From: Ulota crispa
Taxonomy: Eukaryota > Streptophyta > Bryopsida > Orthotrichales > Orthotrichaceae
Direction of reading: 5' to 3'
DNA length: 64,000 bases
NCBI GenBank assembly: GCA_963920765.1
Contig: OY987244.1
Location: 10,976,501-11,040,500 of the forward strand
Under the pieces are notes generated by a model. The model was given only the letters and a program-made list of their open reading frames with translations. It searched no databases and was not told where the DNA came from. How positions within the stretch are numbered: position 1 is the first letter of the stretch; each line of letters starts with the position of its first letter. Below, in pieces: positions 1 to 64,000 of this stretch. Made by a program: the position numbers and the translations under genes.

Positions 1-284
1 TGTATCATTTTGTACATGTTGTTTTTCATAGCTTTTCAACAATGTACAAGAAATGTACATTGGAGGAAGTGCACTATTTTGGATCCCTATGCTACCATTT
101 CAACTTCAAAATTTCATAACTTTTTCCACAAAGCTCTAAAAAATATGAAATAACTTGCGATTAGATGCCAATTCCTATTTATCTTTCAAGGAAATTTTAC
201 TGAAACATATTTGAAGAGGTTTCACTTCCCAAAATTCAGTTTCTCCCCTTAGATGGTCCATTCATGAGCTTCCTAGCTACCTTA
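1..284. repeat. Truncated copy of a dispersed repeat, also at 59735-60068
   Basis: The first 284 bases align in the same orientation with roughly 59795-60068; shared blocks include TTTCAAGGAAATTTTACTGA and CCCAAAATTCAGTTTC. The copy ends with the terminal motif CTACCTTA at 277-284. Its left end lies outside the window. Non-coding, and probably a MITE or other non-autonomous DNA element. Confidence 0.6.
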
Positions 285-841
285 GAGCATGTATCGAATC
301 ACTGGAGCGAGGGCCCTGACGAATCTAGACGATGAGTACATAGTTGGTAGAAAGATATCAGAACTGAGACATTAGAGAATGTTTGGCCTTTTGAGATTAA
401 AGAATGTTCGCCATTTCAGAGAGACAGGAGAATGCTCGATTTATATACATTGGAAGATGTTTGATAATGAGATGGTAGAGAATCAGTGGTTTTTTTATGG
501 CCTCATGAGGCCACCCTGTCAGAAATTGGATCAATGCTTCTCTCTTCCTCTCAGAATTTTCTATTTCTGAGAGGGTATGTGGCATGTGATAGGTGCAAAA
601 AAATACTATAGAGAATGTTTAAAACGTAAATATCAGAGAATATACACTGTTGTGATATGACAAACATGGTACTAAGTTTACAAGAATATACTAATTGATA
701 TGTGCGTCTGTCACAAAGGTGACATTTTCACAGTTCAATTTCAACCTACAATTAATCATCAACAAAAGATGAACTGCCCCATCGTAGCCTAGAAGGTTAT
801 CATGAAGTTCTACTATGTTGTGGTGGTGTATTAAGTCATAA
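285..841. other. AT-rich intergenic DNA, nothing recognised
   Basis: No conserved protein, RNA gene or clear inverted repeat was seen. The two overlapping open frames near 379-585 lie on opposite strands and resemble no family I know. Confidence 0.5.
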
Positions 842-992
842 CATTACAAGGAAAACTATTCAAAATGACAAAAATATGTCCAAATCAATATGGCTAATTC
901 TATAGAATTTGTCCAATTTGACAATCTTTTTGTCATTTTGGACACATTTAATCAATTTGGACATGTGAATTAGGACACAATTTCTTGTAGTG
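842..992. mobile_element. Small MITE with CATTACAAG/CTTGTAGTG ends
   Basis: The left end reads CATTACAAGGAAAAC and the right end TTTCTTGTAGTG, imperfect inverted repeats of the CACTACAAG-A type typical of CACTA-like plant elements. The interior has short mirrored blocks (GTCCAAAT... and ...AATTTGGAC) also found in the element at 2336-2466, so both belong to one family. Flanks ATAA and ATGA match at 3 of 4 bases, giving only weak target-duplication support. Confidence 0.5.
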
Positions 993-2335
993 ATGAGGCA
1001 TCTCTTTTACAAAACGAGTGATGTAGGGTCGCTTGAAATGCAAGTAAAGTAATTTGAAGTACAAACCACTATGTGTTAGCAATGTTTTGGGTTCAAAACA
1101 TGGTAAGTTAGTGAATAAAAGTTTAACCTTTAAGCGCCCCAACAACCAAATCATGTCATTGGGGCCCACAACTTTATCTCACTTTTTCTCTTAATTTGTA
1201 CAATGAAAACAGTCATGACTAATTTCCATCAATAGAGAAGGTAGTCGTTTTTCAAATCCTATAATCATTTTTTTTTAATGTAATTTTCCAAGTTGTGGTA
1301 GCCATTAACCCCTCCATTTTCTCCTAAACCCTAAAATAACTATGAGAGCTCATGGGTTAGTAGAAAAGTTGGTGGATACTGTTATGCACTCTTATTAACA
1401 CTAGTTACACCTTATTCGTGTTTTTGTTCTTGATTTTCATCAAAATTATAGTTTCTAAAATCTTTGAATTAAGTCATGCTCCAAATTTCTTTTGTGATCA
1501 TTTCAATTTGAGGAATATTTTCAATTTTTATTTCGTTCTTTTTAAAAGCTGTGTCTACATTATTGTTGTGGTTTTGCATACAATCCTTCAAATATATATT
1601 TGAATTGCAATTAGGTTTAAGAAGAACTACTTTAAGTATGTTTGAAATACTAAAGTGAAATGATCCATTGTTGCTACTATTTTCAAAAAAAATGGTTGGC
1701 TATAAACTACCTTACCATTGATCACTTTATTCCTAAATGTTTAGGAAATGTTGATCATCTTGTATATGAATAATGGTTCTTTTGACAAGAAATTTAAGGT
1801 TTTGATATTTTTACTCAACTTAATCAAAAATCACTTGGTTTTTGAAAAAGGCTTCAATCTAGCAATGCTAAATTTTATTTCTTTATCAAGATTCAATCTT
1901 TCCAATCTCAGAGTCATGATCATTAAGGTTTGTTATGTTGTCCAAATGCGTTGCTCTAAAGGGACATTGGTATTTTAATCCAAAATTTCTCCTTGATGCA
2001 AGGTTCCAAGCTTTATGTTAAAATAATTAACCCCTACCATGAGACATGGATGATTTTCTTCTTTCCAAGAGCAATCATGTCAAGATTATTTTACTTCTTA
2101 GTTTTTTAGAATCTTTTAAATGTTGAATGATTTTTCCAAAAATCATGCACAATTTTAATACAACATTCTACCACTAGCTAATCCCTTTTGAAATTGTACT
2201 CAAATAAACCAAAAACGTTAATAGAGGAAAATAAACTCATAAGAATTTGAAAACAAAAACATAAAGTAGTCAATTTGAACATAATTGTGACAATAGGATC
2301 AAAAATTGACCATCAAACCATTGTTAATATTATGT
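993..2335. other. AT-rich intergenic DNA, nothing recognised
   Basis: Low-GC sequence with short open frames on both strands that show no family signature. No splice-consistent gene or clear repeat boundary was found. Confidence 0.5.
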
Positions 2336-2466
2336 CACTACAAGGGAACAATGTCAATTTGGACAATTTTTGTTAGTTCAAACATATCAATTTGGTCATT
2401 TTATTGTCACTTCAAACACATTTGGTCAATTTGGACTTGTCATTGCACGCAATTTTTCTTGTAGTG
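2336..2466. mobile_element. Small MITE with CACTACAAG/CTTGTAGTG ends
   Basis: Ends CACTACAAGGGAAC and TTTTTCTTGTAGTG form an inverted repeat of CACTA type. A direct ATGT flanks both sides (2332-2335 and 2467-2470), one base more than the 3-bp duplication usual for CACTA elements. The interior repeats CAATTTGG motifs, as in the 842-992 element. Non-coding and non-autonomous. Confidence 0.6.
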
Positions 2467-3544
2467 ATGTTAACATCATCATACTCAGAAGGTACAATTT
2501 TGAGTTCAAGTTTTCTATTAAAATTTTCCCTTGAATTCCCTATACTCTAGACTATTTTTTTTCCACATAAAACCAAGTAATTACACTCTTATTCCTACTT
2601 TTCTCCATCAAACCAAGTCATGATTGTCATATTAAGCGTTAGATTGTTAGCCCAAGAGTCCAATATGCTTGTCAAAGTGAAGGTCAGCTTGCCTAATGTT
2701 TAATATTTTGGATGTGTTTAAGTAAATTCTAAAACATTCAACCATTTATACAGATTTTTTTATGGAAAACCCCTAATTAATTTGTACAACTTTGTCTCTT
2801 TTTGTTCAATTTTTGAAATTTGCCAAATATGAAAACCATGAACCAAATAATTGAACTTGTGTTAGATACATACATAAGTACAATACATATGTGTTGTTTA
2901 GTAGGAAATTACAAGAGTTGAGACTTTTAGGAAGAACAATTGTGATTCTAAAAAAGACTGTAAATAGTGAGGCATACATTATAAGTAATGTGTGAGATAT
3001 TTGTATAAACACTTTATGTACAAAAACAGTTGTGTTTATAAAATTCTAACATGGTAACAAAGGCAAGGTTAGAGCACCATGTGCTACATTCAAATTTCTA
3101 TGGCAAAATGCTCTAGTGAAGATGTTTTTTTGCTTATTTTGCTTTGAACTTAAAACCGCCAAAATAGATATAGAAACTTGATTTGCAAATGTATTCTTTC
3201 TAATGCCTTCTGGGTCCACTTTCAATCCTTCCAATTCACAAAAGGACCAACTTTTGGAATTTGCACAAAATACATATGCAATTACCAACAAACCTGCAAC
3301 TTACATCAAAGCACAACCTAACTGTGATGAAGCAAATTTTGAATTTTTTGATAAAAAATCAATGGAAGGATTTGAAATTCAAACAAATATATTGCAAGCT
3401 TATTAAAAATAATAACACTCAAAATCAACATTAGCCATGTCACTAAATTTAATGGATCATCCGTTAATATATGGATGCAATAATTAACTCTTATTTTCAA
3501 AACATGAAATTCATGACATGTAGTAAGTTGATAGAACACTTATC
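2467..3544. other. AT-rich intergenic DNA, possibly the left flank of the copia fossil
   Basis: No gene was seen. The stretch lies directly before the gag-like part of the copia fossil and could hold its 5' LTR, but I found no matching second copy near 14.2-15 kb. Confidence 0.35.
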
Positions 3545-4640
3545 AATGGCATCAACAACAACAACAAAAGTAATAGCTAAAAATGCCATATTTGTTAATT
3601 TGGGAAGAAACCCTGATTTTGGGAATGAGCTAGGTATAAGGTAAGCACTTTAAACCAAGTGAAATGGTTAAGGTGAAGTACAACTTAGGAATCTGATTTT
3701 CCCAATTTAATGAATATGGCTATTAAAACTCCTCCTATTGCTAGAACTCCTTTTTTGAGTGCCAGAAATGCAAGAAGTACAAGTATGTGAGAGGATCAAG
3801 ATACATCATCATTAATCATCATAAATAATTGCCTTGAGAATCCAATTATTTTCCATGTTCAATCCTGAATAATTGCTAATTTAGCATGGGCAACATTGAT
3901 TAATCTTTTTGAATCCCAAAATATAGTGACACAAATGCATCTCAATGACAAAATATTTGATTTGAAAATGAAAGAAATATGCAAGTGTTGTTAAGTACAT
4001 TCATAATTTTAAAGCTCATCTAGAATAGTTTTCAATAGCTAATTCAATAATATCCAATGGTGAAATTAAAGTTCTATTGACAAAGAGTCTTCTTTGACAT
4101 TATCAATCTTTCATTCATTTCTTGCAAATATAAGCTGAAATTACTTTACAATTGTAAATTTCAAATTCCATTCAAAAAGAACTTTCTATCAAACATATAA
4201 CTATTACTTCTAATAGTATATTAGCGCTTTATATTGAAAAGATTTTTTTCAACAAAGGCAAAACATCTTATTTCAATAAGAGCTTTAAAAAAAGTTTAAA
4301 CCCAAAGACAAAATAGTACATACAATCCTTTTGAGAAAAGAAGCATATTGCAACTAAGAAAAAATATTTTTATAGCAAAAACTCCAAGTATTGTATTAAA
4401 GATTACAAAAAATATATGTTATGGAAACTTATTTTCAAGCTTATAACAAACCTCAAATTTTTTTTACCATAGCAAACAATAAATTCTATGCAGTAACATT
4501 AACAACTTAAGAGAGAACAAATTCCACTTAGTATGTGGATTTTGGGGCAACTTAATGCATGTGCTATTAATATAAAGCATTTGTAAATTATACTAAGTAT
4601 AATCAAGTACAATAATCTATTTAGATGATTATTTTACTTC
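3545..4640 (+). mobile_element. Ty1/copia fossil, gag-like and protease-like part
   Basis: This is a decayed piece of a Ty1/copia LTR retrotransposon. A gag-like start near 3545 (ATGGCATCAACAACAAC) is followed by lysine-rich gag-like sequence and a zinc-knuckle-like stretch near 4330-4420, then a protease-like site near 4540-4560. It is heavily broken, with many breaks, and clearly old. The matching pol part lies on the same strand at about 11.8-14.2 kb, so the two pieces probably come from one element later split by insertions. No LTR was recognised. Confidence 0.5.
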
Positions 4641-4660
4641 ATATGCCATACAAAAATATA

Positions 4661-5066
4661 GGGAATTACTACAACAACACCCTAAATTGCTAACGGGACA
4701 TCCCCTCTAAGCATGAAATTTGATAATTTAGTGCTATTTTTTATTTATTAAGTGGTCAATCATTCATTCAATCACAACATTACCTCCTCCTTGAAAGAAA
4801 ACAAGACAAACAAAAAAAATTGTTAAAAAATTATTGCACCAATACTATTTTTTGATGTATTTTTGCTTTAAGTAACTCAAAAGTCCTATATTTATAGTTT
4901 GAAATTTAAGCACACCTATTTTTTTAGTATAGCATTAGAATGATAAAGGTGAAATAGATCTTTTGATCCAAATAAAAAAATCAGCAAAATCAGCATTAAA
5001 AGTCACATTTTCATGCTCAAAGGAGGTGTTTAGTTAACAATTTAGGGTGTCGCTGTAGTTATTCCC
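4661..5066. mobile_element. MITE with long imperfect TIRs (GGGAAT...ATTCCC)
   Basis: The left arm from 4661 (GGGAATTACTACAACAACAC) and the reverse complement of the right end (GGGAATAACTACAGCGACAC) match over about 34 bp, then less perfectly to about 75 bp. Flanking 8-mers AAAATATA (4653-4660) and AAAATACA (5067-5074) match at 7 of 8 bases, suggesting an 8-bp target duplication as in hAT elements. The long TIRs would also suit a Mutator-like element. No coding capacity. Confidence 0.75.
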
Positions 5067-5074
5067 AAAATACA

Positions 5075-5984
5075 ATGATATTAATGTAAAACCACCAAAA
5101 AAATATGAAATTTTTAAACTTGATATTTTGTATATACTTGGCGTTGCAAGGAATTTACTTTTGATAAAACCAGATAACAAGGTAGATGGAAAAAATTGTA
5201 TAAAAGTAAGTGTATTCATTTTGGAGAATATCATACCATGAACAAAAATTTGTGTTATGAACAAAAAATTGTGAGTCTTGAACCATAAGCTTGTATTTTT
5301 ATCAGTATTTTAGAACTTTTGGTTTTAATTGAATAATGATAATATTAATGTTCATTGACTATAATATCTTATATAAAACATTATAATAGAATTTTAAATA
5401 CTTACATTCTATAAAATTCTCTCATACTTCATCTTTCCAAATCCTTCACTTATCCATTTTTACAATGATTTTGGGCTACAATGTTTAAGTAACAAATTAA
5501 TTAATTTTCATTTTCTACCTAACATTGAACATTGCATAATAATTTTTAATTATCCACATTGCCTCACTTCTAATTATAATCTTCTTTTTGCAAAAGGCAC
5601 TGCAAATATAGTGTTTAGAAGTATTTTAGGTTAAGAGTTGGTTAGAAAAAACTAATTATCTTTGGTTAAACAAAACTATTTTTCTTGGTTCACATAAATT
5701 GTTTGGTGACTTCTCTATTAAAATCAATGGTTCTATTAGAGAAAATTGTTTATTATATTTAATGTAAGAGAAATCATAATAATACATTATTTATTAAAAT
5801 CACTCATTTATAAAATGTACTATTTTAATTTTAAAATCTTTCATTCATAACTCCTTAAAATTGAATTCTATTTCAAAATATCAAATTTAAATTAATCAAA
5901 AATGTAAAAATTTAAGAACAATTTGAGAATATCCAATGGAGTAATACAATGTGAAATAAATACAAAAATGTCATTTCAATTATA
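5075..5984. other. AT-rich intergenic DNA
   Basis: Nothing recognised apart from low-complexity A/T runs. It may be the 3' flank of the Harbinger-type remnant that follows on the minus strand. Confidence 0.4.
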
Positions 5985-6292
5985 GTAGCTCCAGTCTCTC
6001 CAACCTTCCGCTTCTCCTCCTTATACTTTGTTCTCATGGTGCCGTACTTATCTCAATAGTGCTGAAACTCTCGTTGAACCTCGTTAGGAAATGCTTCATT
6101 CAACGTGTTTGTGAAACTCCTCCATTTATCCAATGAGAATTTACTATCATGGCCAATTTCTATCAATTTCTTTCTAATGAGGGCCAAAAGAAAGCTTAGA
6201 GGCTCCTCAGTCCACTCCCTAATTACTTTTCTCTTTTTCCCCTTCTCTTTTTGGTGGGCATTTGATGGCTCTCCTTTGGCCATTACGACCAA
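5985..6292 (-). pseudogene. Myb/SANT-like accessory protein fragment of a PIF/Harbinger transposon
   Basis: The minus-strand reading starts at 6292 with a lysine-rich leader, followed by a domain with WTEEPLSFLLALI, KLIEIG, KWRSFTNTLNEAF and, past a stop, DKYGTMRTKYKEEKRK. This spacing of tryptophans and helices fits the Myb/SANT-like (trihelix) proteins that PIF/Harbinger elements encode as a DNA-binding partner of the transposase. It lies 1.3 kb downstream of a transposase remnant on the same strand, which supports the call. The open frame is only 79 codons and stops inside the domain. It could instead be a fragment of a host trihelix gene. Confidence 0.55.
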
Positions 6293-6980
6293 TGTTTTGA
6301 AGAACTTATGAACTTGTAATGCAAAAAAGAAAAGAGGGAAGCAAAAACTATTGATTAGAAAAATATATATTCATGAATATGTTGTTAAAGACTACACCAA
6401 AATATATAGAAATGATTCTTTTACTTTACTACACAATTATCAAAGTACAAGTAGAAAAAATAAAGTTTCAAAATAAAAGATAAAGTTATAAATACAAAAA
6501 GCTTGAAGTAAAGGTGTCAAAGCAAACATCTCAATCATTTCTTCAATTACAGTGTTTTACCTTTACTTTAATATATATTTATCAAAGTAAAAGCATTGAA
6601 GTAAAGTTCCAAAGCAAAACAATAGATAACCTAGGTAATCCACATTATGCAAATTCATGAATCAAATGTAGAGATATGTCATTGCTTTAAAAAGAGAACT
6701 CACGAAGATCACTAGCTTATATTTTAAGAACCACATAAGTTAATAGGTAGGGTCAATGTAATTTAAAGGACAAAAATATTATATAATATGTAGAGCTACT
6801 ATAGGGTTCATGGAATACTATGTATTTTAGTATATATAAATTAGGGTATGTAAAAACATTATGTAGTAGGATTTTTGTTAATAAGTTAGCTTTGACAAAT
6901 AGGGGTTGTAAGAAAATTTATTGTTGTTTGTTGTTCTCCATGTCAATTTTTTTAATACATGCAAAATAATTGAGAAATAC
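6293..6980. other. Spacer inside the Harbinger-type region
   Basis: No coding signal. Several short AGTAAAG/CTTTACTT motifs occur in both orientations between 6410 and 6615 and may be a decayed inverted repeat whose boundaries I cannot fix. Confidence 0.3.
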
Positions 6981-7112
6981 CACTAGTAGAAAACTGTATT
7001 GAAGTCAACATAAACTACATGATGTTTTCATGCTTCTAATGCAAAAATTTGCATTAGAAACATGAAAACATCATGTTGTTTGTGTTGACTTCAACATAGT
7101 TCTCTACTAGTG
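6981..7112. mobile_element. Fold-back CACTA-like MITE with TAC target duplication
   Basis: The element starts CACTAGTAGAAAAC and ends CTCTACTAGTG. The two halves are inverted copies meeting at a centre near 7048 (GCAAAAATTTGC), so the whole 132 bp folds into one hairpin. TAC occurs directly on both sides (6978-6980 and 7113-7115), the 3-bp duplication expected for CACTA elements. Non-coding. Confidence 0.85.
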
Positions 7113-7559
7113 TACTAAAAACTTGTCAATAAAAATTTCCACTTGGACAATAGCCCTTTAATTTATATGCTTGTTATTGGTTTCATGGTGAATACCATTT
7201 GTGTATATGTAATAGAAAGTAAGATTTTTTTTTATGAATTAATGGAGATATGATAAAATTAGACAAACAAAATTTATACATAAAATAGCCCCATTTAAAA
7301 ACCAAATGAATGAATTTATAAAAAAAACATAGGGTACTAGAAATATGACTTGTGTAGCTTTTTATACAAAAATATGGTCACTTTAAATACCATATTCTAG
7401 AGAAATAACCCTACATCAAATACCTTCTTAACTCACATGTATACTATAAAATTACAAGGAGTAGTCTCCTCAAGAAAGAGAATGATCACAAAATTTTGAG
7501 TAACAAAATATGGAAATAGCAAGGTTTGTTAAATTCTAGACATTGTCTACAAGGAATGG

Positions 7560-8600
7560 TTTCACGGATGAGGGTTTTGAAGAATCCATTGTTGAAATAA
7601 CTTAGCTCTCAAAGCCTTGCCTTCTTCTTTTGCTCTCTCTGCCTCACAATGAGTTGGGAGCCTAACATGCCCAAATCCACTCGCATTATCAAGAACTTGT
7701 GCATTATGTCCTCCTAGCTGTGGGAAGTTTCATTGCTCACAAAAGTTATGTAGCCAACAACAAGCTACAATGATATTTGCCGCTATGTCCACTCTAGAGT
7801 TAAAGTTCCTAAGAATACGCCATCTATTCCTAAGAGCACCAAATGCATTCTCCATGATGACCCTGTCAGAGTTCATAGCACTATTGTACCTCTTCTTCTC
7901 TTCATCCCGTGAAGGCTATAATTCTTTTGCAAATAAGTGAGCATTGGATAGGCAAAATCACCTATCAAGTATGGAGTGCACAACATCCCTTGAACATCCA
8001 CAACTAGCGCCTGGAGAATATCCCGACTCCAAGGTCCCTATATATATAAGCTTGAGATCTAGAATTGCCCTCCCTTGTGAACTCCACCAGGTTGACTTAC
8101 GCAAACATTCCATAATATATTGTTTGCATTGCACACAGCTTGTACAACAATAGAATGGAACTTCTTTCTGTTGAAGAAGTCACTATGTGAAGGGCTGACA
8201 CTTCTATCCGGTCAAGTAGAGAGATGAATATGTGTTCCCATTGATATCACACCAAATGTTAGGCAAGCCTATGAGGTGCTCAAAGTCATCAATGATGCTT
8301 TCCAATTGTTCTCTTGGGGGTATGCTAATACATGTACTAAACAACTTGTTTTTGTCACAAAGGATGTCAGAGATGATGTGCACATACTTGCGGATGGTGG
8401 AACCTTATATTTGGAAGTAATTGGCCATAATGTTTGGAGATAAGTCATGAGCAAACTTGGACAATACTACAGCAAAAATCTTCTTGATCCCCAATTTGGG
8501 CCTAACAAGGTTTATGATTTTTGACCGCACATAAGGTGTTAGAAGAGCAACTAGTTCATCTAACGCTTGATGGCTCATTCTATAGTTTTCCATGTGATTC
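7560..8600 (-). pseudogene. PIF/Harbinger transposase, degenerate
   Basis: Minus-strand reading in several frames gives the order of a HARBI1-type DDE nuclease. An N-terminal block near 8593-8405 has YRMSHQALDELVALLTPYV. A block near 8200-8080 has DFFNRKKFHSIVVQAVCN and QPGGVH. A block near 7950 has LIGDFAYPMLTYLQ, and one near 7850-7735 has RVIMENAFGALRNRWRIL followed by VACCWLHNF. A charged tail ends near 7566. The second Asp (GDFAYP) and the Glu (IMENAF) are present; the first catalytic position appears as Asn (QAVCN) and the usual VHD as VHK. Frame changes and stops interrupt it, so it is not functional. A Myb-like partner remnant follows at 5985-6292. Confidence 0.8.
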
Positions 8601-11600
8601 CAATAAAATATATCCTCAATCGCTGCCTAAATTAATGGTTCAACGTACTTCCAATGAGTTTCTTACTTGAGAATCACCTTTCACACCCTTGGGGGAAACA
8701 AACATTATGTGCGGCTATGAAGCATAGAATAGGTACAAAACTTGTACCATCCATGGACAATATCCTTGTTGACCTTGAGGAGCCAAAGATAGGAAATGGT
8801 ACTGTAAGAGTTGTAAGTAGCATTGAGAAATTGCCTCCTAGCATTGACAGGAGCATCCACATAATTGGAACCGCACCAACAAAAGAAGGGTCCATTGTTG
8901 CGTAGAAGCACCTATGTCACACAAAAAATAGAGCACACTATATTAATGCACACAAACACTGTAATACCAATTCTAAAGTCAAAACTAGAAATTGCATAAT
9001 GGAAACTATGGCTTTAAAATGCATCATGAGAATTGCATACCCTCTACTATATTTCAAGATTTTTACAGCAATAGAACTTCACTAAAAAAAAGATAAATGA
9101 ATCATGAACAAAACAATAATAAAAATTGGAGAAGAAATTTTAAGAAAACGTGACAAAAACATAATAGAAGCTGCAGAAGGGGGTCCAACCCCAAACTTGC
9201 AATAGAGAGCTCCAAGCCGCAAGGGCTAAACCTAAACATGAAAACGATAAAAAGTAATGGAGCAATAAAATAGGTAAAAGTCCTAGGCCGGCGGGGTAAT
9301 CAAGGCGAGGGGAGCAGGCAAAAAGTGGCTACAATTGTATGTTTACCGATGCATGTGCTTGTTTGGCACCAAAAAATATTCCCATTAGCTCTGCATTGTT
9401 GAACCAATTTATACCCACATGTGCAAGGGCCTATTGAGTGATCTAACTGGTGGATAAAATGTAACACATGGTAATACTCAAGGCAATTCATATTTATTTA
9501 ATGTTCAAGCTAAAAAAGACAATGTACAAAAATTAAACACATTTTAAACTATCAATTCAGGAATTTTGAAAATCTTGTATGCAACTAATAAAGGCAAAAG
9601 CGCTTTAAACAATTAAAATGTCATAATCAAAATTAAAAATTTGAGAGCTAAAATTCACAAAGTTGTAATATTTGTATTTTAAAAATACAATAGAAATTAA
9701 ACAATTTGTAAGTACTGGTGCAAATGATTAACATCAACAATAATAATCTATGTAGTTTTTTTTGAAAAATATGAGCAACAATAAGAAAAAAAAATTACTA
9801 ATAAAAATTTCAAAGTTATGGTGTAAATGAATAACTTCAATTGATAGATTATTTTTTTAAATCCTATAACTATTTTTTTTTTAAATTTTTTTTACCTTTC
9901 TATGTGAACAACATGGTCTCATCATACATAGTTATTGTTGATAAAATGATTTGTTGCATTTATACAACATGTTGCTTGGTGCCCTTTATAATACAAACAA
10001 TCATTTTACATAAATGTCCAAAATTTGGAATTGTGTTATTGATGGAATATATATATATATAAAACTCTCACTAGTATTGTTGCATTTTCTTTGCAAACAT
10101 TCTTGTTCACATAATACTTCATATACAAGTTAAAGAATGTGTTTGATATTTATTGCTTTAATTTGAATAACACTAAAAAGTATATTCATAAAATAATGGA
10201 TTCCATCTTCCACAACAAATGTTGCATTTTTAAATCTTATTGACAATGCAAAATTGCCTTGTTTATTTAGTCAAGCACACAACTTGCATCTATTACCACC
10301 AATCTTAGCAAAAATTTTAAAGCTCTTTTTGTAAGTAAATGGAATTTGATTCTCAAATTTGCAAAGATCATTTTTTACAACATTTGAACAACTTTTGTAC
10401 CTTGAGTAACATACAATATCTTTTTGAAATGATACCCACTTTTTATCTATCTAAAGCCAATAAGGAAGATCTTCATCCAAATAGAAAGCCAAAAATAGAG
10501 CATTTGAAGCCACTTATTTTTGAATCACTTTGTCAATCCACTTGAGTTTTTCTTCTTAAAGGTTGTAGCTTTATAACATGCTCTTAGGATCATCTACCAA
10601 AAACATGCAAAAATTGCATTTTTTAGAATTGGTAGTTCTTAGTGAATTTTATAGAAAAAAGGCTTGGTCCTTTTAAAGGCAAAAGTGCAATAAAATAATA
10701 ATTTCTTTTTATTTTGTAATTATCCATATCATTTTTTATTTGCATCATTATATTTTTACATTATAAATGAAACATTTTGTTTTTGTTGCAAGTTAAATTT
10801 TATTTCATGGTTCCAATACAGTGGTGCCTCCATAGGATTAACCTATGTAACAAAAATGCTTTCCTAACATGACTGTCCATGTCCTAGTCAGGTGGTAAGA
10901 AAAAATGTTTCCACAAGAAAAAAACACCTCTTGCAATAATGTCCAAGGGCTGTTTTATGAACAAAAAGTGTTTACGTAAGAGAAATTTACCTTTATGGCG
11001 CCCCACATGCAGGGAGGAAGTCTATAAGCATGGCTTTGCTATGGTGAATGCTTCCGTAAGATGAAAAGAAATTTTGTCCGGATGCCTTCATGTCAACCAG
11101 GCACTATTGTATATAGTTTATCAAAGTGCTCCAATTATGTTGCCTTGATGGATGTATCATTTTATTTTATATTTTATATTTTTAATTAAGAGTAGCTGCA
11201 TTTTTTATAAACCAAAACATAAATGATTCAAATGACAATCTTTAAAACTAATTTCTATTTGGTTTAGGGTCTCACTTAACATTTAAAGTAAGCATATTAA
11301 TTGTGTGGTGCGGATCATGGAGATAGACAAAAGATCCTCAAAATAAAGCAAGTTCTCCATATTTAAGAATGTATTTTTTTGTTTAAGAAGTTTAAAGAAT
11401 TTCATTTATTAGAAGTGCTTTGCAAGCATTTTTTTCATCATCACACTCATAAAAAAATACGTGTTTATAAAGTATTTGAGCATTTTTTTTTTAAAAATTG
11501 GATGTAAAAAGAACCTTGTTGGAACTATCATGAAACCATTCTACAAAAATTTACATGGATTGTTATTATTTTCATGTAATCATTATTAGCACTATTTTTT

Positions 11601-11800
11601 GGCACTTTTATTAGATTGTAAAGAAGAAAATAAAAACATGCGTCAAAAAAAGAATGTTGTGTTGTGAAAAAAAATCCATAAGTTGTGAACATGAGTTTAG
11701 ATTTTGTCAAAATATTAAATTTCACCTATAATTGTGTACATAGGATCTTATAGTTGTGCATTTTAAACAATCATTGCTTCAAAAACTAATTGTTGTTTAG
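8601..11800. other. AT-rich intergenic DNA, probably decayed transposon sequence
   Basis: The first few hundred bases may be the upstream part of the Harbinger element, but I recognised no domain and no terminal repeat. An open frame at 9300-9491 (minus) has a Cys-rich stretch (CTCGYKLVQQC) with no family match that I know. From 9.5 to 11.8 kb I see no gene. Confidence 0.4.
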
Positions 11801-14160
11801 TTTTTTCATTGGTATTGAGGTTTCAATCAATTTCAGCTCACAAAGTTTTTGCTCCATTGCTTATGGCCCACCATTTTATGTTCACAAAAAAAAACACTGT
11901 CCATTCCATTAAGGTTTTACTAACAAATACTACTCTATTTAAATTATGACATGGTCATGACCCTCAAAAGATTTTTGAATGTAATGCAAATGTGCTAATG
12001 TTTAAAAACAAAAAAATAAAAAAATAGACTTCTATTTACATGAAGCAATTTTGTTAGGTTCTAATGAAGAAGCTAAAGCTTATTTTTTAATAAATAAACA
12101 AATGAAAAAATCATAATATTGGTGTTGCTTTTTATGAAGTTTTTGTTAGTTTCATAGATCAACTAACATTATAAAAAGAAGCTAAGACAATATGTTTGAT
12201 AGATCCAACTTTATTTAAAACATCACTTACTATAAGCAATTATTATGACGATTTACCTCAAATTCAAGAAATACCTCAACTCCCTTCTCAATAATATTCA
12301 CATGAATAGTCTTCCATACGGCAAAGTGTGTAGAGTTCACAAAGCCCATCTTTATCTACTCAATTTCACTAACTTAAGCAACTAAATAACAATGATTCCT
12401 TGAGTACAATAAAAAATAACCTATTCCAATTATCCTAAAACTCAAATCTATTTGATGCATTTTTACATCTTGAATTTTAAGCTACTTATATTTTTCAAAC
12501 ATCATATGCACCTCCAAATTTTTTAGCTTGACTTGCAAAACCAATAGAACCAATATAATAGTTACTTGAATCAATTGTTTGGCAAATATTTACAAAGAAG
12601 TTTAATTCCAATGCACATCTTTGTGTAAATGTTCTTCACATTTCATTAGATCCTCCTCAAACTATGCAAGAAGCCTTAGTTAAACTTGATTTTTAGTAAC
12701 AACAAAATGCAATCTAAGTTGAGAACTTTTGTTTTTTAAAAGAGAATAAAACTTGGTTGCTTACACCTCTACTACCAAATCATAAATCTACGTACAAGTT
12801 CAAAATGGATTTAAAGCTCAAAACTAAGGTTGATGGAACATTAGATAAGTATAATGCACATTTAGTAACTGCAACTTCAACCAAATATACAGCATTGACT
12901 ACATGGAGACTTTATCTTTTGTTGCTATAAGCTTAATTCCATCAGAACATCACTTGCTTTTGTCACGCACTAAAATTTTAAAATCCATCAACTAAATGTC
13001 AACATTAAATTTTTAAATGTTTTTATTAAAGAAGATGCTTACTTGTCTATGCCTAAAGGTTATCCTATGCCCTACAATTCAAATTTAATTTACAAACTTT
13101 GCAAATTATTTTATAGAACTAAGCAATTTGCACAAGCATGGTATCAACAACTAGATTCATGTCTTCTTTTCATAAATTTTAAAGATTGAAATAGATACAA
13201 GTATTTACATTAAACAAAAAATTAATCAAGAATTTATCATTTTTATAATTTATGTTGATGATTACATATTAATAAATAATCCAATTATTTTATACACAAT
13301 GTCAAAGGTATTTTACAAATGAAATTTGACGTGTTAATTAATGGTCATTTTAACCATTCTTCAAGCAATGCATTTTTACAAAAATAGAATTACAATTGGA
13401 CTACTATACATCACAAGAGTACCTTATTTCTAAGGTTCAAGAACATGTTATGCTAAATTGCAACTATGTGAGTTGACCTTTGCAATTAAAAAGTTGTTAT
13501 ACAAAAAAGAACTTTCTTCGTCACAACAAGATCAATATTTTTATTTATAAGCAATTAGTAGCCTTATGCATATAATTGTAAATATTAGCCTTAATTGTGC
13601 TTATCAATAGTTTAGCTAAATGTCTAATAACCATGGCAAAATTACATATTTATACTCTGAAATGAATATCACGATATGTCAAAGGCACTTTACCTCTTGA
13701 CATATGCTAGTAATAACAATTTGCTCAAGAGGATATTCTTCATGCCTACTCTAATGCTAATTGGGCTTGTTGCAATGATACGCATTGTTTCACCTTAGTC
13801 TGCTAACTTCTTTTAGCTAGTGATGTAATTTGGGGCAATAAGAAGCAACAATCAATTACTCTTTCCTCCATGAAATTTGAATACAAGGCTTCAGCAAATA
13901 CCATTGTTGAAGCTATTTGGTTACTAGGATTATTACAAAAACATTGATCTCTACAAACATATCCTACACCTATATACTTTGATAGTCAAAGTGCTATTTT
14001 ATTTATAAATAACCCTAAATATCATTTTGCTTTAAACATATTAAACACATTATCATTTCACTTGCAAGAAAATTCTTGTCAAAAACATTGAGTTCAAATT
14101 ATTCTTTGATATGACTAGTAATATTTTTACTAAGTCTTCATCATGCAACAAACACTTTTG
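11800..14160 (+). mobile_element. Ty1/copia fossil, pol-like part (reverse transcriptase and RNase H)
   Basis: The remains follow copia pol order on the plus strand: a linker-like stretch near 12180-12300, reverse-transcriptase-like sequence from about 12780 to 13460 (including a YVDD-type active-site region near 13240-13260), and RNase H-like sequence from about 13730 to 14100. The family is Ty1/copia. It is heavily broken, with many breaks, and looks old. No integrase or LTR was recognised with confidence. It probably belongs to the same insertion as the gag-like part at 3545-4640. Confidence 0.75.
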
Positions 14161-14169
14161 TTGTATGAC

Positions 14170-15205
14170 CAAGCTTGGCATGTGTTTAGTTCCTTCTGTG
14201 CCTCCAAGTCTTGGGGAGATCACTCTCTCTTATATTTTGCATACACTTGCGATAATGACCAATTTAAATGGGGGCTATTTACCTTGTCAAAATGATTATA
14301 AGACATGGTATTTTTTAAAGAAAAGGTAAATGTCAGTAATTAAGTGCACCGTATTGGTAATTATAATTTTTCTAGGGGGTCATTTTAAGCTACCCTATAT
14401 TACTTACAATCCTTTAATTTCCTTTTATCTCAATTCCTTATAAATCATTCTATTTGTTATATGCATTTTGTTTCCTAAGTTTTCAACTTCAAAAGCTATT
14501 GAAACCCAAAGTGTTCAGATTGGGAAATCAAACCCTAACGTACACCATGGCAAATCCAAACCCAGTAAGTAGTACACAGGTGGGAATTTTTTTTCAAACA
14601 ACTTTGACTTCCTTTAGTGTCCCCATAGCAATGAAGGCAAGTCCAAAAATTAATACTAAAACCATTGCATATCCACTCCTCCAGTGATGGCCAAGCAGTT
14701 GGTGACAGCCATCCATCGACAAATTTTGGACAATAAAATGTACTTTTTGTTCTTATTGAAAGAACCCTAAAGCCCATGGCCCCAAACCATATACCCCACA
14801 CCCTATACCCTAAGTAGTTACTAGTCACTACTAACCTTTTTTCTCTATGCTATTTTACATTTACGACTTACATAATTCTATCATTTTTGGTTTTCTCTAT
14901 ATTATATATAATCATGTTTTCCACTACTAGACCACCCTATACTAAATGTAATTTTTTACAAATTTTACCCAGAATTGATATAATGGATCCTCTATTTTAT
15001 TGCATATAGTTTCTACTTTTTTTGCAAATGACCTCCTTGAGCTCCAAGTAAACCATTTCAAGCGCTTCTAGCTTACAACTTGACCTATTGATACCAATAG
15101 GAAGTGAATTGTACACCATTTGGAATCCAAAGCAAGTTCCTAAGAGTGGTTGAAAGACATTTGGATCAGCACTCATTTGTTTTCATTATATCTTGCTATT
15201 ACATA
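14170..15205. other. Intergenic DNA, possible 3' flank of the copia fossil
   Basis: No gene recognised. A 97-codon minus-strand open frame at 14535-14828 resembles no family I know; its start region is low complexity. Confidence 0.4.
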
Positions 15206-15783
15206 CTCCCTCTATCCCAATATAAAGCTCTAGATTAGACATAGTTCTTGTCCCACTAAAAAGTTCCTTTTTGCTAATTTCAATTGCTGAGAAAGTGTAT
15301 TTCAAGTCCGATGATCTCATGGGGGCAAGTTAAGCAATTAAAGAGCATTCCTCTTGTAACAAGCTTTGCCTTGCCCATATGAGGTACCATTGTTGCTACT
15401 AATCTTTAAATCATCAATAATGAGGAGCTAGCAACATGTATAGATATGGTACTTTTGCATGGAATTTGGGGGCCCAAATGGCAATATCAAAGCTAGAGAT
15501 TTTGCACACATTTGGTAGATGGTATCTTGATTCTAGAATGCATGTGCCATTATAAAGACAAAAATAAAGAGGAGCCGGCAGCCTTTACAAACTATGCACT
15601 AGTATGGTACTATTTGCATGAAATTTGGGTGTCTAAACGGCAGCATAAAAACTTGAGATTTTGTAAATATTTGATAAATGGTATATTGATTCTAGAATGT
15701 ATTTGTCACTAGCATAATGACTAAAAACACAGTTAATCCCTCGTGAAGAAGTTTTTTAGAGTTTTATAATGGGACAAAGGGAG
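15206..15783. mobile_element. Stowaway-like MITE, 578 bp, TA duplication
   Basis: It starts CTCCCTCTATCCCAATATAAA and ends TTTATAATGGGACAAAGGGAG, the classic Stowaway (Tc1/mariner) terminus, with TA on both sides (15204-15205 and 15784-15785). The interior holds two diverged tandem units of about 150 bp (around 15430-15560 and 15580-15715), each with a TTTGCATG-AATTTGGG block and a TGATTCTAGAATG block. A close relative lies at 51376-51974. Non-autonomous. Confidence 0.9.
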
Positions 15784-18257
15784 TATAAATTTAATTGTTT
15801 ATATAATGTGAGAGTCAATGAATTTATTTTGTTACACAGTATACTCTATGCTTTGATAGGTTGCCTCTACTTCTTTTATGCCTCTAAAGGTGACATTTTG
15901 AGGAACAAAATATTTATTGTTCTATCTTCTAATTTTTCCTATGCTGCACAATTCAATCAATATTTAGATTGTGCGTTGATTTTGTGACAACACCAATTTA
16001 TGCTCCCTTCCCTTAAGGACTTAATGATCTAATAATGTTTGAGATTTCAAAAAAACGTGAATAAATTTCATAAAATTCAATCTTGAAAATGATTATATTA
16101 TGAATATCAATAATAATGTTTTTGACTATGACTCATAAATCATATCCAAATTGTTGGATCGATCCTGACACTCAACAACCCACTTCAATAAAGATTTAAG
16201 TAAGTAATTTGTTTTTTTCTTGGAAATTTATAATTGAGTAAAAAATAAAGATTTTTGACTAGCACGTAGAAAATGCTAAACTACAATCATGGCAGTTCTT
16301 TATTTTATTTTGACCACTCTTGATTTATGAATTTGTTTTTGAAGGATCTTTTGTTTGAATTGTAAAGACCAATTTTGAAATTTTCTACAACACAAATTAT
16401 AGGGAATAACAGAATAATTTAACAATATATGAATGGATGAAAAAATCAAATTTTTATACACCTGAAACTTGCTTACATTCATTTGGTGCTTTGACTTTGG
16501 ATGCTTAGCGGGTAAGAGCATCTCTTGCCACCTGTCAAATGAGCTCTTTGCTTTCCACTCATAACGGCTTATGCTGTTTGAGTCTCCAAAAGCATTGTAC
16601 TCATCAATGTGCAAGAGTAGGACCGTTCAGGTTTAGCCACTTTCACATCATATTTGAGGTTTCTCTAGGCCTCTTTCACGGTCCCTATCACGCACCGTTC
16701 ACGTTGCGTAACCAAATGTACCATTGCAATTCATTGTAATGCAAGTGCAGGCCTTGAAACCCTCCAAACTGCAGGGGAACTTCACCCTTGTTGCGCTACT
16801 TGCTGCTTCTGTCGCCCTTCAAACCTAGTTTCTAAGGGCTTCATTTGACGAGTGGCAGTAGATGCTGTAAAGAAGGGATTAAACTTTAGATGAACTTCAA
16901 AAAATGTATTAAACCACAAATTACCGCAACACCAAGTCCATCAATTTTCATGAATTTTGTGATCATAGCAATCATGGCTCAACAACATGCATTTCAGATT
17001 TAGAGTCAATAAAATAATATAAAAAATAAAGCATAAATATAGTATAGATTTACTAAAGCACAAAAATAGTAGCCTTGGCATAGAATATGAGTTGCGTACC
17101 ATTTTTGTTTTATTGAGAATGTATGAAGACTGCTCCTATGTAGACAATCAATGAATGTATAATAGGATAGAAATAATACCGGTATGTATCAAAATAATGT
17201 AACACACTTAGTGAATTCTCTAGTATTTAGTTTCCCAATTGTGTGTTGTTGATGATACTTATTTGAAAACAATGCAAAAATCTTAAGAATTTTTTAAAAT
17301 CTTCCTATGAATTTTTTCAAAGTATACATGAAATAAAAACAGGACAGAAATGGTATATGGGCCCAAACACGGATACGTATATTTTGTTGGAGACCCAAAA
17401 ATCGTACACTTAGAATTAAAATCATTTTAAATAAAAGTGCTAAGGAATAAAAGGAGTACCAATAACTCTCTTTGATGATCAAAATCCACCAAAACTACAG
17501 CTTATGGTCTAGATAACTTGTACAATTACACACACTTTAAAAAAAAAGTGTAATTCCAAACTTTCAAAATTATTTTAGTCTCACAGATGTTTAATTGCAC
17601 TAACAACGTACCTTTCATTTCAAATTTTGGAGTATATGTGCACCTAGCTAGGATGTAAAGGAAATCATTTTGTAAAAAATAATTGGAGAAACGACTATGT
17701 TTGCAAATTTGGTTCTATATATCCTTGAAGAATAGGAAAATCTTGAATTTTAGTGAAGAGTATCTCAAAAGTTGACTAGTATATTATCGTTCTACTAAAA
17801 AACCTATGTTTTCACACCTTACTTACATTGGCAGATAAAAGAAATTGATGATTCCATGTCTTTTAGCATTCACAGTGAGTTTTAACTACCAAAAATATTA
17901 TCATGACAATGTCTTGAAAACTTGTTTTATACCTTTGACTTTATGCATATATCATTCATTTTTGCAAAAACAATATCTTCAGACAAATTATGCATATTCC
18001 TACATAAACAGTACCAAATCATGCACATGATCATTCAACTTTAAGATGAGCTCTCATGAAAATTAAATAGTTTGGGGCAAGATTTAGTGGTACCCAATCT
18101 TGCTTGAACCCATATTAGATGACCTTTTATAAATATGTGTAGCTACACATGTTAAGGGCAAAGACTGATGACTTTATTTAGATTTGCCAAATTTGATAAA
18201 GTATAACTCATATTGTAATTTAGGAGATTGAGATGTCGATTGAATTTCTTAACACCT
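15784..18257. other. Intergenic DNA, nothing recognised
   Basis: No supported gene. Around 16490-16860 base composition is somewhat richer in GC and short open frames occur on both strands, but I found no splice-consistent coding chain or domain. Confidence 0.4.
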
Positions 18258-18265
18258 TAAAATTA

Positions 18266-18676
18266 GGGAATTGATATATGCACACCGGGGGTTGATATTT
18301 GCACACCCCCCTAGGAGGTAAATTGTAGATTTCTATCATCAAAAATCTGAATTTGAGAATTTTGAATGCAGATTTGGATTTAGGGACCATGGTTTACTCT
18401 AGAACCATTAAAAAAGCTGTAATTAAATAACTTAGTGAAATAGCTTAGTTAGTGGAAAAGGTGTTACTTTTACTTTTGCTTGTAAAAAAGATAAATTTTT
18501 TCATTGGTTGTTGTTCAATTGCAAACTTTTTTATGGTTCTAGAGTAAACCCTAGTCTCTAAGTCCAAATCTGAATTCAAAATTCTCAAATTCAAATTTTT
18601 GATGGTAGAAATCTACAATTTACCTCCCAGGGGGGTGTGCAAATATCAACCCCCCGGTGTGCACATATCAATTCTC
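18266..18676. mobile_element. MITE, 411 bp, with exact 8-bp target duplication TAAAATTA
   Basis: Left end GGGAATTGATATATGCACAC and reverse complement of the right end GAGAATTGATATGTGCACAC begin inverted repeats of about 160 bp that include the mirrored TACCTCC and GTTTACTCTAGAACCAT blocks. TAAAATTA flanks both sides exactly (18258-18265 and 18677-18684). An 8-bp duplication points to hAT-type insertion; the GGGAAT end is shared with the 4661-5066 element. Non-coding. Confidence 0.9.
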
Positions 18677-19456
18677 TAAAATTACTTTAATTGTAAAACT
18701 CATTTTAAATCATTTTTAGGGATTAACCCCAAAAGGACCAATTGTCCCCTTGAGGTATAAGTGGTACTTTGGGCATGTACCTATAGATTTTCTAATTTGT
18801 ATGATTTTTTGAAACTTTTATTGTAAGTGAGGAATTCAAAAACCTACATGGACATTTACTTTTTTTCTCCATTTTGACATTTGACAAAGAAGGTATGCAA
18901 AAATTAAGATTTTGCTTTTGAAATAGTGAATTCGAAAGAAGAATGCAATGATTCTCATAGAGCTCACAGATGCGTTAGAATGATCAGTATTTGAAAATTT
19001 TAGATTAGAAAAGCGAAATCATTCCTAAACAACTTAGAAATAGGTGATTTCTCCTAAACATATGTAAATGTGTGATATGAAATGCACCAACGTTAAGTTT
19101 CTTACCAAATTTTTGACTAAATCTTATCTCAAAAGTGGTCCTAGTTTCTAAAGCACCTTGCACTTGAATGCTGAGATTTTGGTTTGTCAAGAGAAAGTTC
19201 ATTTAACTAATACATATGATCAAGGTAAGTATGCCCATTCCTGACCATTGTCCTAATTCCATCTTTATGTACTCAGGGTGGTCATTTCAGTTCTAAAATG
19301 ACCACTTTGGATACAAAAGAACGGAGTTGGAACAATGGTTGAGAATGAGTGTACTTACCTTATGTTTAATTATTAATCCCTTGCCAAGCAGTCAAACTTG
19401 TTACTCTCAACTCAAACTCCTTCTTACAACTAAGATAGACAGACCCATTCCCAATT

Positions 19457-20115
19457 GTTTAAGGGTTTGGGGTACCTAAAGGTCTCAAAAATCAAGAAAA
19501 AAATCCGTAGGGTTAGCCTTTCAACAAGTTAACATGGAATGTAATTTTTGTGGAAATAAGTATTGTAGATTATTTTATATTAAAGGGAAAAGTTGCAGCT
19601 CATAGGGTCCCTATTAGCAACTCTAAACTATCCTTGAACTGCTTGGATGTGTTCCTATAATGGCACTTGATTGTCCCAATTCCAACCCTCCCAAACCAGC
19701 TTAACCCTTAAATGCCAAGGATGATGGTTCTTGTACTACGGCTCCTAAAAAAGTTTCTGTACAGTAGGAAAAATCTATTCTTCATTTGATTTTTTTAAGA
19801 AGTGAGAATAAATTCATGGAAACCAAAAAATTATCTTATTAGATGCACTCATATTTATAGGCAACTCAAATTGTGAGAAGATTCAGGGGCATGGTGTTAG
19901 GTCCCAAGCTGTCCTTCTTGCAATTTTTATAAAGGCACAATGTTTTGATGAGGTGTGCTAAATTAGAAAATAATATTGTAATTGCTGAGCACTTGATGAA
20001 CAATGTCCGCATTTAAGGGTTTACAACTAACGTGTGGCAAGATTTTCTTGTGCAAGTAGAGTTCACTGCTCCACTATGGATTCAATAGTGTGTGGTGAAC
20101 CTTTAAAAAGTAGGG
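19457..20115. repeat. Dispersed repeat, second copy at 39952-40275
   Basis: It is the same orientation and order as 39952-40275. Shared blocks include GTAGGGTTAG, TTTTTGTGGAAA, GTATTGTAGATTATTT, CTGCTTGGATGTGTTCCTAT, CAACCCTCCCAAAC and TTCACTGCTCCACT. This copy is about 330 bp longer because of the insertion at 19705-20019. No coding function. Confidence 0.8.
19705..20019. mobile_element. 315-bp MITE with CCCTTAAATGC terminal repeats at a TTAA site
   Basis: The left end is TTAA then CCCTTAAATGCC; the right end is CGCATTTAAGGG then TTTA, an 11-bp perfect inverted repeat. The left flank is a perfect TTAA and the right flank has one change. The related locus at 39952-40275 lacks this segment, which supports a real insertion. 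The ends resemble those of 55066-55306. Confidence 0.7.
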
Positions 20116-21207
20116 TGCTAAAATTGGGGACCAATTGCAAATGGGAGTGTCTAAGGTGGTTGGCTTGTAAACCGACCATCTAAGGGAAAGATGAAGCCTG
20201 CACTAAAATGAAGTCAAATTAACAACCTAAAAATCTTTTTGGTGGAAAGTCAAAGAAGAAACAATTCTATGGCCATTTAACCCCTAAATGACCAAGCCTT
20301 TTTTTATGCAAAAATCACTAAAACCTGCCACCTTTAGGAGGTTTAGTAAAAAGGAATTTTATATTTTATTTTTGGGAAACCCAACCATAGGATCTTGCCC
20401 TAGACTTGAAGAGGTACTTGAGGGACTAAATCAGCTCATTCCACATAGAGAGGAGTGAGATATTTACATCTAAAGTGAAAAAAACAAATTTTTCCATGCT
20501 GCCCAAAAATTTCAAAAGCCTTTGACCACTCTTATAACAAAAATATTGCTAAACCCAAAGTTGCACTTTATTTTTCCATGTAGGAGATCAAGTTAGGTAT
20601 ATGTAGGAGAATTTTCAAATCAATTGGAACTATACAACACATAGGAAAAATGGTAAGCAAAAAGAAGTAGAGAGTGAGTCAAAACACAAAATTGTTAAGA
20701 ATTTAATCATTAAAGTAAAAAATTCAAATCCCAATGGTTATAATGTTGTGATAAACAATCTACTTCCTTTGGTTTAGTTTTTTTTCCAAAATATTGAAAA
20801 TTGGGTAAAATAAATGACTTTGAGGTTCCTTTTAGAGTAGAGAATCCATAACTACTTGCAAACAAAAACTCCTCATAACTTTCATCTCATTGATTGAAAT
20901 TGAACGGTTCAAAGCTTCTCACGTATTAAAAAATATATAAAGAGCCAATTTCAAATTTTTTTTAAAAGAATGTAATTTTTGAAAGAAGTTTTTGGGTTGC
21001 CCGGACATGCAACCCTCCCCAAAATTTCATAAATTCATGCATAACTTCTTCATCAAATGTTGGAATGAAGAAAAATAAGATGTCTACATAGATCTTTGAA
21101 TTCCCCACTTTCAATAAAAGTTTTAGAAAATCACACAAAGTTGTTTAGCCATAGGTACATGCCCAAAGTCCAACCTGTCCCCCTTATGGACAATGGTCCT
21201 TTAGAGA

Positions 21208-22354
21208 TTAAACTGATTTTCTTTGAGTTGGTATGAATTAACTATAATTTATCAAAGCAAAAGGTGCATACGTATCTATTTTTGATCATAGGTGGTAGCA
21301 TTCACAATGCAAAGGTGGCTTGTAAATGGATCAGGTCATGAGTCCTAAAAGCAATCACTACAAAGCCAAGAATGCTCCAATAAGGCTCTTAAAGCATGCA
21401 AGCACCCATTCCATATTCCAATGCTCAAATCATGATTGAGAACATGTTTTCATTTATTTTAGTATGACATATATCTATATTTTATTGAAAAACAAAAACT
21501 CAACACAATCATGGCTAATAAGCACACTTAATGGTAGCTCATAACACTCTCTTGAGGTTCCAAAACCGTGCATGCACAAGTACAATTTTTGAACATATAA
21601 AAAAAAAGTGACCCATTTAAAAACCTATGTGCACTGTTTTTGTGACCCTACATGGTTGGTTCAAAATGACCAAACGGTTTTAGAGCCGACTAAGGTGGAA
21701 GCACCCATAGCTGATAACACTCCATTCCCAACTAGTAAGGGGCAGAGTCTAGGAAGTTTTTTTAGCTTAACCAGCCAATATCCTACATTTTCTTGGGTCA
21801 ACCGGTTGTCTAGAGTATACTCTTGGCTAAGCTTATAGAAATGAAAGAACATTCTCTTTTTTTCCTCTAAAATGGTCGGTTTTTTCTAAACTTTTGAATT
21901 TATTTTGGCAATTCTCAAAATCAACCGGCTAGCTTGTAACTATATGCCGGTACTCCCCGTACATTGGTAGGGGGAGCTATTTCCACCATGAGCAAGGATA
22001 GGTGCTTTGGAATGCATTTTTTTGACTTTTTCAAGGTTGGAGCCACTTAAGTCATGCCACATGTCCCAAAGTGAGGTAGGAAGTAATGAGCTGAAATTAG
22101 TATGTCTAGTATCAGAACTGCATATATCTAGACATTGGCAATGGGAGTGGAACACTTTTTGACTCCCAAAATTCACAGTAATTTCAATCTTGCAAATAAA
22201 ATTATGAAAAATTAGCAATCTCAATATTTCTTATCTTTCCTACATGGGAAAAATATATTTTGCCTCAAACTCTTTGTAGTTTTTTGCAGAATTGCTTAAG
22301 TTATCGGTTATGGGTGCGTCCACCTTACCTTTCCCTACCTTACCTTACCATATA
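21208..22354. other. Intergenic DNA with stray terminal-repeat-like motifs
   Basis: No gene recognised. Motifs such as CCAAACGGTTTTAGAGCC near 21670 and CTACCTTACC near 22335 resemble ends of the TAAGGTAG repeat family, so decayed copies are likely. I could not define boundaries. Confidence 0.35.
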
Positions 22355-23424
22355 CTCCCTCCGTCCCAAAACAATCTTCCTATCACACAAAATGTTATAG
22401 ATTAAGCTTGAAAAGAACCATTTTTTCCAAATTTTTTTGGACCTATGAATAGAGTTTGATGTCTTCCTATCATCCTGAAATTTTGAGTTTCAAATTAGTT
22501 TTCAAAGTGTGGTTTCAAAATGCTTGAAAATTGAATTTTTGAGGCATTTTTGAAGAGCACTGGTGGCCACTCACTTGATGGCAAGGGATTGGTTAGGCAT
22601 GCCCATACTTTTGGACTATGTGCAAGTGTTGCCAATTCCCTTCCTCCTCCAACAAGAAGATCATTTTGGGACACTAAGGTAGTCTGCTCTAATTGTGACT
22701 CTCACATATAAAGAGTTCCATAGCCAATCCAAGAATGGATATGAGATAGTTCTTGAATGGACCCTTCTTAGTTTTAAAAAAAAAGGTGTATTTTATTGCA
22801 AGAGCCAATCATACTCTTCTATTCACTTGATCTCTTTACAAGTTGCAAGGGGACGCTTTATGGAAGATCTAGAGTCACAGATAGGTGTCTACTACAAAAA
22901 TCTTTGAAAATTCATCAACAATTCAATAATGCTTCAAAAAACATGAAAAAAATTGGGTTACATTTAGCATCCATTTCTCTTTGACAAAAAATTAGGCAGA
23001 AAATTTTCATGTCTTGAAAAGCCCATGTGAAAATCCAAAATAGCCCTTAAAGTGACGGTTTTAGAGCAACTACCTTAACCCTTAAAGGACGGATGGATCA
23101 TTGTGGCTTGCCCTGCCTGTAGCATTCTACAGTATTTTGCACATGGGCACTAGTAGTATTGCTTGAAAAAATTGAAAACGTCAACAGTGCATGATGCCCT
23201 CATGAAAATTGCAAGAAAGGCAGCTCGAGAGTTAACACCATGTATCACAATTTGAATTACGAAATAAAATGAATGTATCTCAATAAGAAAATTTTTACCT
23301 TCCATGATACACAACGCTTTTATGATTACTTCTGCAAAAAAATCAGAACGAACGTTTTTCGTCTGTGCCGACGTTTAGGGATTAAATAAAGGTCAACCGG
23401 AAGATCATTTTGGGACAGAGGGAG
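22355..23424. mobile_element. Stowaway/mariner-type element, 1070 bp, TA duplication
   Basis: It starts CTCCCTCCGTCCCAAAAC and ends ATTTTGGGACAGAGGGAG, flanked by TA on both sides (22353-22354 and 23425-23426). The subterminal repeats also pair (AATCTTCC with GGAAGATCA). A second right-end-like stretch, GAAGATCATTTTGGGACA, lies inside at about 22658-22675, so the 1.07 kb may be a shorter element that captured extra sequence or received a second end. No transposase was found. Confidence 0.8.
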
Positions 23425-23841
23425 TAGCACGGTACAATTCTTTGGAAGCAGGTTTACCCTACCACCGAGCACGGTACAAACCCACCGATCGCGGTCATAC
23501 CCTATGACCGTGAGTTTCTCGTACTTCGGAAATATTGCAAAACGAGGACCGTGGACTCTGGAGCCGACGACAACGCTCGAATTGCTTGAAGTGGCCGCGG
23601 ATATCGTCACCGTGGTGTCCAAAATAGCTTATGTCCTCGTTACAATCGTCTTCTTGTCGCGACTATATCAAATATTTAGGTTACTTGATCCGCTGATTTT
23701 CAAGAGAGTACGCAGGAATTTGGTAGTTTCGACTCATCGCTTCCTGAGGCAAGTTAGGGTTGAAGACAGCCTAAGGAAACGGAATAGAGTCGCGTCGATG
23801 TTTCTACTTTCCAAAACCTTAAACAAGCTTTCCTAAAAGTT

Positions 23842-23850
23842 TATATATAA
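23842..23850 (+). promoter_or_regulatory. Putative TATA box of the LUC7-type gene
   Basis: TATATATAA lies 80 bp before the start codon at 23930 and about 420 bp after the end of the mariner-type element. The distance suits a transcription start near 23875 and a leader of about 55 nt. The start codon context is GCCATGG, strong for translation. Not experimentally defined. Confidence 0.55.
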
Positions 23851-23929
23851 AAGACAGAGGATATAGAGAGAGGACTGAGTTTCTGAGTTTGGAGTTGGAT
23901 TAGGGTTTTGTGTATTTTTTGGCAACGCC

Positions 23930-26900
23930 ATGGATGCGTTTCGGAAGCAGTTGGACGCTCTGATGGGAGCGAATCGCAACGGGGATGTGTTGGAGGTGAA
24001 GCGAAACTATTGGGACCGCGATGTCTGTCGTCTTTATCTCACAGGGCTGTGCCCGCACGACCTATTTCAACTTACGGTACGTTTGAGACCTTTTTCTTTC
24101 TTTCTTTCTGAACGCTGATGTCGAGGTTGCCCGGTAAACCTTAATGCTTGCCGTTGACAGAGTCTTACTTACGCATGTCCTTCGAGGTTCCAGTGATGTG
24201 CCCGATTTGAGCCGTGGATTGTATGTGATCGGCAGATTTTTAGGGCTTGGTGAAATGTACATAGTGGAACAATGAAGGTTTCGTTTAATTTAGTGTCTTT
24301 TTGAACGTGTTGTTCCATGATTTTAGTTAAATTACAGGATGATAAGATCTTTGAGTTTTCATTCAGAAATTACTGCACCAGTTTAAAGAGAATACATTTC
24401 GCAGAGGGTATGATTTTCACTTTAATCTGGTTTATTAGAGTTTTTAACATTGTTAACTAGGGTTTCAGAATATTTGGACAAATCATAGCCGTTGAGAAAG
24501 ATGTCCGTAAGCTTGAATCTACTTACCGAAGAGTCGAGGTGATCGTCAAGCACATAGGTTGAATTCAAAATTGTCAGTAGTCTGTGTTATTGGGGAATAG
24601 TTAAGGTAGCAACAGCCATAACCATCACCGTACCCATAACCATCATCTCTAAAATCTTGGAAAAATCTTGGAAAATCTGTGGAAGTGAATAGATGTAATT
24701 ACAAGGATGTACAACATGTGAACATGAAACCCTAGTGTTGGTATTAGGTGCAATTGCAGTCAGCTCTTTAAAAATTCACAACTTATTCTCACAGTATCCA
24801 AATAATACATTCAAAAGTGCAAACTCATCATTTTTCTCTTGCTAATAGGATCCTATACTTTGCTAGATGTTTATTAATAATCATCATGTTCAAAACCCTT
24901 AGTTTGACGGTTATGGGTGCTGGACCCTTACTAGTTTTCTGTACGTAATCACTGTGAAACCTATGCTTTTCATCAACGGCTAGGCCTGGATATATTTATA
25001 ATTTTCCATGAAAGCTTCTATTTTGTACCTTTTTAGTAGTTTTTAAGGCTTTCTGATCGCTTGTTCGCAGAAAATGGATCTAGGGCCCTGCTCGAAGGTG
25101 CACTCATTGCAACTACGGAAAGAGTATGAGGAAGCCAAGGCAAAGAGGAAGGACAATTATGACAGGGATCTGGAAGATTGTTTGGAGAAGCACATAATAG
25201 AGTGTGATCGCAAGATTCAACGCGCATTGAAACGTCTAGAAGATGATGAAGCAGGTGCGGCCACTGCAATAGCTGTTTCGGAGGTGACACAGGTTTGTTT
25301 ATCATTTCTGCTACTAAGCTTAGTCTCTCTCCAAGTGGTGAGAAGTCCTCGTAAAATTCTTCCGTTTGTGATGCAACTTACGCTTTTTGACATGCCAATT
25401 AGCATGTACTAATGGTGTGGCTACTCTTTTGCGTTATGAACTTATTTTTTGTCTGTATTGGTTTATGCAGTCCCCAGAAGCCACGGAGTATACCAAGCAA
25501 ATTAAAGAGAAGCTGAAAGCTGCTGAGTATCTGGGTAAGTTTCTAAAGTATTGCAAGATTTTTGGGAGAGTCTATACCAAAAGTTAGAACTGGAAGGTTT
25601 GGAATGTTCATATCGCCTTCAGTTTTCTACTTGTGATTTTATCGTTGTTTATGTGTAGATCTTGAGGGGCGGAGCGACGACAAAATCCGAATCATGGAAG
25701 TTGTTCATGAACTTCAAACGAAGCGTGCAGATAAACAGGTTATTCCGCACCGTAGAGTTTGCGTTTGATTGTCCTCTTATTGCAGGTTGGAAGGTTGTCT
25801 GTGGTCAATGGTGTACCAAGTTTGAGACTTTGTAATGGTGCATGTTCTAGACAGAACATGCTTATAAACTGCCATGTCTCGCATTCTCAAGTTCATAATG
25901 CTATCATTGGTATTCGTAGCAGTGAAATGTTTTAATATTAATTTTTGGACTAGGTTTTCAGAGTTTACCTGTTGTGTATTTCATGTTTGATGCGACTTGG
26001 ATCATTTACGTAAGGAGTTGGAATTAGCTCGTTTGAGAATTTTGGAGTTTTTGATGTAAGGTCACATGTGCAGCGACCCTTCGGTTCTTCATTACGTACC
26101 ATTTATTGTATGTATTGACCGTGGTATTTGGTTGTAGGCCATGTCTTTATTGGAGGCTTTCAACAAAGATAGAGCCCTCATGCCACAACCGTTGGCCAAT
26201 CCACCACCGCTTGCCCCTCTACCGACTCTTGTGGCCTTGCCTCCAGATGCACGGACTCAGGAGATGATAAAGGAGAAGCTGAAGAGAGCTGAGGAATTGG
26301 GTGAGTTGTTGGCGTGCCTTTGCCGTGCCATTTAGATATTTTAACATGAAAGAATCCGTAGAAGTTGCGCTCTTTTATGAGCTACTGTTTCTCAGTTTCG
26401 TTTCTAGTTTTCAGTGGTCTTTAGGAAGCTTTGTCATATTTTATATACTGTTGTGAGCAGGAGAGCTGGGGATGGTGGATGAGGCACAGAAAGCAATGGA
26501 GGAAGCTGAGGCTTTGAAAAAGGTGAGAAACTAAGTGATCAGTGTTTGATTGATTTTGGGCTTACTTCATTTGAAGCACAGTTGGTGTGGGTATATCCGT
26601 CGTTCCTTTAACTTCAGCTGGTTCACTCTCAATTGCGTGCTCAAACAAGTTGTTCTGTCTGCGCCCACATATGGGAGCCGTAAACAAACGCAATGCTTCA
26701 ATGTCTATGGGATGCATAGGCAGCTTGCTGTCTTCTATCAAATGAGTCCCGTTGAGTGGTGTAAAAGTTGTTAGAGAGCATGAGGTTCAAGATTGTGTAC
26801 TTAATAAATTTTGTAGTAGGTTGTGCGCGTGCCAAACTCATGGTACTGACATATTTGTGATAATTGCCGGTGATGGCAGTTGGGAGCCAGGCAAGAGACG

Positions 26901-29440
26901 ATATCCGACCCTTCGAAGCTGCTGGCTCCTGAAGTTCGCATTGTATGTGACCGTCCTTGCCATGAAAATTTCTTTTTGACCTGCACTGTCGTTTCATCTG
27001 TTCGCTAATATGTCCCGTGCTTGTTTTTATTTTTGTTCAGGTTTTGCTATGTTGCTGATTGCTTTTCTGGTCATTATGTTTTGCAGGCTGATCAGAAGCT
27101 CAGAGTATGTGATATTTGTGGAGCGTTTTTGAGCATCTATGACAGGTTTGTACTGGACGTATTCTGTTGCTGTTGGGTTGTCCTTAATATCTTAAATGAG
27201 TTTGGGGGGTTTTTAGTACACGTTGCTTGTGCTTCATCGAGAATCTGACAAAAAACAAATGAAGCACGGCACACACTCATGGATGAGTAACTTTGGCTTG
27301 GCGCTTCAAGCTACTACATCTGTTCCTAAGTTGATCACCCATGTTGGTGTTGGCAGCGGACTTGTCTTGGGTTTATGAAGATGATGATGACATTCAACCG
27401 TGTTGACTGTATGTATTATGCATCTCATTTATTTCTCAAGTTTGATCCTTTACAAGTAGGCTGCAGTTGAATTAACAATGTTGTCTGTAGTTTAATTTTG
27501 ACTCTCTGTATATTGCCCTTCCTTGAGATGTACTTACAATCACGATGTTTCCACCTTGTTTTCCACCATGCGTGGATCTTCCTACTAATGGTTTTAGGAA
27601 TTTCAATCCTGTCCTATTTCTTTTGTGCTCCTAAATAGTGGGTTTCATGATGTTTGCCTCATTGCTTAATACTTTCAGCGACCGTCGCCTGGCGGATCAT
27701 TTTGGAGGGAAGCTGCATTTGGGTTACATGCAAATTCGTGAGAAACTCGTCGATATGCGGGTATGAACATAATCCTGAAATCTTATATATTTCTGATTTT
27801 TTTTATTATATACATCTGGTATGATGTGGTACGTTACCTTTCATTTCTGCTTGCATTGAATTGTATTAGCATAAACCTCTATAATCTAATAAGAAGTGCC
27901 AGCGTGGAAAATTTCTGTTGTACTGATAGTTCTTCCAGCCTACCTTCTTTGTGACTGACCGTACGTTTAGCCCCACGGATATAATATCTGTACATCTCTC
28001 CCTAGTTTAATTTTCTACACCTAACGTTTGAGAATGTCAACTAAGGATGTTTGTATGTCATCAGGATGAGCGAGCTGCAAGGAAATTGGAACCACTTGAT
28101 GACGAAAAGTGAGTGGTGTTCCTTCTAGCATTTTTTATTTATCTTTACTTTATAGTTATAATATTTTCTGTAAGTGCTCAAATGGCCAAAAGTGGGCATT
28201 TCTCTATCTAATAGACTTGAATTGATCATTTAATAGAGCCTTAAAGGAAGATAATTAAATGCATCATTGAACAATAGAAATGTGTTTTGATTCTAATCAA
28301 CTAAGCGGACTTTCCATTTTTAATTTCAGCACTTAGAGCTTAAGTTGAAACAATATCCACTGACTTTCTGTTGTTGCTGTGTGTTTGATCAGACCTCGAG
28401 AATCCAGCATTCCTCGCTCTCTGAGCAGAGACAGAGAGAAGGAAAGGGACGGTGAACGTGAGCGAGCCGACCAAGAGAAAGAGAAGGAAGCAGAATGGGA
28501 ACGTGAACGTGAACGCGAGCGTGAGAGAGAACGAACTCGTGGCCGTGGAAGCGAACGAGGCCGTGACTCTCGCAGTGGAGGTGGACGGGAGAGAGAGAGA
28601 GGAGACAGAGTGCGAGAACGGGACCGTGGAAGGTCAGATCGTGATTACGACAGCCGAGGTCGCAGAAGGTGAGGCGTACACTCTCTTTTTAATTTTGAGA
28701 CTCTTCTGTGGTTGAAGAGCTCATCAGAGGATACTCTACTCCTTTTTGCATCTTTACCAATATTTAAAAGAGTGTGCCTTCATTGAAAGATCAGTTTATA
28801 GCTGTGGAGAGAGATAACCTTTGGTTCAAGAGTGAAACCCTCTTGAAACTTAATTTTGCATGATTCGCTTATGCAGTAATTGAAAGTGGAGACTGTAGAT
28901 CACTTTTGAAGAGATACTCAACAACAGCATTCCTCTTTAAAGACCATTAAAAATATATATTTAGCAAGTCATGCTAAGGCCTATTTTGCTGTCCAAACCG
29001 ACAGTCTGTATTAAACAGTTGATGTTGTTTGGTAATAGAGATTTGTAATGGAGACTTGATCAATAGTTTTGGTATCCTCTACCCTTAGCCAGTACAGGTC
29101 AACTACAGAACGAATCTTGCTAATTTTCGAAGTGGAATTACCACGGCCTATGGCTAGTTTACTAACAGTTTTTGAATTTTTTGATGCAGATCACGGTCCC
29201 GCTCGAGTGAGCGTTCAAGAGACAGGAATGATCGGTACAGGTAATTTACTGTTCTTGGTTTCGAAGTGCATGTCCCTGTGTTCCTTTAGTTGACTACATA
29301 AACCTTGGGATGAAGCAGTTTTTGTAGTGCTATGTAGCGCTTTATTATTATTATGTTTATTATTAGTATTTTTTCAGTTGAACATGCTTAAGATTTTGCC
29401 AATTTCTTGCAGACGACATGACAGGTACGATCGTTATTGA
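23930..29440 (+). CDS. LUC7: LUC7-type U1 snRNP-associated splicing factor, 446 aa, 13 exons
   Basis: LUC7 proteins join the U1 snRNP in the nucleus and help choose 5' splice sites. Exons: 23930-24076, 25071-25292, 25471-25534, 25659-25738, 26138-26300, 26461-26522, 26880-26942, 27087-27145, 27679-27760, 28065-28108, 28393-28668, 29190-29240, 29413-29440. They total 1341 nt, with GT/AG sites and consistent phase throughout. The start MDAFRKQLDALMG is the family N-terminus. The first zinc finger is CCCH (C33, C41, C56, H60); a charged helical middle follows. The second is C2H2 (C275, C278, H294, H300) within CDICGAF...LADHFGGKLH. From about residue 329 the tail is Arg/Glu/Ser-rich and ends RHDRYDRY. 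Length and order are normal for plant LUC7A/B-type proteins. Intron 1 holds a MITE. I am confident in the family; the exact paralogue is open. Confidence 0.95.
24602..24930. mobile_element. Intronic MITE (TAAGGTAGCAACA-type ends) in LUC7 intron 1
   Basis: The left end is TAAGGTAGCAACAGCCATAA; the right end in reverse complement is TAAGGGTCCAGCACCCATAA. Its interior matches the element at 42345-42665 in the opposite orientation over nearly the full length, for example AGGATCCTATACTTTGCTAG, TGGAAGTGAATAGATGTAAT and GGTATTAGGTGCAATTGCAG. Target duplication is unclear (TAGT lies near both ends). Non-coding. Confidence 0.75.
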
Positions 29441-30745
29441 GTTTTAAAAGCAAGAGTGAGCGGTCAACGTAATTTACCTGTGCCCCGAAGCATGATTTAG
29501 TTACGGTTTTGGATGTTGTATCAAAACCAACTGCCAGGTGGGAACATAGACATGGTTTTACCGTAGAAGTCTCGTTTTAGCTCATCCCGTGATGTCATCT
29601 GTTCATAGTACGTCCCAGCACCAATGGGGCTCCTGTCAACATGGTCAGACTAGCATCCTTCGTTTTTACCTGTTTCTGGGGCTAAAGCACATGCTAAATG
29701 GTTCATTCAGATTAGTTTTATGCAGATTTCTTTAGGGAGGGTGGTGGTGGGCGGGATCAGTTTATGCAAGCCAATAGCTATTCACATCATGTGTTTTGAA
29801 TATTTGGTATGTGGAATAGTTCTTTTTATATCAATTGTTAACGTTGAATTTGAGCACCGACTTTATACGTTCTGTAGTGCCTAGGTTCAATTATTTTATC
29901 GCTCGTGCGTTTTTGTTTGTATGTGCTGGATGTGGATATTATTAGCATGGTATTGACTGGTGATGAGATTGTTCATTGTAACTGAAGCTTTTTTGATTTG
30001 TGAAAGACTCTATTTATCGTGAATTTGCGTACCCTTGCTGTTACCTTTCTCCATGAGTTTGTGCTGTTTTCTTTGCTTTCTCCATGAGTTTGTGCTGTTT
30101 TCTTTGCTTTCTCCAAGAATTTCTGATTCGTCACTGAAGTGCCTTGTATATGAGGTTACAATGTAGTTATAGGTTACAGTTCAGAGACCTAGTTAACGGC
30201 CGTTACGGATATCAGATGGACAACACATTGGTGGACAAAATTTCTACCAAGTTCCCGGTTCAGACTAGCGACCGGACAAAATTTTCTCGAAACATCATTG
30301 GTTGGAATATCAGTTTTGTCCGCCAAAGGGTTCACACTTAGTTTGTCTGGTACTTCAACTAGCCATGTCACCAACCTAAATGTCCACCTCACTTCAGCAA
30401 ACAAGATAGTCAAATTTTGGGGCTTGCTCCAAGGGTGGTACCAAATTTGTCCGATAGAGTTGTAGAGGAACACTCTTGAAATGGCACATCCAATAGCTAG
30501 ATGACATGAAAGTGATCCTAATGGATGAAACATTGTATGAGGTGCCCATTTTTTGTGTTTTGTCCAACCGCTAGTTTGACCTAGGCTTTAGGGGCGTTAT
30601 TGGTTTCTGGAGTACCTATTTAGAGAGGTCAAGCTTTGTGCAAGTTGACAAGCCCATGGTCTTTATTGAAGCTTGTTTAGGAGATTCATAAAGTTGCTTG
30701 ACCTTTTGCCCCTCAATGCACAAGGTATAATTTAGTGTAAAAATT
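29441..30745. other. LUC7 3' region and intergenic DNA
   Basis: The first few hundred bases are probably the LUC7 3' UTR. A 31-bp sequence (CTCCATGAGTTTGTGCTG...) is repeated in tandem at about 30050-30112. A 114-codon minus-strand frame at 30189-30533 has no recognisable domain. No other gene is supported. Confidence 0.4.
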
Positions 30746-31039
30746 GGGGAAATTACAAATAGGGGCACAAAAGCAAAAAATATTACATATAGGAGCATAG
30801 TTTCAAAATAATTACAACTAGGGGCATAGTTTCAAGAATCATTTACTAAAATCTCCTTATTTAGGCTTGATTTGGAGAGGCCTCTTAGTTTTTTGAAAGT
30901 TAGCTAACATTTAATGTGATGTATCTAAATCAACCAATGTCTAAACCAAAATTTTATTGGAATTTAAAATTATATTTTTTGAAACTATGCCCCTATTTGT
31001 AATTTTGTTTGTTTTTGTGCACCTATTTGTAATTTCCCC
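30746..31039. mobile_element. Mutator-like MITE, 294 bp, 9-bp target duplication
   Basis: Left end GGGGAAATTACAAATAGGGG and reverse complement of the right end GGGGAAATTACAAATAGGTG match at 19 of 20 bases. GTAAAAATT (30737-30745) and GTAAAAGTT (31040-31048) flank it, a 9-bp duplication with one change, as Mutator-like elements make. Its interior (TTTAGGCTTGATTTGGAG, GAAAGTTAGCTAACATTT) recurs in the fold-back repeat at 52334-52704. Non-coding. Confidence 0.85.
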
Positions 31040-31048
31040 GTAAAAGTT

Positions 31049-33090
31049 TGGTGCCTTAGGCATTTAAGGGTTAAAAATGCACTCAAAAATTGTGTACAAA
31101 GTTCTCCCTCGTTGTAGTGACCTATTTTGACGCTCACTAATCACAATAGGGGTAGTCACACCCTCACCCCATTCTCAATCTTCTGAGAAGGGTCGTGGCA
31201 TTCTCTCCTTGATTTGCAAACGTCCCATTTTTTGACAATTGAGAAATTATTTCTTTCACATCTAGAGGAGAAAAATGGGTGTGAAAAAGATTTAGCATGT
31301 GAATTTTTTACCATTGTGCCCCTTTTTCTTCTCACTCTTCTGGCTTTCACGCTTGTAATTAGAGGCGTTGTTGGAGTGTGTGAATGCAACTGCTTTCTCA
31401 CGGCATCACCATTTCCTAAGTGAACTCATTTTCCATTCTGCACTGCTCACAAAAGGGGAGTCACACCTTCTTCAGAGAGAAGTGCTCTCATTGGCTTCTA
31501 TTTCCACTCTAGGCCTTCTCATTCTTCACAAAAGTTTCACTCTTAGAGAAAGGTGTAACTACCCTTAATGTAAATTTGAAAACATACTAAGGTTGCTGTA
31601 CCATGGAAGTCAAGGCCATGAAAACTGGTTAGGGTGAAGTGGTCCCTACATTTCCCCTTGCAAGGATGAATGGGGCCGGAAGCTTGGTTTGTTGGTTTAT
31701 GGGTATGTGAAACCAAGGTGAAAAAGTTTTGCTTTTTCATATTTCAAAAACTGTGAGAGTTTAAAAATTTACTCATCAAGAGATTGAATTTGGAAACTTT
31801 GAGTTCATATTTGGATTCATAGACCTTGGACAAACTTGGACAAACTATTACTTTTAACCTTCTCTCTAGAATTGTAGCCAAAAAACATGGATGTGGCAAT
31901 AGACAAAGCCTCAAGGCCTTGATTATTCAGGCGGGGTCATAATGGATCAATTCACCTTGGCTAGCGTTTCATTTCTTGGCAAATTTTTGCTTAAATCTTA
32001 CCTTGAAAGGCCGTTGGCGAGCATTATACTAAATTGCCAAATCCTTCCTGGAACAAAATCCTAATTTTCCAAATTTTTTGATGAAAGTAGCTTATATTAG
32101 CAATTTTTTGGATGAACTTCCGTATATTATTCATTTGTTCCAATTTTAGCCGAATTTTCCTTATCTGCCTGCAATCTGGGGTGCTGGTTGCTCTACCGTG
32201 ACAAAAACAAAAATTAAACCGTGACCCCGGCCCCCAAGCATCAATTGATAAGTTGATTTAAACCTGTAAGACCATGTCCTCATTAATTGACCTCACAAAA
32301 TACAAGTATTAAATAATACATGAAAAATATATACTCAAATGGTATCAATAATCGTGTCTAACTAAAAAGTTCAATTTGAGAACTAATTCCATCCACTTTC
32401 ATAAAGTTTTAGAGCAGGGTGTTGTATTATAACTCAACAACCTGTCAAAAATGATTTGATAAATATTATGCACCCAGCCAAAAAATTTACCCATCAGTTT
32501 TTGAGGTCTACTGATCTATAGGAGCTTTAGAGGCTAGTGTATAAGATCCTAATTTGAATTAGTTGTTCAGTGTACTAAAAAACTTTCAACCATTAATTGT
32601 GAAATACTCCAAAATTCTGAAATTGTCAAATAGTTAATGCAGAAGTTTGATACAGGGATAAAAAGGAAAGAGTATTGTGCTAATCATTTTCAAAAAACTC
32701 TCCACAGGTGTTCACAACTTAGACAAGTTAACATTGTTCAAGCAGATATGCACACAGCATGATACATTCTAAGAACATACAAGAAATATCCTCTTGAAAA
32801 ATGTGTCAGTATAGAGTGAGTTTGAGAGAAAAAGAGAGAAAAAAGAAGTCAACTTTTCACACAGCATTACACAAGTTATTTCAATTACTGCACCCCAAAG
32901 TAATAACACTAACTTGCACTAATTCAGTACAAAGGTGAATTTGTGAGGCGCAATAATAAAACAGTTCACAATAATTAGGGTAATTCAATATACTATGAGC
33001 TACAATGTTTAAACAATATCCCAAATAGTGTGACCCAAGTGGCCAAAATTCAAAAGAGATTTTGCTAGCGCACAACTCAACTACAGAGTA
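31049..33090. other. Intergenic DNA between LUC7 and VPS11
   Basis: No gene recognised. GGCATTTAAGGGTTAA at about 31059-31074 looks like a lone right end of the CCCTTAAATGCC element family, with no partner found upstream. Open frames at 31156-31740 overlap on both strands and lack family features. Confidence 0.4.
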
Positions 33091-33219
33091 CAATAGAACT
33101 CCTCTAAACTAATATCTCACATGTTCCAACACTACCCACCACTACTCACCCCACTGTAACCTCCACAAATCAATGTACCTATCTAGTCCCAAGCATATTA
33201 GTTTAGAGGAGTTCTACTG
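33091..33219. mobile_element. Emigrant/pogo-like MITE, 129 bp, TA duplication
   Basis: Left end CAATAGAACTCCTCTAAACT and reverse complement of the right end CAGTAGAACTCCTCTAAACT match at 19 of 20 bases, flanked by TA (33089-33090 and 33220-33221). The CAGTAGAAC-CTCTA-AA-TAATA pattern is that of plant Emigrant-type MITEs, derived from pogo-like Tc1/mariner elements. It lies about 340 bp beyond the VPS11 stop codon. Confidence 0.85.
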
Positions 33220-33559
33220 TATGTGAAGGATGTTGCATTACAAAGATTTTGCAATCAAATTGCTACTTGTAAGATGACAAAAATTATAGCCAAAATCCTA
33301 CTTGGAGAACAAGGGTAGGATGAATGCCACACCTTCATACTAATTTAGAGATAATTCACCCAAATTACTGTGAAGGGGTTTTGCACTATTCAAAGTCTTG
33401 CACTCATTGAAAGAACTTGAGTGTTGTGAGCACACTGCCATTCAGACGTTCCATCAAACAAGACAGGATATATACAGAGAATGTGCAGTTACAGAAAAAG
33501 TGCAACTACAGTTTTTCATTAGAAGTAGTGGAGTGTACAAGAAAATATAAAAATAAGCA

Positions 33560-36500
33560 TCAACTTCTCAAGTTACTGAGCGAACTGCCATTACCTCTCT
33601 GTTGAGGAGTCTTGTTTAAAATACCTCTTCCGAAGTACTCAGCAATCACGGAAAATCCATCATCCGAGTTCCGCAGCAGCTGAAAGAAAGTGTCGTGGTC
33701 ATTCACGTTGGCCTCCAAGGAGCGCTTCACGTCCAAGACTTGGCGGTTGTCAGTAGCGCACTTGGGGCATTCTTTCTCATTGTCGCCCAGGCAGCGCTGG
33801 TGGAAGGAATGCATGCACAGAAAGTGAACGGCAGGCAAATCCAGAGCTGATGTGCAGGCGGTGCATTTACTGAGCTGGAAAATACGTGCATGAGATCGAA
33901 GCTCTTGCACTTCAGCACGCATAGCAGCAGTTTCCTCCTGAAAATTGAATAAAAGTCCAACAACAAGAAGTTTAGAACCAAGCGCTACGCAACTTCCCAA
34001 AATACACATAAGGTAGCAACACCCATAAGCGTGGAATTAAGGATTTTGGAGTAGGGACCTTGAAAAAAATTATTGTCAAGCTAGCAGGAAGACACCAAAA
34101 ATATGCAAACATTTGTTCACAAAGATTTTTTCAAAGTCCAAAATCACTGAAAATGTATAGTTGTGTGTAGGAGATGTCTTTAGTGTGCTCATACGCTCAT
34201 AATACTAACTTGAGTTCTTAAATAGTGAGATGAGACACTCAAACCCATCATGCCAGTCACCCAAAACCATCACTTAGTCACTCATAACCATCACTTAATC
34301 ACCCGTAACCAATTTTTCAATATTTGTCAATCCCTGACAGTCTGACATGACACAGGAGTAGGTAACGCCCATGGACACCCTCTTGAGCATGGGTGCTGCT
34401 ACCTTAAGCATTTCCTAAAAATAATAAAGTGGTTTCATAGTTTAGTACATCTAGCTCATCTACTTTAGTATATACACATTTAGACTTTGCATAATACTAA
34501 GTTTTGTGAATGAAGCGGTCTAAGCCAGACTGGCGAAAAGGAGGAATCGATGATCAGTTTCTCTGATTATTACCCAAGATCATAAAATTGAAGCTATTTT
34601 GAAATAAGCTGGTGAAAAATCTAGACTAGATTAGAAATTCTGGAAGGTCGACCGAATGACAACACAACCCTAGGTAAATGTCCAGAACAGCTTCTTGAGT
34701 CAAGTCAAGTGCTAAATAACGGCAGGTTTCAGTCAATTCATAGAACTAGGATCCGTATCAAAACTTTGTCAATCGCCTACTGGAATTGTGCAATCATAAA
34801 AATGTATACAATCCAGTGAGACGATTATTCAGAACATGGATTTTCCAAACATTTTGATTAACCATTAACTTAGGAAATTTTGTTCGATTATGATGGTATT
34901 TCGTTTCGAGCGCATCAAACGCGTGTTTCAGTATATGTTGGGGTTAGCTTCAAAGCAATCCAATCTCAGCATTAATTCGTCAAGTAAACCTGGAAAAAGA
35001 AGCTTAAACCTCGATTTTTTTATGTCGTACTTGGCATTAATGGCGAAATTAAATAACCAGGTCAATCGACGATTTGAAATTTATACTTGATTTTAGTAGA
35101 TTCCAACAAAAGCAGATACGTACAAAGAGAGGTGGAGATGACACACAAAAACAAGGAATAAGTGCATGACGTTTAAGAGATAATAATGAAGATAAATCCA
35201 CTGGCAAACAGGTACCTGGTACTTTTCAATGGCTTTCCGGTCCTCATCAATTAACCGGGTTTCCTGCTGCAATTGCCGTGCAACGTACTCTTTCACCACA
35301 GCCAAAGTGAGATTAGGATTCTTGGAGAGCTTCTGCAGGACAATCAGAGGAGGGAGCAAATCATCACGCTCAATGTGCACCAATACTTCCCTCACTTCAT
35401 CGGAGCAGTTCTCACCGTGTTCCCCAAAGTAGGACAACACGTCGTTCCAAAGTGAGGAGTCTCCACCAAGCGTAGACTCGCCAAGGCGTTTACAAGTTGA
35501 AATCAGGCCTTGGTAGTCATGGTCCTTCATATACACAGCCAGAACCTCCTTGTAGAGTTTCATCTTCTCATAAAGAAACAAGAGGCCGTCCCGAAAGTTG
35601 TGCATCTGGCACAACACCAGAGCCAGGTCCACGTCATACCGAGGGGCATTTTCATAAGGACTCCATCCAAGCTTCAGTAACGAGAGTGCTTTTGCACGTC
35701 TTTCCACTTGATCTTCAGTAGGAACAACCTCGATTGTCTCTACTTCATGTTCCCTCAGTTCCTCCTCTGGATTGATATCAGCAACAGATTCCTCTGCTTT
35801 GCTTCTGTGAATTGGTAGCACAAGCCCCCCAATCCTCCCTACTGCTTTAATCACTTGACCTCCAGCAGCAATGACTTGACCCCCTGCAGCAATAACTTGA
35901 CCTCCAGCAGCAATGACTTGACCCCCTGCGGCAATGACTTGACCACCAGCTGCAAGAATCAAGTTCCCACGACTCTTTTCCTCAATAACAAGCTCGTCTG
36001 CAATGTCCTCCTCCATTTGAGAGTCAGGGTCCTCCGCTGGAATGGTCTCTTCAGTGAATTCCGGAGTGCGCAAATCTTCTGATAAATAAAGCTCAAGCAA
36101 AGTATTGCAAAGCTCCATGTGTTGAGGGGAGTCTTTCACGGCTTCTATGTATTGCTCCAGGAACACCATCAACCACTTCGGTTGGTCAATAAACACATGG
36201 ACAAATTCAACTGGAGATGATAACACGCTGGACAACCTCCCGCTGCTGGATGGTTCAGCCTGTGAAGTAGTGCTGTTGGTACACAGCTTCAAAAGCGCTG
36301 CAGTTGTTTCGGCTGGCTTATGCTCCACGAGCACTTTGCCGTACTGCTTTAATGTGATTGTAGATTCGTATACGGAAAGCCCCGTGATGTACTGCAAAGC
36401 TTCCTGGTAACGCTTCAAATCCTCCAGTAGTATTTTCAAGTACCACTCGTGTTCTCCGGCCCGCATTGCTACAAACAGAGCATGCTGATAATATCCGGCT

Positions 36501-39500
36501 GCCCTGCAAACTCGAACAGCTGTTTCCACATCGAACTGCGGCTCCCCTTCTTTGCCTTCCTCTCCTTTGATAAAATCGTCCAGCTTCGACACGTCTTTAA
36601 GTTTTGTGTAGCAATTGAGAAGCAGAGTGGTATGATCTGCTGTTGCTAGCCCTTTGTCGTGTAACTTCTCTAGGTAATGAGTCAAGTTGTGTATACGTTG
36701 TGCATCTAGAAACTTTTGAATCACATAGGAAGGCTCCAGTTGCCCAATCGTGCGGATGTATTGGGCCATCGCCTCATCGTAGTTCTGTTTGCCGTATAAA
36801 TGATCACCGTACTTGCGCATCACCTCTGCAGTCGCTGCAGCATCAGCTTGATTGTTTTGGACCTACAATGCGAAACTGGGTTAGCAATAAAAAAAATCGT
36901 TCAAAATGAAGATGATAACTTAAGCTTCCAGACGAACAAGAGTCATGAAAAGTACTAACCAGATTGATAGCGATAGTGTACAAGCTCTTGCGGAACAGCA
37001 TATCCAGTTTACCGCCCATGTCTTTCTCAGCAATACATAATGTTTGCTGATCATTCGTAAGCAGTATGATAGTGCCCCACTCGCATAAAATGTGTGCAAC
37101 GTCACCGACTGAGATACTGTATACTATGAGCTTGTTTTTTAGGTCGTAGATATTTAAGACATTCTTGTTAGGATTGCGAGGTTCAGCTGAGACCACTACA
37201 AGGTAGCCTCGAAACCAAGCAACGAACAGCTTACTTCCTTCAAACGCCCAACAGGGTCCTCGACCATCTACGTCATAGAAATACACCGCCTCTGGGCGCC
37301 CAACCACAAGGTCCTGTCCAAAGTCAACCAATTCCCGATAAGTGTTCAGTGAAAGTATATCACCTAGTATTGTCCACGTATTGACAAAAGGACATCTGAA
37401 ATCTACATTTATACTTCATATGACTTCTTAGTAAAAAGATATCAAATCCAACTTAGAAGCTCATAGCCAATTATAGTAGCTTCCAAAACATACTTTTATT
37501 GTCTGGCGTGATGGTATCGTCTTGATTTTGGGAAAATAATGCTAGCTTCCTTGCAGCGTCTTAAGTAATTCATTTTAGCTCCTAGAGATGTGTACGTGAC
37601 CACTTTTAGGTACTTGAGAGTTTACTACCCTTGTTGTAATCGGCAAAGGGCAAAAGAATAACAAATATTTTCATAACGCATAGAACTAAGAAACACTTAC
37701 CTGGGAAACACAAGAATTGACCTCTTATACAACCTATAAAACCTCAAATTTCTGAGATAAATAGGATCACATCAGATTCAATTTCCACTGACCTGATTAT
37801 CACTCATGGCAACACACCGTCCTACTGCGCCAATCTGATCAATAACATTCTTCTGTGGTGAATGATTGTGCATGTCAAAGAGGTTCACAGATGACGTGGT
37901 CACTGCAAAAAGCTGGAGAATTTGGCCTTCAACACGGAAACCCAAGCCCGTCACAGGAGAGGCCGGTTTTTGACCATCCGCAGTAGCAGGGTCTACTAAA
38001 AGCCTAAGCCTGTTGACACGGTTTCGTGCGATATCACCTTGTATGCAGTAGATTTCGCCTGAGTCAAGCCCTATGCATACGAGTAGAATTGGAGGAGCCT
38101 CCTCGTACACCAGAAACGACGTAATCTGGAGATCCAAGCACACTCAATCATTTATAAAATATAGTTTCTTATTTATTATCACAAAAATTCACAATTCAAC
38201 TTTACCTTCCAAACCCCTTCATAATGTGCCTCGTGGGGATACATATCCGAATCCCATCAGCATCCTTAAACCATATATCTATATTCTCACTCAATGCCAC
38301 TCAAGTACCAACCTCAAACCAATGAAAAAGCTACCAATTGCTAAGATTCCATTCCATTCAAGGAAGTGCCTTAGTTTCAACCTTCTCACGCAAGGCTTCT
38401 CAGAAGTAAAGAAAGTCCGACTAAATCACAGTACAGTACAAGGTTTTGGAAAAGACACCAACAAGATTATAAAGGTTTATGACTAATTCAATACGACTTC
38501 GACAATTACAAAACAACTTGCTTTAGCTTCCGTTTGATCTTGCAAACAACAATTAAATTTCAAAATTGATTCACACCATGTGCTCATAGGTCAAAACCTT
38601 ACTTAGGAATTTAACTTACATCACAGGGAGTCCTATAGCCAGTAACCTACTGCTTTACTTATCAGAAAATGAAACTGTATCACGTGTGCCTACGGAGACA
38701 GATTTTTGGTTTTATTAACAAACCTGTGCTTCGGGATACTTGGAGTCAAAAACACGGATCGAGCGGATACAAGCAGGTCCAGTGGTACTAGAGCCTTCGG
38801 GTTGCATCTTGTCAAGGTCCCACATCTTGAGATACAACCCTAAAGCAGGAGCCTCGTCTTCTCCAAGAGATATCAAAACATGCCGTTGCTGTCAACACCA
38901 ACATCAATGCTCATAAGCCAAAAGAACGCCTGAAACGCTCTCTAAAACGTTCAAATCAGAACAAAATTCAATCGAACATGCGACATCAATCCTCGTAAGC
39001 CAAAAAAACGCTTGGAGCGCTCTCAAAAACGTTCAAAACAGAAAAAAAATCAATCGAACATGCAATCAATCCTCGTAAGCCAAAAAATCCACTGAAACGC
39101 TTTCAAAAACGTTCAAAACAGAACAAAAATCAATCGAACATGCGACTTGTACAATGACAACATAAAATTTAAAAATTGGACGAGAACAGACGGAGTAGAG
39201 TCTAGAATTTGCGTATCCATTACATTACAATGCGCCTTATAGCCATTGACATAAAAAACGGGCAGAAGCGAAACCCTAATTTACAAAAAAAAGGAAAAAA
39301 CAGAGGTTCGAAATGCAACCGGATTACTGTACCTTGAGCTGCTGGACGTGGAAGACATGTTCGGAATGCGCCTGAAAGCTGTAGTTGAGCTTCAAGCCCC
39401 GATCGAGCACATGCAGCAAGCCGTCTTCGGCGCCGAGGACGATCTGGCCCCGCCCGCTGGTACTGCACACCACCTTCTCCTTCACCTCCTCCGCCACCGC

Positions 39501-39551
39501 CGGCCCCGCGGCTTTCTCCTCGAAGAACTGGAACTTCCGCCATTGATACAT
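33560..39551 (-). CDS. VPS11: Vacuolar protein sorting-associated protein 11 (HOPS/CORVET subunit), 1031 aa, 6 exons
   Basis: VPS11 is a core subunit of the CORVET and HOPS tethering complexes, which drive endosome and vacuole fusion. Exons in transcript order: 39551-39333, 38888-38724, 38125-37793, 37313-36960, 36862-35216, 33937-33560; total 3096 nt in constant phase. The start MYQWRKFQFFEE matches plant VPS11 and is preferred to an in-frame ATG 102 nt upstream. Residues 1 to about 350 form the beta-propeller (VGRPEAVYFYDVDGRGPCWA). From about 370 come clathrin-type helical repeats (MRKYGDHLYGKQNYDEAM). The C-terminus has a short coiled coil and a RING-H2 finger (C931, C934, C947, H949, H952, C955, C963, C966), then FSVIAEYFGRGI. 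It is about 100 residues longer than the usual plant protein, largely through an insertion with five AAGGQVI repeats at 661-695. Intron 5 carries a MITE-like repeat. Confidence 0.96.
34010..34407. repeat. MITE-like repeat in VPS11 intron 5, ends AAGGTAGCAACACCC
   Basis: Left end AAGGTAGCAACACCCATAAG and reverse complement of the right end AAGGTAGCAGCACCCATG form an inverted repeat sharing the terminal motif of the elements in LUC7 intron 1 and OGDH intron 27. The interior differs from those two and holds tandem copies of CACTTAGTCAC/CATAACCATCACTTA near 34260-34310. No target duplication was found. Confidence 0.6.
35849..35953 (-). repeat. Five in-frame 21-bp repeats in VPS11 exon 5 (AAGGQVI x5)
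   Basis: Five tandem 21-bp units encode AAGGQVI five times at residues 661-695. The units differ at a few third positions (GCAGCAGG-like versus GCTGGAGG-like). The repeat sits in a loop-like acidic to hydrophobic linker between helical repeats, where plant VPS11 proteins are variable. Confidence 0.95.
38900..39145. repeat. Three tandem units of about 80 bp in VPS11 intron 1
   Basis: Units start near 38900, 38982 and 39062. Each carries CATCAAT-CTCGTAAGCCAAAA, AAACGTTCAAA-CAGA and ATCAATCGAACATGC with small changes. Non-coding tandem duplication. Confidence 0.85.
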
Positions 39552-39951
39552 TGCACCGTCGCGAATACCAAACCCTAACCGTGGAATCCCATTCACAAAG
39601 GTTCGAAATCTCAATCGGTGTTGCACTAAGCTTAATCCATGCAATTCATTCACGAACTCGCAAGTCTCCTTTTTGTAGATCGCACAGATTGCAGGAGTGT
39701 GCTATCGGTGAATTTGGTCCGCGAGAGAAGAGGTGCCGGAGAAATTGGCCGCGCTGGAATGGAATCGTCCGCCATAGCCCGGAAGCTTGGCGAGTTCCAA
39801 CGAGCTAGCCATGTGGCGGGCCAAGTACCGGGGGACGGGTGGAGGTGCGAAGTATGTAAAATTCCTGGTCCCTGGCTCCCTGCTGTTCCAAGTTCTCCCA
39901 ATGACCTTGCATAGCGGACTTATAAATAATAAGGTAACTTTACGCATACGC

Positions 39952-40275
39952 GAGCGTTTAAGGGTTTAGGGTGCTTGAAGGTCTGTGAAAATATAAAAAA
40001 ATCGTAGGGTTAGTCTTTCAATAAGCTATTATGGAACATTATTTTTGTGGAAAAAATGTATTGTAGATTATTTCATATTAAAGGGCAAAGCTGCAGCTCA
40101 TAAGGTCCTTAAAAGTAATTCTAAATTATTTTTGAAACTGCTTGGATGTGTTCCTATACATGTATTTCATAGTCTCAATCCCAACCCTCCCAAACTAGCT
40201 CCTAAGCTGTTGGCATTCACTGCTCCACTGTGAGTTCATTGTGAGTGATGAACACCTCAAAAGTAGGGGTCGGCT
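39952..40275. repeat. Shorter copy of the dispersed repeat at 19457-20115
   Basis: It aligns with 19457-20115 in the same orientation but lacks the segment corresponding to 19705-20019. It begins about 400 bp upstream of the VPS11 start codon, just behind the likely VPS11 promoter, so it could mark the outer edge of that promoter. Confidence 0.8.
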
Positions 40276-42072
40276 TTGGAGGCCACTTGATAATGGGGAA
40301 GGTTACCTTAGTATAGCAAAAATTAGTGTATATCAACAAGCTTCAAGAGGGTTATGCCCTTATGATATTGGCTTGTTTTTTGAGTAAGTATCTACTCAAA
40401 CTTTTTGTGTGGTAACTTCTCTTGATGTAACATCCTCCTCTCGAGTACTAATTTATGCCACAAAATAACAATAGCGTTGTATGAGAAGGTGCTGGTTATT
40501 ACTATGGATTGCTTTACACAAGAATACAAGGCTATCAAAACTTGTGGTTGTTTGTTTCAAAATTTTAACGCATATGGCTTGAAGAATGGCCCCAAGTACT
40601 CATTAGAACAAATTTACAACAAGAGCATTTTTGTGTGCAAAGGCCTTGAGGTTAAAATGTTTGAGAACAAAATGATAAGTACTGATAATTTCAAAAAGGA
40701 AGGATTAAAGAAGAAAACCATATAGAGATGTTGAAAGCTTAATTTTGTTCTACAATTTGACTATACCTTATTGGACTTTTAAAATCGCATTATTATATTT
40801 CAATGAAATTTGACAATGGTCATAGTGGCTTTTTGTTTTTGGCTGAAATCATGGAAGATTATTGACATTTATTGGGAGAAAAAAAAAAGACACACTGTGA
40901 TTGTAAAAAACAACATTGACAAGATCTATAGCTAAAATAACTCAACAAGGTTGCAAAGGAACTATTTGCACCTAGACGTTGGATGCTAATCAAAATTACA
41001 TCCATTTGCACGTTATTGAGCACTAGCTAAAGCTAATGCAACAAAATATTTTGAGATAATTGTTATGGAAATTTATTCAGGCAATTGTGAACTTAGTTAT
41101 TGCACTATAAACAATTACTCACCTTGGGTCCACAAAAGCACTTATTAGGCTTCAGTGTTCGTAAAAAGATCAGAATTTTGCTTTGATCAAATTGCTCTTC
41201 CAATTCAGTTCTCCTCAAATGCACCTGGTCAGTGGTTTAAAGTTTGGAAATTTTCTCAAACTTGATCACTTCTGTTTCAAAACAAGGATGGCATCATTGA
41301 CTTCTGAAATCATTGTTTTCAATACTAAATTCTATGCTTTGTAGCACTAGGAATAGAACTACTACATGGATTATCAACCTCAAAAAAGTCCCACAGAATG
41401 AACCAAATTGCAGTGACCAGGTAACCATAAAATATATCACTTGATGTTACAGAGGTTTGCATAAATGACATTCCTTTCTGGAGAGACATCTACTACAGAA
41501 GGGAGATATGCTCAAAATAACATTTAAAAAAAAACCAAAATTACATTAATCCTTCTAGTTATTTGTGTATTCAACAAAAGTATCACCCAATTCAACCTCA
41601 TGCTCATCACTCACACCCAATACTCATTCAGAGAGCGAGTCTCCGTGTTACTGTTTTCCCAGTAGGAAAGAGTAAAACAAACCGGAAAGTTAGAAACTGA
41701 AAGAAGCAAAGTTACAGCACTCAAAGCAACAGAGTTAGCCATCAATAGCAAAGTGAATGAATAATTCAAACAGACGGCAACACAAACAAACCAGCCAAAA
41801 GAAAAGACTTGGACAGTGTTACGTCCAAGCAATAGAACCCTGAGTCAACACCGAGGACACGGAACGTAGGGATTCAATTCACATTGATAGTACATATATG
41901 CACTCACACTGTGTAGTGTTAAGACATCGTCAAAAAGGAAAAACAAGAGGCTATTCCTAGGACAACCATCCAGACTATAATTCGATCTTGAGTGCATGGA
42001 CGATGCAAATTAGTCACTGGCAAGAGAGGTAAGGCTTAATAATACGAAAATTTGACGAAGTAGAGCAAATTT
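40276..42072. other. Intergenic DNA and probable OGDH 3' UTR
   Basis: The part from about 41500 to 42072 is richer in GC and lies directly after the OGDH stop codon on the minus strand, so it is probably 3' UTR. The plus-strand frame at 40477-40725 (82 codons) and the hydrophobic minus-strand frame at 41611-41832 match no family I know. Confidence 0.4.
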
Positions 42073-45000
42073 TCACACTGTACCTAATGTTGCATGTCTT
42101 TCACTAAGATCAGATTCCTGCGCCATTTCGGTGTCCTTCACATCGAAAGCAGCGTGGATGATGGCCTTCATTTCCATTTGATGAACTTGGAAACTCCCAG
42201 TTGCGGTGGTAGCGCTGGTAGCACGACCGACGAAACGGACGTCTGTGTGCTCACGTCCTCGGCAGAGTTCACGTAGGGCGGTAGCCAACCTGGGTTGGAC
42301 ATACGACCATGCTCCCATGTTCTTCGGCTCCTCCTGCATTCCCCATAAGGTAGCAGCACCCACAACCGTCAAACTAAGGGTTTTGAACATGATGATTATT
42401 AAACAACTAGCAAAGTATAGGATCCTATTAGCAAGAGAAAGATAATGAGTTTGCACTTTCAAATGTATTACCGTATTTGGATACTGTGAGAATAAGTTGT
42501 GAATTTTTAAAGAGCCGACTGCAATTGCACCTAATACCAACACTAAAATTTCATGTTCACATGTTGTAGATCCTTGTAATTACATCTATTCACTTCCACA
42601 GATTCTCCAAGATTTTAGAGGTGATGGTTATGGGGACAGTGGCGCTTATGGGTGCTAATACCTTACCAGTGATTCCTAGCGTAAACAACAAACATAAACT
42701 CTCTCGGCAATTATGCAGCAACTCGCCCATTTATATCCAAACATCTCTCCACAGCTCCCAAAAAACACACCCCCACACGTGTTCAAATGCTTGAGTGACG
42801 CAAATAGCATCCGCAAGAGAGAGGAGGTTGTCCATACCTGGACCCATGTAAGCTGTGCATTCGGGTACCGGTTGATAATACTGGCTACACGATCAAACGG
42901 AAAGGGTGCAATCTGCTCCAGACGTACTATGGAAACGTTTCGAAGTTTCCGACTGCGTCTTGCATTGCTCAGCAAGTAGAAAACCTGTAAATATACTAGA
43001 TTTTAGATTATAGATTATTTCCTCATGTACGGCATAAAAATGGCAGCAACTAAGCCCTGCCGCTCGCATTCATGTAAGCAACAGCAGTCAAACGGATGGA
43101 AGAGATGCTTTCTATGACCTTTCCAGAACATAGAAGTACACTTTGTATTTCATTGCGTGGAAGCAAGTCAGTTCTCTGACGAAGATTGTCTGAAATATCT
43201 CCATCTGCAATTACTCGTCTGGTGGAGCGAAGGAGAAATGAGAAACACGAAATAGGGAAGGCAAACGACAAGGTCAAAGCAAAGAAAGAACCACAAGTGA
43301 AAGAAGATGTGCAAATTTCAGAAGAAATTGTGTAAGTACCTGAAGTACGTTCCTGAAGCCATGTCAGCGAGCTTGGAAACACATGGCTTGTGATGGAGAA
43401 GATACTGCGTCACCGGTTTAAAAGAAAATGAAAAATTAGAAGCACGTCATGGGTGCACTGTTGTTCACCTCTTCCAACTAAAGACATCATCATGTAATGC
43501 ACCAATACTATTTGGAGGTCCTCTACATAAAGATAATTGCGAATTCCTCTTTAAGAGACCCACGATTATATAACAGGACATTCTAAATCTTGAAAACGGA
43601 GATAACCGAATGATCATAGGTATTTTGCAGTTTGTAGCACATTTGAAGAATGTTAACCAGAAATTTAAGCCTACAATTGCAGGAGACCAATCAACTGACA
43701 ATGGCACCCAACTCAGATGTTGAAGCTCCTAATTACGTGAGAGAACACAAAAGGACCACATTTACTAACCCACCTTTGGACTCATCACAACCACAGGCTT
43801 GGAGTAAGGCCGGTTCACCTACACCAAAGCAATCGCTTCCGGCAGTGAGAGTCAGAAAAAGGGTTAGCTAAACCACATTCAAGCATGATTCCACAGTTTC
43901 TAGAAGAAATACTGGCAACTCACTTGACGCCGCAATAAATGAAAGAAGTTTGCTGGCGTTGTGATGTTAACCACGCACCTGTCAAATTCACATAAAACGA
44001 TTCAGTAAAAAAGATTCAAAGAACTCAGTCCTGTAAGAAGAAAACCTTGATTATACCATTACCATCATTGATATCAAACTTTCGAGTCCTATTAGTTACT
44101 CAAATCAATTCAAAGGCACTAGACTTGGCCAAGGATAATGAATGCATTCTAGTACATGAGTGAAAACATTACAAATTGTGATCCTTCTCTGCATTGCGTC
44201 GCAGCCACTGCGCCATGAATACATCCCAATCTCGTCTGCACAAACGAAAGCGCAATATTTACCACCGGAAACAAATTCGGAGTAACTTCCAAGATAAGAG
44301 TGGCAGGTGCAGCAGGCATCTCAAGAAGTAAGTCAGGATGGACTCTACAAACACAAATTAGCCAGCAACGGTACATCCAATACTGGTCACGCGTCGTAAG
44401 ATTTAAGTCAACTGGAAGCTCGATCAGTAGGTACTGAACAGTTCGACAAGAAACAGACATCACCTTTCAATTCGGCCTGCATGTCCAAAGTCAAACTCCT
44501 GCAACAGAATCTCCACACGCTCAGAGTTAACCCCTTTCATCCCTGCTTTCAGATCAGCTCGGGTCAAATAGCCTTTTCCATCTGGAAAGTCACACCCACA
44601 TTGTCAGTATGCACTGTTCTATGACATAACACAACTTCTGAACCCCAAATCTCACTGAATGACAGAATCCTACCAATACAGACCTTTATCAAAAGCAGCG
44701 AAGCCAGCCTCCATGTGCAACTTGTGCTGAGGTCCAAAACCGGGAAGATGATCTGGATCATCGTTGCAGAGCTGATGTCCAACAAGAGAAAAGCTTCGTT
44801 AATGTAAAAAGCGTCAACTAAAGAAGTCTACAACAACCCAAAGAAAGATACATGTGCCGATGTAAGTACCTGTAAAAAACGCTCTAGTCTTGCAGAACTG
44901 TGCTCAGGTCCTTGGCCATCGTAGCCGTGGGGCAGTAGTAGGACTAAACCCGTAGGAGTCATCCACTTTTCCTCCCCACAGGCGATGAAATTATCAATCA

Positions 45001-48000
45001 TTGATTGTGCGTTATTGGTAAAGTCTCCAAACTGCCATTACAACAGTCATCGATTCAGAAATCTGCAATCGGGATTGAAGTAATAAGCTTCTTCCTTTCT
45101 CAATTTCCGTTTTTCACCATCATCGTTCAAGCAACCGATGGACGTGTCAAAATCAACGACTATAATCTGGAATAAATGAGAATTCTACCTGAGCCTCCCA
45201 CAGGACAAGAGCGTTCTCGTTTTCCAAGCTATAGCCATACTCAAATCCCAAAACGGCAGCCTCAGACAAACTTGAATTGCACACAACAAACTCAGCTTGT
45301 CGCCCAGGAGAGATATTATTCAGCGGTATGTACCTGGGAATTAGTCAGCAACAATCATATCATCATCAACACTCTTGGTTTTCCTATTGAAGCCTAGGCT
45401 CCCAGTATACTAACCCACAAGTATAATAAGGGATCAATAAGCAGAAAAACACACCGCTTTGCTGTAGACTGATCGTAAAGGACAGAGTGGCGCTGATTGA
45501 AAGTGCCTCGCTCACAATCCTGACCACTAAGTCTCACAGGAAAATGAGGATTTTTTTCAGGTGTCTGCCCTCGCGTTGGATCTGCATGCACAAGCAGCGA
45601 CCTGCAGAAATGCGCAGTATTAGATGAGAGGAGCAAGGTCGTCAAAATTCAAGCTAGTGCATTGACTTTGTAAAACGATGAATCTGCACTAAACTACGAT
45701 GCAACCCGGAAAATCGTTTGGCACTCACCCCATTGCCAATGCTTCCGCCATAGCCCAATCGATTCCATCTCCAGTTTCCATCATGTGCGCCCTTGATTTC
45801 AGCAAATTTTCTACCTACAACTTGCATGACGCCAAAATTAAACAAGAGGTATGACGAATTGGTTATAGCAATATGTTAGATGGTGTCCTTTACTCAGTTC
45901 GAAGGAATCATAGCACCAACTTTGAAACCTAAAGATGATGGTTGTTTTAGTCGATGCTTACATCGGGATGCAAGTTGAACTCAGCAGGTAGAGTACTAAT
46001 AGCAATTCCCTGCAATGAAATATCCGGTGTAGCGTCATGTGCGGTCAACTCAGAATTGCGTCGAATTCAATAAACATGAACATCTACACCAGCTCTATAA
46101 TATCACATAAAATAGGCCAAACTCGCTGTAAGGAAAGCAAATGGGGTTGAGGTCAAGTCTGTGGAAATCTTCTTACCACATTTCGAAGACTCTCCAAATC
46201 TAACCCAGTTGGCTGGATGTATCGCTTCGAGCTCGACGATCCAAGAGCATCACCTGAATTGTATTTAATTATGAATGAGTCAATAGATCCTTCACTTGCA
46301 AATTCATCTCCTAGGTTTCGATCTTTAATGCTTTAATCTAATTCACATCTTAGTATCTCTTAACCAAAAAAAAAAACATTACCTTGCCAATTGCTTGCCA
46401 GCCATTCATGCACAGTAGGAGCATAGGAGTCGGCAGCAGCATACTCAGCTTCAAACTTAGCATCCACCTCATCTACCCACTTATCCAAGTCCTGTAAACA
46501 ATGGATAAGTCTAATTATTAGATAATCTGGAGATCAAAATTTCACGCCAATTGAAAACACACATCGCAAAGAGTCACTTTCTGGTCACAACCACATTAAT
46601 GATAGAAGAACTAACATCCTGGGTGATGATGCCTTCGTTGAGAAGTTTTTTTGAGTATATCTGCAGAGTTGTGGGATGGTTCTGAATTTTCTGATAAGTC
46701 AAAGGTTGTGTTGCTCTTGGATCATCCTGGCACAACCAACGATTCAATTTTCAGGACAATCCAAAAGCTGCAGAGAAATTAGCAGATCCTGTGGCCCACC
46801 ACAAGATCCTGTAACTTCTTTTTTTCTTACACATACGGCTGGCAGCCACAACCAAATCGCAGCAAGAAGTAAGAAATAACTGGACTGACCCTGCCCGGCA
46901 TTTCCCTGCATTTCCTCCCAGGGCGACACCTCGCCAATGACCAGAGTTTTCTATTTCCCATCAAACCAAGTGATAGAGTTTGAGATACAGATACCACTGG
47001 GAATTGAACGATCATGTAACTGTTTGACTACTAGCTTTGATGTACCAAATACTGAGATGTCAAAGAAGAGCAATATTGGAAAAGAACGAACTTGCTCATT
47101 ATGACCATAGCGCCGGTAGCAAACAAGATCCACAACAACATCGGTTTGAAATTTCTGTAGAACATCAACAACAAGGTTAAAAGTCCAATTCACGGATACA
47201 ACCACTGACCAACGCTTCTAAAATACCTCCAAGACGATCCAATGCATGAATTGGCAAATTACTATTTAATGTTTACATCAACGATTCCAAAAAGCAAGAC
47301 GCATTAGAGAATCAGAAAAGAAAGAGCACAGAAAGAAACCTGGCGCCAATCTACAGCCAACCGACAGCAATGAGCCACACCTTCCGGATCATCTCCATTA
47401 CAGTGGAAAATTGGTGCTCCTACACCCTGCATAGATGTCACGAGTCTACGCTAAGGTTTCAAACTTAATTGCTCCAAAACATTTTAATTAGCTCTCAAAG
47501 TGTGGTCGCAACCTTGTAACTTCAACATGAAAATGTGGCTGAATGTAAGTCCGCAAACATGAGAGCTATGAGTTAATGGGAGAGCAAATTACTACGACTG
47601 GTGTAGTCAGAAACGGTAACAAGTAGAGTACCTTCGCAACATCACTTGGGTGAGGAGAGGAGCGAGCAAGTTTGGGGTCTGTTGTGAAGCCTATTTGGTT
47701 ATTAATGATGACATGGATAGTTCCTCCTGTCGTGTATTGTGGTAGATCTGAAAGCTTGAGGTAGAAACAAAAACATTCATCCAACCATCACAACAAATCC
47801 TGCCACGATCAGCAGAAAACCTATACAAACTTCTTACAATCAATTATAAATTTTTAAAGACAACCAAGACAAAGGGTCGGAGCTATTTGAGCACACACCT
47901 GCATAACTTCTGCAGCAAGGCCCAAGCCACTGAATGCAGCGTCACCATGAAGTAAAAGCCCCTGCACCCAGTACGTCATGTGTAACTTACATCAATGGGT

Positions 48001-50675
48001 AACAATAAGATAAAGCACCACGAAGAAACAGAAAATCCAAGACCTTTTCATAACTATCACAATCACGGTGATTGAGGAAAAAGTCATATTCATATAACAT
48101 ACATCTCATTCTACGTACAACATCCACAAATAACAGGCACCGCCCATTTTAATCAGCACACCCTCCAGAATCAGTCTTTTCAGCAAATATCAGCCTCCAA
48201 TTCCTACAGGCAATTGAATTGACAGTTTAACACACTCGACATGTAGTTCTCTGACCAGCTATCCTGCTACAATATAAATTAGGGAGATAGCAAGACATGA
48301 TAAGAATCATGTACAACGTAACAGTACTACAATTGCTATGCTGAAAATTACATACCATGTTTTGCAATCTTGCGGTGTCCCCAGTAAAAAATTGCTTGGC
48401 ACGAGTCTTTCCCAAAACAATAGGATCAACTGCTTCCAAATGGCTTGGGTTTGGTAGAAGCGAGAAGTGAATCTGCAAAGACCAAACACTTCTAGAAAGC
48501 ATTACAGTTATACCCATCGCAACTAATCTAATAAGGAGCTTCTAATGTAAGACGTAAAATTGGTGCTCCATTGAACAGGACATTACCTTTTTGTCACCAA
48601 AAGCCAGAGTACCGCGAGTGCCCAAATGATACTTGACATCTCCAACCTGTAAAAAGTCGACGTCTCCCACATTTTTGAACTCTGTTATGATGCTTCCAAG
48701 TGGCTTTGAGAGGATCGTGTGCAGCACATTCAGCCGCCCCCTGACAAGATAAGTCACATTTAGACGCGAAGCTTCTATTCTCAAGGAAACCAAAAAAATC
48801 GTAAGGTTAATTTACATTCTCCTCGTCCTGAACTCAATGCAACAACTAGGGACGCAAGAGCCGAGGATGAGAACCTGTGTGACATTCCCAGCTCAATGGC
48901 TTTGATCCCGCTCTCTGCAGCACGCTGCGTCACTCAGTTCAACAAATATCAGAATAGCAATTCATTGTAGACCATGCCTCAAAATTACTCTCAAGGAAAA
49001 ACAAATCTTAGTGTAGATGCAAAACTGTACACATGAGCATCCGGTAACTCCTATTCCTTGCACGAAACGTTCACTCCTGAACAACTGTTGACTGGCTGAG
49101 TAGCATTCACTCATTGACTTGTTTTAAGCGCGAACCTCAATGAGCGCGAAGAGACCAGGGATTAAACTTTCACATCCTTCAATTCCAAAACGTTTGGAAG
49201 CCTGAAATTTTGTTGCAAGAAAACGCTCAAAATGATCTGTTCATCCACAAAAAAGTGGCTTAAGAATCTGACAAACAGTCACGCTGCTCACAACAAGAAA
49301 CGAAAAGTCATCAATGAAGCTACACGTGAAGGTTGAGAGATACCAGCATAAAGCAAGTGATACAAGATCCGCCGCTGAAAAGAAGGCAGAAAGAGAGACC
49401 GTGCCTGCGGACGCTCCACCATAAGGCGGATCCAATCCTTAGCAGGTTTAGAAACAACATGCTCATGCTCAACGGTGGTGGTGCCACAGTAGCTTCCTCG
49501 TAGCAATGCCACTACTTCATTCACGGTCCAAAACAGCTGCGTAGCCTTCGATATTCGCAGATGATCGCCCAGATAATACCTAAACAACAAACCAACTGTG
49601 AAATTGTCTGCACTTCGGTGAGGTTACTTACCCTAGATGCAATGGCAAGATACAAATGCAGTCACAGATTGACACGGACCTTTTATTGGGATCCACGCCC
49701 GTCAATCCCACGGCGTCAAGGTTCAACGAAGGATAATTCTTCAGAAGTTCAAATAAATCTTTCGCATTCTCGGGCTCAGAGTACTCTACTACATCGCTCC
49801 CTTCCACTAGTCGTCCCAATGTCCGTCCCAGTGGATCTGTCACATCCCATGGACTCAAATCATAAGTACCCTAATCATTACCATAAAATCCTCCAACATA
49901 GTCATCACTTCGGTTCACCACGCAATTGCAATGACCTTATAAACGATTCTCAATTTCAGGAAGAGACACAATAAGCTTAATTGTTTCAAAAGCCACTCCA
50001 AGATCCAAGCGCCAGTTCCTATCCAAATTTTGTAGAAAGAATTCAAATAGAACTGAATTTGATCAATCATCAAAAACCTCCGCAAATCTGTGGATAGTTA
50101 ATCTTCCGTTCCGCCGAAATTACAATTTCCTCGATCGATAGCAGAAACGTGACATTGAGCTTCGAAATTTGAAAACAACTTCAAAATTCAAGCGCCAAAA
50201 CCATTTCAATCCAAATTTTGCAAAAAAATCCAAACAAGTCTGAATTTGATCAATCATCAAAAACCTCCGAAAATCAGTGATAGTTTATCTCCCGTTTCCG
50301 CCGAAATTACAATTTCCTCGATCGATAGCAGAAACGTGGCATTGAGCTTCGTAATCTCAAAACTATTTCAAAATTCAAGCGCCAAAAAACATTTCAATCC
50401 AAATGAAATTCAAACAGCACTTGAAATCGATCAAGTTCCTTACCAAGAGCTGCCACGAAATGTCCCCGACTGCGGAAGGCGGTGACGAGCGAGGCAATTT
50501 TGAGTGTCTGGTCGACGAGAGTGATATCGGACGGCGCCGCAGGGGCGTGAGCGAAGAAGCGAGAATGACGAACCGGAGTGCGGTATCCATCTCCGACGCC
50601 GATTGTCTTCTTCTTCCACCAGCTTGTCCGCCACTCGCGAGCGGCCACTACTCGCCATAGCCCGGCGCTCACCAT
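42073..50675 (-). CDS. OGDH: 2-oxoglutarate dehydrogenase E1-type subunit with EF-hand insertion, 1069 aa, 28 exons
   Basis: E1o is the thiamine-diphosphate enzyme that decarboxylates 2-oxoglutarate in the mitochondrial TCA-cycle complex. Exons in transcript order (high-low): 50675-50444, 49836-49680, 49579-49344, 49236-49136, 48924-48875, 48740-48587, 48472-48356, 47961-47899, 47754-47632, 47426-47340, 47154-47092, 46726-46616, 46491-46383, 46253-46177, 46009-45962, 45814-45729, 45601-45455, 45333-45189, 45031-44870, 44771-44684, 44581-44464, 44235-44173, 43978-43924, 43818-43774, 43404-43340, 43218-43119, 42984-42838, 42333-42073; 3210 nt, every phase consistent. An Arg/Trp/Lys-rich start suggests a mitochondrial presequence. 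E1o blocks [52 protein letters not shown] and [19 protein letters not shown] are present. Residues 757-846 hold a paired EF-hand absent from canonical E1o. The usual N-terminal E2-contact segment is missing. It could be a 2-oxoadipate-type (DHTKD1-like) relative, but the core reads closer to E1o. Confidence 0.93.
42345..42665. mobile_element. Intronic MITE in OGDH intron 27, relative of the LUC7 intron copy
   Basis: Left end TAAGGTAGCAGCACCCACAA and reverse complement of the right end TAAGGTATTAGCACCCATAA. The interior aligns in reverse orientation with 24602-24930 over almost its whole length. On the gene strand the element ends about 11 nt before the splice acceptor (AATGCAG) of the last exon, so it supplies nearly all of the intron's 3' part. 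Confidence 0.8.
50006..50400. repeat. Tandem duplication of about 185 bp in OGDH intron 1
   Basis: CAAGCGCCA starts units at about 50006, 50189 and 50376. The first two are complete and share TGATCAATCATCAAAAACCT and CGAAATTACAATTTCCTCGA; the third is a short start just before exon 1's donor. Non-coding. Confidence 0.85.
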
Positions 50676-51375
50676 TAAGGTAAAAGAAATCCACAGTCAC
50701 GTGAGACACACAGCGCACGCCATTGGAAACAATTTGAATTCAAAATCGAACGGCACAACAATTTTACTAACTAACTTAATTAAGAGCTCTCAAACAGGAC
50801 ATAGCCATATCCACCTTCCCTAATTGCGCCTGTGCACCAATTTTTCTCCGGTGCGTGCAAATTAGGGTTTCAGGATAGTTGAAGATAGCAATCGAATGAC
50901 GACTGACGAGCATAACTTATGATGAATTTTTTCAGTGTCCTTGATTGCGAGCGCACTGATCTCATTCCCGACGAGAGGTGGAGCATCTATTCTATCGCTT
51001 CTACGATTCTTTAGTGAAGGTGCTGAATCTGACCATTCGATTATTAATATTTCATACTTTTTTTCCTTTTTTCTTTTCGTAGATGTGTTTTCACGCGCTT
51101 CGAGATTTATTTCAACGGCTAAAGAGCACACTAAGCTTATAGGACAGTAAGCTTACACCACGTCGATGCAACGCGACGGACGCCATCGACGCGAGACAAA
51201 CGAACACCACACTTACGGGAGTCTATCGACAAGCCCGAGGAGTCCAAATTTTGAACAGTATGTGGATTCAAACATGTTCTAAGGGCATCTGCAATGCACC
51301 CCGGGAAAACTCCCTGCAAGAATCCCGTTACTTTAGTCCGGTCTTTTAATAGACACGGAATCGTTATAAATAATA
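50676..51375. other. OGDH 5' region and promoter, nothing else recognised
   Basis: The sequence upstream of the OGDH start is richer in GC than the flanks. Open frames on both strands (50862-51150) carry no recognisable domain. I saw no firm TATA box on the minus strand. Confidence 0.4.
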
Positions 51376-51974
51376 CTCCCTCTGTCCCAATATAAAGTAA
51401 AGTTCCAAATTAGGTATAGTTCTTGTCCCACTAAAAAGCTCCTTTTTGCTAATGTCAATTGTTGATAGACGAGTTGATAGAGCATTTGTCATGTTCAATG
51501 GTCTCATGGGGGCAAGTTAAGCAATTAAAGAGCATTCCTCTCCTAACAAGCTTGACCTTGCCCATATGAGGTACCATTATTGCTACAAATCTTTAAATCA
51601 TCAATAATGAGGAGTTAGCAACACGCACAAGTATGGTACTTTTTGCATGGAATTTGGGTGCCCAAACAGCAACATCAAAGCTGGAGATTTTGCATACATT
51701 TGATAGATGGTATACTGATTCTAGAACGCATGTGTCATTAGTACAAAAATTGAAACAATGAGGAGCCGGCAGCCTTCACAAACTTTGCACAAATATGATA
51801 CTTTTTGCATGGAATTTGGGTGCCTAAACGACAACATAAAAACTTGAGATTTTGCAGATATTTGGTAGGTGGTAAACTGATTCTAGAATGCGTTTGTCAC
51901 TAGCATAATGGCTAAAAATACAGTTAGTCCCACAAGGAGAAGTTTTTTGGAGTTTTATAATGGGACAGAGGGAG
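51376..51974. mobile_element. Stowaway-like MITE, 599 bp, close relative of 15206-15783
   Basis: It starts CTCCCTCTGTCCCAATATAAA and ends TTATAATGGGACAGAGGGAG, with TA on both sides (51374-51375 and 51975-51976). It aligns end to end with 15206-15783, including the two internal tandem units (TTTGCATGGAATTTGGGTGC, TGATTCTAGAACGC). Non-autonomous. Confidence 0.9.
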
Positions 51975-52333
51975 TAGAATACAACCTTTTTCTATATATA
52001 GAAGAATACAACCAAGAATAGAATACATAATCTAGAATAGAGATTAGTTGAGAAAGACTACCATGATGCAACCTCCATTGACATGTTTGTCTTTTTACAA
52101 GGAAGAAAAGGGTACATGCATAGATTGAAGAGAGGGGTACATACATAAAGTGGTTTGAATTTTGAAGTGAGACTTTATTTTGAATTGAGTTAGTGGCGTT
52201 TGTGAGTTAACTAATCACTTCTAGTTTAAATTTTTAAACTGACCATAGTTTGTCATAAAATTGCTAGCATAAAGCTATTTTATTGCAAGGATATTCCTAT
52301 TGCTTCTGTTGATATAACGAGTACTTGTACTTG

Positions 52334-52704
52334 TTTTACCATAGTTTTATTATGATTTGAAGGGTAATGAAAATATTATTGTAAAAACATAGTGAAATTT
52401 GGGTTTGGGCACTGACTAATTAAGATACATTCCATTAAATGTTAGCTATTTTCCAAAAAACTTAGAGGTTCCTCCAAATCAAGCCTAAATAAGAAAATTT
52501 TAGTAAAAGAGTTGGCAAATGTACCAACCCTTTTACTAAATTTTTTTTATTTAGGCTTGATTGGAGGGCTTTAAATTTTTTAGAAGTTAGCTAACATTTG
52601 ATGAGATATATCTAAATCGTACAATGTCCAAACCCAAATATTAATATGTTTTCACAATAAAATTTTCAATTCTCTTCAAATCATTAAAAAATTTATGGTC
52701 AATT
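52334..52704. repeat. Fold-back repeat, arms about 170 bp
   Basis: The left arm (52334 to about 52510) and right arm (about 52527 to 52704) are inverted copies around a centre near 52519. Examples are ATGATTTGAAG with CTTCAAATCAT, and AAATGTTAGCTA with TAGCTAACATTT. The arm sequence also occurs inside the Mutator-like MITE at 30746-31039, so it is a fold-back derivative of that family. Target duplication not found. Confidence 0.75.
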
Positions 52705-52710
52705 TTTTTG

Positions 52711-54599
52711 TCTATTAAAAGATTGGACTAAAATACCGTGATTCTTATTGGGAGTTTTCTCGGGATATATTGCAGATGTCCTAATTTATTATTGTAACGG
52801 TGCCGGGTAGAAACGAACTTGCCTTAGGGACACGCAGGGTATTTAGCTACGATTGTGCGTTGTTAACTAGGGAATGTTGTTAGTTTTGATTTTTACTTTG
52901 CAAATCTTTAGATTTTTGTCTTCCATTGGCCTATCATATAACTGGCTCTAAGAGTATAAGGGTCAAAATAAAGATGAGAGTCTACTAAATACGAGACGAA
53001 TAGATCAAGACAGTAGACATGAACTGCCGTCTGTATGATGGGATCTTAAAATCAAATTCACGATCTATTAACCAGAAGACCAGATCGTGAGAATAGAGCA
53101 AGTTTCAACCATGTAGATAATCAGTTCCACTTTGTTACCACAATCATAAATGAAGTTAAATTTGGTTTAATCCAAACTGCATGCAACAAAGTTTACAAAA
53201 CAAAATGGAAATATAATGACAAATGAGCCTCCAAAACCGGCTAGGAATAACAAAGCCACATTCTACACAAATATAAAAAATAAACTCAAAATATTCTTCT
53301 TGAAATCTTCATATCTTCAAATTTTCAAGTTTTTGTATTTTCAAATCTTTATATTTTAATAAAAATAATAGGAAATATCACAAATAACAAGTTTTAAAAA
53401 GGCTGAGATCTTCTATCTAGTGTCACAGATGGCTCAAAAATCCAAATATTAAGTGTAATAGCATTTTAAAAAGTCCTTCTAGCCTTCTGGCATTCTTTCA
53501 AATTTCAACTCAATCTAATTTACTATTTAAAAATTATGCAGATTCAAAATAAAGGCTCTTCTATCTCCTTGCAAATTAAACACTGCATCTTTAAACCTCT
53601 ATATCTTTTGTTCTACTCAGCATTCATATAAACGTAATATCAATTTATAAAAACGGTACAACTCGTTATAACTTCTATAAATTTCACTGCAAACTAAAAC
53701 TCTGCCCAAAAGTTCTAGTCAATCAAAGTTTGGGTCTCAATATTTTTAGAGAGCATCCAATCTTCAACTTCTATACACTATAACTTCTTCAATAAAATTC
53801 CAATTGAAATGATTGATAACAATTCAAAAAGTTATAACAACAATCTATCACTTTTAAAAGTTTGAAAAAAATATATTATAATGCCTGAAAATTGTAGCTC
53901 CTCAAAATTTTGGTTTTCTCCCAACAAAAAGGCAGCCACTTTGAAACCTTCACACTTCCATAACATTCTCTTCTAAGCTCCAAATCACAAGTTTAAAGAC
54001 TTTCTAGAAAGATAAAACTAAAATGAACATTCTTTCTAAATGTTATTGCAAAATAATATATAAATCATAAGCTATGGCTTGTCAAAGTCTCAACCTTTCT
54101 TCATAGTTTGACTTTTTAACTTCAGAATTCAAATACTTATAACTTTTGCACCACACTTTTAAATCAAATTTGCAAACTAATTTTGAAAAAATAATCACAC
54201 AAGAAACGATTTTTCTAAATTTCAATTCATAATCTTGTATACCCATAAAGTTCTCTCACATCAAAGTTTCGGAATTTCTTCCCTCTTCTAATTAATACTC
54301 ATATACTAACTTCCAACATACTAAAGATCCACTTCTATTACATTTCAATCATATTTAAGGTAAAGGTGGGGCACATCAATCCATACCCTTCTCTATCCTA
54401 ACTTTACCATAGATACCAAATCCCTTCTTCTCTTACATTTTTATAATTCGCTTCTAAATATTTAATATTTTTATTCAAATATAGGCAAAACATATGAGTC
54501 TTCCAAAATACCTAGATAATTATATAAAAATAAACAATCATAAAATAAATATCACTGTAAAGTGACAATATGCCCTTACAAGCATATAATAACTTCAAA
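52711..54599. other. AT-rich intergenic DNA
   Basis: Long AT-rich stretch with no gene, domain or clear repeat boundary recognised. Confidence 0.45.
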
Positions 54600-54880
54600 T
54601 GTTTGTCTTCAGTCGCCAAGTCTTGAACTTAGTTGGCTGGAGAAGCGGTTGTCTTTGATCGCCCGTTGGTCTGGATTTGAACCTTATCGGATTTGTTGAG
54701 CAGTAATGCTGGCTCGCCGCTTGCCAGCTAGTGAGGCAGAAAATTAGCTTAGCCAATCCGCTACCTACTCCTTGAACTGTGCATGTGACAAGATGGCGCA
54801 GCGCACTAGAATCTATGACTGCTGCATTGCCACTAGACCGTGATTCTCACCACAACCACCTCTTTTGCCTCGACTGTTAA
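54600..54880 (-). repeat. Possible tRNA-derived SINE
   Basis: This island is clearly richer in GC than the AT-rich DNA around it. On the minus strand it contains tRNA-promoter-like boxes: TCTAGTGGCAATGCAG near 54840 (A-box-like) followed by AGTTCAAGG near 54775 (B-box-like), and further on TTGGCTAAGC and a good B box, GGTTCAAATCC, near 54680. No poly-A tail or flanking duplication was found, and it is not a foldable tRNA as far as I can see. Confidence 0.3.
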
Positions 54881-55065
54881 TTTATTAAAATTAATACAAA
54901 TATACATAAATATCGAGTATCTATATGATGGAGGGATCTCTATAAAGACAATAGTTCCAGGACTAGATTCTAATTTGTTTTTTTTGTAGAACTTTTTAGA
55001 CATTTTTTGTACATATAAAATTTGATTACTTTTATTTGATTATTGTGTTAGTTTTTAATCCTTAA

Positions 55066-55306
55066 CCCTTGAGCACCCAAACTTTTTTCTCAGAACAGCT
55101 TGATCAAACAACATATTTACATTCGAGATGCTCATATTAATTAGAAAATTCAATCTACAGAATTTGATTAAATCCTATTAAGCCACTTAAGTGCCTTGTT
55201 AAACCTACTTATTGCCAGTTTTGTACTAGTTACAGTACATTATGCAGCCAAAATCATTTTCTCAAAATCTTAAGAAACATTATAATGCATGTATGGCACT
55301 TAAGGG
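55066..55306. mobile_element. 241-bp MITE with CCCTT ends and TTAA duplication
   Basis: TTAA (55062-55065) then CCCTTGAGCACC at the left; GGCACTTAAGGG then TTAA (55307-55310) at the right. The ends form an imperfect inverted repeat and resemble those of 19705-20019. TTAA with CCC termini suggests piggyBac-type insertion. Non-coding. Confidence 0.75.
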
Positions 55307-56876
55307 TTAAACGACCAAACGATCATATGACATAGTATGTAAGCTGCTCTATAATTGACATTTGCTATCACCAAGGAGTTAAAAATTAGGATCTTGACTA
55401 CCTCTTCTAGAACAACATTGATTTATATTCTAACTTCTTTATTAATCTCAAATGTAGTAAAGGTGTGGATGTATTTCAGATACAAAAAAAATACATTGTA
55501 TTGTACTATTTACTACGGGCTCTTCATACCAATGAATGGAGAGAGGCAAAAAACAATAGAAAATTAGCCAAATAAAATGTGCAAAAAACTAATTGAAATT
55601 GAAATTTACCTACTAAAATCGACTACATTTCTGAAAATTTTCTAATTATAGTGTCAGTATATAGGGAATAGCTAGTGCATGAGTGCATCCATTGAAAAAA
55701 CCAGATGAAAATGAGAAATGTAGGCTTTTTGCTGAAAAAACTCAAAATCTCCCTGCACACTGCTTTAGACGTTTAAAGATTAAACGATTAATGTATAAAT
55801 ATAATTCCCAAAACTCTTGGGAAAAAGCATTTCATAGTAGAAAAATTCAAATACATTCTACTTCAAAAATTACTTTTGTTGGTTTATAACTTGACTTTTG
55901 AATCAAGCTTTTATACACATACAAGCTAATGATGTGAAGAATGACCAAAATCACAACTTTGGATTTCATAGTCAAAGCAACAAAAAAAGGTCTTATAGAT
56001 GTCGCTTGTAATATTTGGTGCCATATTTGACTACTATTCAAAGTAAGTTAGTAATAATCCATACATTGTTTGGTGTGTTTTGCACTAGGATGCACTTGCA
56101 AAATGTGAGGAGATATGTCCAACTACAAAACAAACGCTCCAAACATTCATAGATTCATACAAAACATGGAGTGATTTCTATTTTAATGTTTTATTTGTGA
56201 CCAAGTTTTTGCCAATTTTGACAAATTTGAGCCAATGCATTGCCTGCCCTCCAAATGTTGTCCACTATAATGAAAACAACTATGTGCTTAATGTCCTAAG
56301 AAAAAGACTACTCTACATATTCAGGGACATAAAAAAATCAAGATTACACAAATAGTCCATAAGTAGCTCATTTTTGGCATTTTTGTGCTCACCTTTGTTA
56401 AGATTTTTTTTTTAAAAACAGTTCTTGTTTATGAATATTGAACATTATATTCATTAAAATGGGAGATTGGGTACCTCTCAAAATAACTATGTTGATCTCG
56501 ACTTGAATTGGCAATTTCCATTAAAAGTAGAGTTTTCAGTTGAATTGACATAAAACTTTCTAATTTTAGGTTAGTTTTGAAAGGTGAGCTAAATTGCAAT
56601 AAAACCTTTTGTCGAATTTCCTTTCAATTACCTCTCAATTCTGTGGAAATCTCTCATTTTAATGAATATGGTGTTATTGCTAATTACAATGGTATATCCA
56701 ATCATGTGGATATGATACACAGAGATTGGATTACAATTTTCATTTGAAAGTTACAATAACTCAATAGTCAATAATTTGGGGAAAAATACAATTTTGGGAA
56801 TTTTGGGTTTTGTATTCTTAAAAAAAGTTCACTAAAAAAGACAAAACCCAAGAGTCCCAAAGTTTCATTTTTTTCC
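55307..56876. other. AT-rich intergenic DNA
   Basis: No gene recognised; short open frames on both strands have no family features. Confidence 0.45.
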
Positions 56877-57595
56877 TCCCTAAAGGACCACGGGCCCTTT
56901 TGGGGGACAAATGAGATTTTGGGCATGTACCTATGGCTAAATTACTTTGCGTGATTTTATGAAATTTTAATTGAAGGTGAGGAATTCAAAAATCTACGTA
57001 GAAATGTAATTTGTTCTTCATTCTGACATTTATTGAAGAAGCTAAAAATGAATTTACGGAAAACAAGGGACTTTGGGCAGCCCAAAAACTTCTTTAAAAT
57101 TTGCGTTTTTTTCAAATAAAAATTTGAAATCGGCTCTTTAGACTTATATAGATGTGGGGAGCTTTGAATCATTTAATTATGATAGATGAGATGAAAGTTA
57201 TGAGAAGTTTTAGTTTGCGGGTAGGTGTGATTTTGAGAGAAACCACACCTAAGCAAAAACTAAAACATCTCATAACTTTCATCTCATCTATCATAATTAA
57301 ATGATTCAAAGCTCCCCACATCTATATAAGTCTAAAGAACCTATTTCAAATTTTTATTTGAAAAAAACACAAATTTTAAAGAAGTTTTTGGGCTGCCCAA
57401 AGTCCCTTGTTTTCCGTAAATTCATTTTTAGCTTCTTCAATAAATGTCAGAATGAAGAACAAATTACATTTCTACGTAGATTTTTGAATTCCTCACCTTC
57501 AATAAAAGCTTCAAAAAATCACGCAAAGTAGTTTAGCCATAGGTACTTGCCCAAAATCCCATTTGTTCCTCGAAGGGACAATGGTCCTTTAGGGG
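56877..57595. mobile_element. 719-bp near-perfect palindrome, fold-back element
   Basis: Two arms of about 350 bp are inverted copies around a centre near 57237 (TAGGTGTG ... CACACCTA). The arms are so alike that 69 consecutive codons read the same peptide from each (56957-57172 minus and 57301-57531 plus). The right end is GGACAATGGTCCTTTAGGGG followed by TTAA; the left TTAA is mutated. Sequence is shared with the right end of 18727-21207. The peptide is not a known domain, so the shared frame most likely only reflects the palindrome. Confidence 0.9.
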
Positions 57596-57599
57596 TTAA

Positions 57600-59734
57600 T
57601 GAATCTTTTGTTTTAATACCATGTTGTTCATTTTTGGTTGCAGTAGTAATGCATTTTCACATAAAGAAAAATACACAAACCCTAGTCCTTAATGAGTTAA
57701 AGTAACTACACTTGTTATGGACATGTTTAGGTTTATATACATAATTGCAACACATCTAAATACCTTTCTATTTTGCTACCAAAATTTTCATGTTATCATA
57801 TTTTGTGTTGCAATAAGGTCAATTTTTGCTTAAGTACTTCTATCTAATTGTTTTTTTCTTTGTTATGAATGAATTTGTTGCAACTACGTAGTTCAGAAAG
57901 GCAAGTGAAGAATTTGAGCAAAGGCAACAATTTAACCCCCAAAAGGACATGATCCATTTTGAAATGGGTCAAACTTCATGTCTAAGCTAAGTATTTCCTT
58001 TTAAATTGTGTTCAAACAACAATTTTATATTTTTATTGCTTGAAACTATGAATTATATATCACTCCAAGATATTTCAATTTGTTTCATGAAATTTTATAA
58101 TTGTTATCATTTTTTTTCAAATAATGAACATAAATAAGTTAAATTACAAAAAAAGTCCAAATTACTTGAATTTTTTTCTAGAGGTACAAGCAGCATTAAA
58201 ATTTAGTGTGAAAAAATTCAATTGGTTATTTTATTTTTTACACCCAAAACAACCACAACAAAGAATTTAAAGTCAAATTTGCCTATCAAACCAAGTTTAT
58301 CCTTATACTTAATTAATGTATAAAATTTTGATACCTTTTCCTAGAAGACATACACATTCATTTTCTATTTACATTATTTTTTTCAATAAATTTGATAGAA
58401 AATTTGAATCAATGATTTTTCAAAGCTGAATGTGGAAATAAAATCCTATTAATTATAATATATATTAAAAAATCATGTAATTTCTACCATAAATGAATGG
58501 TAGCTTGAGAAACATAGTTTTGTAGTTTACATTTAAAATGCATTTAAAGATTAGAAAATACAAATGAAAAACACATCATATTGTGATATTTGGATTTCAA
58601 CACTTGGAGTTTTCAATGGCAGTAACTTTTTCAATTTTTGACATTTTTCAAAAAAATTAGATGGAATAGAAATAAAACTTGTCAAACTTTATTTTCTTAG
58701 TTTGAATCACGTACCAAAATTTAATATTTTAAAAATTGCAAATGAGGTTGACCAAGGAACATCTTTTTTGGATGCATAGACCTTAAAGAGTTAAAGATTA
58801 GAGAACTAATTTTAATCTTTATAATGAATTGTAGCCTAAAAAACAATTTACCATTTCCATTACATGTTCTTCTGGAGGCTTGAGCTTGAATCAAGGCATT
58901 TTTTTCTTTTAGAACCTCATTTAAGATCGATCCCAAGTTCCCAACTCTCTTGCCTTAGGCTATGTTTAATTCCTATAAGTCTACATGAAAGTCCAAGTTT
59001 TAAAATTGTCAAGGCATGTTAAAAAGACGTAGGTCAAAAGAATAACTCTCTAACTATTTCGGTGGGACAAGGGACACAATATGAACCGCTCCAAGTCACT
59101 TTTCTCAAGCTCACATCTAGGGTATCAAATTGGGGCAAGAGTTTGTATATACCAAAGGTCTCATGCGGTTATTGTTACACATAAAACATACATCTATGTA
59201 CGCAGTCAATATCTTAATTCTTAAATAGACATCTTGCAAACATCATGAAATATTTGTTAACACTTAAAGATCTTTCGTGCGGTTTACATGGTCAAATGGC
59301 TCAAAATTGACCTCTCTTAGTAAAATGATTAGTAAATCAAAATTACAAGTTTTTTTTTCAATAATTTAACTATAAGATCTATTTTGTCACTTACTTAGGT
59401 ACAATCTCTCAAAAATTCAAACTTTGTGAGGGCATATTTCATTAGATTATAACACTTAAAGCAGGGGCAAAACTTTTTTTGAAGTTTCTCTAAGGTGTCA
59501 ATTATTTTTTGGTCATTCAAAATGATATCTTCCATTGTATGAGTTTCTTATGCAATTTAACTTTATTGTAGAGCATGAAGTTGGCTATATGCCTCACAAA
59601 TTTCATGATCACCCAATGCTCAAAACATAGTGGAAAAAAATCAGAAGTGGGAATTACTTTGTTCAAATTGTCTTGACACTAAGAAAACTTCACTAAAGAG
59701 ACTTTTATAGAAAGAAATATTAATGAAAAAATCC
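57600..59734. other. AT-rich intergenic DNA
   Basis: No gene or bounded repeat recognised. Confidence 0.45.
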
Positions 59735-60068
59735 GTAAGGTAGACGGCTCAAAAACCGTCCAGGCTCTAAAATTGCTCACCCTCCAAAATGTTCTCACTC
59801 TATACATGTACTTTTTCATAGATTTCTAAAGTGTACAGGTGATGTACATTTGAGGAGGTGAGCAGTTATAGAGCCCTATGCCACTTCAGCTTCAAAATTT
59901 CATATAACCAATTCTACAAAACTCCAAAAAATATGAAACAACTTGGGTTAGATGTCAATTCTTCTTGTCTTTCAAGGAAATTTTACTGAAAAATATTTCA
60001 AGAAGTTCTATCTCCCCAAAATTCAGTTTCAGCCCTTAGATGGTTGGTTTTTGAGCCTTCTACCTTAC
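59735..60068. mobile_element. MITE-like element with GTAAGGTAG inverted ends
   Basis: Left end GTAAGGTAGACGGCTCAAAA and reverse complement of the right end GTAAGGTAGAAGGCTCAAAA match at 19 of 20 bases. A second copy occupies 1-284. Related end motifs occur near 20154, 23050 and 61045. No convincing target duplication. Non-coding. Confidence 0.75.
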
Positions 60069-60776
60069 AGGGGAAACCTAGAACATCATTTGGAGTACCT
60101 GCCAAAGTAATTTTTTTTAAATAAAAATTAAAATAGAAGTTATTACATAGTCAAGGAGAGTTGACTGCAAATTTTGCCCATTGACCAAGCCACTAGAAAG
60201 TGCTTTTGAACACTATTTGGGCAACACCCTTCCTTAATCCCTTTGTTTCTAAATTTTTTTTGAGGATGCTTATGTCAACATCTAAATCACACTAGGTACC
60301 ATATCTCACTCAAAAATTATTCAATTCCACTTTTTCTTGGGAGGTATGCAAGCTTTTCAATATGAGCACATACACCCTTAGTTTCACAATCTTCTCTTTT
60401 TTATTTACTTGGGAATTGCCTGCCCAAATATCCCAAAAGCCCAAAGTGGGCTCCTTGGTCCTCTAGGGATTAAATAGGAACTTGTTAGATATAATAGTCA
60501 AAACTTTTCCAATGTTTCATTGTTAGGGTTTAAATTTTGAAACACTTCAAGCATGAACAATAAGTGCCTTGGGCCCCTCAAAATACTCTCAAGCACTCCA
60601 AGACTCCATCCTAGTATGTTGGCAAGAAATTGCCTTTGATAGAATTATTCATCCTAATAAGTATATTGAGCTTTAATTATCTTACATTGTCTTTGATGGA
60701 TGGTCAAATGCCTATTTATGAGGCACATTTGAAGTGCAATGGTGAAAAACAATAATTTTGAGGGTTCTTCTAAACT
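60069..60776. other. AT-rich intergenic DNA
   Basis: No gene recognised. GGTCCTCTAGGGATTAAA near 60460 resembles a lone right end of the TTAA element family of 18727-21207. Confidence 0.4.
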
Positions 60777-61055
60777 TTGAAGTGCAATGCTGGAGATGCC
60801 CTCATGAGTCATGGCCATCAAGTCTGGTTTTGCAGAAGAAAGGACTCAAAGGAGCTCTTTGAATGTGAAAGCGTTGCAGCTGCTCTACTGATTCGCCTCA
60901 CTGATTCTCTGGAGCGACGAAAAAGTCAAGAACCGGCAGTTGTTGGAAACCGACGCACAGACTTTTCTCGATCCCGGTATCATTCGAAACCGGACCAGCC
61001 CTACTACGAGATTTGTGCCTTGATTCAAGGAGAATCCATGGCGACTGTAAGGTAG
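60777..61055 (+). other. GC-richer 92-codon open frame, unrecognised
   Basis: The frame has much higher GC than the DNA around it and a charged product (VAAALLIRLTDSLERRKSQE). It resembles no family I know. A possible splice acceptor (TTTTGCAG) lies inside near 60835, so part may be an exon or a captured gene fragment. Its end overlaps a GTAAGGTAG repeat-end motif near 61045. There is no evidence that it is expressed. Confidence 0.2.
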
Positions 61056-62801
61056 TACGCTGGAAAACCGCCCATCTAAGGGCTCATCCCTTTTTTTCAT
61101 GGTCTTCCGTGGATGGAAGGATTTTTAGTTCATTTTTCAGACAAAGAGAAATAGATGCTGAATGCAACATAAGTTGTTTCATATTTTTTGAAGTATTTTT
61201 GAGTTATTTATGAATTCTCAAAGTGCATGTGTCATAGGTACCTATTATTAATCTTATATTTTCCAAGAACCGTTCACTTGTAAGTTGTGAAGAGATTTGA
61301 GGAAGCAAGGAGAATGATTGGTTTTGCAATTAAAAACAAATTTTCTTTGATGCATTCATTGAGTTGTAAGAGGTTAACGTAAGAACCACCAGTGCACCAT
61401 TTCACAACAAGCTACTGGATGGTTCAAAATGAGTGCACGGTTTCACAGGAAGATCTTGGTGCGTTAACCCCTGGGGCTAAAGTTCATTTGGAAGCTAACC
61501 CTGAAAGGATTAGCCTAGGTTAATGTACTTTAGCTTGGGCAAGGTGAACCATTTTGGGGGCTAAAGTTAGTGTAAAATGTTCACCTAGGATTTTCCAAGC
61601 GTAGTGTAAGAGGGGTTAAAGTGTGAGCAAACCTCTGAAAGATGAGCCCCTGCTAATGCCACCAAAACTTCCTGTGAATTTTCGAGCGTAATACCTTAGA
61701 TCGAGAAGTCTCTACACTCAAACATAATTATGCTTCATTAGTTATTCAGTTGGAATGAAATCTCCCAGATGGCGTGGAGATGAAGCTTCACTTGAGGTGC
61801 ACAAGAAAACACATGGAATTAGTACAGGAATTTCATTACACTGTGAATACAGCTTCTGTAAGGTTTCAGGCTTTGTTCCGGGAACAATTAGTTGAGCATA
61901 TATCTTCCACATAAATGATACTCCGAGATTGTGCAATTTGACTAGCTCTAGGTCAAATGAAGGTGACGTTGAGCCCCATCTCAGTACTCTCTCTCGGCAA
62001 AAAAAATGAAACACGTACATAATCTTAATAAAATGCAGACTTAAATCGGGCTTTCAGGAAATAAACCAGAAACGTAACGCAGCATAGCTCAGCCGTACAA
62101 CCCAGGAAATAGACTTTGTGGGAACGATTGTTAGCTTTAGGAGCAGCAACGGGCAAGCCGGCCAAGTAATTCTACACAGCTTGACAATGACACAAGATGA
62201 GTAGAACGCAAGGCACATTCCCGGGTGTCAGTGCTTCTAGCTAGAGACGCATGTTATGAGAAGCCACTGCGAGTGGTATTCATGAAATCTTAAACTGGCA
62301 TTGGGACTTTGTGAGGTTGAGAGTTTGACACAAGGTTACTAGTAAGTAGGTTCTCAAGCAGGACATCAAACGCATTACAGATTTACAGACTGATTTACAG
62401 TTCACAAGCTGGTGCTCCAAATTTACAGAAACGTAGGTCACAGAATAGTTTGAGGTGAATGAAAGTCTATATAAGATCTGTACAACCCAAGAATTTACAT
62501 ATTATATCTGACAAGTGCAACAAATTACAAGTCACTAGGAAAAGAACCTCACAAACTAAGTAAAACGGTGGATGCACCGGCCTCTATGCCGCGAAAATTG
62601 GCATCCGAAGGAGCCGCATCTTGATATTCTATACATGCTTTAGTCGTTTAATTGATACACTGGAAGCTTGTGCCTGTACAAATGATCAAGTATACCAACA
62701 TTTCTGCTACTAGTCTACTACCCTTGTCCGCGTCGCTGGTTATTTACAATGACAGCCACTTGCCGCGTTTGTTGTTGCTGCTGCTGTTGTTGCTGCTGTT
62801 G
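61056..62801. other. Intergenic or untranslated sequence of mixed composition
   Basis: From about 61740 onward the composition is like that of the gene regions rather than the repeats, and could be 3' untranslated sequence of a minus-strand gene. The region ends at 62765-62820 in CAG/CAA-type repeats (on the minus strand). No domain recognised. Confidence 0.35.
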
Positions 62802-62924
62802 TTAAGTCTGCTGTTGTGTGCCCTTTCCACCTGAAGGATACTTCACGTATTGTGCATTCGGAGTACTGTCTAGTTCGCCACCGCTTCCGAAGCCATTTCC
62901 ACTACCATTATCTTGGTTATCCAT
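62802..62924 (-). CDS. Possible small or terminal coding segment, Gln-rich, unrecognised
   Basis: A minus-strand ATG at 62924 in strong context (AAGATGG) opens 40 codons rich in Gly, Asn and Gln (SGNGFGSGGELDS, then TQQQT) and stops at 62802. Immediately after the stop the same frame continues with eleven Gln codons and a short tail (TRQVAVIVNNQRRGQG) before another stop. A good splice acceptor (TTTTGCAG) lies upstream at about 62978. It may be the end of a polyglutamine protein whose stop is recent, or an untranslated stretch. Family unknown. Confidence 0.25.
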   Translation of the reverse strand: MDNQDNGSGNGFGSGGELDSTPNAQYVKYPSGGKGTQQQT

Positions 62925-64000
62925 CTTCGCCACAGTCAGTTCCGTCAATCACCCGGCTACGAGAGAACTAAATACCCTGCAAAATCACAAACACATGTGA
63001 GGACAAGTTGCGCTTTGCAGGAATCATCACATATTTCAACGAAGCACTGAGTGTTGACCCCGACTACTCTCACTTTCAGTACGCACATCAAAGCGGATCT
63101 CTTAGAAGGACCTTTGCATTCGATCTTACCAATGGTCTCTTGGTTTATCTTCCAGGTTCAAATGCATATATAGGTTATTGTAAGTCTGGCGTAGGTGTCA
63201 TGCCAACTAATTTAATCCTTATGCTTTCATATATCATCAAGACTTGCAACATCTGGAGGTGCCAAGTATTACCAGAAAGGCATCCTGAGTGATCATTTCC
63301 CAAAACGCAAGCGCCAATTGCGACTGCAAGATAGCCTTCCAACTTCCAAGTTACACTGGGACTGTCCACAATTTATGTCCTTAACATAGATTTTGTTAAA
63401 ATGCTACACCAAAAGGAACGTTGAAGAAAAAATTGTAACGTAACAACCGTGCATGTTTACTCAAACCGCCTACATATTTGGCTCTGCCAAAAGAGCAAGA
63501 AGACCGCTGTTTTTCAACACAGTTGACGTTTTCTAATAATCCCAACACAATTTGAGAGAAATCACATAATTCAGTTCGATTGAAAACAGCGTAACCTCAA
63601 AAGGGACACTACATTATCCACCTGAATGCTGAATATGTCAAACGATAGATGAACACACTTTAACAACAACTCCAAATAATAGTGCCGTGTGCCTGCAGGA
63701 ATGGGAATGACATCAAAGAGGAGCGCCAAAAATGAGATACATTGTGCATGGTTATGCAGATTAAGTAACGGCAAGGGCGGAGGTGAGCGCGTCCACAGAG
63801 ACGTGCTAGCTAAGCTGAAAAGTCTGTACAGCTACTGAATTCGGAAATATCTGATTTAGTGCGGGCTACACTAGCTGTTCCAACAACTCATATGCTCATC
63901 AGACTAAGTTACACGAATTCAGGGGAGAAACTAGAACCATGTGTTGAAGAACCTGAGTGACAGGTGGCAAATACATCCATTATTCTAGATGTTTCAACAA
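62925..64000. other. Possible upstream part of a minus-strand gene
   Basis: Composition is gene-like and free of recognised repeats. I could not assemble a conserved coding chain. It may hold 5' exons or introns of the gene suggested at 62802-62924. Confidence 0.3.

Follow-up and report, generated by a model that had tools for sequence, protein, structure and literature searches.

Within the window analysed, 64,000 nucleotides of Ulota crispa DNA from contig OY987244.1, the stretch 42073..50675 of the minus strand encodes, as judged from its sequence, a 2-oxoglutarate dehydrogenase E1 (E1o) with the catalytic residues intact. Analysis of the exons, together with profile and structure-database searches, confirmed that this chain contains a genuine coding insert of 91 residues, assigned by profile to the EF-hand pair. 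The segment is encoded by three exons and lies in the surface loop known in the related enzyme DHTKD1 as Delta3. This bore out an initial annotation of the same DNA, which had proposed that an E1o carries a paired EF-hand within its catalytic chain: the protein passed the E1o models, and the segment matched EF-hand profiles as well as lobes of calcium-dependent protein kinase (CDPK) and calmodulin.

The gene was modelled with 28 exons from a proposed ATG to the stop codon, using exon borders and matches to a bacterial E1o profile. In this model, AG acceptors were present at all of exons 2-28 and GT donors at all of exons 1-27; exons 2-28 were in phase without internal stops, giving 1003 residues, or 1088 with an exon 1 of 85 residues. 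When 375 minus-strand peptides were compared with the 968-position bacterial E1o profile, 21 matched, collinearly over profile positions 166-967, and exons 2, 14, and 15 had no match of their own. Exon 1 was placed, in an in-frame version, at 50421..50675 (minus strand), ending before the donor at 50420; its exact 3' end is uncertain, since the strongest-looking donor (50444) is out of frame with exon 2 and four in-frame donor-acceptor pairs are present at this junction. The C-terminal part of exon 1 was read as the first conserved E1o helix. Its N terminus is basic (nine Lys and Arg residues and two Asp and Glu residues in the first 45) and was read as a putative mitochondrial presequence, the enzyme being presumably mitochondrial. 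Intron 1 carries at 50021-50404 a tandem duplication of 187 bp (2.0 copies, 88% matches) adjoining the end of exon 1.

The neighbouring genes are LUC7 (plus strand) and VPS11 (minus strand), one or the other of which was matched by eight of the 10 peptides scanned; with these neighbours the locus corresponds to ordinary nuclear DNA, and in our reading the LUC7 and E1o sequences point to a green-lineage (streptophyte) genome. An Rfam search gave no matches and a tRNA search none either. Several repeats were observed. Three adjoining inverted matches (90-96%) link 24662-24930, in the LUC7 gene region, with 42346-42616, in the final intron of the gene for E1o, a pattern that would be expected if a single dispersed element had been inserted in both places. 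A repeated element, roughly 600 bp long and itself containing a repeat of some 160 bp, occurs at 15223-15805 and at 51398-51996 (pieces 77-88% alike), the second copy lying immediately upstream of the proposed E1o start. A foldback is found at 56896-57577 (arms of 338 nt, 94% complementary, spacing 6 nt). The VPS11 open reading frame includes a 21-bp tandem repeat at 35849-35955 (5.1 copies), which is translated into repeated heptads, and the region of the same gene an 80-bp tandem repeat at 38901-39146 (3.0 copies, 86% matches).

The whole protein scored above the curated cut-offs of TIGR00239 (877.4 bits vs. 770) and PRK09404 (1014 bits vs. 764), and with a smaller margin above that of PRK12270, the model of the actinobacterial-type multifunctional oxoglutarate decarboxylase/dehydrogenase (919.3 vs. 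878). Some motifs had looked DHTKD1-like at a first reading and an N-terminal docking segment was not detected, which would suit a 2-oxoadipate dehydrogenase of the DHTKD1 type, bearing an EF-hand, instead of E1o; this reading is scarcely credible, given that the E1o cut-offs were passed and that, among PDB chains, human OGDH matched at 756 bits and DHTKD1 at 587 bits (168 bits better for OGDH). The substrate pocket also argues against it. Four pocket residues separate OGDH (Phe, Tyr, Phe, and Glu) from DHTKD1 (Tyr190, Tyr370, Ser263, and Asp707) in the description given by PMC7340257, and the protein studied here was OGDH-type at all four places (motifs KRF, GDVKY, NNQIGF, and GPEH) and DHTKD1-type at none, the residues having been placed by motif and hand count via the M. 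smegmatis chain, the positions so obtained differing from the published ones by no more than one residue. In the best 80 bacterial loci the four patterns were readable in 14, 78, 78, and 80 cases, respectively, and were OGDH-type in every case. The fourth place is less discriminating, because PMC8146983 reports Asp there in two bacterial E1o (E. coli and MsKGD), vs. Glu for OGDH in PMC7340257. Exon 19 (44870..45031, minus strand) contains FGDF and, in the DHTKD1 numbering of PMC7340257, the equivalents of Asp677, His708, Arg712, and Arg715, all of them kept, with spacings from the histidine of -31, 0, +4, and +7.

Downstream of exon 19, exons 20-22 encode the 91 residues between FLQ and VVNITTPAN. 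By the exon model and the EF-hand profile, exon 20 (44684..44771, 88 nt) holds the start of the Delta3 region and the entering helix of EF-hand 1, and exon 21 (44464..44581, 118 nt) the remainder of loop 1 with its exit helix, then the helix that enters loop 2 and the greater part of that loop; exon 22 (44173..44235, 63 nt) supplies the end of loop 2 and the exit helix, and the E1o core, as recognized by the bacterial profile, resumes in exon 23 (43924..43978; all on the minus strand). The region 44173-44771 delimited in the initial annotation coincided exactly with these three exons (44235-44173, 44581-44464, and 44771-44684). Its statement that about 90 residues stand where canonical E1o has about 25 agreed with the 91 residues of the insert and with the approximately 28 residues of human OGDH (hand count, chain numbering); the figure of 25 holds for human-type E1o only, because bacterial E1o has about eight.

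A search of genome contigs returned at least 591 matches, at least 590 of them relatives, and the 80 best-scoring loci, whose titles are all bacterial, were used for comparison. The spacer from the Arg715 equivalent to the FHxxRR motif was 104 residues here vs. 21 in 79 of the 80 loci (one was unparsed), and the insert was absent from all 79 parsed. By two cruder ways of counting the spacer, 23 and 14 loci, respectively, were unparsed; in the rest the spacer was constant and short, one locus being one residue longer. When viral contigs were searched with the full protein, four pattern matches and no relatives were obtained, and with a two-sequence alignment as query 88 pattern matches and again no relatives.

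The fold assignment was based on profile and structure matches. The isolated 91 residues matched Pfam EF-hand_7 (PF13499) with 34.3 bits (E 3.1e-8; cut-off 30), EF-hand_6 with E 2.8e-7, and EF-hand_1 with E 4.5e-6, so that the profile search proposed as a check in the initial annotation found an EF-hand signal, which in the context of the whole protein amounted to 25.4 bits (E 1.9e-5) and was below the cut-off of 30 for EF-hand_7. A PDB search with the insert gave 304 chains at E up to 1; among the best 60 of these, which were looked at, the top match was the CDPK AK1 (2aao; E 6.4e-11), followed by calmodulins at 2e-8 and weaker.

The insert also behaved as coding sequence. With a codon model trained without exons 20-22, it scored 0.36 bits per codon in frame, compared with 0.20 for the other exons, which were part of the training set, and with 123 overlapping intron windows, whose mean was -0.22 (sd 0.085, maximum -0.014). 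A transcript without exons 20-22 would be 269 nt shorter and out of frame, and among the six skips tested the frame was kept only without exon 22 alone (63 nt); because of this frame shift, any active enzyme that the gene produces should contain all or most of the lobe. A retained intron was ruled out by the AG/GT borders, the continuous phase, and the coding bias, in agreement with the earlier description of three in-phase exons with normal splice sites. Classic symmetric exon shuffling was likewise ruled out, as the introns on either side of the three-exon block are in phase 0 and phase 2 (relative to exon 2). Starting exon 22 at an acceptor farther upstream (44344 or 44342) was also discarded since, in our own reading, this shifts the frame and loses the last EF helix. 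The out-of-frame junction of exons 1 and 2 at the strongest-looking donor could point to an error in gene model or assembly, with exons 20-22 untranslated or part of another gene. We regard such an artefact as extremely unlikely, because the three exons lie on one strand between collinear E1o exons, with codon bias and a frame that the triple skip disrupts, and the flanking LUC7 and VPS11 are ordinary nuclear genes.

Both loops are interrupted by introns, loop 1 occupying 44684..44690 and then 44553..44581, and loop 2 44464..44492 and then 44229..44235 (minus strand; exon model and check of loop residues). Counted from exon 2 they are residues 718-729 and 750-761, and they start at 803 and 835 in the model with the 85-residue exon 1; their sequences were as first annotated, the residue numbers 784 and 816 given at that time reflecting another 5' model. 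In the PROSITE-type pattern of EF-hand loops, the canonical Ca2+ ligands are at positions 1, 3, 5, and 12. Loop 1 has Asp 1, Asp 3, Lys 5, Gly 6, a hydrophobic residue at 8, Thr 9, and Asp 12. Loop 2 has Gly at 3 and Ala at 5, and thus lacks ligands 3 and 5, and has Asp at 12. Gly 6, hydrophobic 8, and acidic 12 are present in both, with Asp and not Glu at position 12 in each case. Neither loop fits the pattern, loop 1 failing at position 5 and loop 2 at positions 3 and 5. According to a review of plant calmodulin-like proteins, positively charged loop residues can perturb binding, and Asp12 moves selectivity towards Mg2+, yet it is very frequent among these proteins (PMC5983762). From their residues, the Ca2+-binding loops look weakened, and a regulatory or docking lobe that is metal-free or responds weakly to Mg2+/Ca2+ appears likelier than a sharp Ca2+ switch.

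Direct Ca2+ control of the enzyme, as first annotated, would require that matrix Ca2+ acting on loop 1, and weakly on loop 2, opens the lobe and moves E1 activity up or down, in the manner of animal OGDH. Such control is possible, although on the whole we consider it unlikely. It would accord with the ligands and structural residues kept in loop 1 (Asp 1, Asp 3, Gly 6, hydrophobic 8, Thr 9, and acidic 12), with a top PDB match that is the lobe of a Ca2+-dependent protein kinase, and with the high frequency of Asp12 in plant calmodulin-like proteins (PMC5983762). One loop can be enough, as in the plant channel TPC1, where only one of two EF-hands appears to serve Ca2+ activation (PMC8890496), and animal OGDH has a Ca2+ site, together with a motif at the Delta3 equivalent as reported in PMC7340257. 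On the other hand, Lys 5 in loop 1, Asp 12 in both loops, the missing ligands 3 and 5 of loop 2, and the failure of both loops to fit the EF-hand pattern argue against it, as do the possible perturbation by positive residues and the Mg2+ preference associated with Asp12 (PMC5983762). The claim was therefore unsupported in the form in which it had been made. The accompanying statement that the sites of animal E1o are of a different kind was correct for DADLD, near the N terminus (PMC7969005), but left aside the second motif, at Delta3 (PMC7340257).

The same features bear on a second alternative, namely that the insertion is specific to the lineage and, although folded, has no functional effect, being tolerated at a loop of variable length. 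The erosion of the metal ligands and the variation in loop length (about eight residues in bacteria, about 28 in human, 91 here) would fit it. Nevertheless, Gly 6, hydrophobic 8, and acidic 12 have been kept in both loops, the profile match of the isolated lobe is significant, and the codon bias is at least equal to that of other exons; taken together, we judge an inert insertion rather improbable, and more so than the Ca2+ switch.

The position of the insert within the enzyme suggests how the lobe might act. Counting from the conserved histidine, exon 20 begins at the equivalent of DHTKD1 residue 719, which places the insert in the Delta3 loop, defined in DHTKD1 as the 14 residues 720-733 (PMC7340257, section 3.2). 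As described in that source, Delta3 of DHTKD1 packs against the interdomain linker, which runs across the allosteric-activator sites of the bacterial enzyme, those for acetyl-CoA and AMP, and the helix before Delta3 starts at the acyl-transfer residue His708 and bears Arg712 and Arg715 of the salt-bridge network at the dimer axis (PMC7340257). Lying at the end of the helix that starts at the His708 equivalent and bears both salt-bridge arginines, the lobe could alter the contact of E1 with E2 or with the interdomain linker. Variants of DHTKD1 give a mixed picture: R715C weakens E2 binding, and G729R, within Delta3, was as stable and bound E2 as well as normal when examined in vitro (PMC7340257, section 3.7), so that Delta3 need not matter for coupling; other studies of G729R, cited in PMC8146983, favour a role in the interaction between E1a and E2o. 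The literature on G729R, as far as covered, is divided. The Delta3 place is thus suited to allostery, though at most putatively sensitive. The site may also have gained extra elements repeatedly, as a Ca2+-binding motif in mammals, a unique loop in DHTKD1, and the EF-hand pair here; for mammalian OGDH, PMC7340257, citing Rigden and Galperin 2004, attributes regulation by Ca2+ to two motifs, an N-terminal one and one in the loop equivalent to Delta3.

The explanation that we favour, with about even confidence, is an E1o with intact catalytic residues in which the EF-hand pair in Delta3 would fold and serve in regulation or docking, its Mg2+/Ca2+ response being at best weak and mixed. A pair of calmodulin/CDPK type, with one near-canonical and one degenerate loop, would have been built into the Delta3 surface loop; once folded, it may act through Delta3 on the dimer axis and on the engagement of E2. 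Any response to divalent ions would probably be weak, shared between Mg2+ and Ca2+, and mediated by loop 1 only, with loop 2 in a structural role.

As regards other routes to E2 and to Ca2+, the N terminus was examined for the segment believed to mediate the binding of E2 and E3 in the human enzyme (PMC8146983). A profile was built from 25 bacterial E1o proteins out of 78 that were close to full length, the remaining 53 being dropped as the segment was not found in them by pattern; in a control with the human reference segment (YVEEM ... LENPKSVHKSWDIF), it gave 16.7 bits for the segment, 12.5 for its second half, and 3.6 for its first half. This profile had no match in the 1088-residue model, and among the 375 minus-strand peptides of 41-58 kb the best score was 4.3 bits (E 0.7). 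A docking segment that is split by an intron or diverged could escape the profile, because even the human first half scores only 3.6 bits; here the segment is either split by an intron, diverged, or lost. In the event of a loss, the EF-hand lobe could take its place as a docking element, a bold reading that we hold to be very unlikely. Motifs of the DADLD, DxDxD, and ESDLD-like types were absent from the 1088-residue model, of which the N terminus is the uncertain part; in animal OGDH the DADLD site, near the N terminus, was shown to be essential (PMC7969005).

Among the papers listed in searches of an open library, none was seen to describe an E1o with an EF-hand pair; such a protein may already be annotated elsewhere, for instance in UniProt, InterPro, or a eukaryotic genome. 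Human OGDH (PDB 7wgr; TIGR00239) has in common with the moss protein the catalytic core, the substrate-pocket residues, and the dimer-axis arginines; in contrast, the 91-residue Delta3 segment with its EF-hand lobe is found here, whereas the docking segment and the DADLD motif were not. The animal Ca2+-sensitive OGDH isoform with DADLD in exon 4b (PMC7969005) resembles the present protein as an E1o that may bind a divalent metal at a site of its own. Its DADLD is a short DxDxD without Gly 6 or acidic 12 (PMC9177970), and the EF-hand pair stands elsewhere in the chain. DHTKD1 (PDB 6sy1 and 6u3j) shares the E1 fold and is reported to have its own longer Delta3 loop (PMC7340257), but it differs from the present E1o in the four pocket residues and in its Delta3, which at 14 residues has no room for an EF-hand pair. 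A further precedent is given by the mitochondrial ATP-Mg/Pi carriers, which a title cited in PMC7050145 presents as fused to an EF-hand domain. With the CDPK/calmodulin lobe (PDB 2aao, AK1) the insert shares the helix-loop-helix pair, the spacing, and the hydrophobic pattern; unlike that lobe, it is nested in an enzyme, and ligand 5 of loop 1 and ligands 3 and 5 of loop 2 are replaced. Plant NAD-GDH2 belongs to an enzyme family other than E1o and catalyses a different reaction. It is a plant mitochondrial enzyme of glutamate and 2-oxoglutarate that also carries an EF-hand, and it provides a precedent for an EF-hand in a matrix dehydrogenase (PMC8890496). The same review considers matrix Ca2+ control of the Krebs cycle central in animals and "less clear in plants" (PMC8890496), and with an EF-hand lobe in the E1o loop that adjoins both the dimer axis and the histidine of transfer to E2, the plant Ca2+ question becomes testable on one protein.
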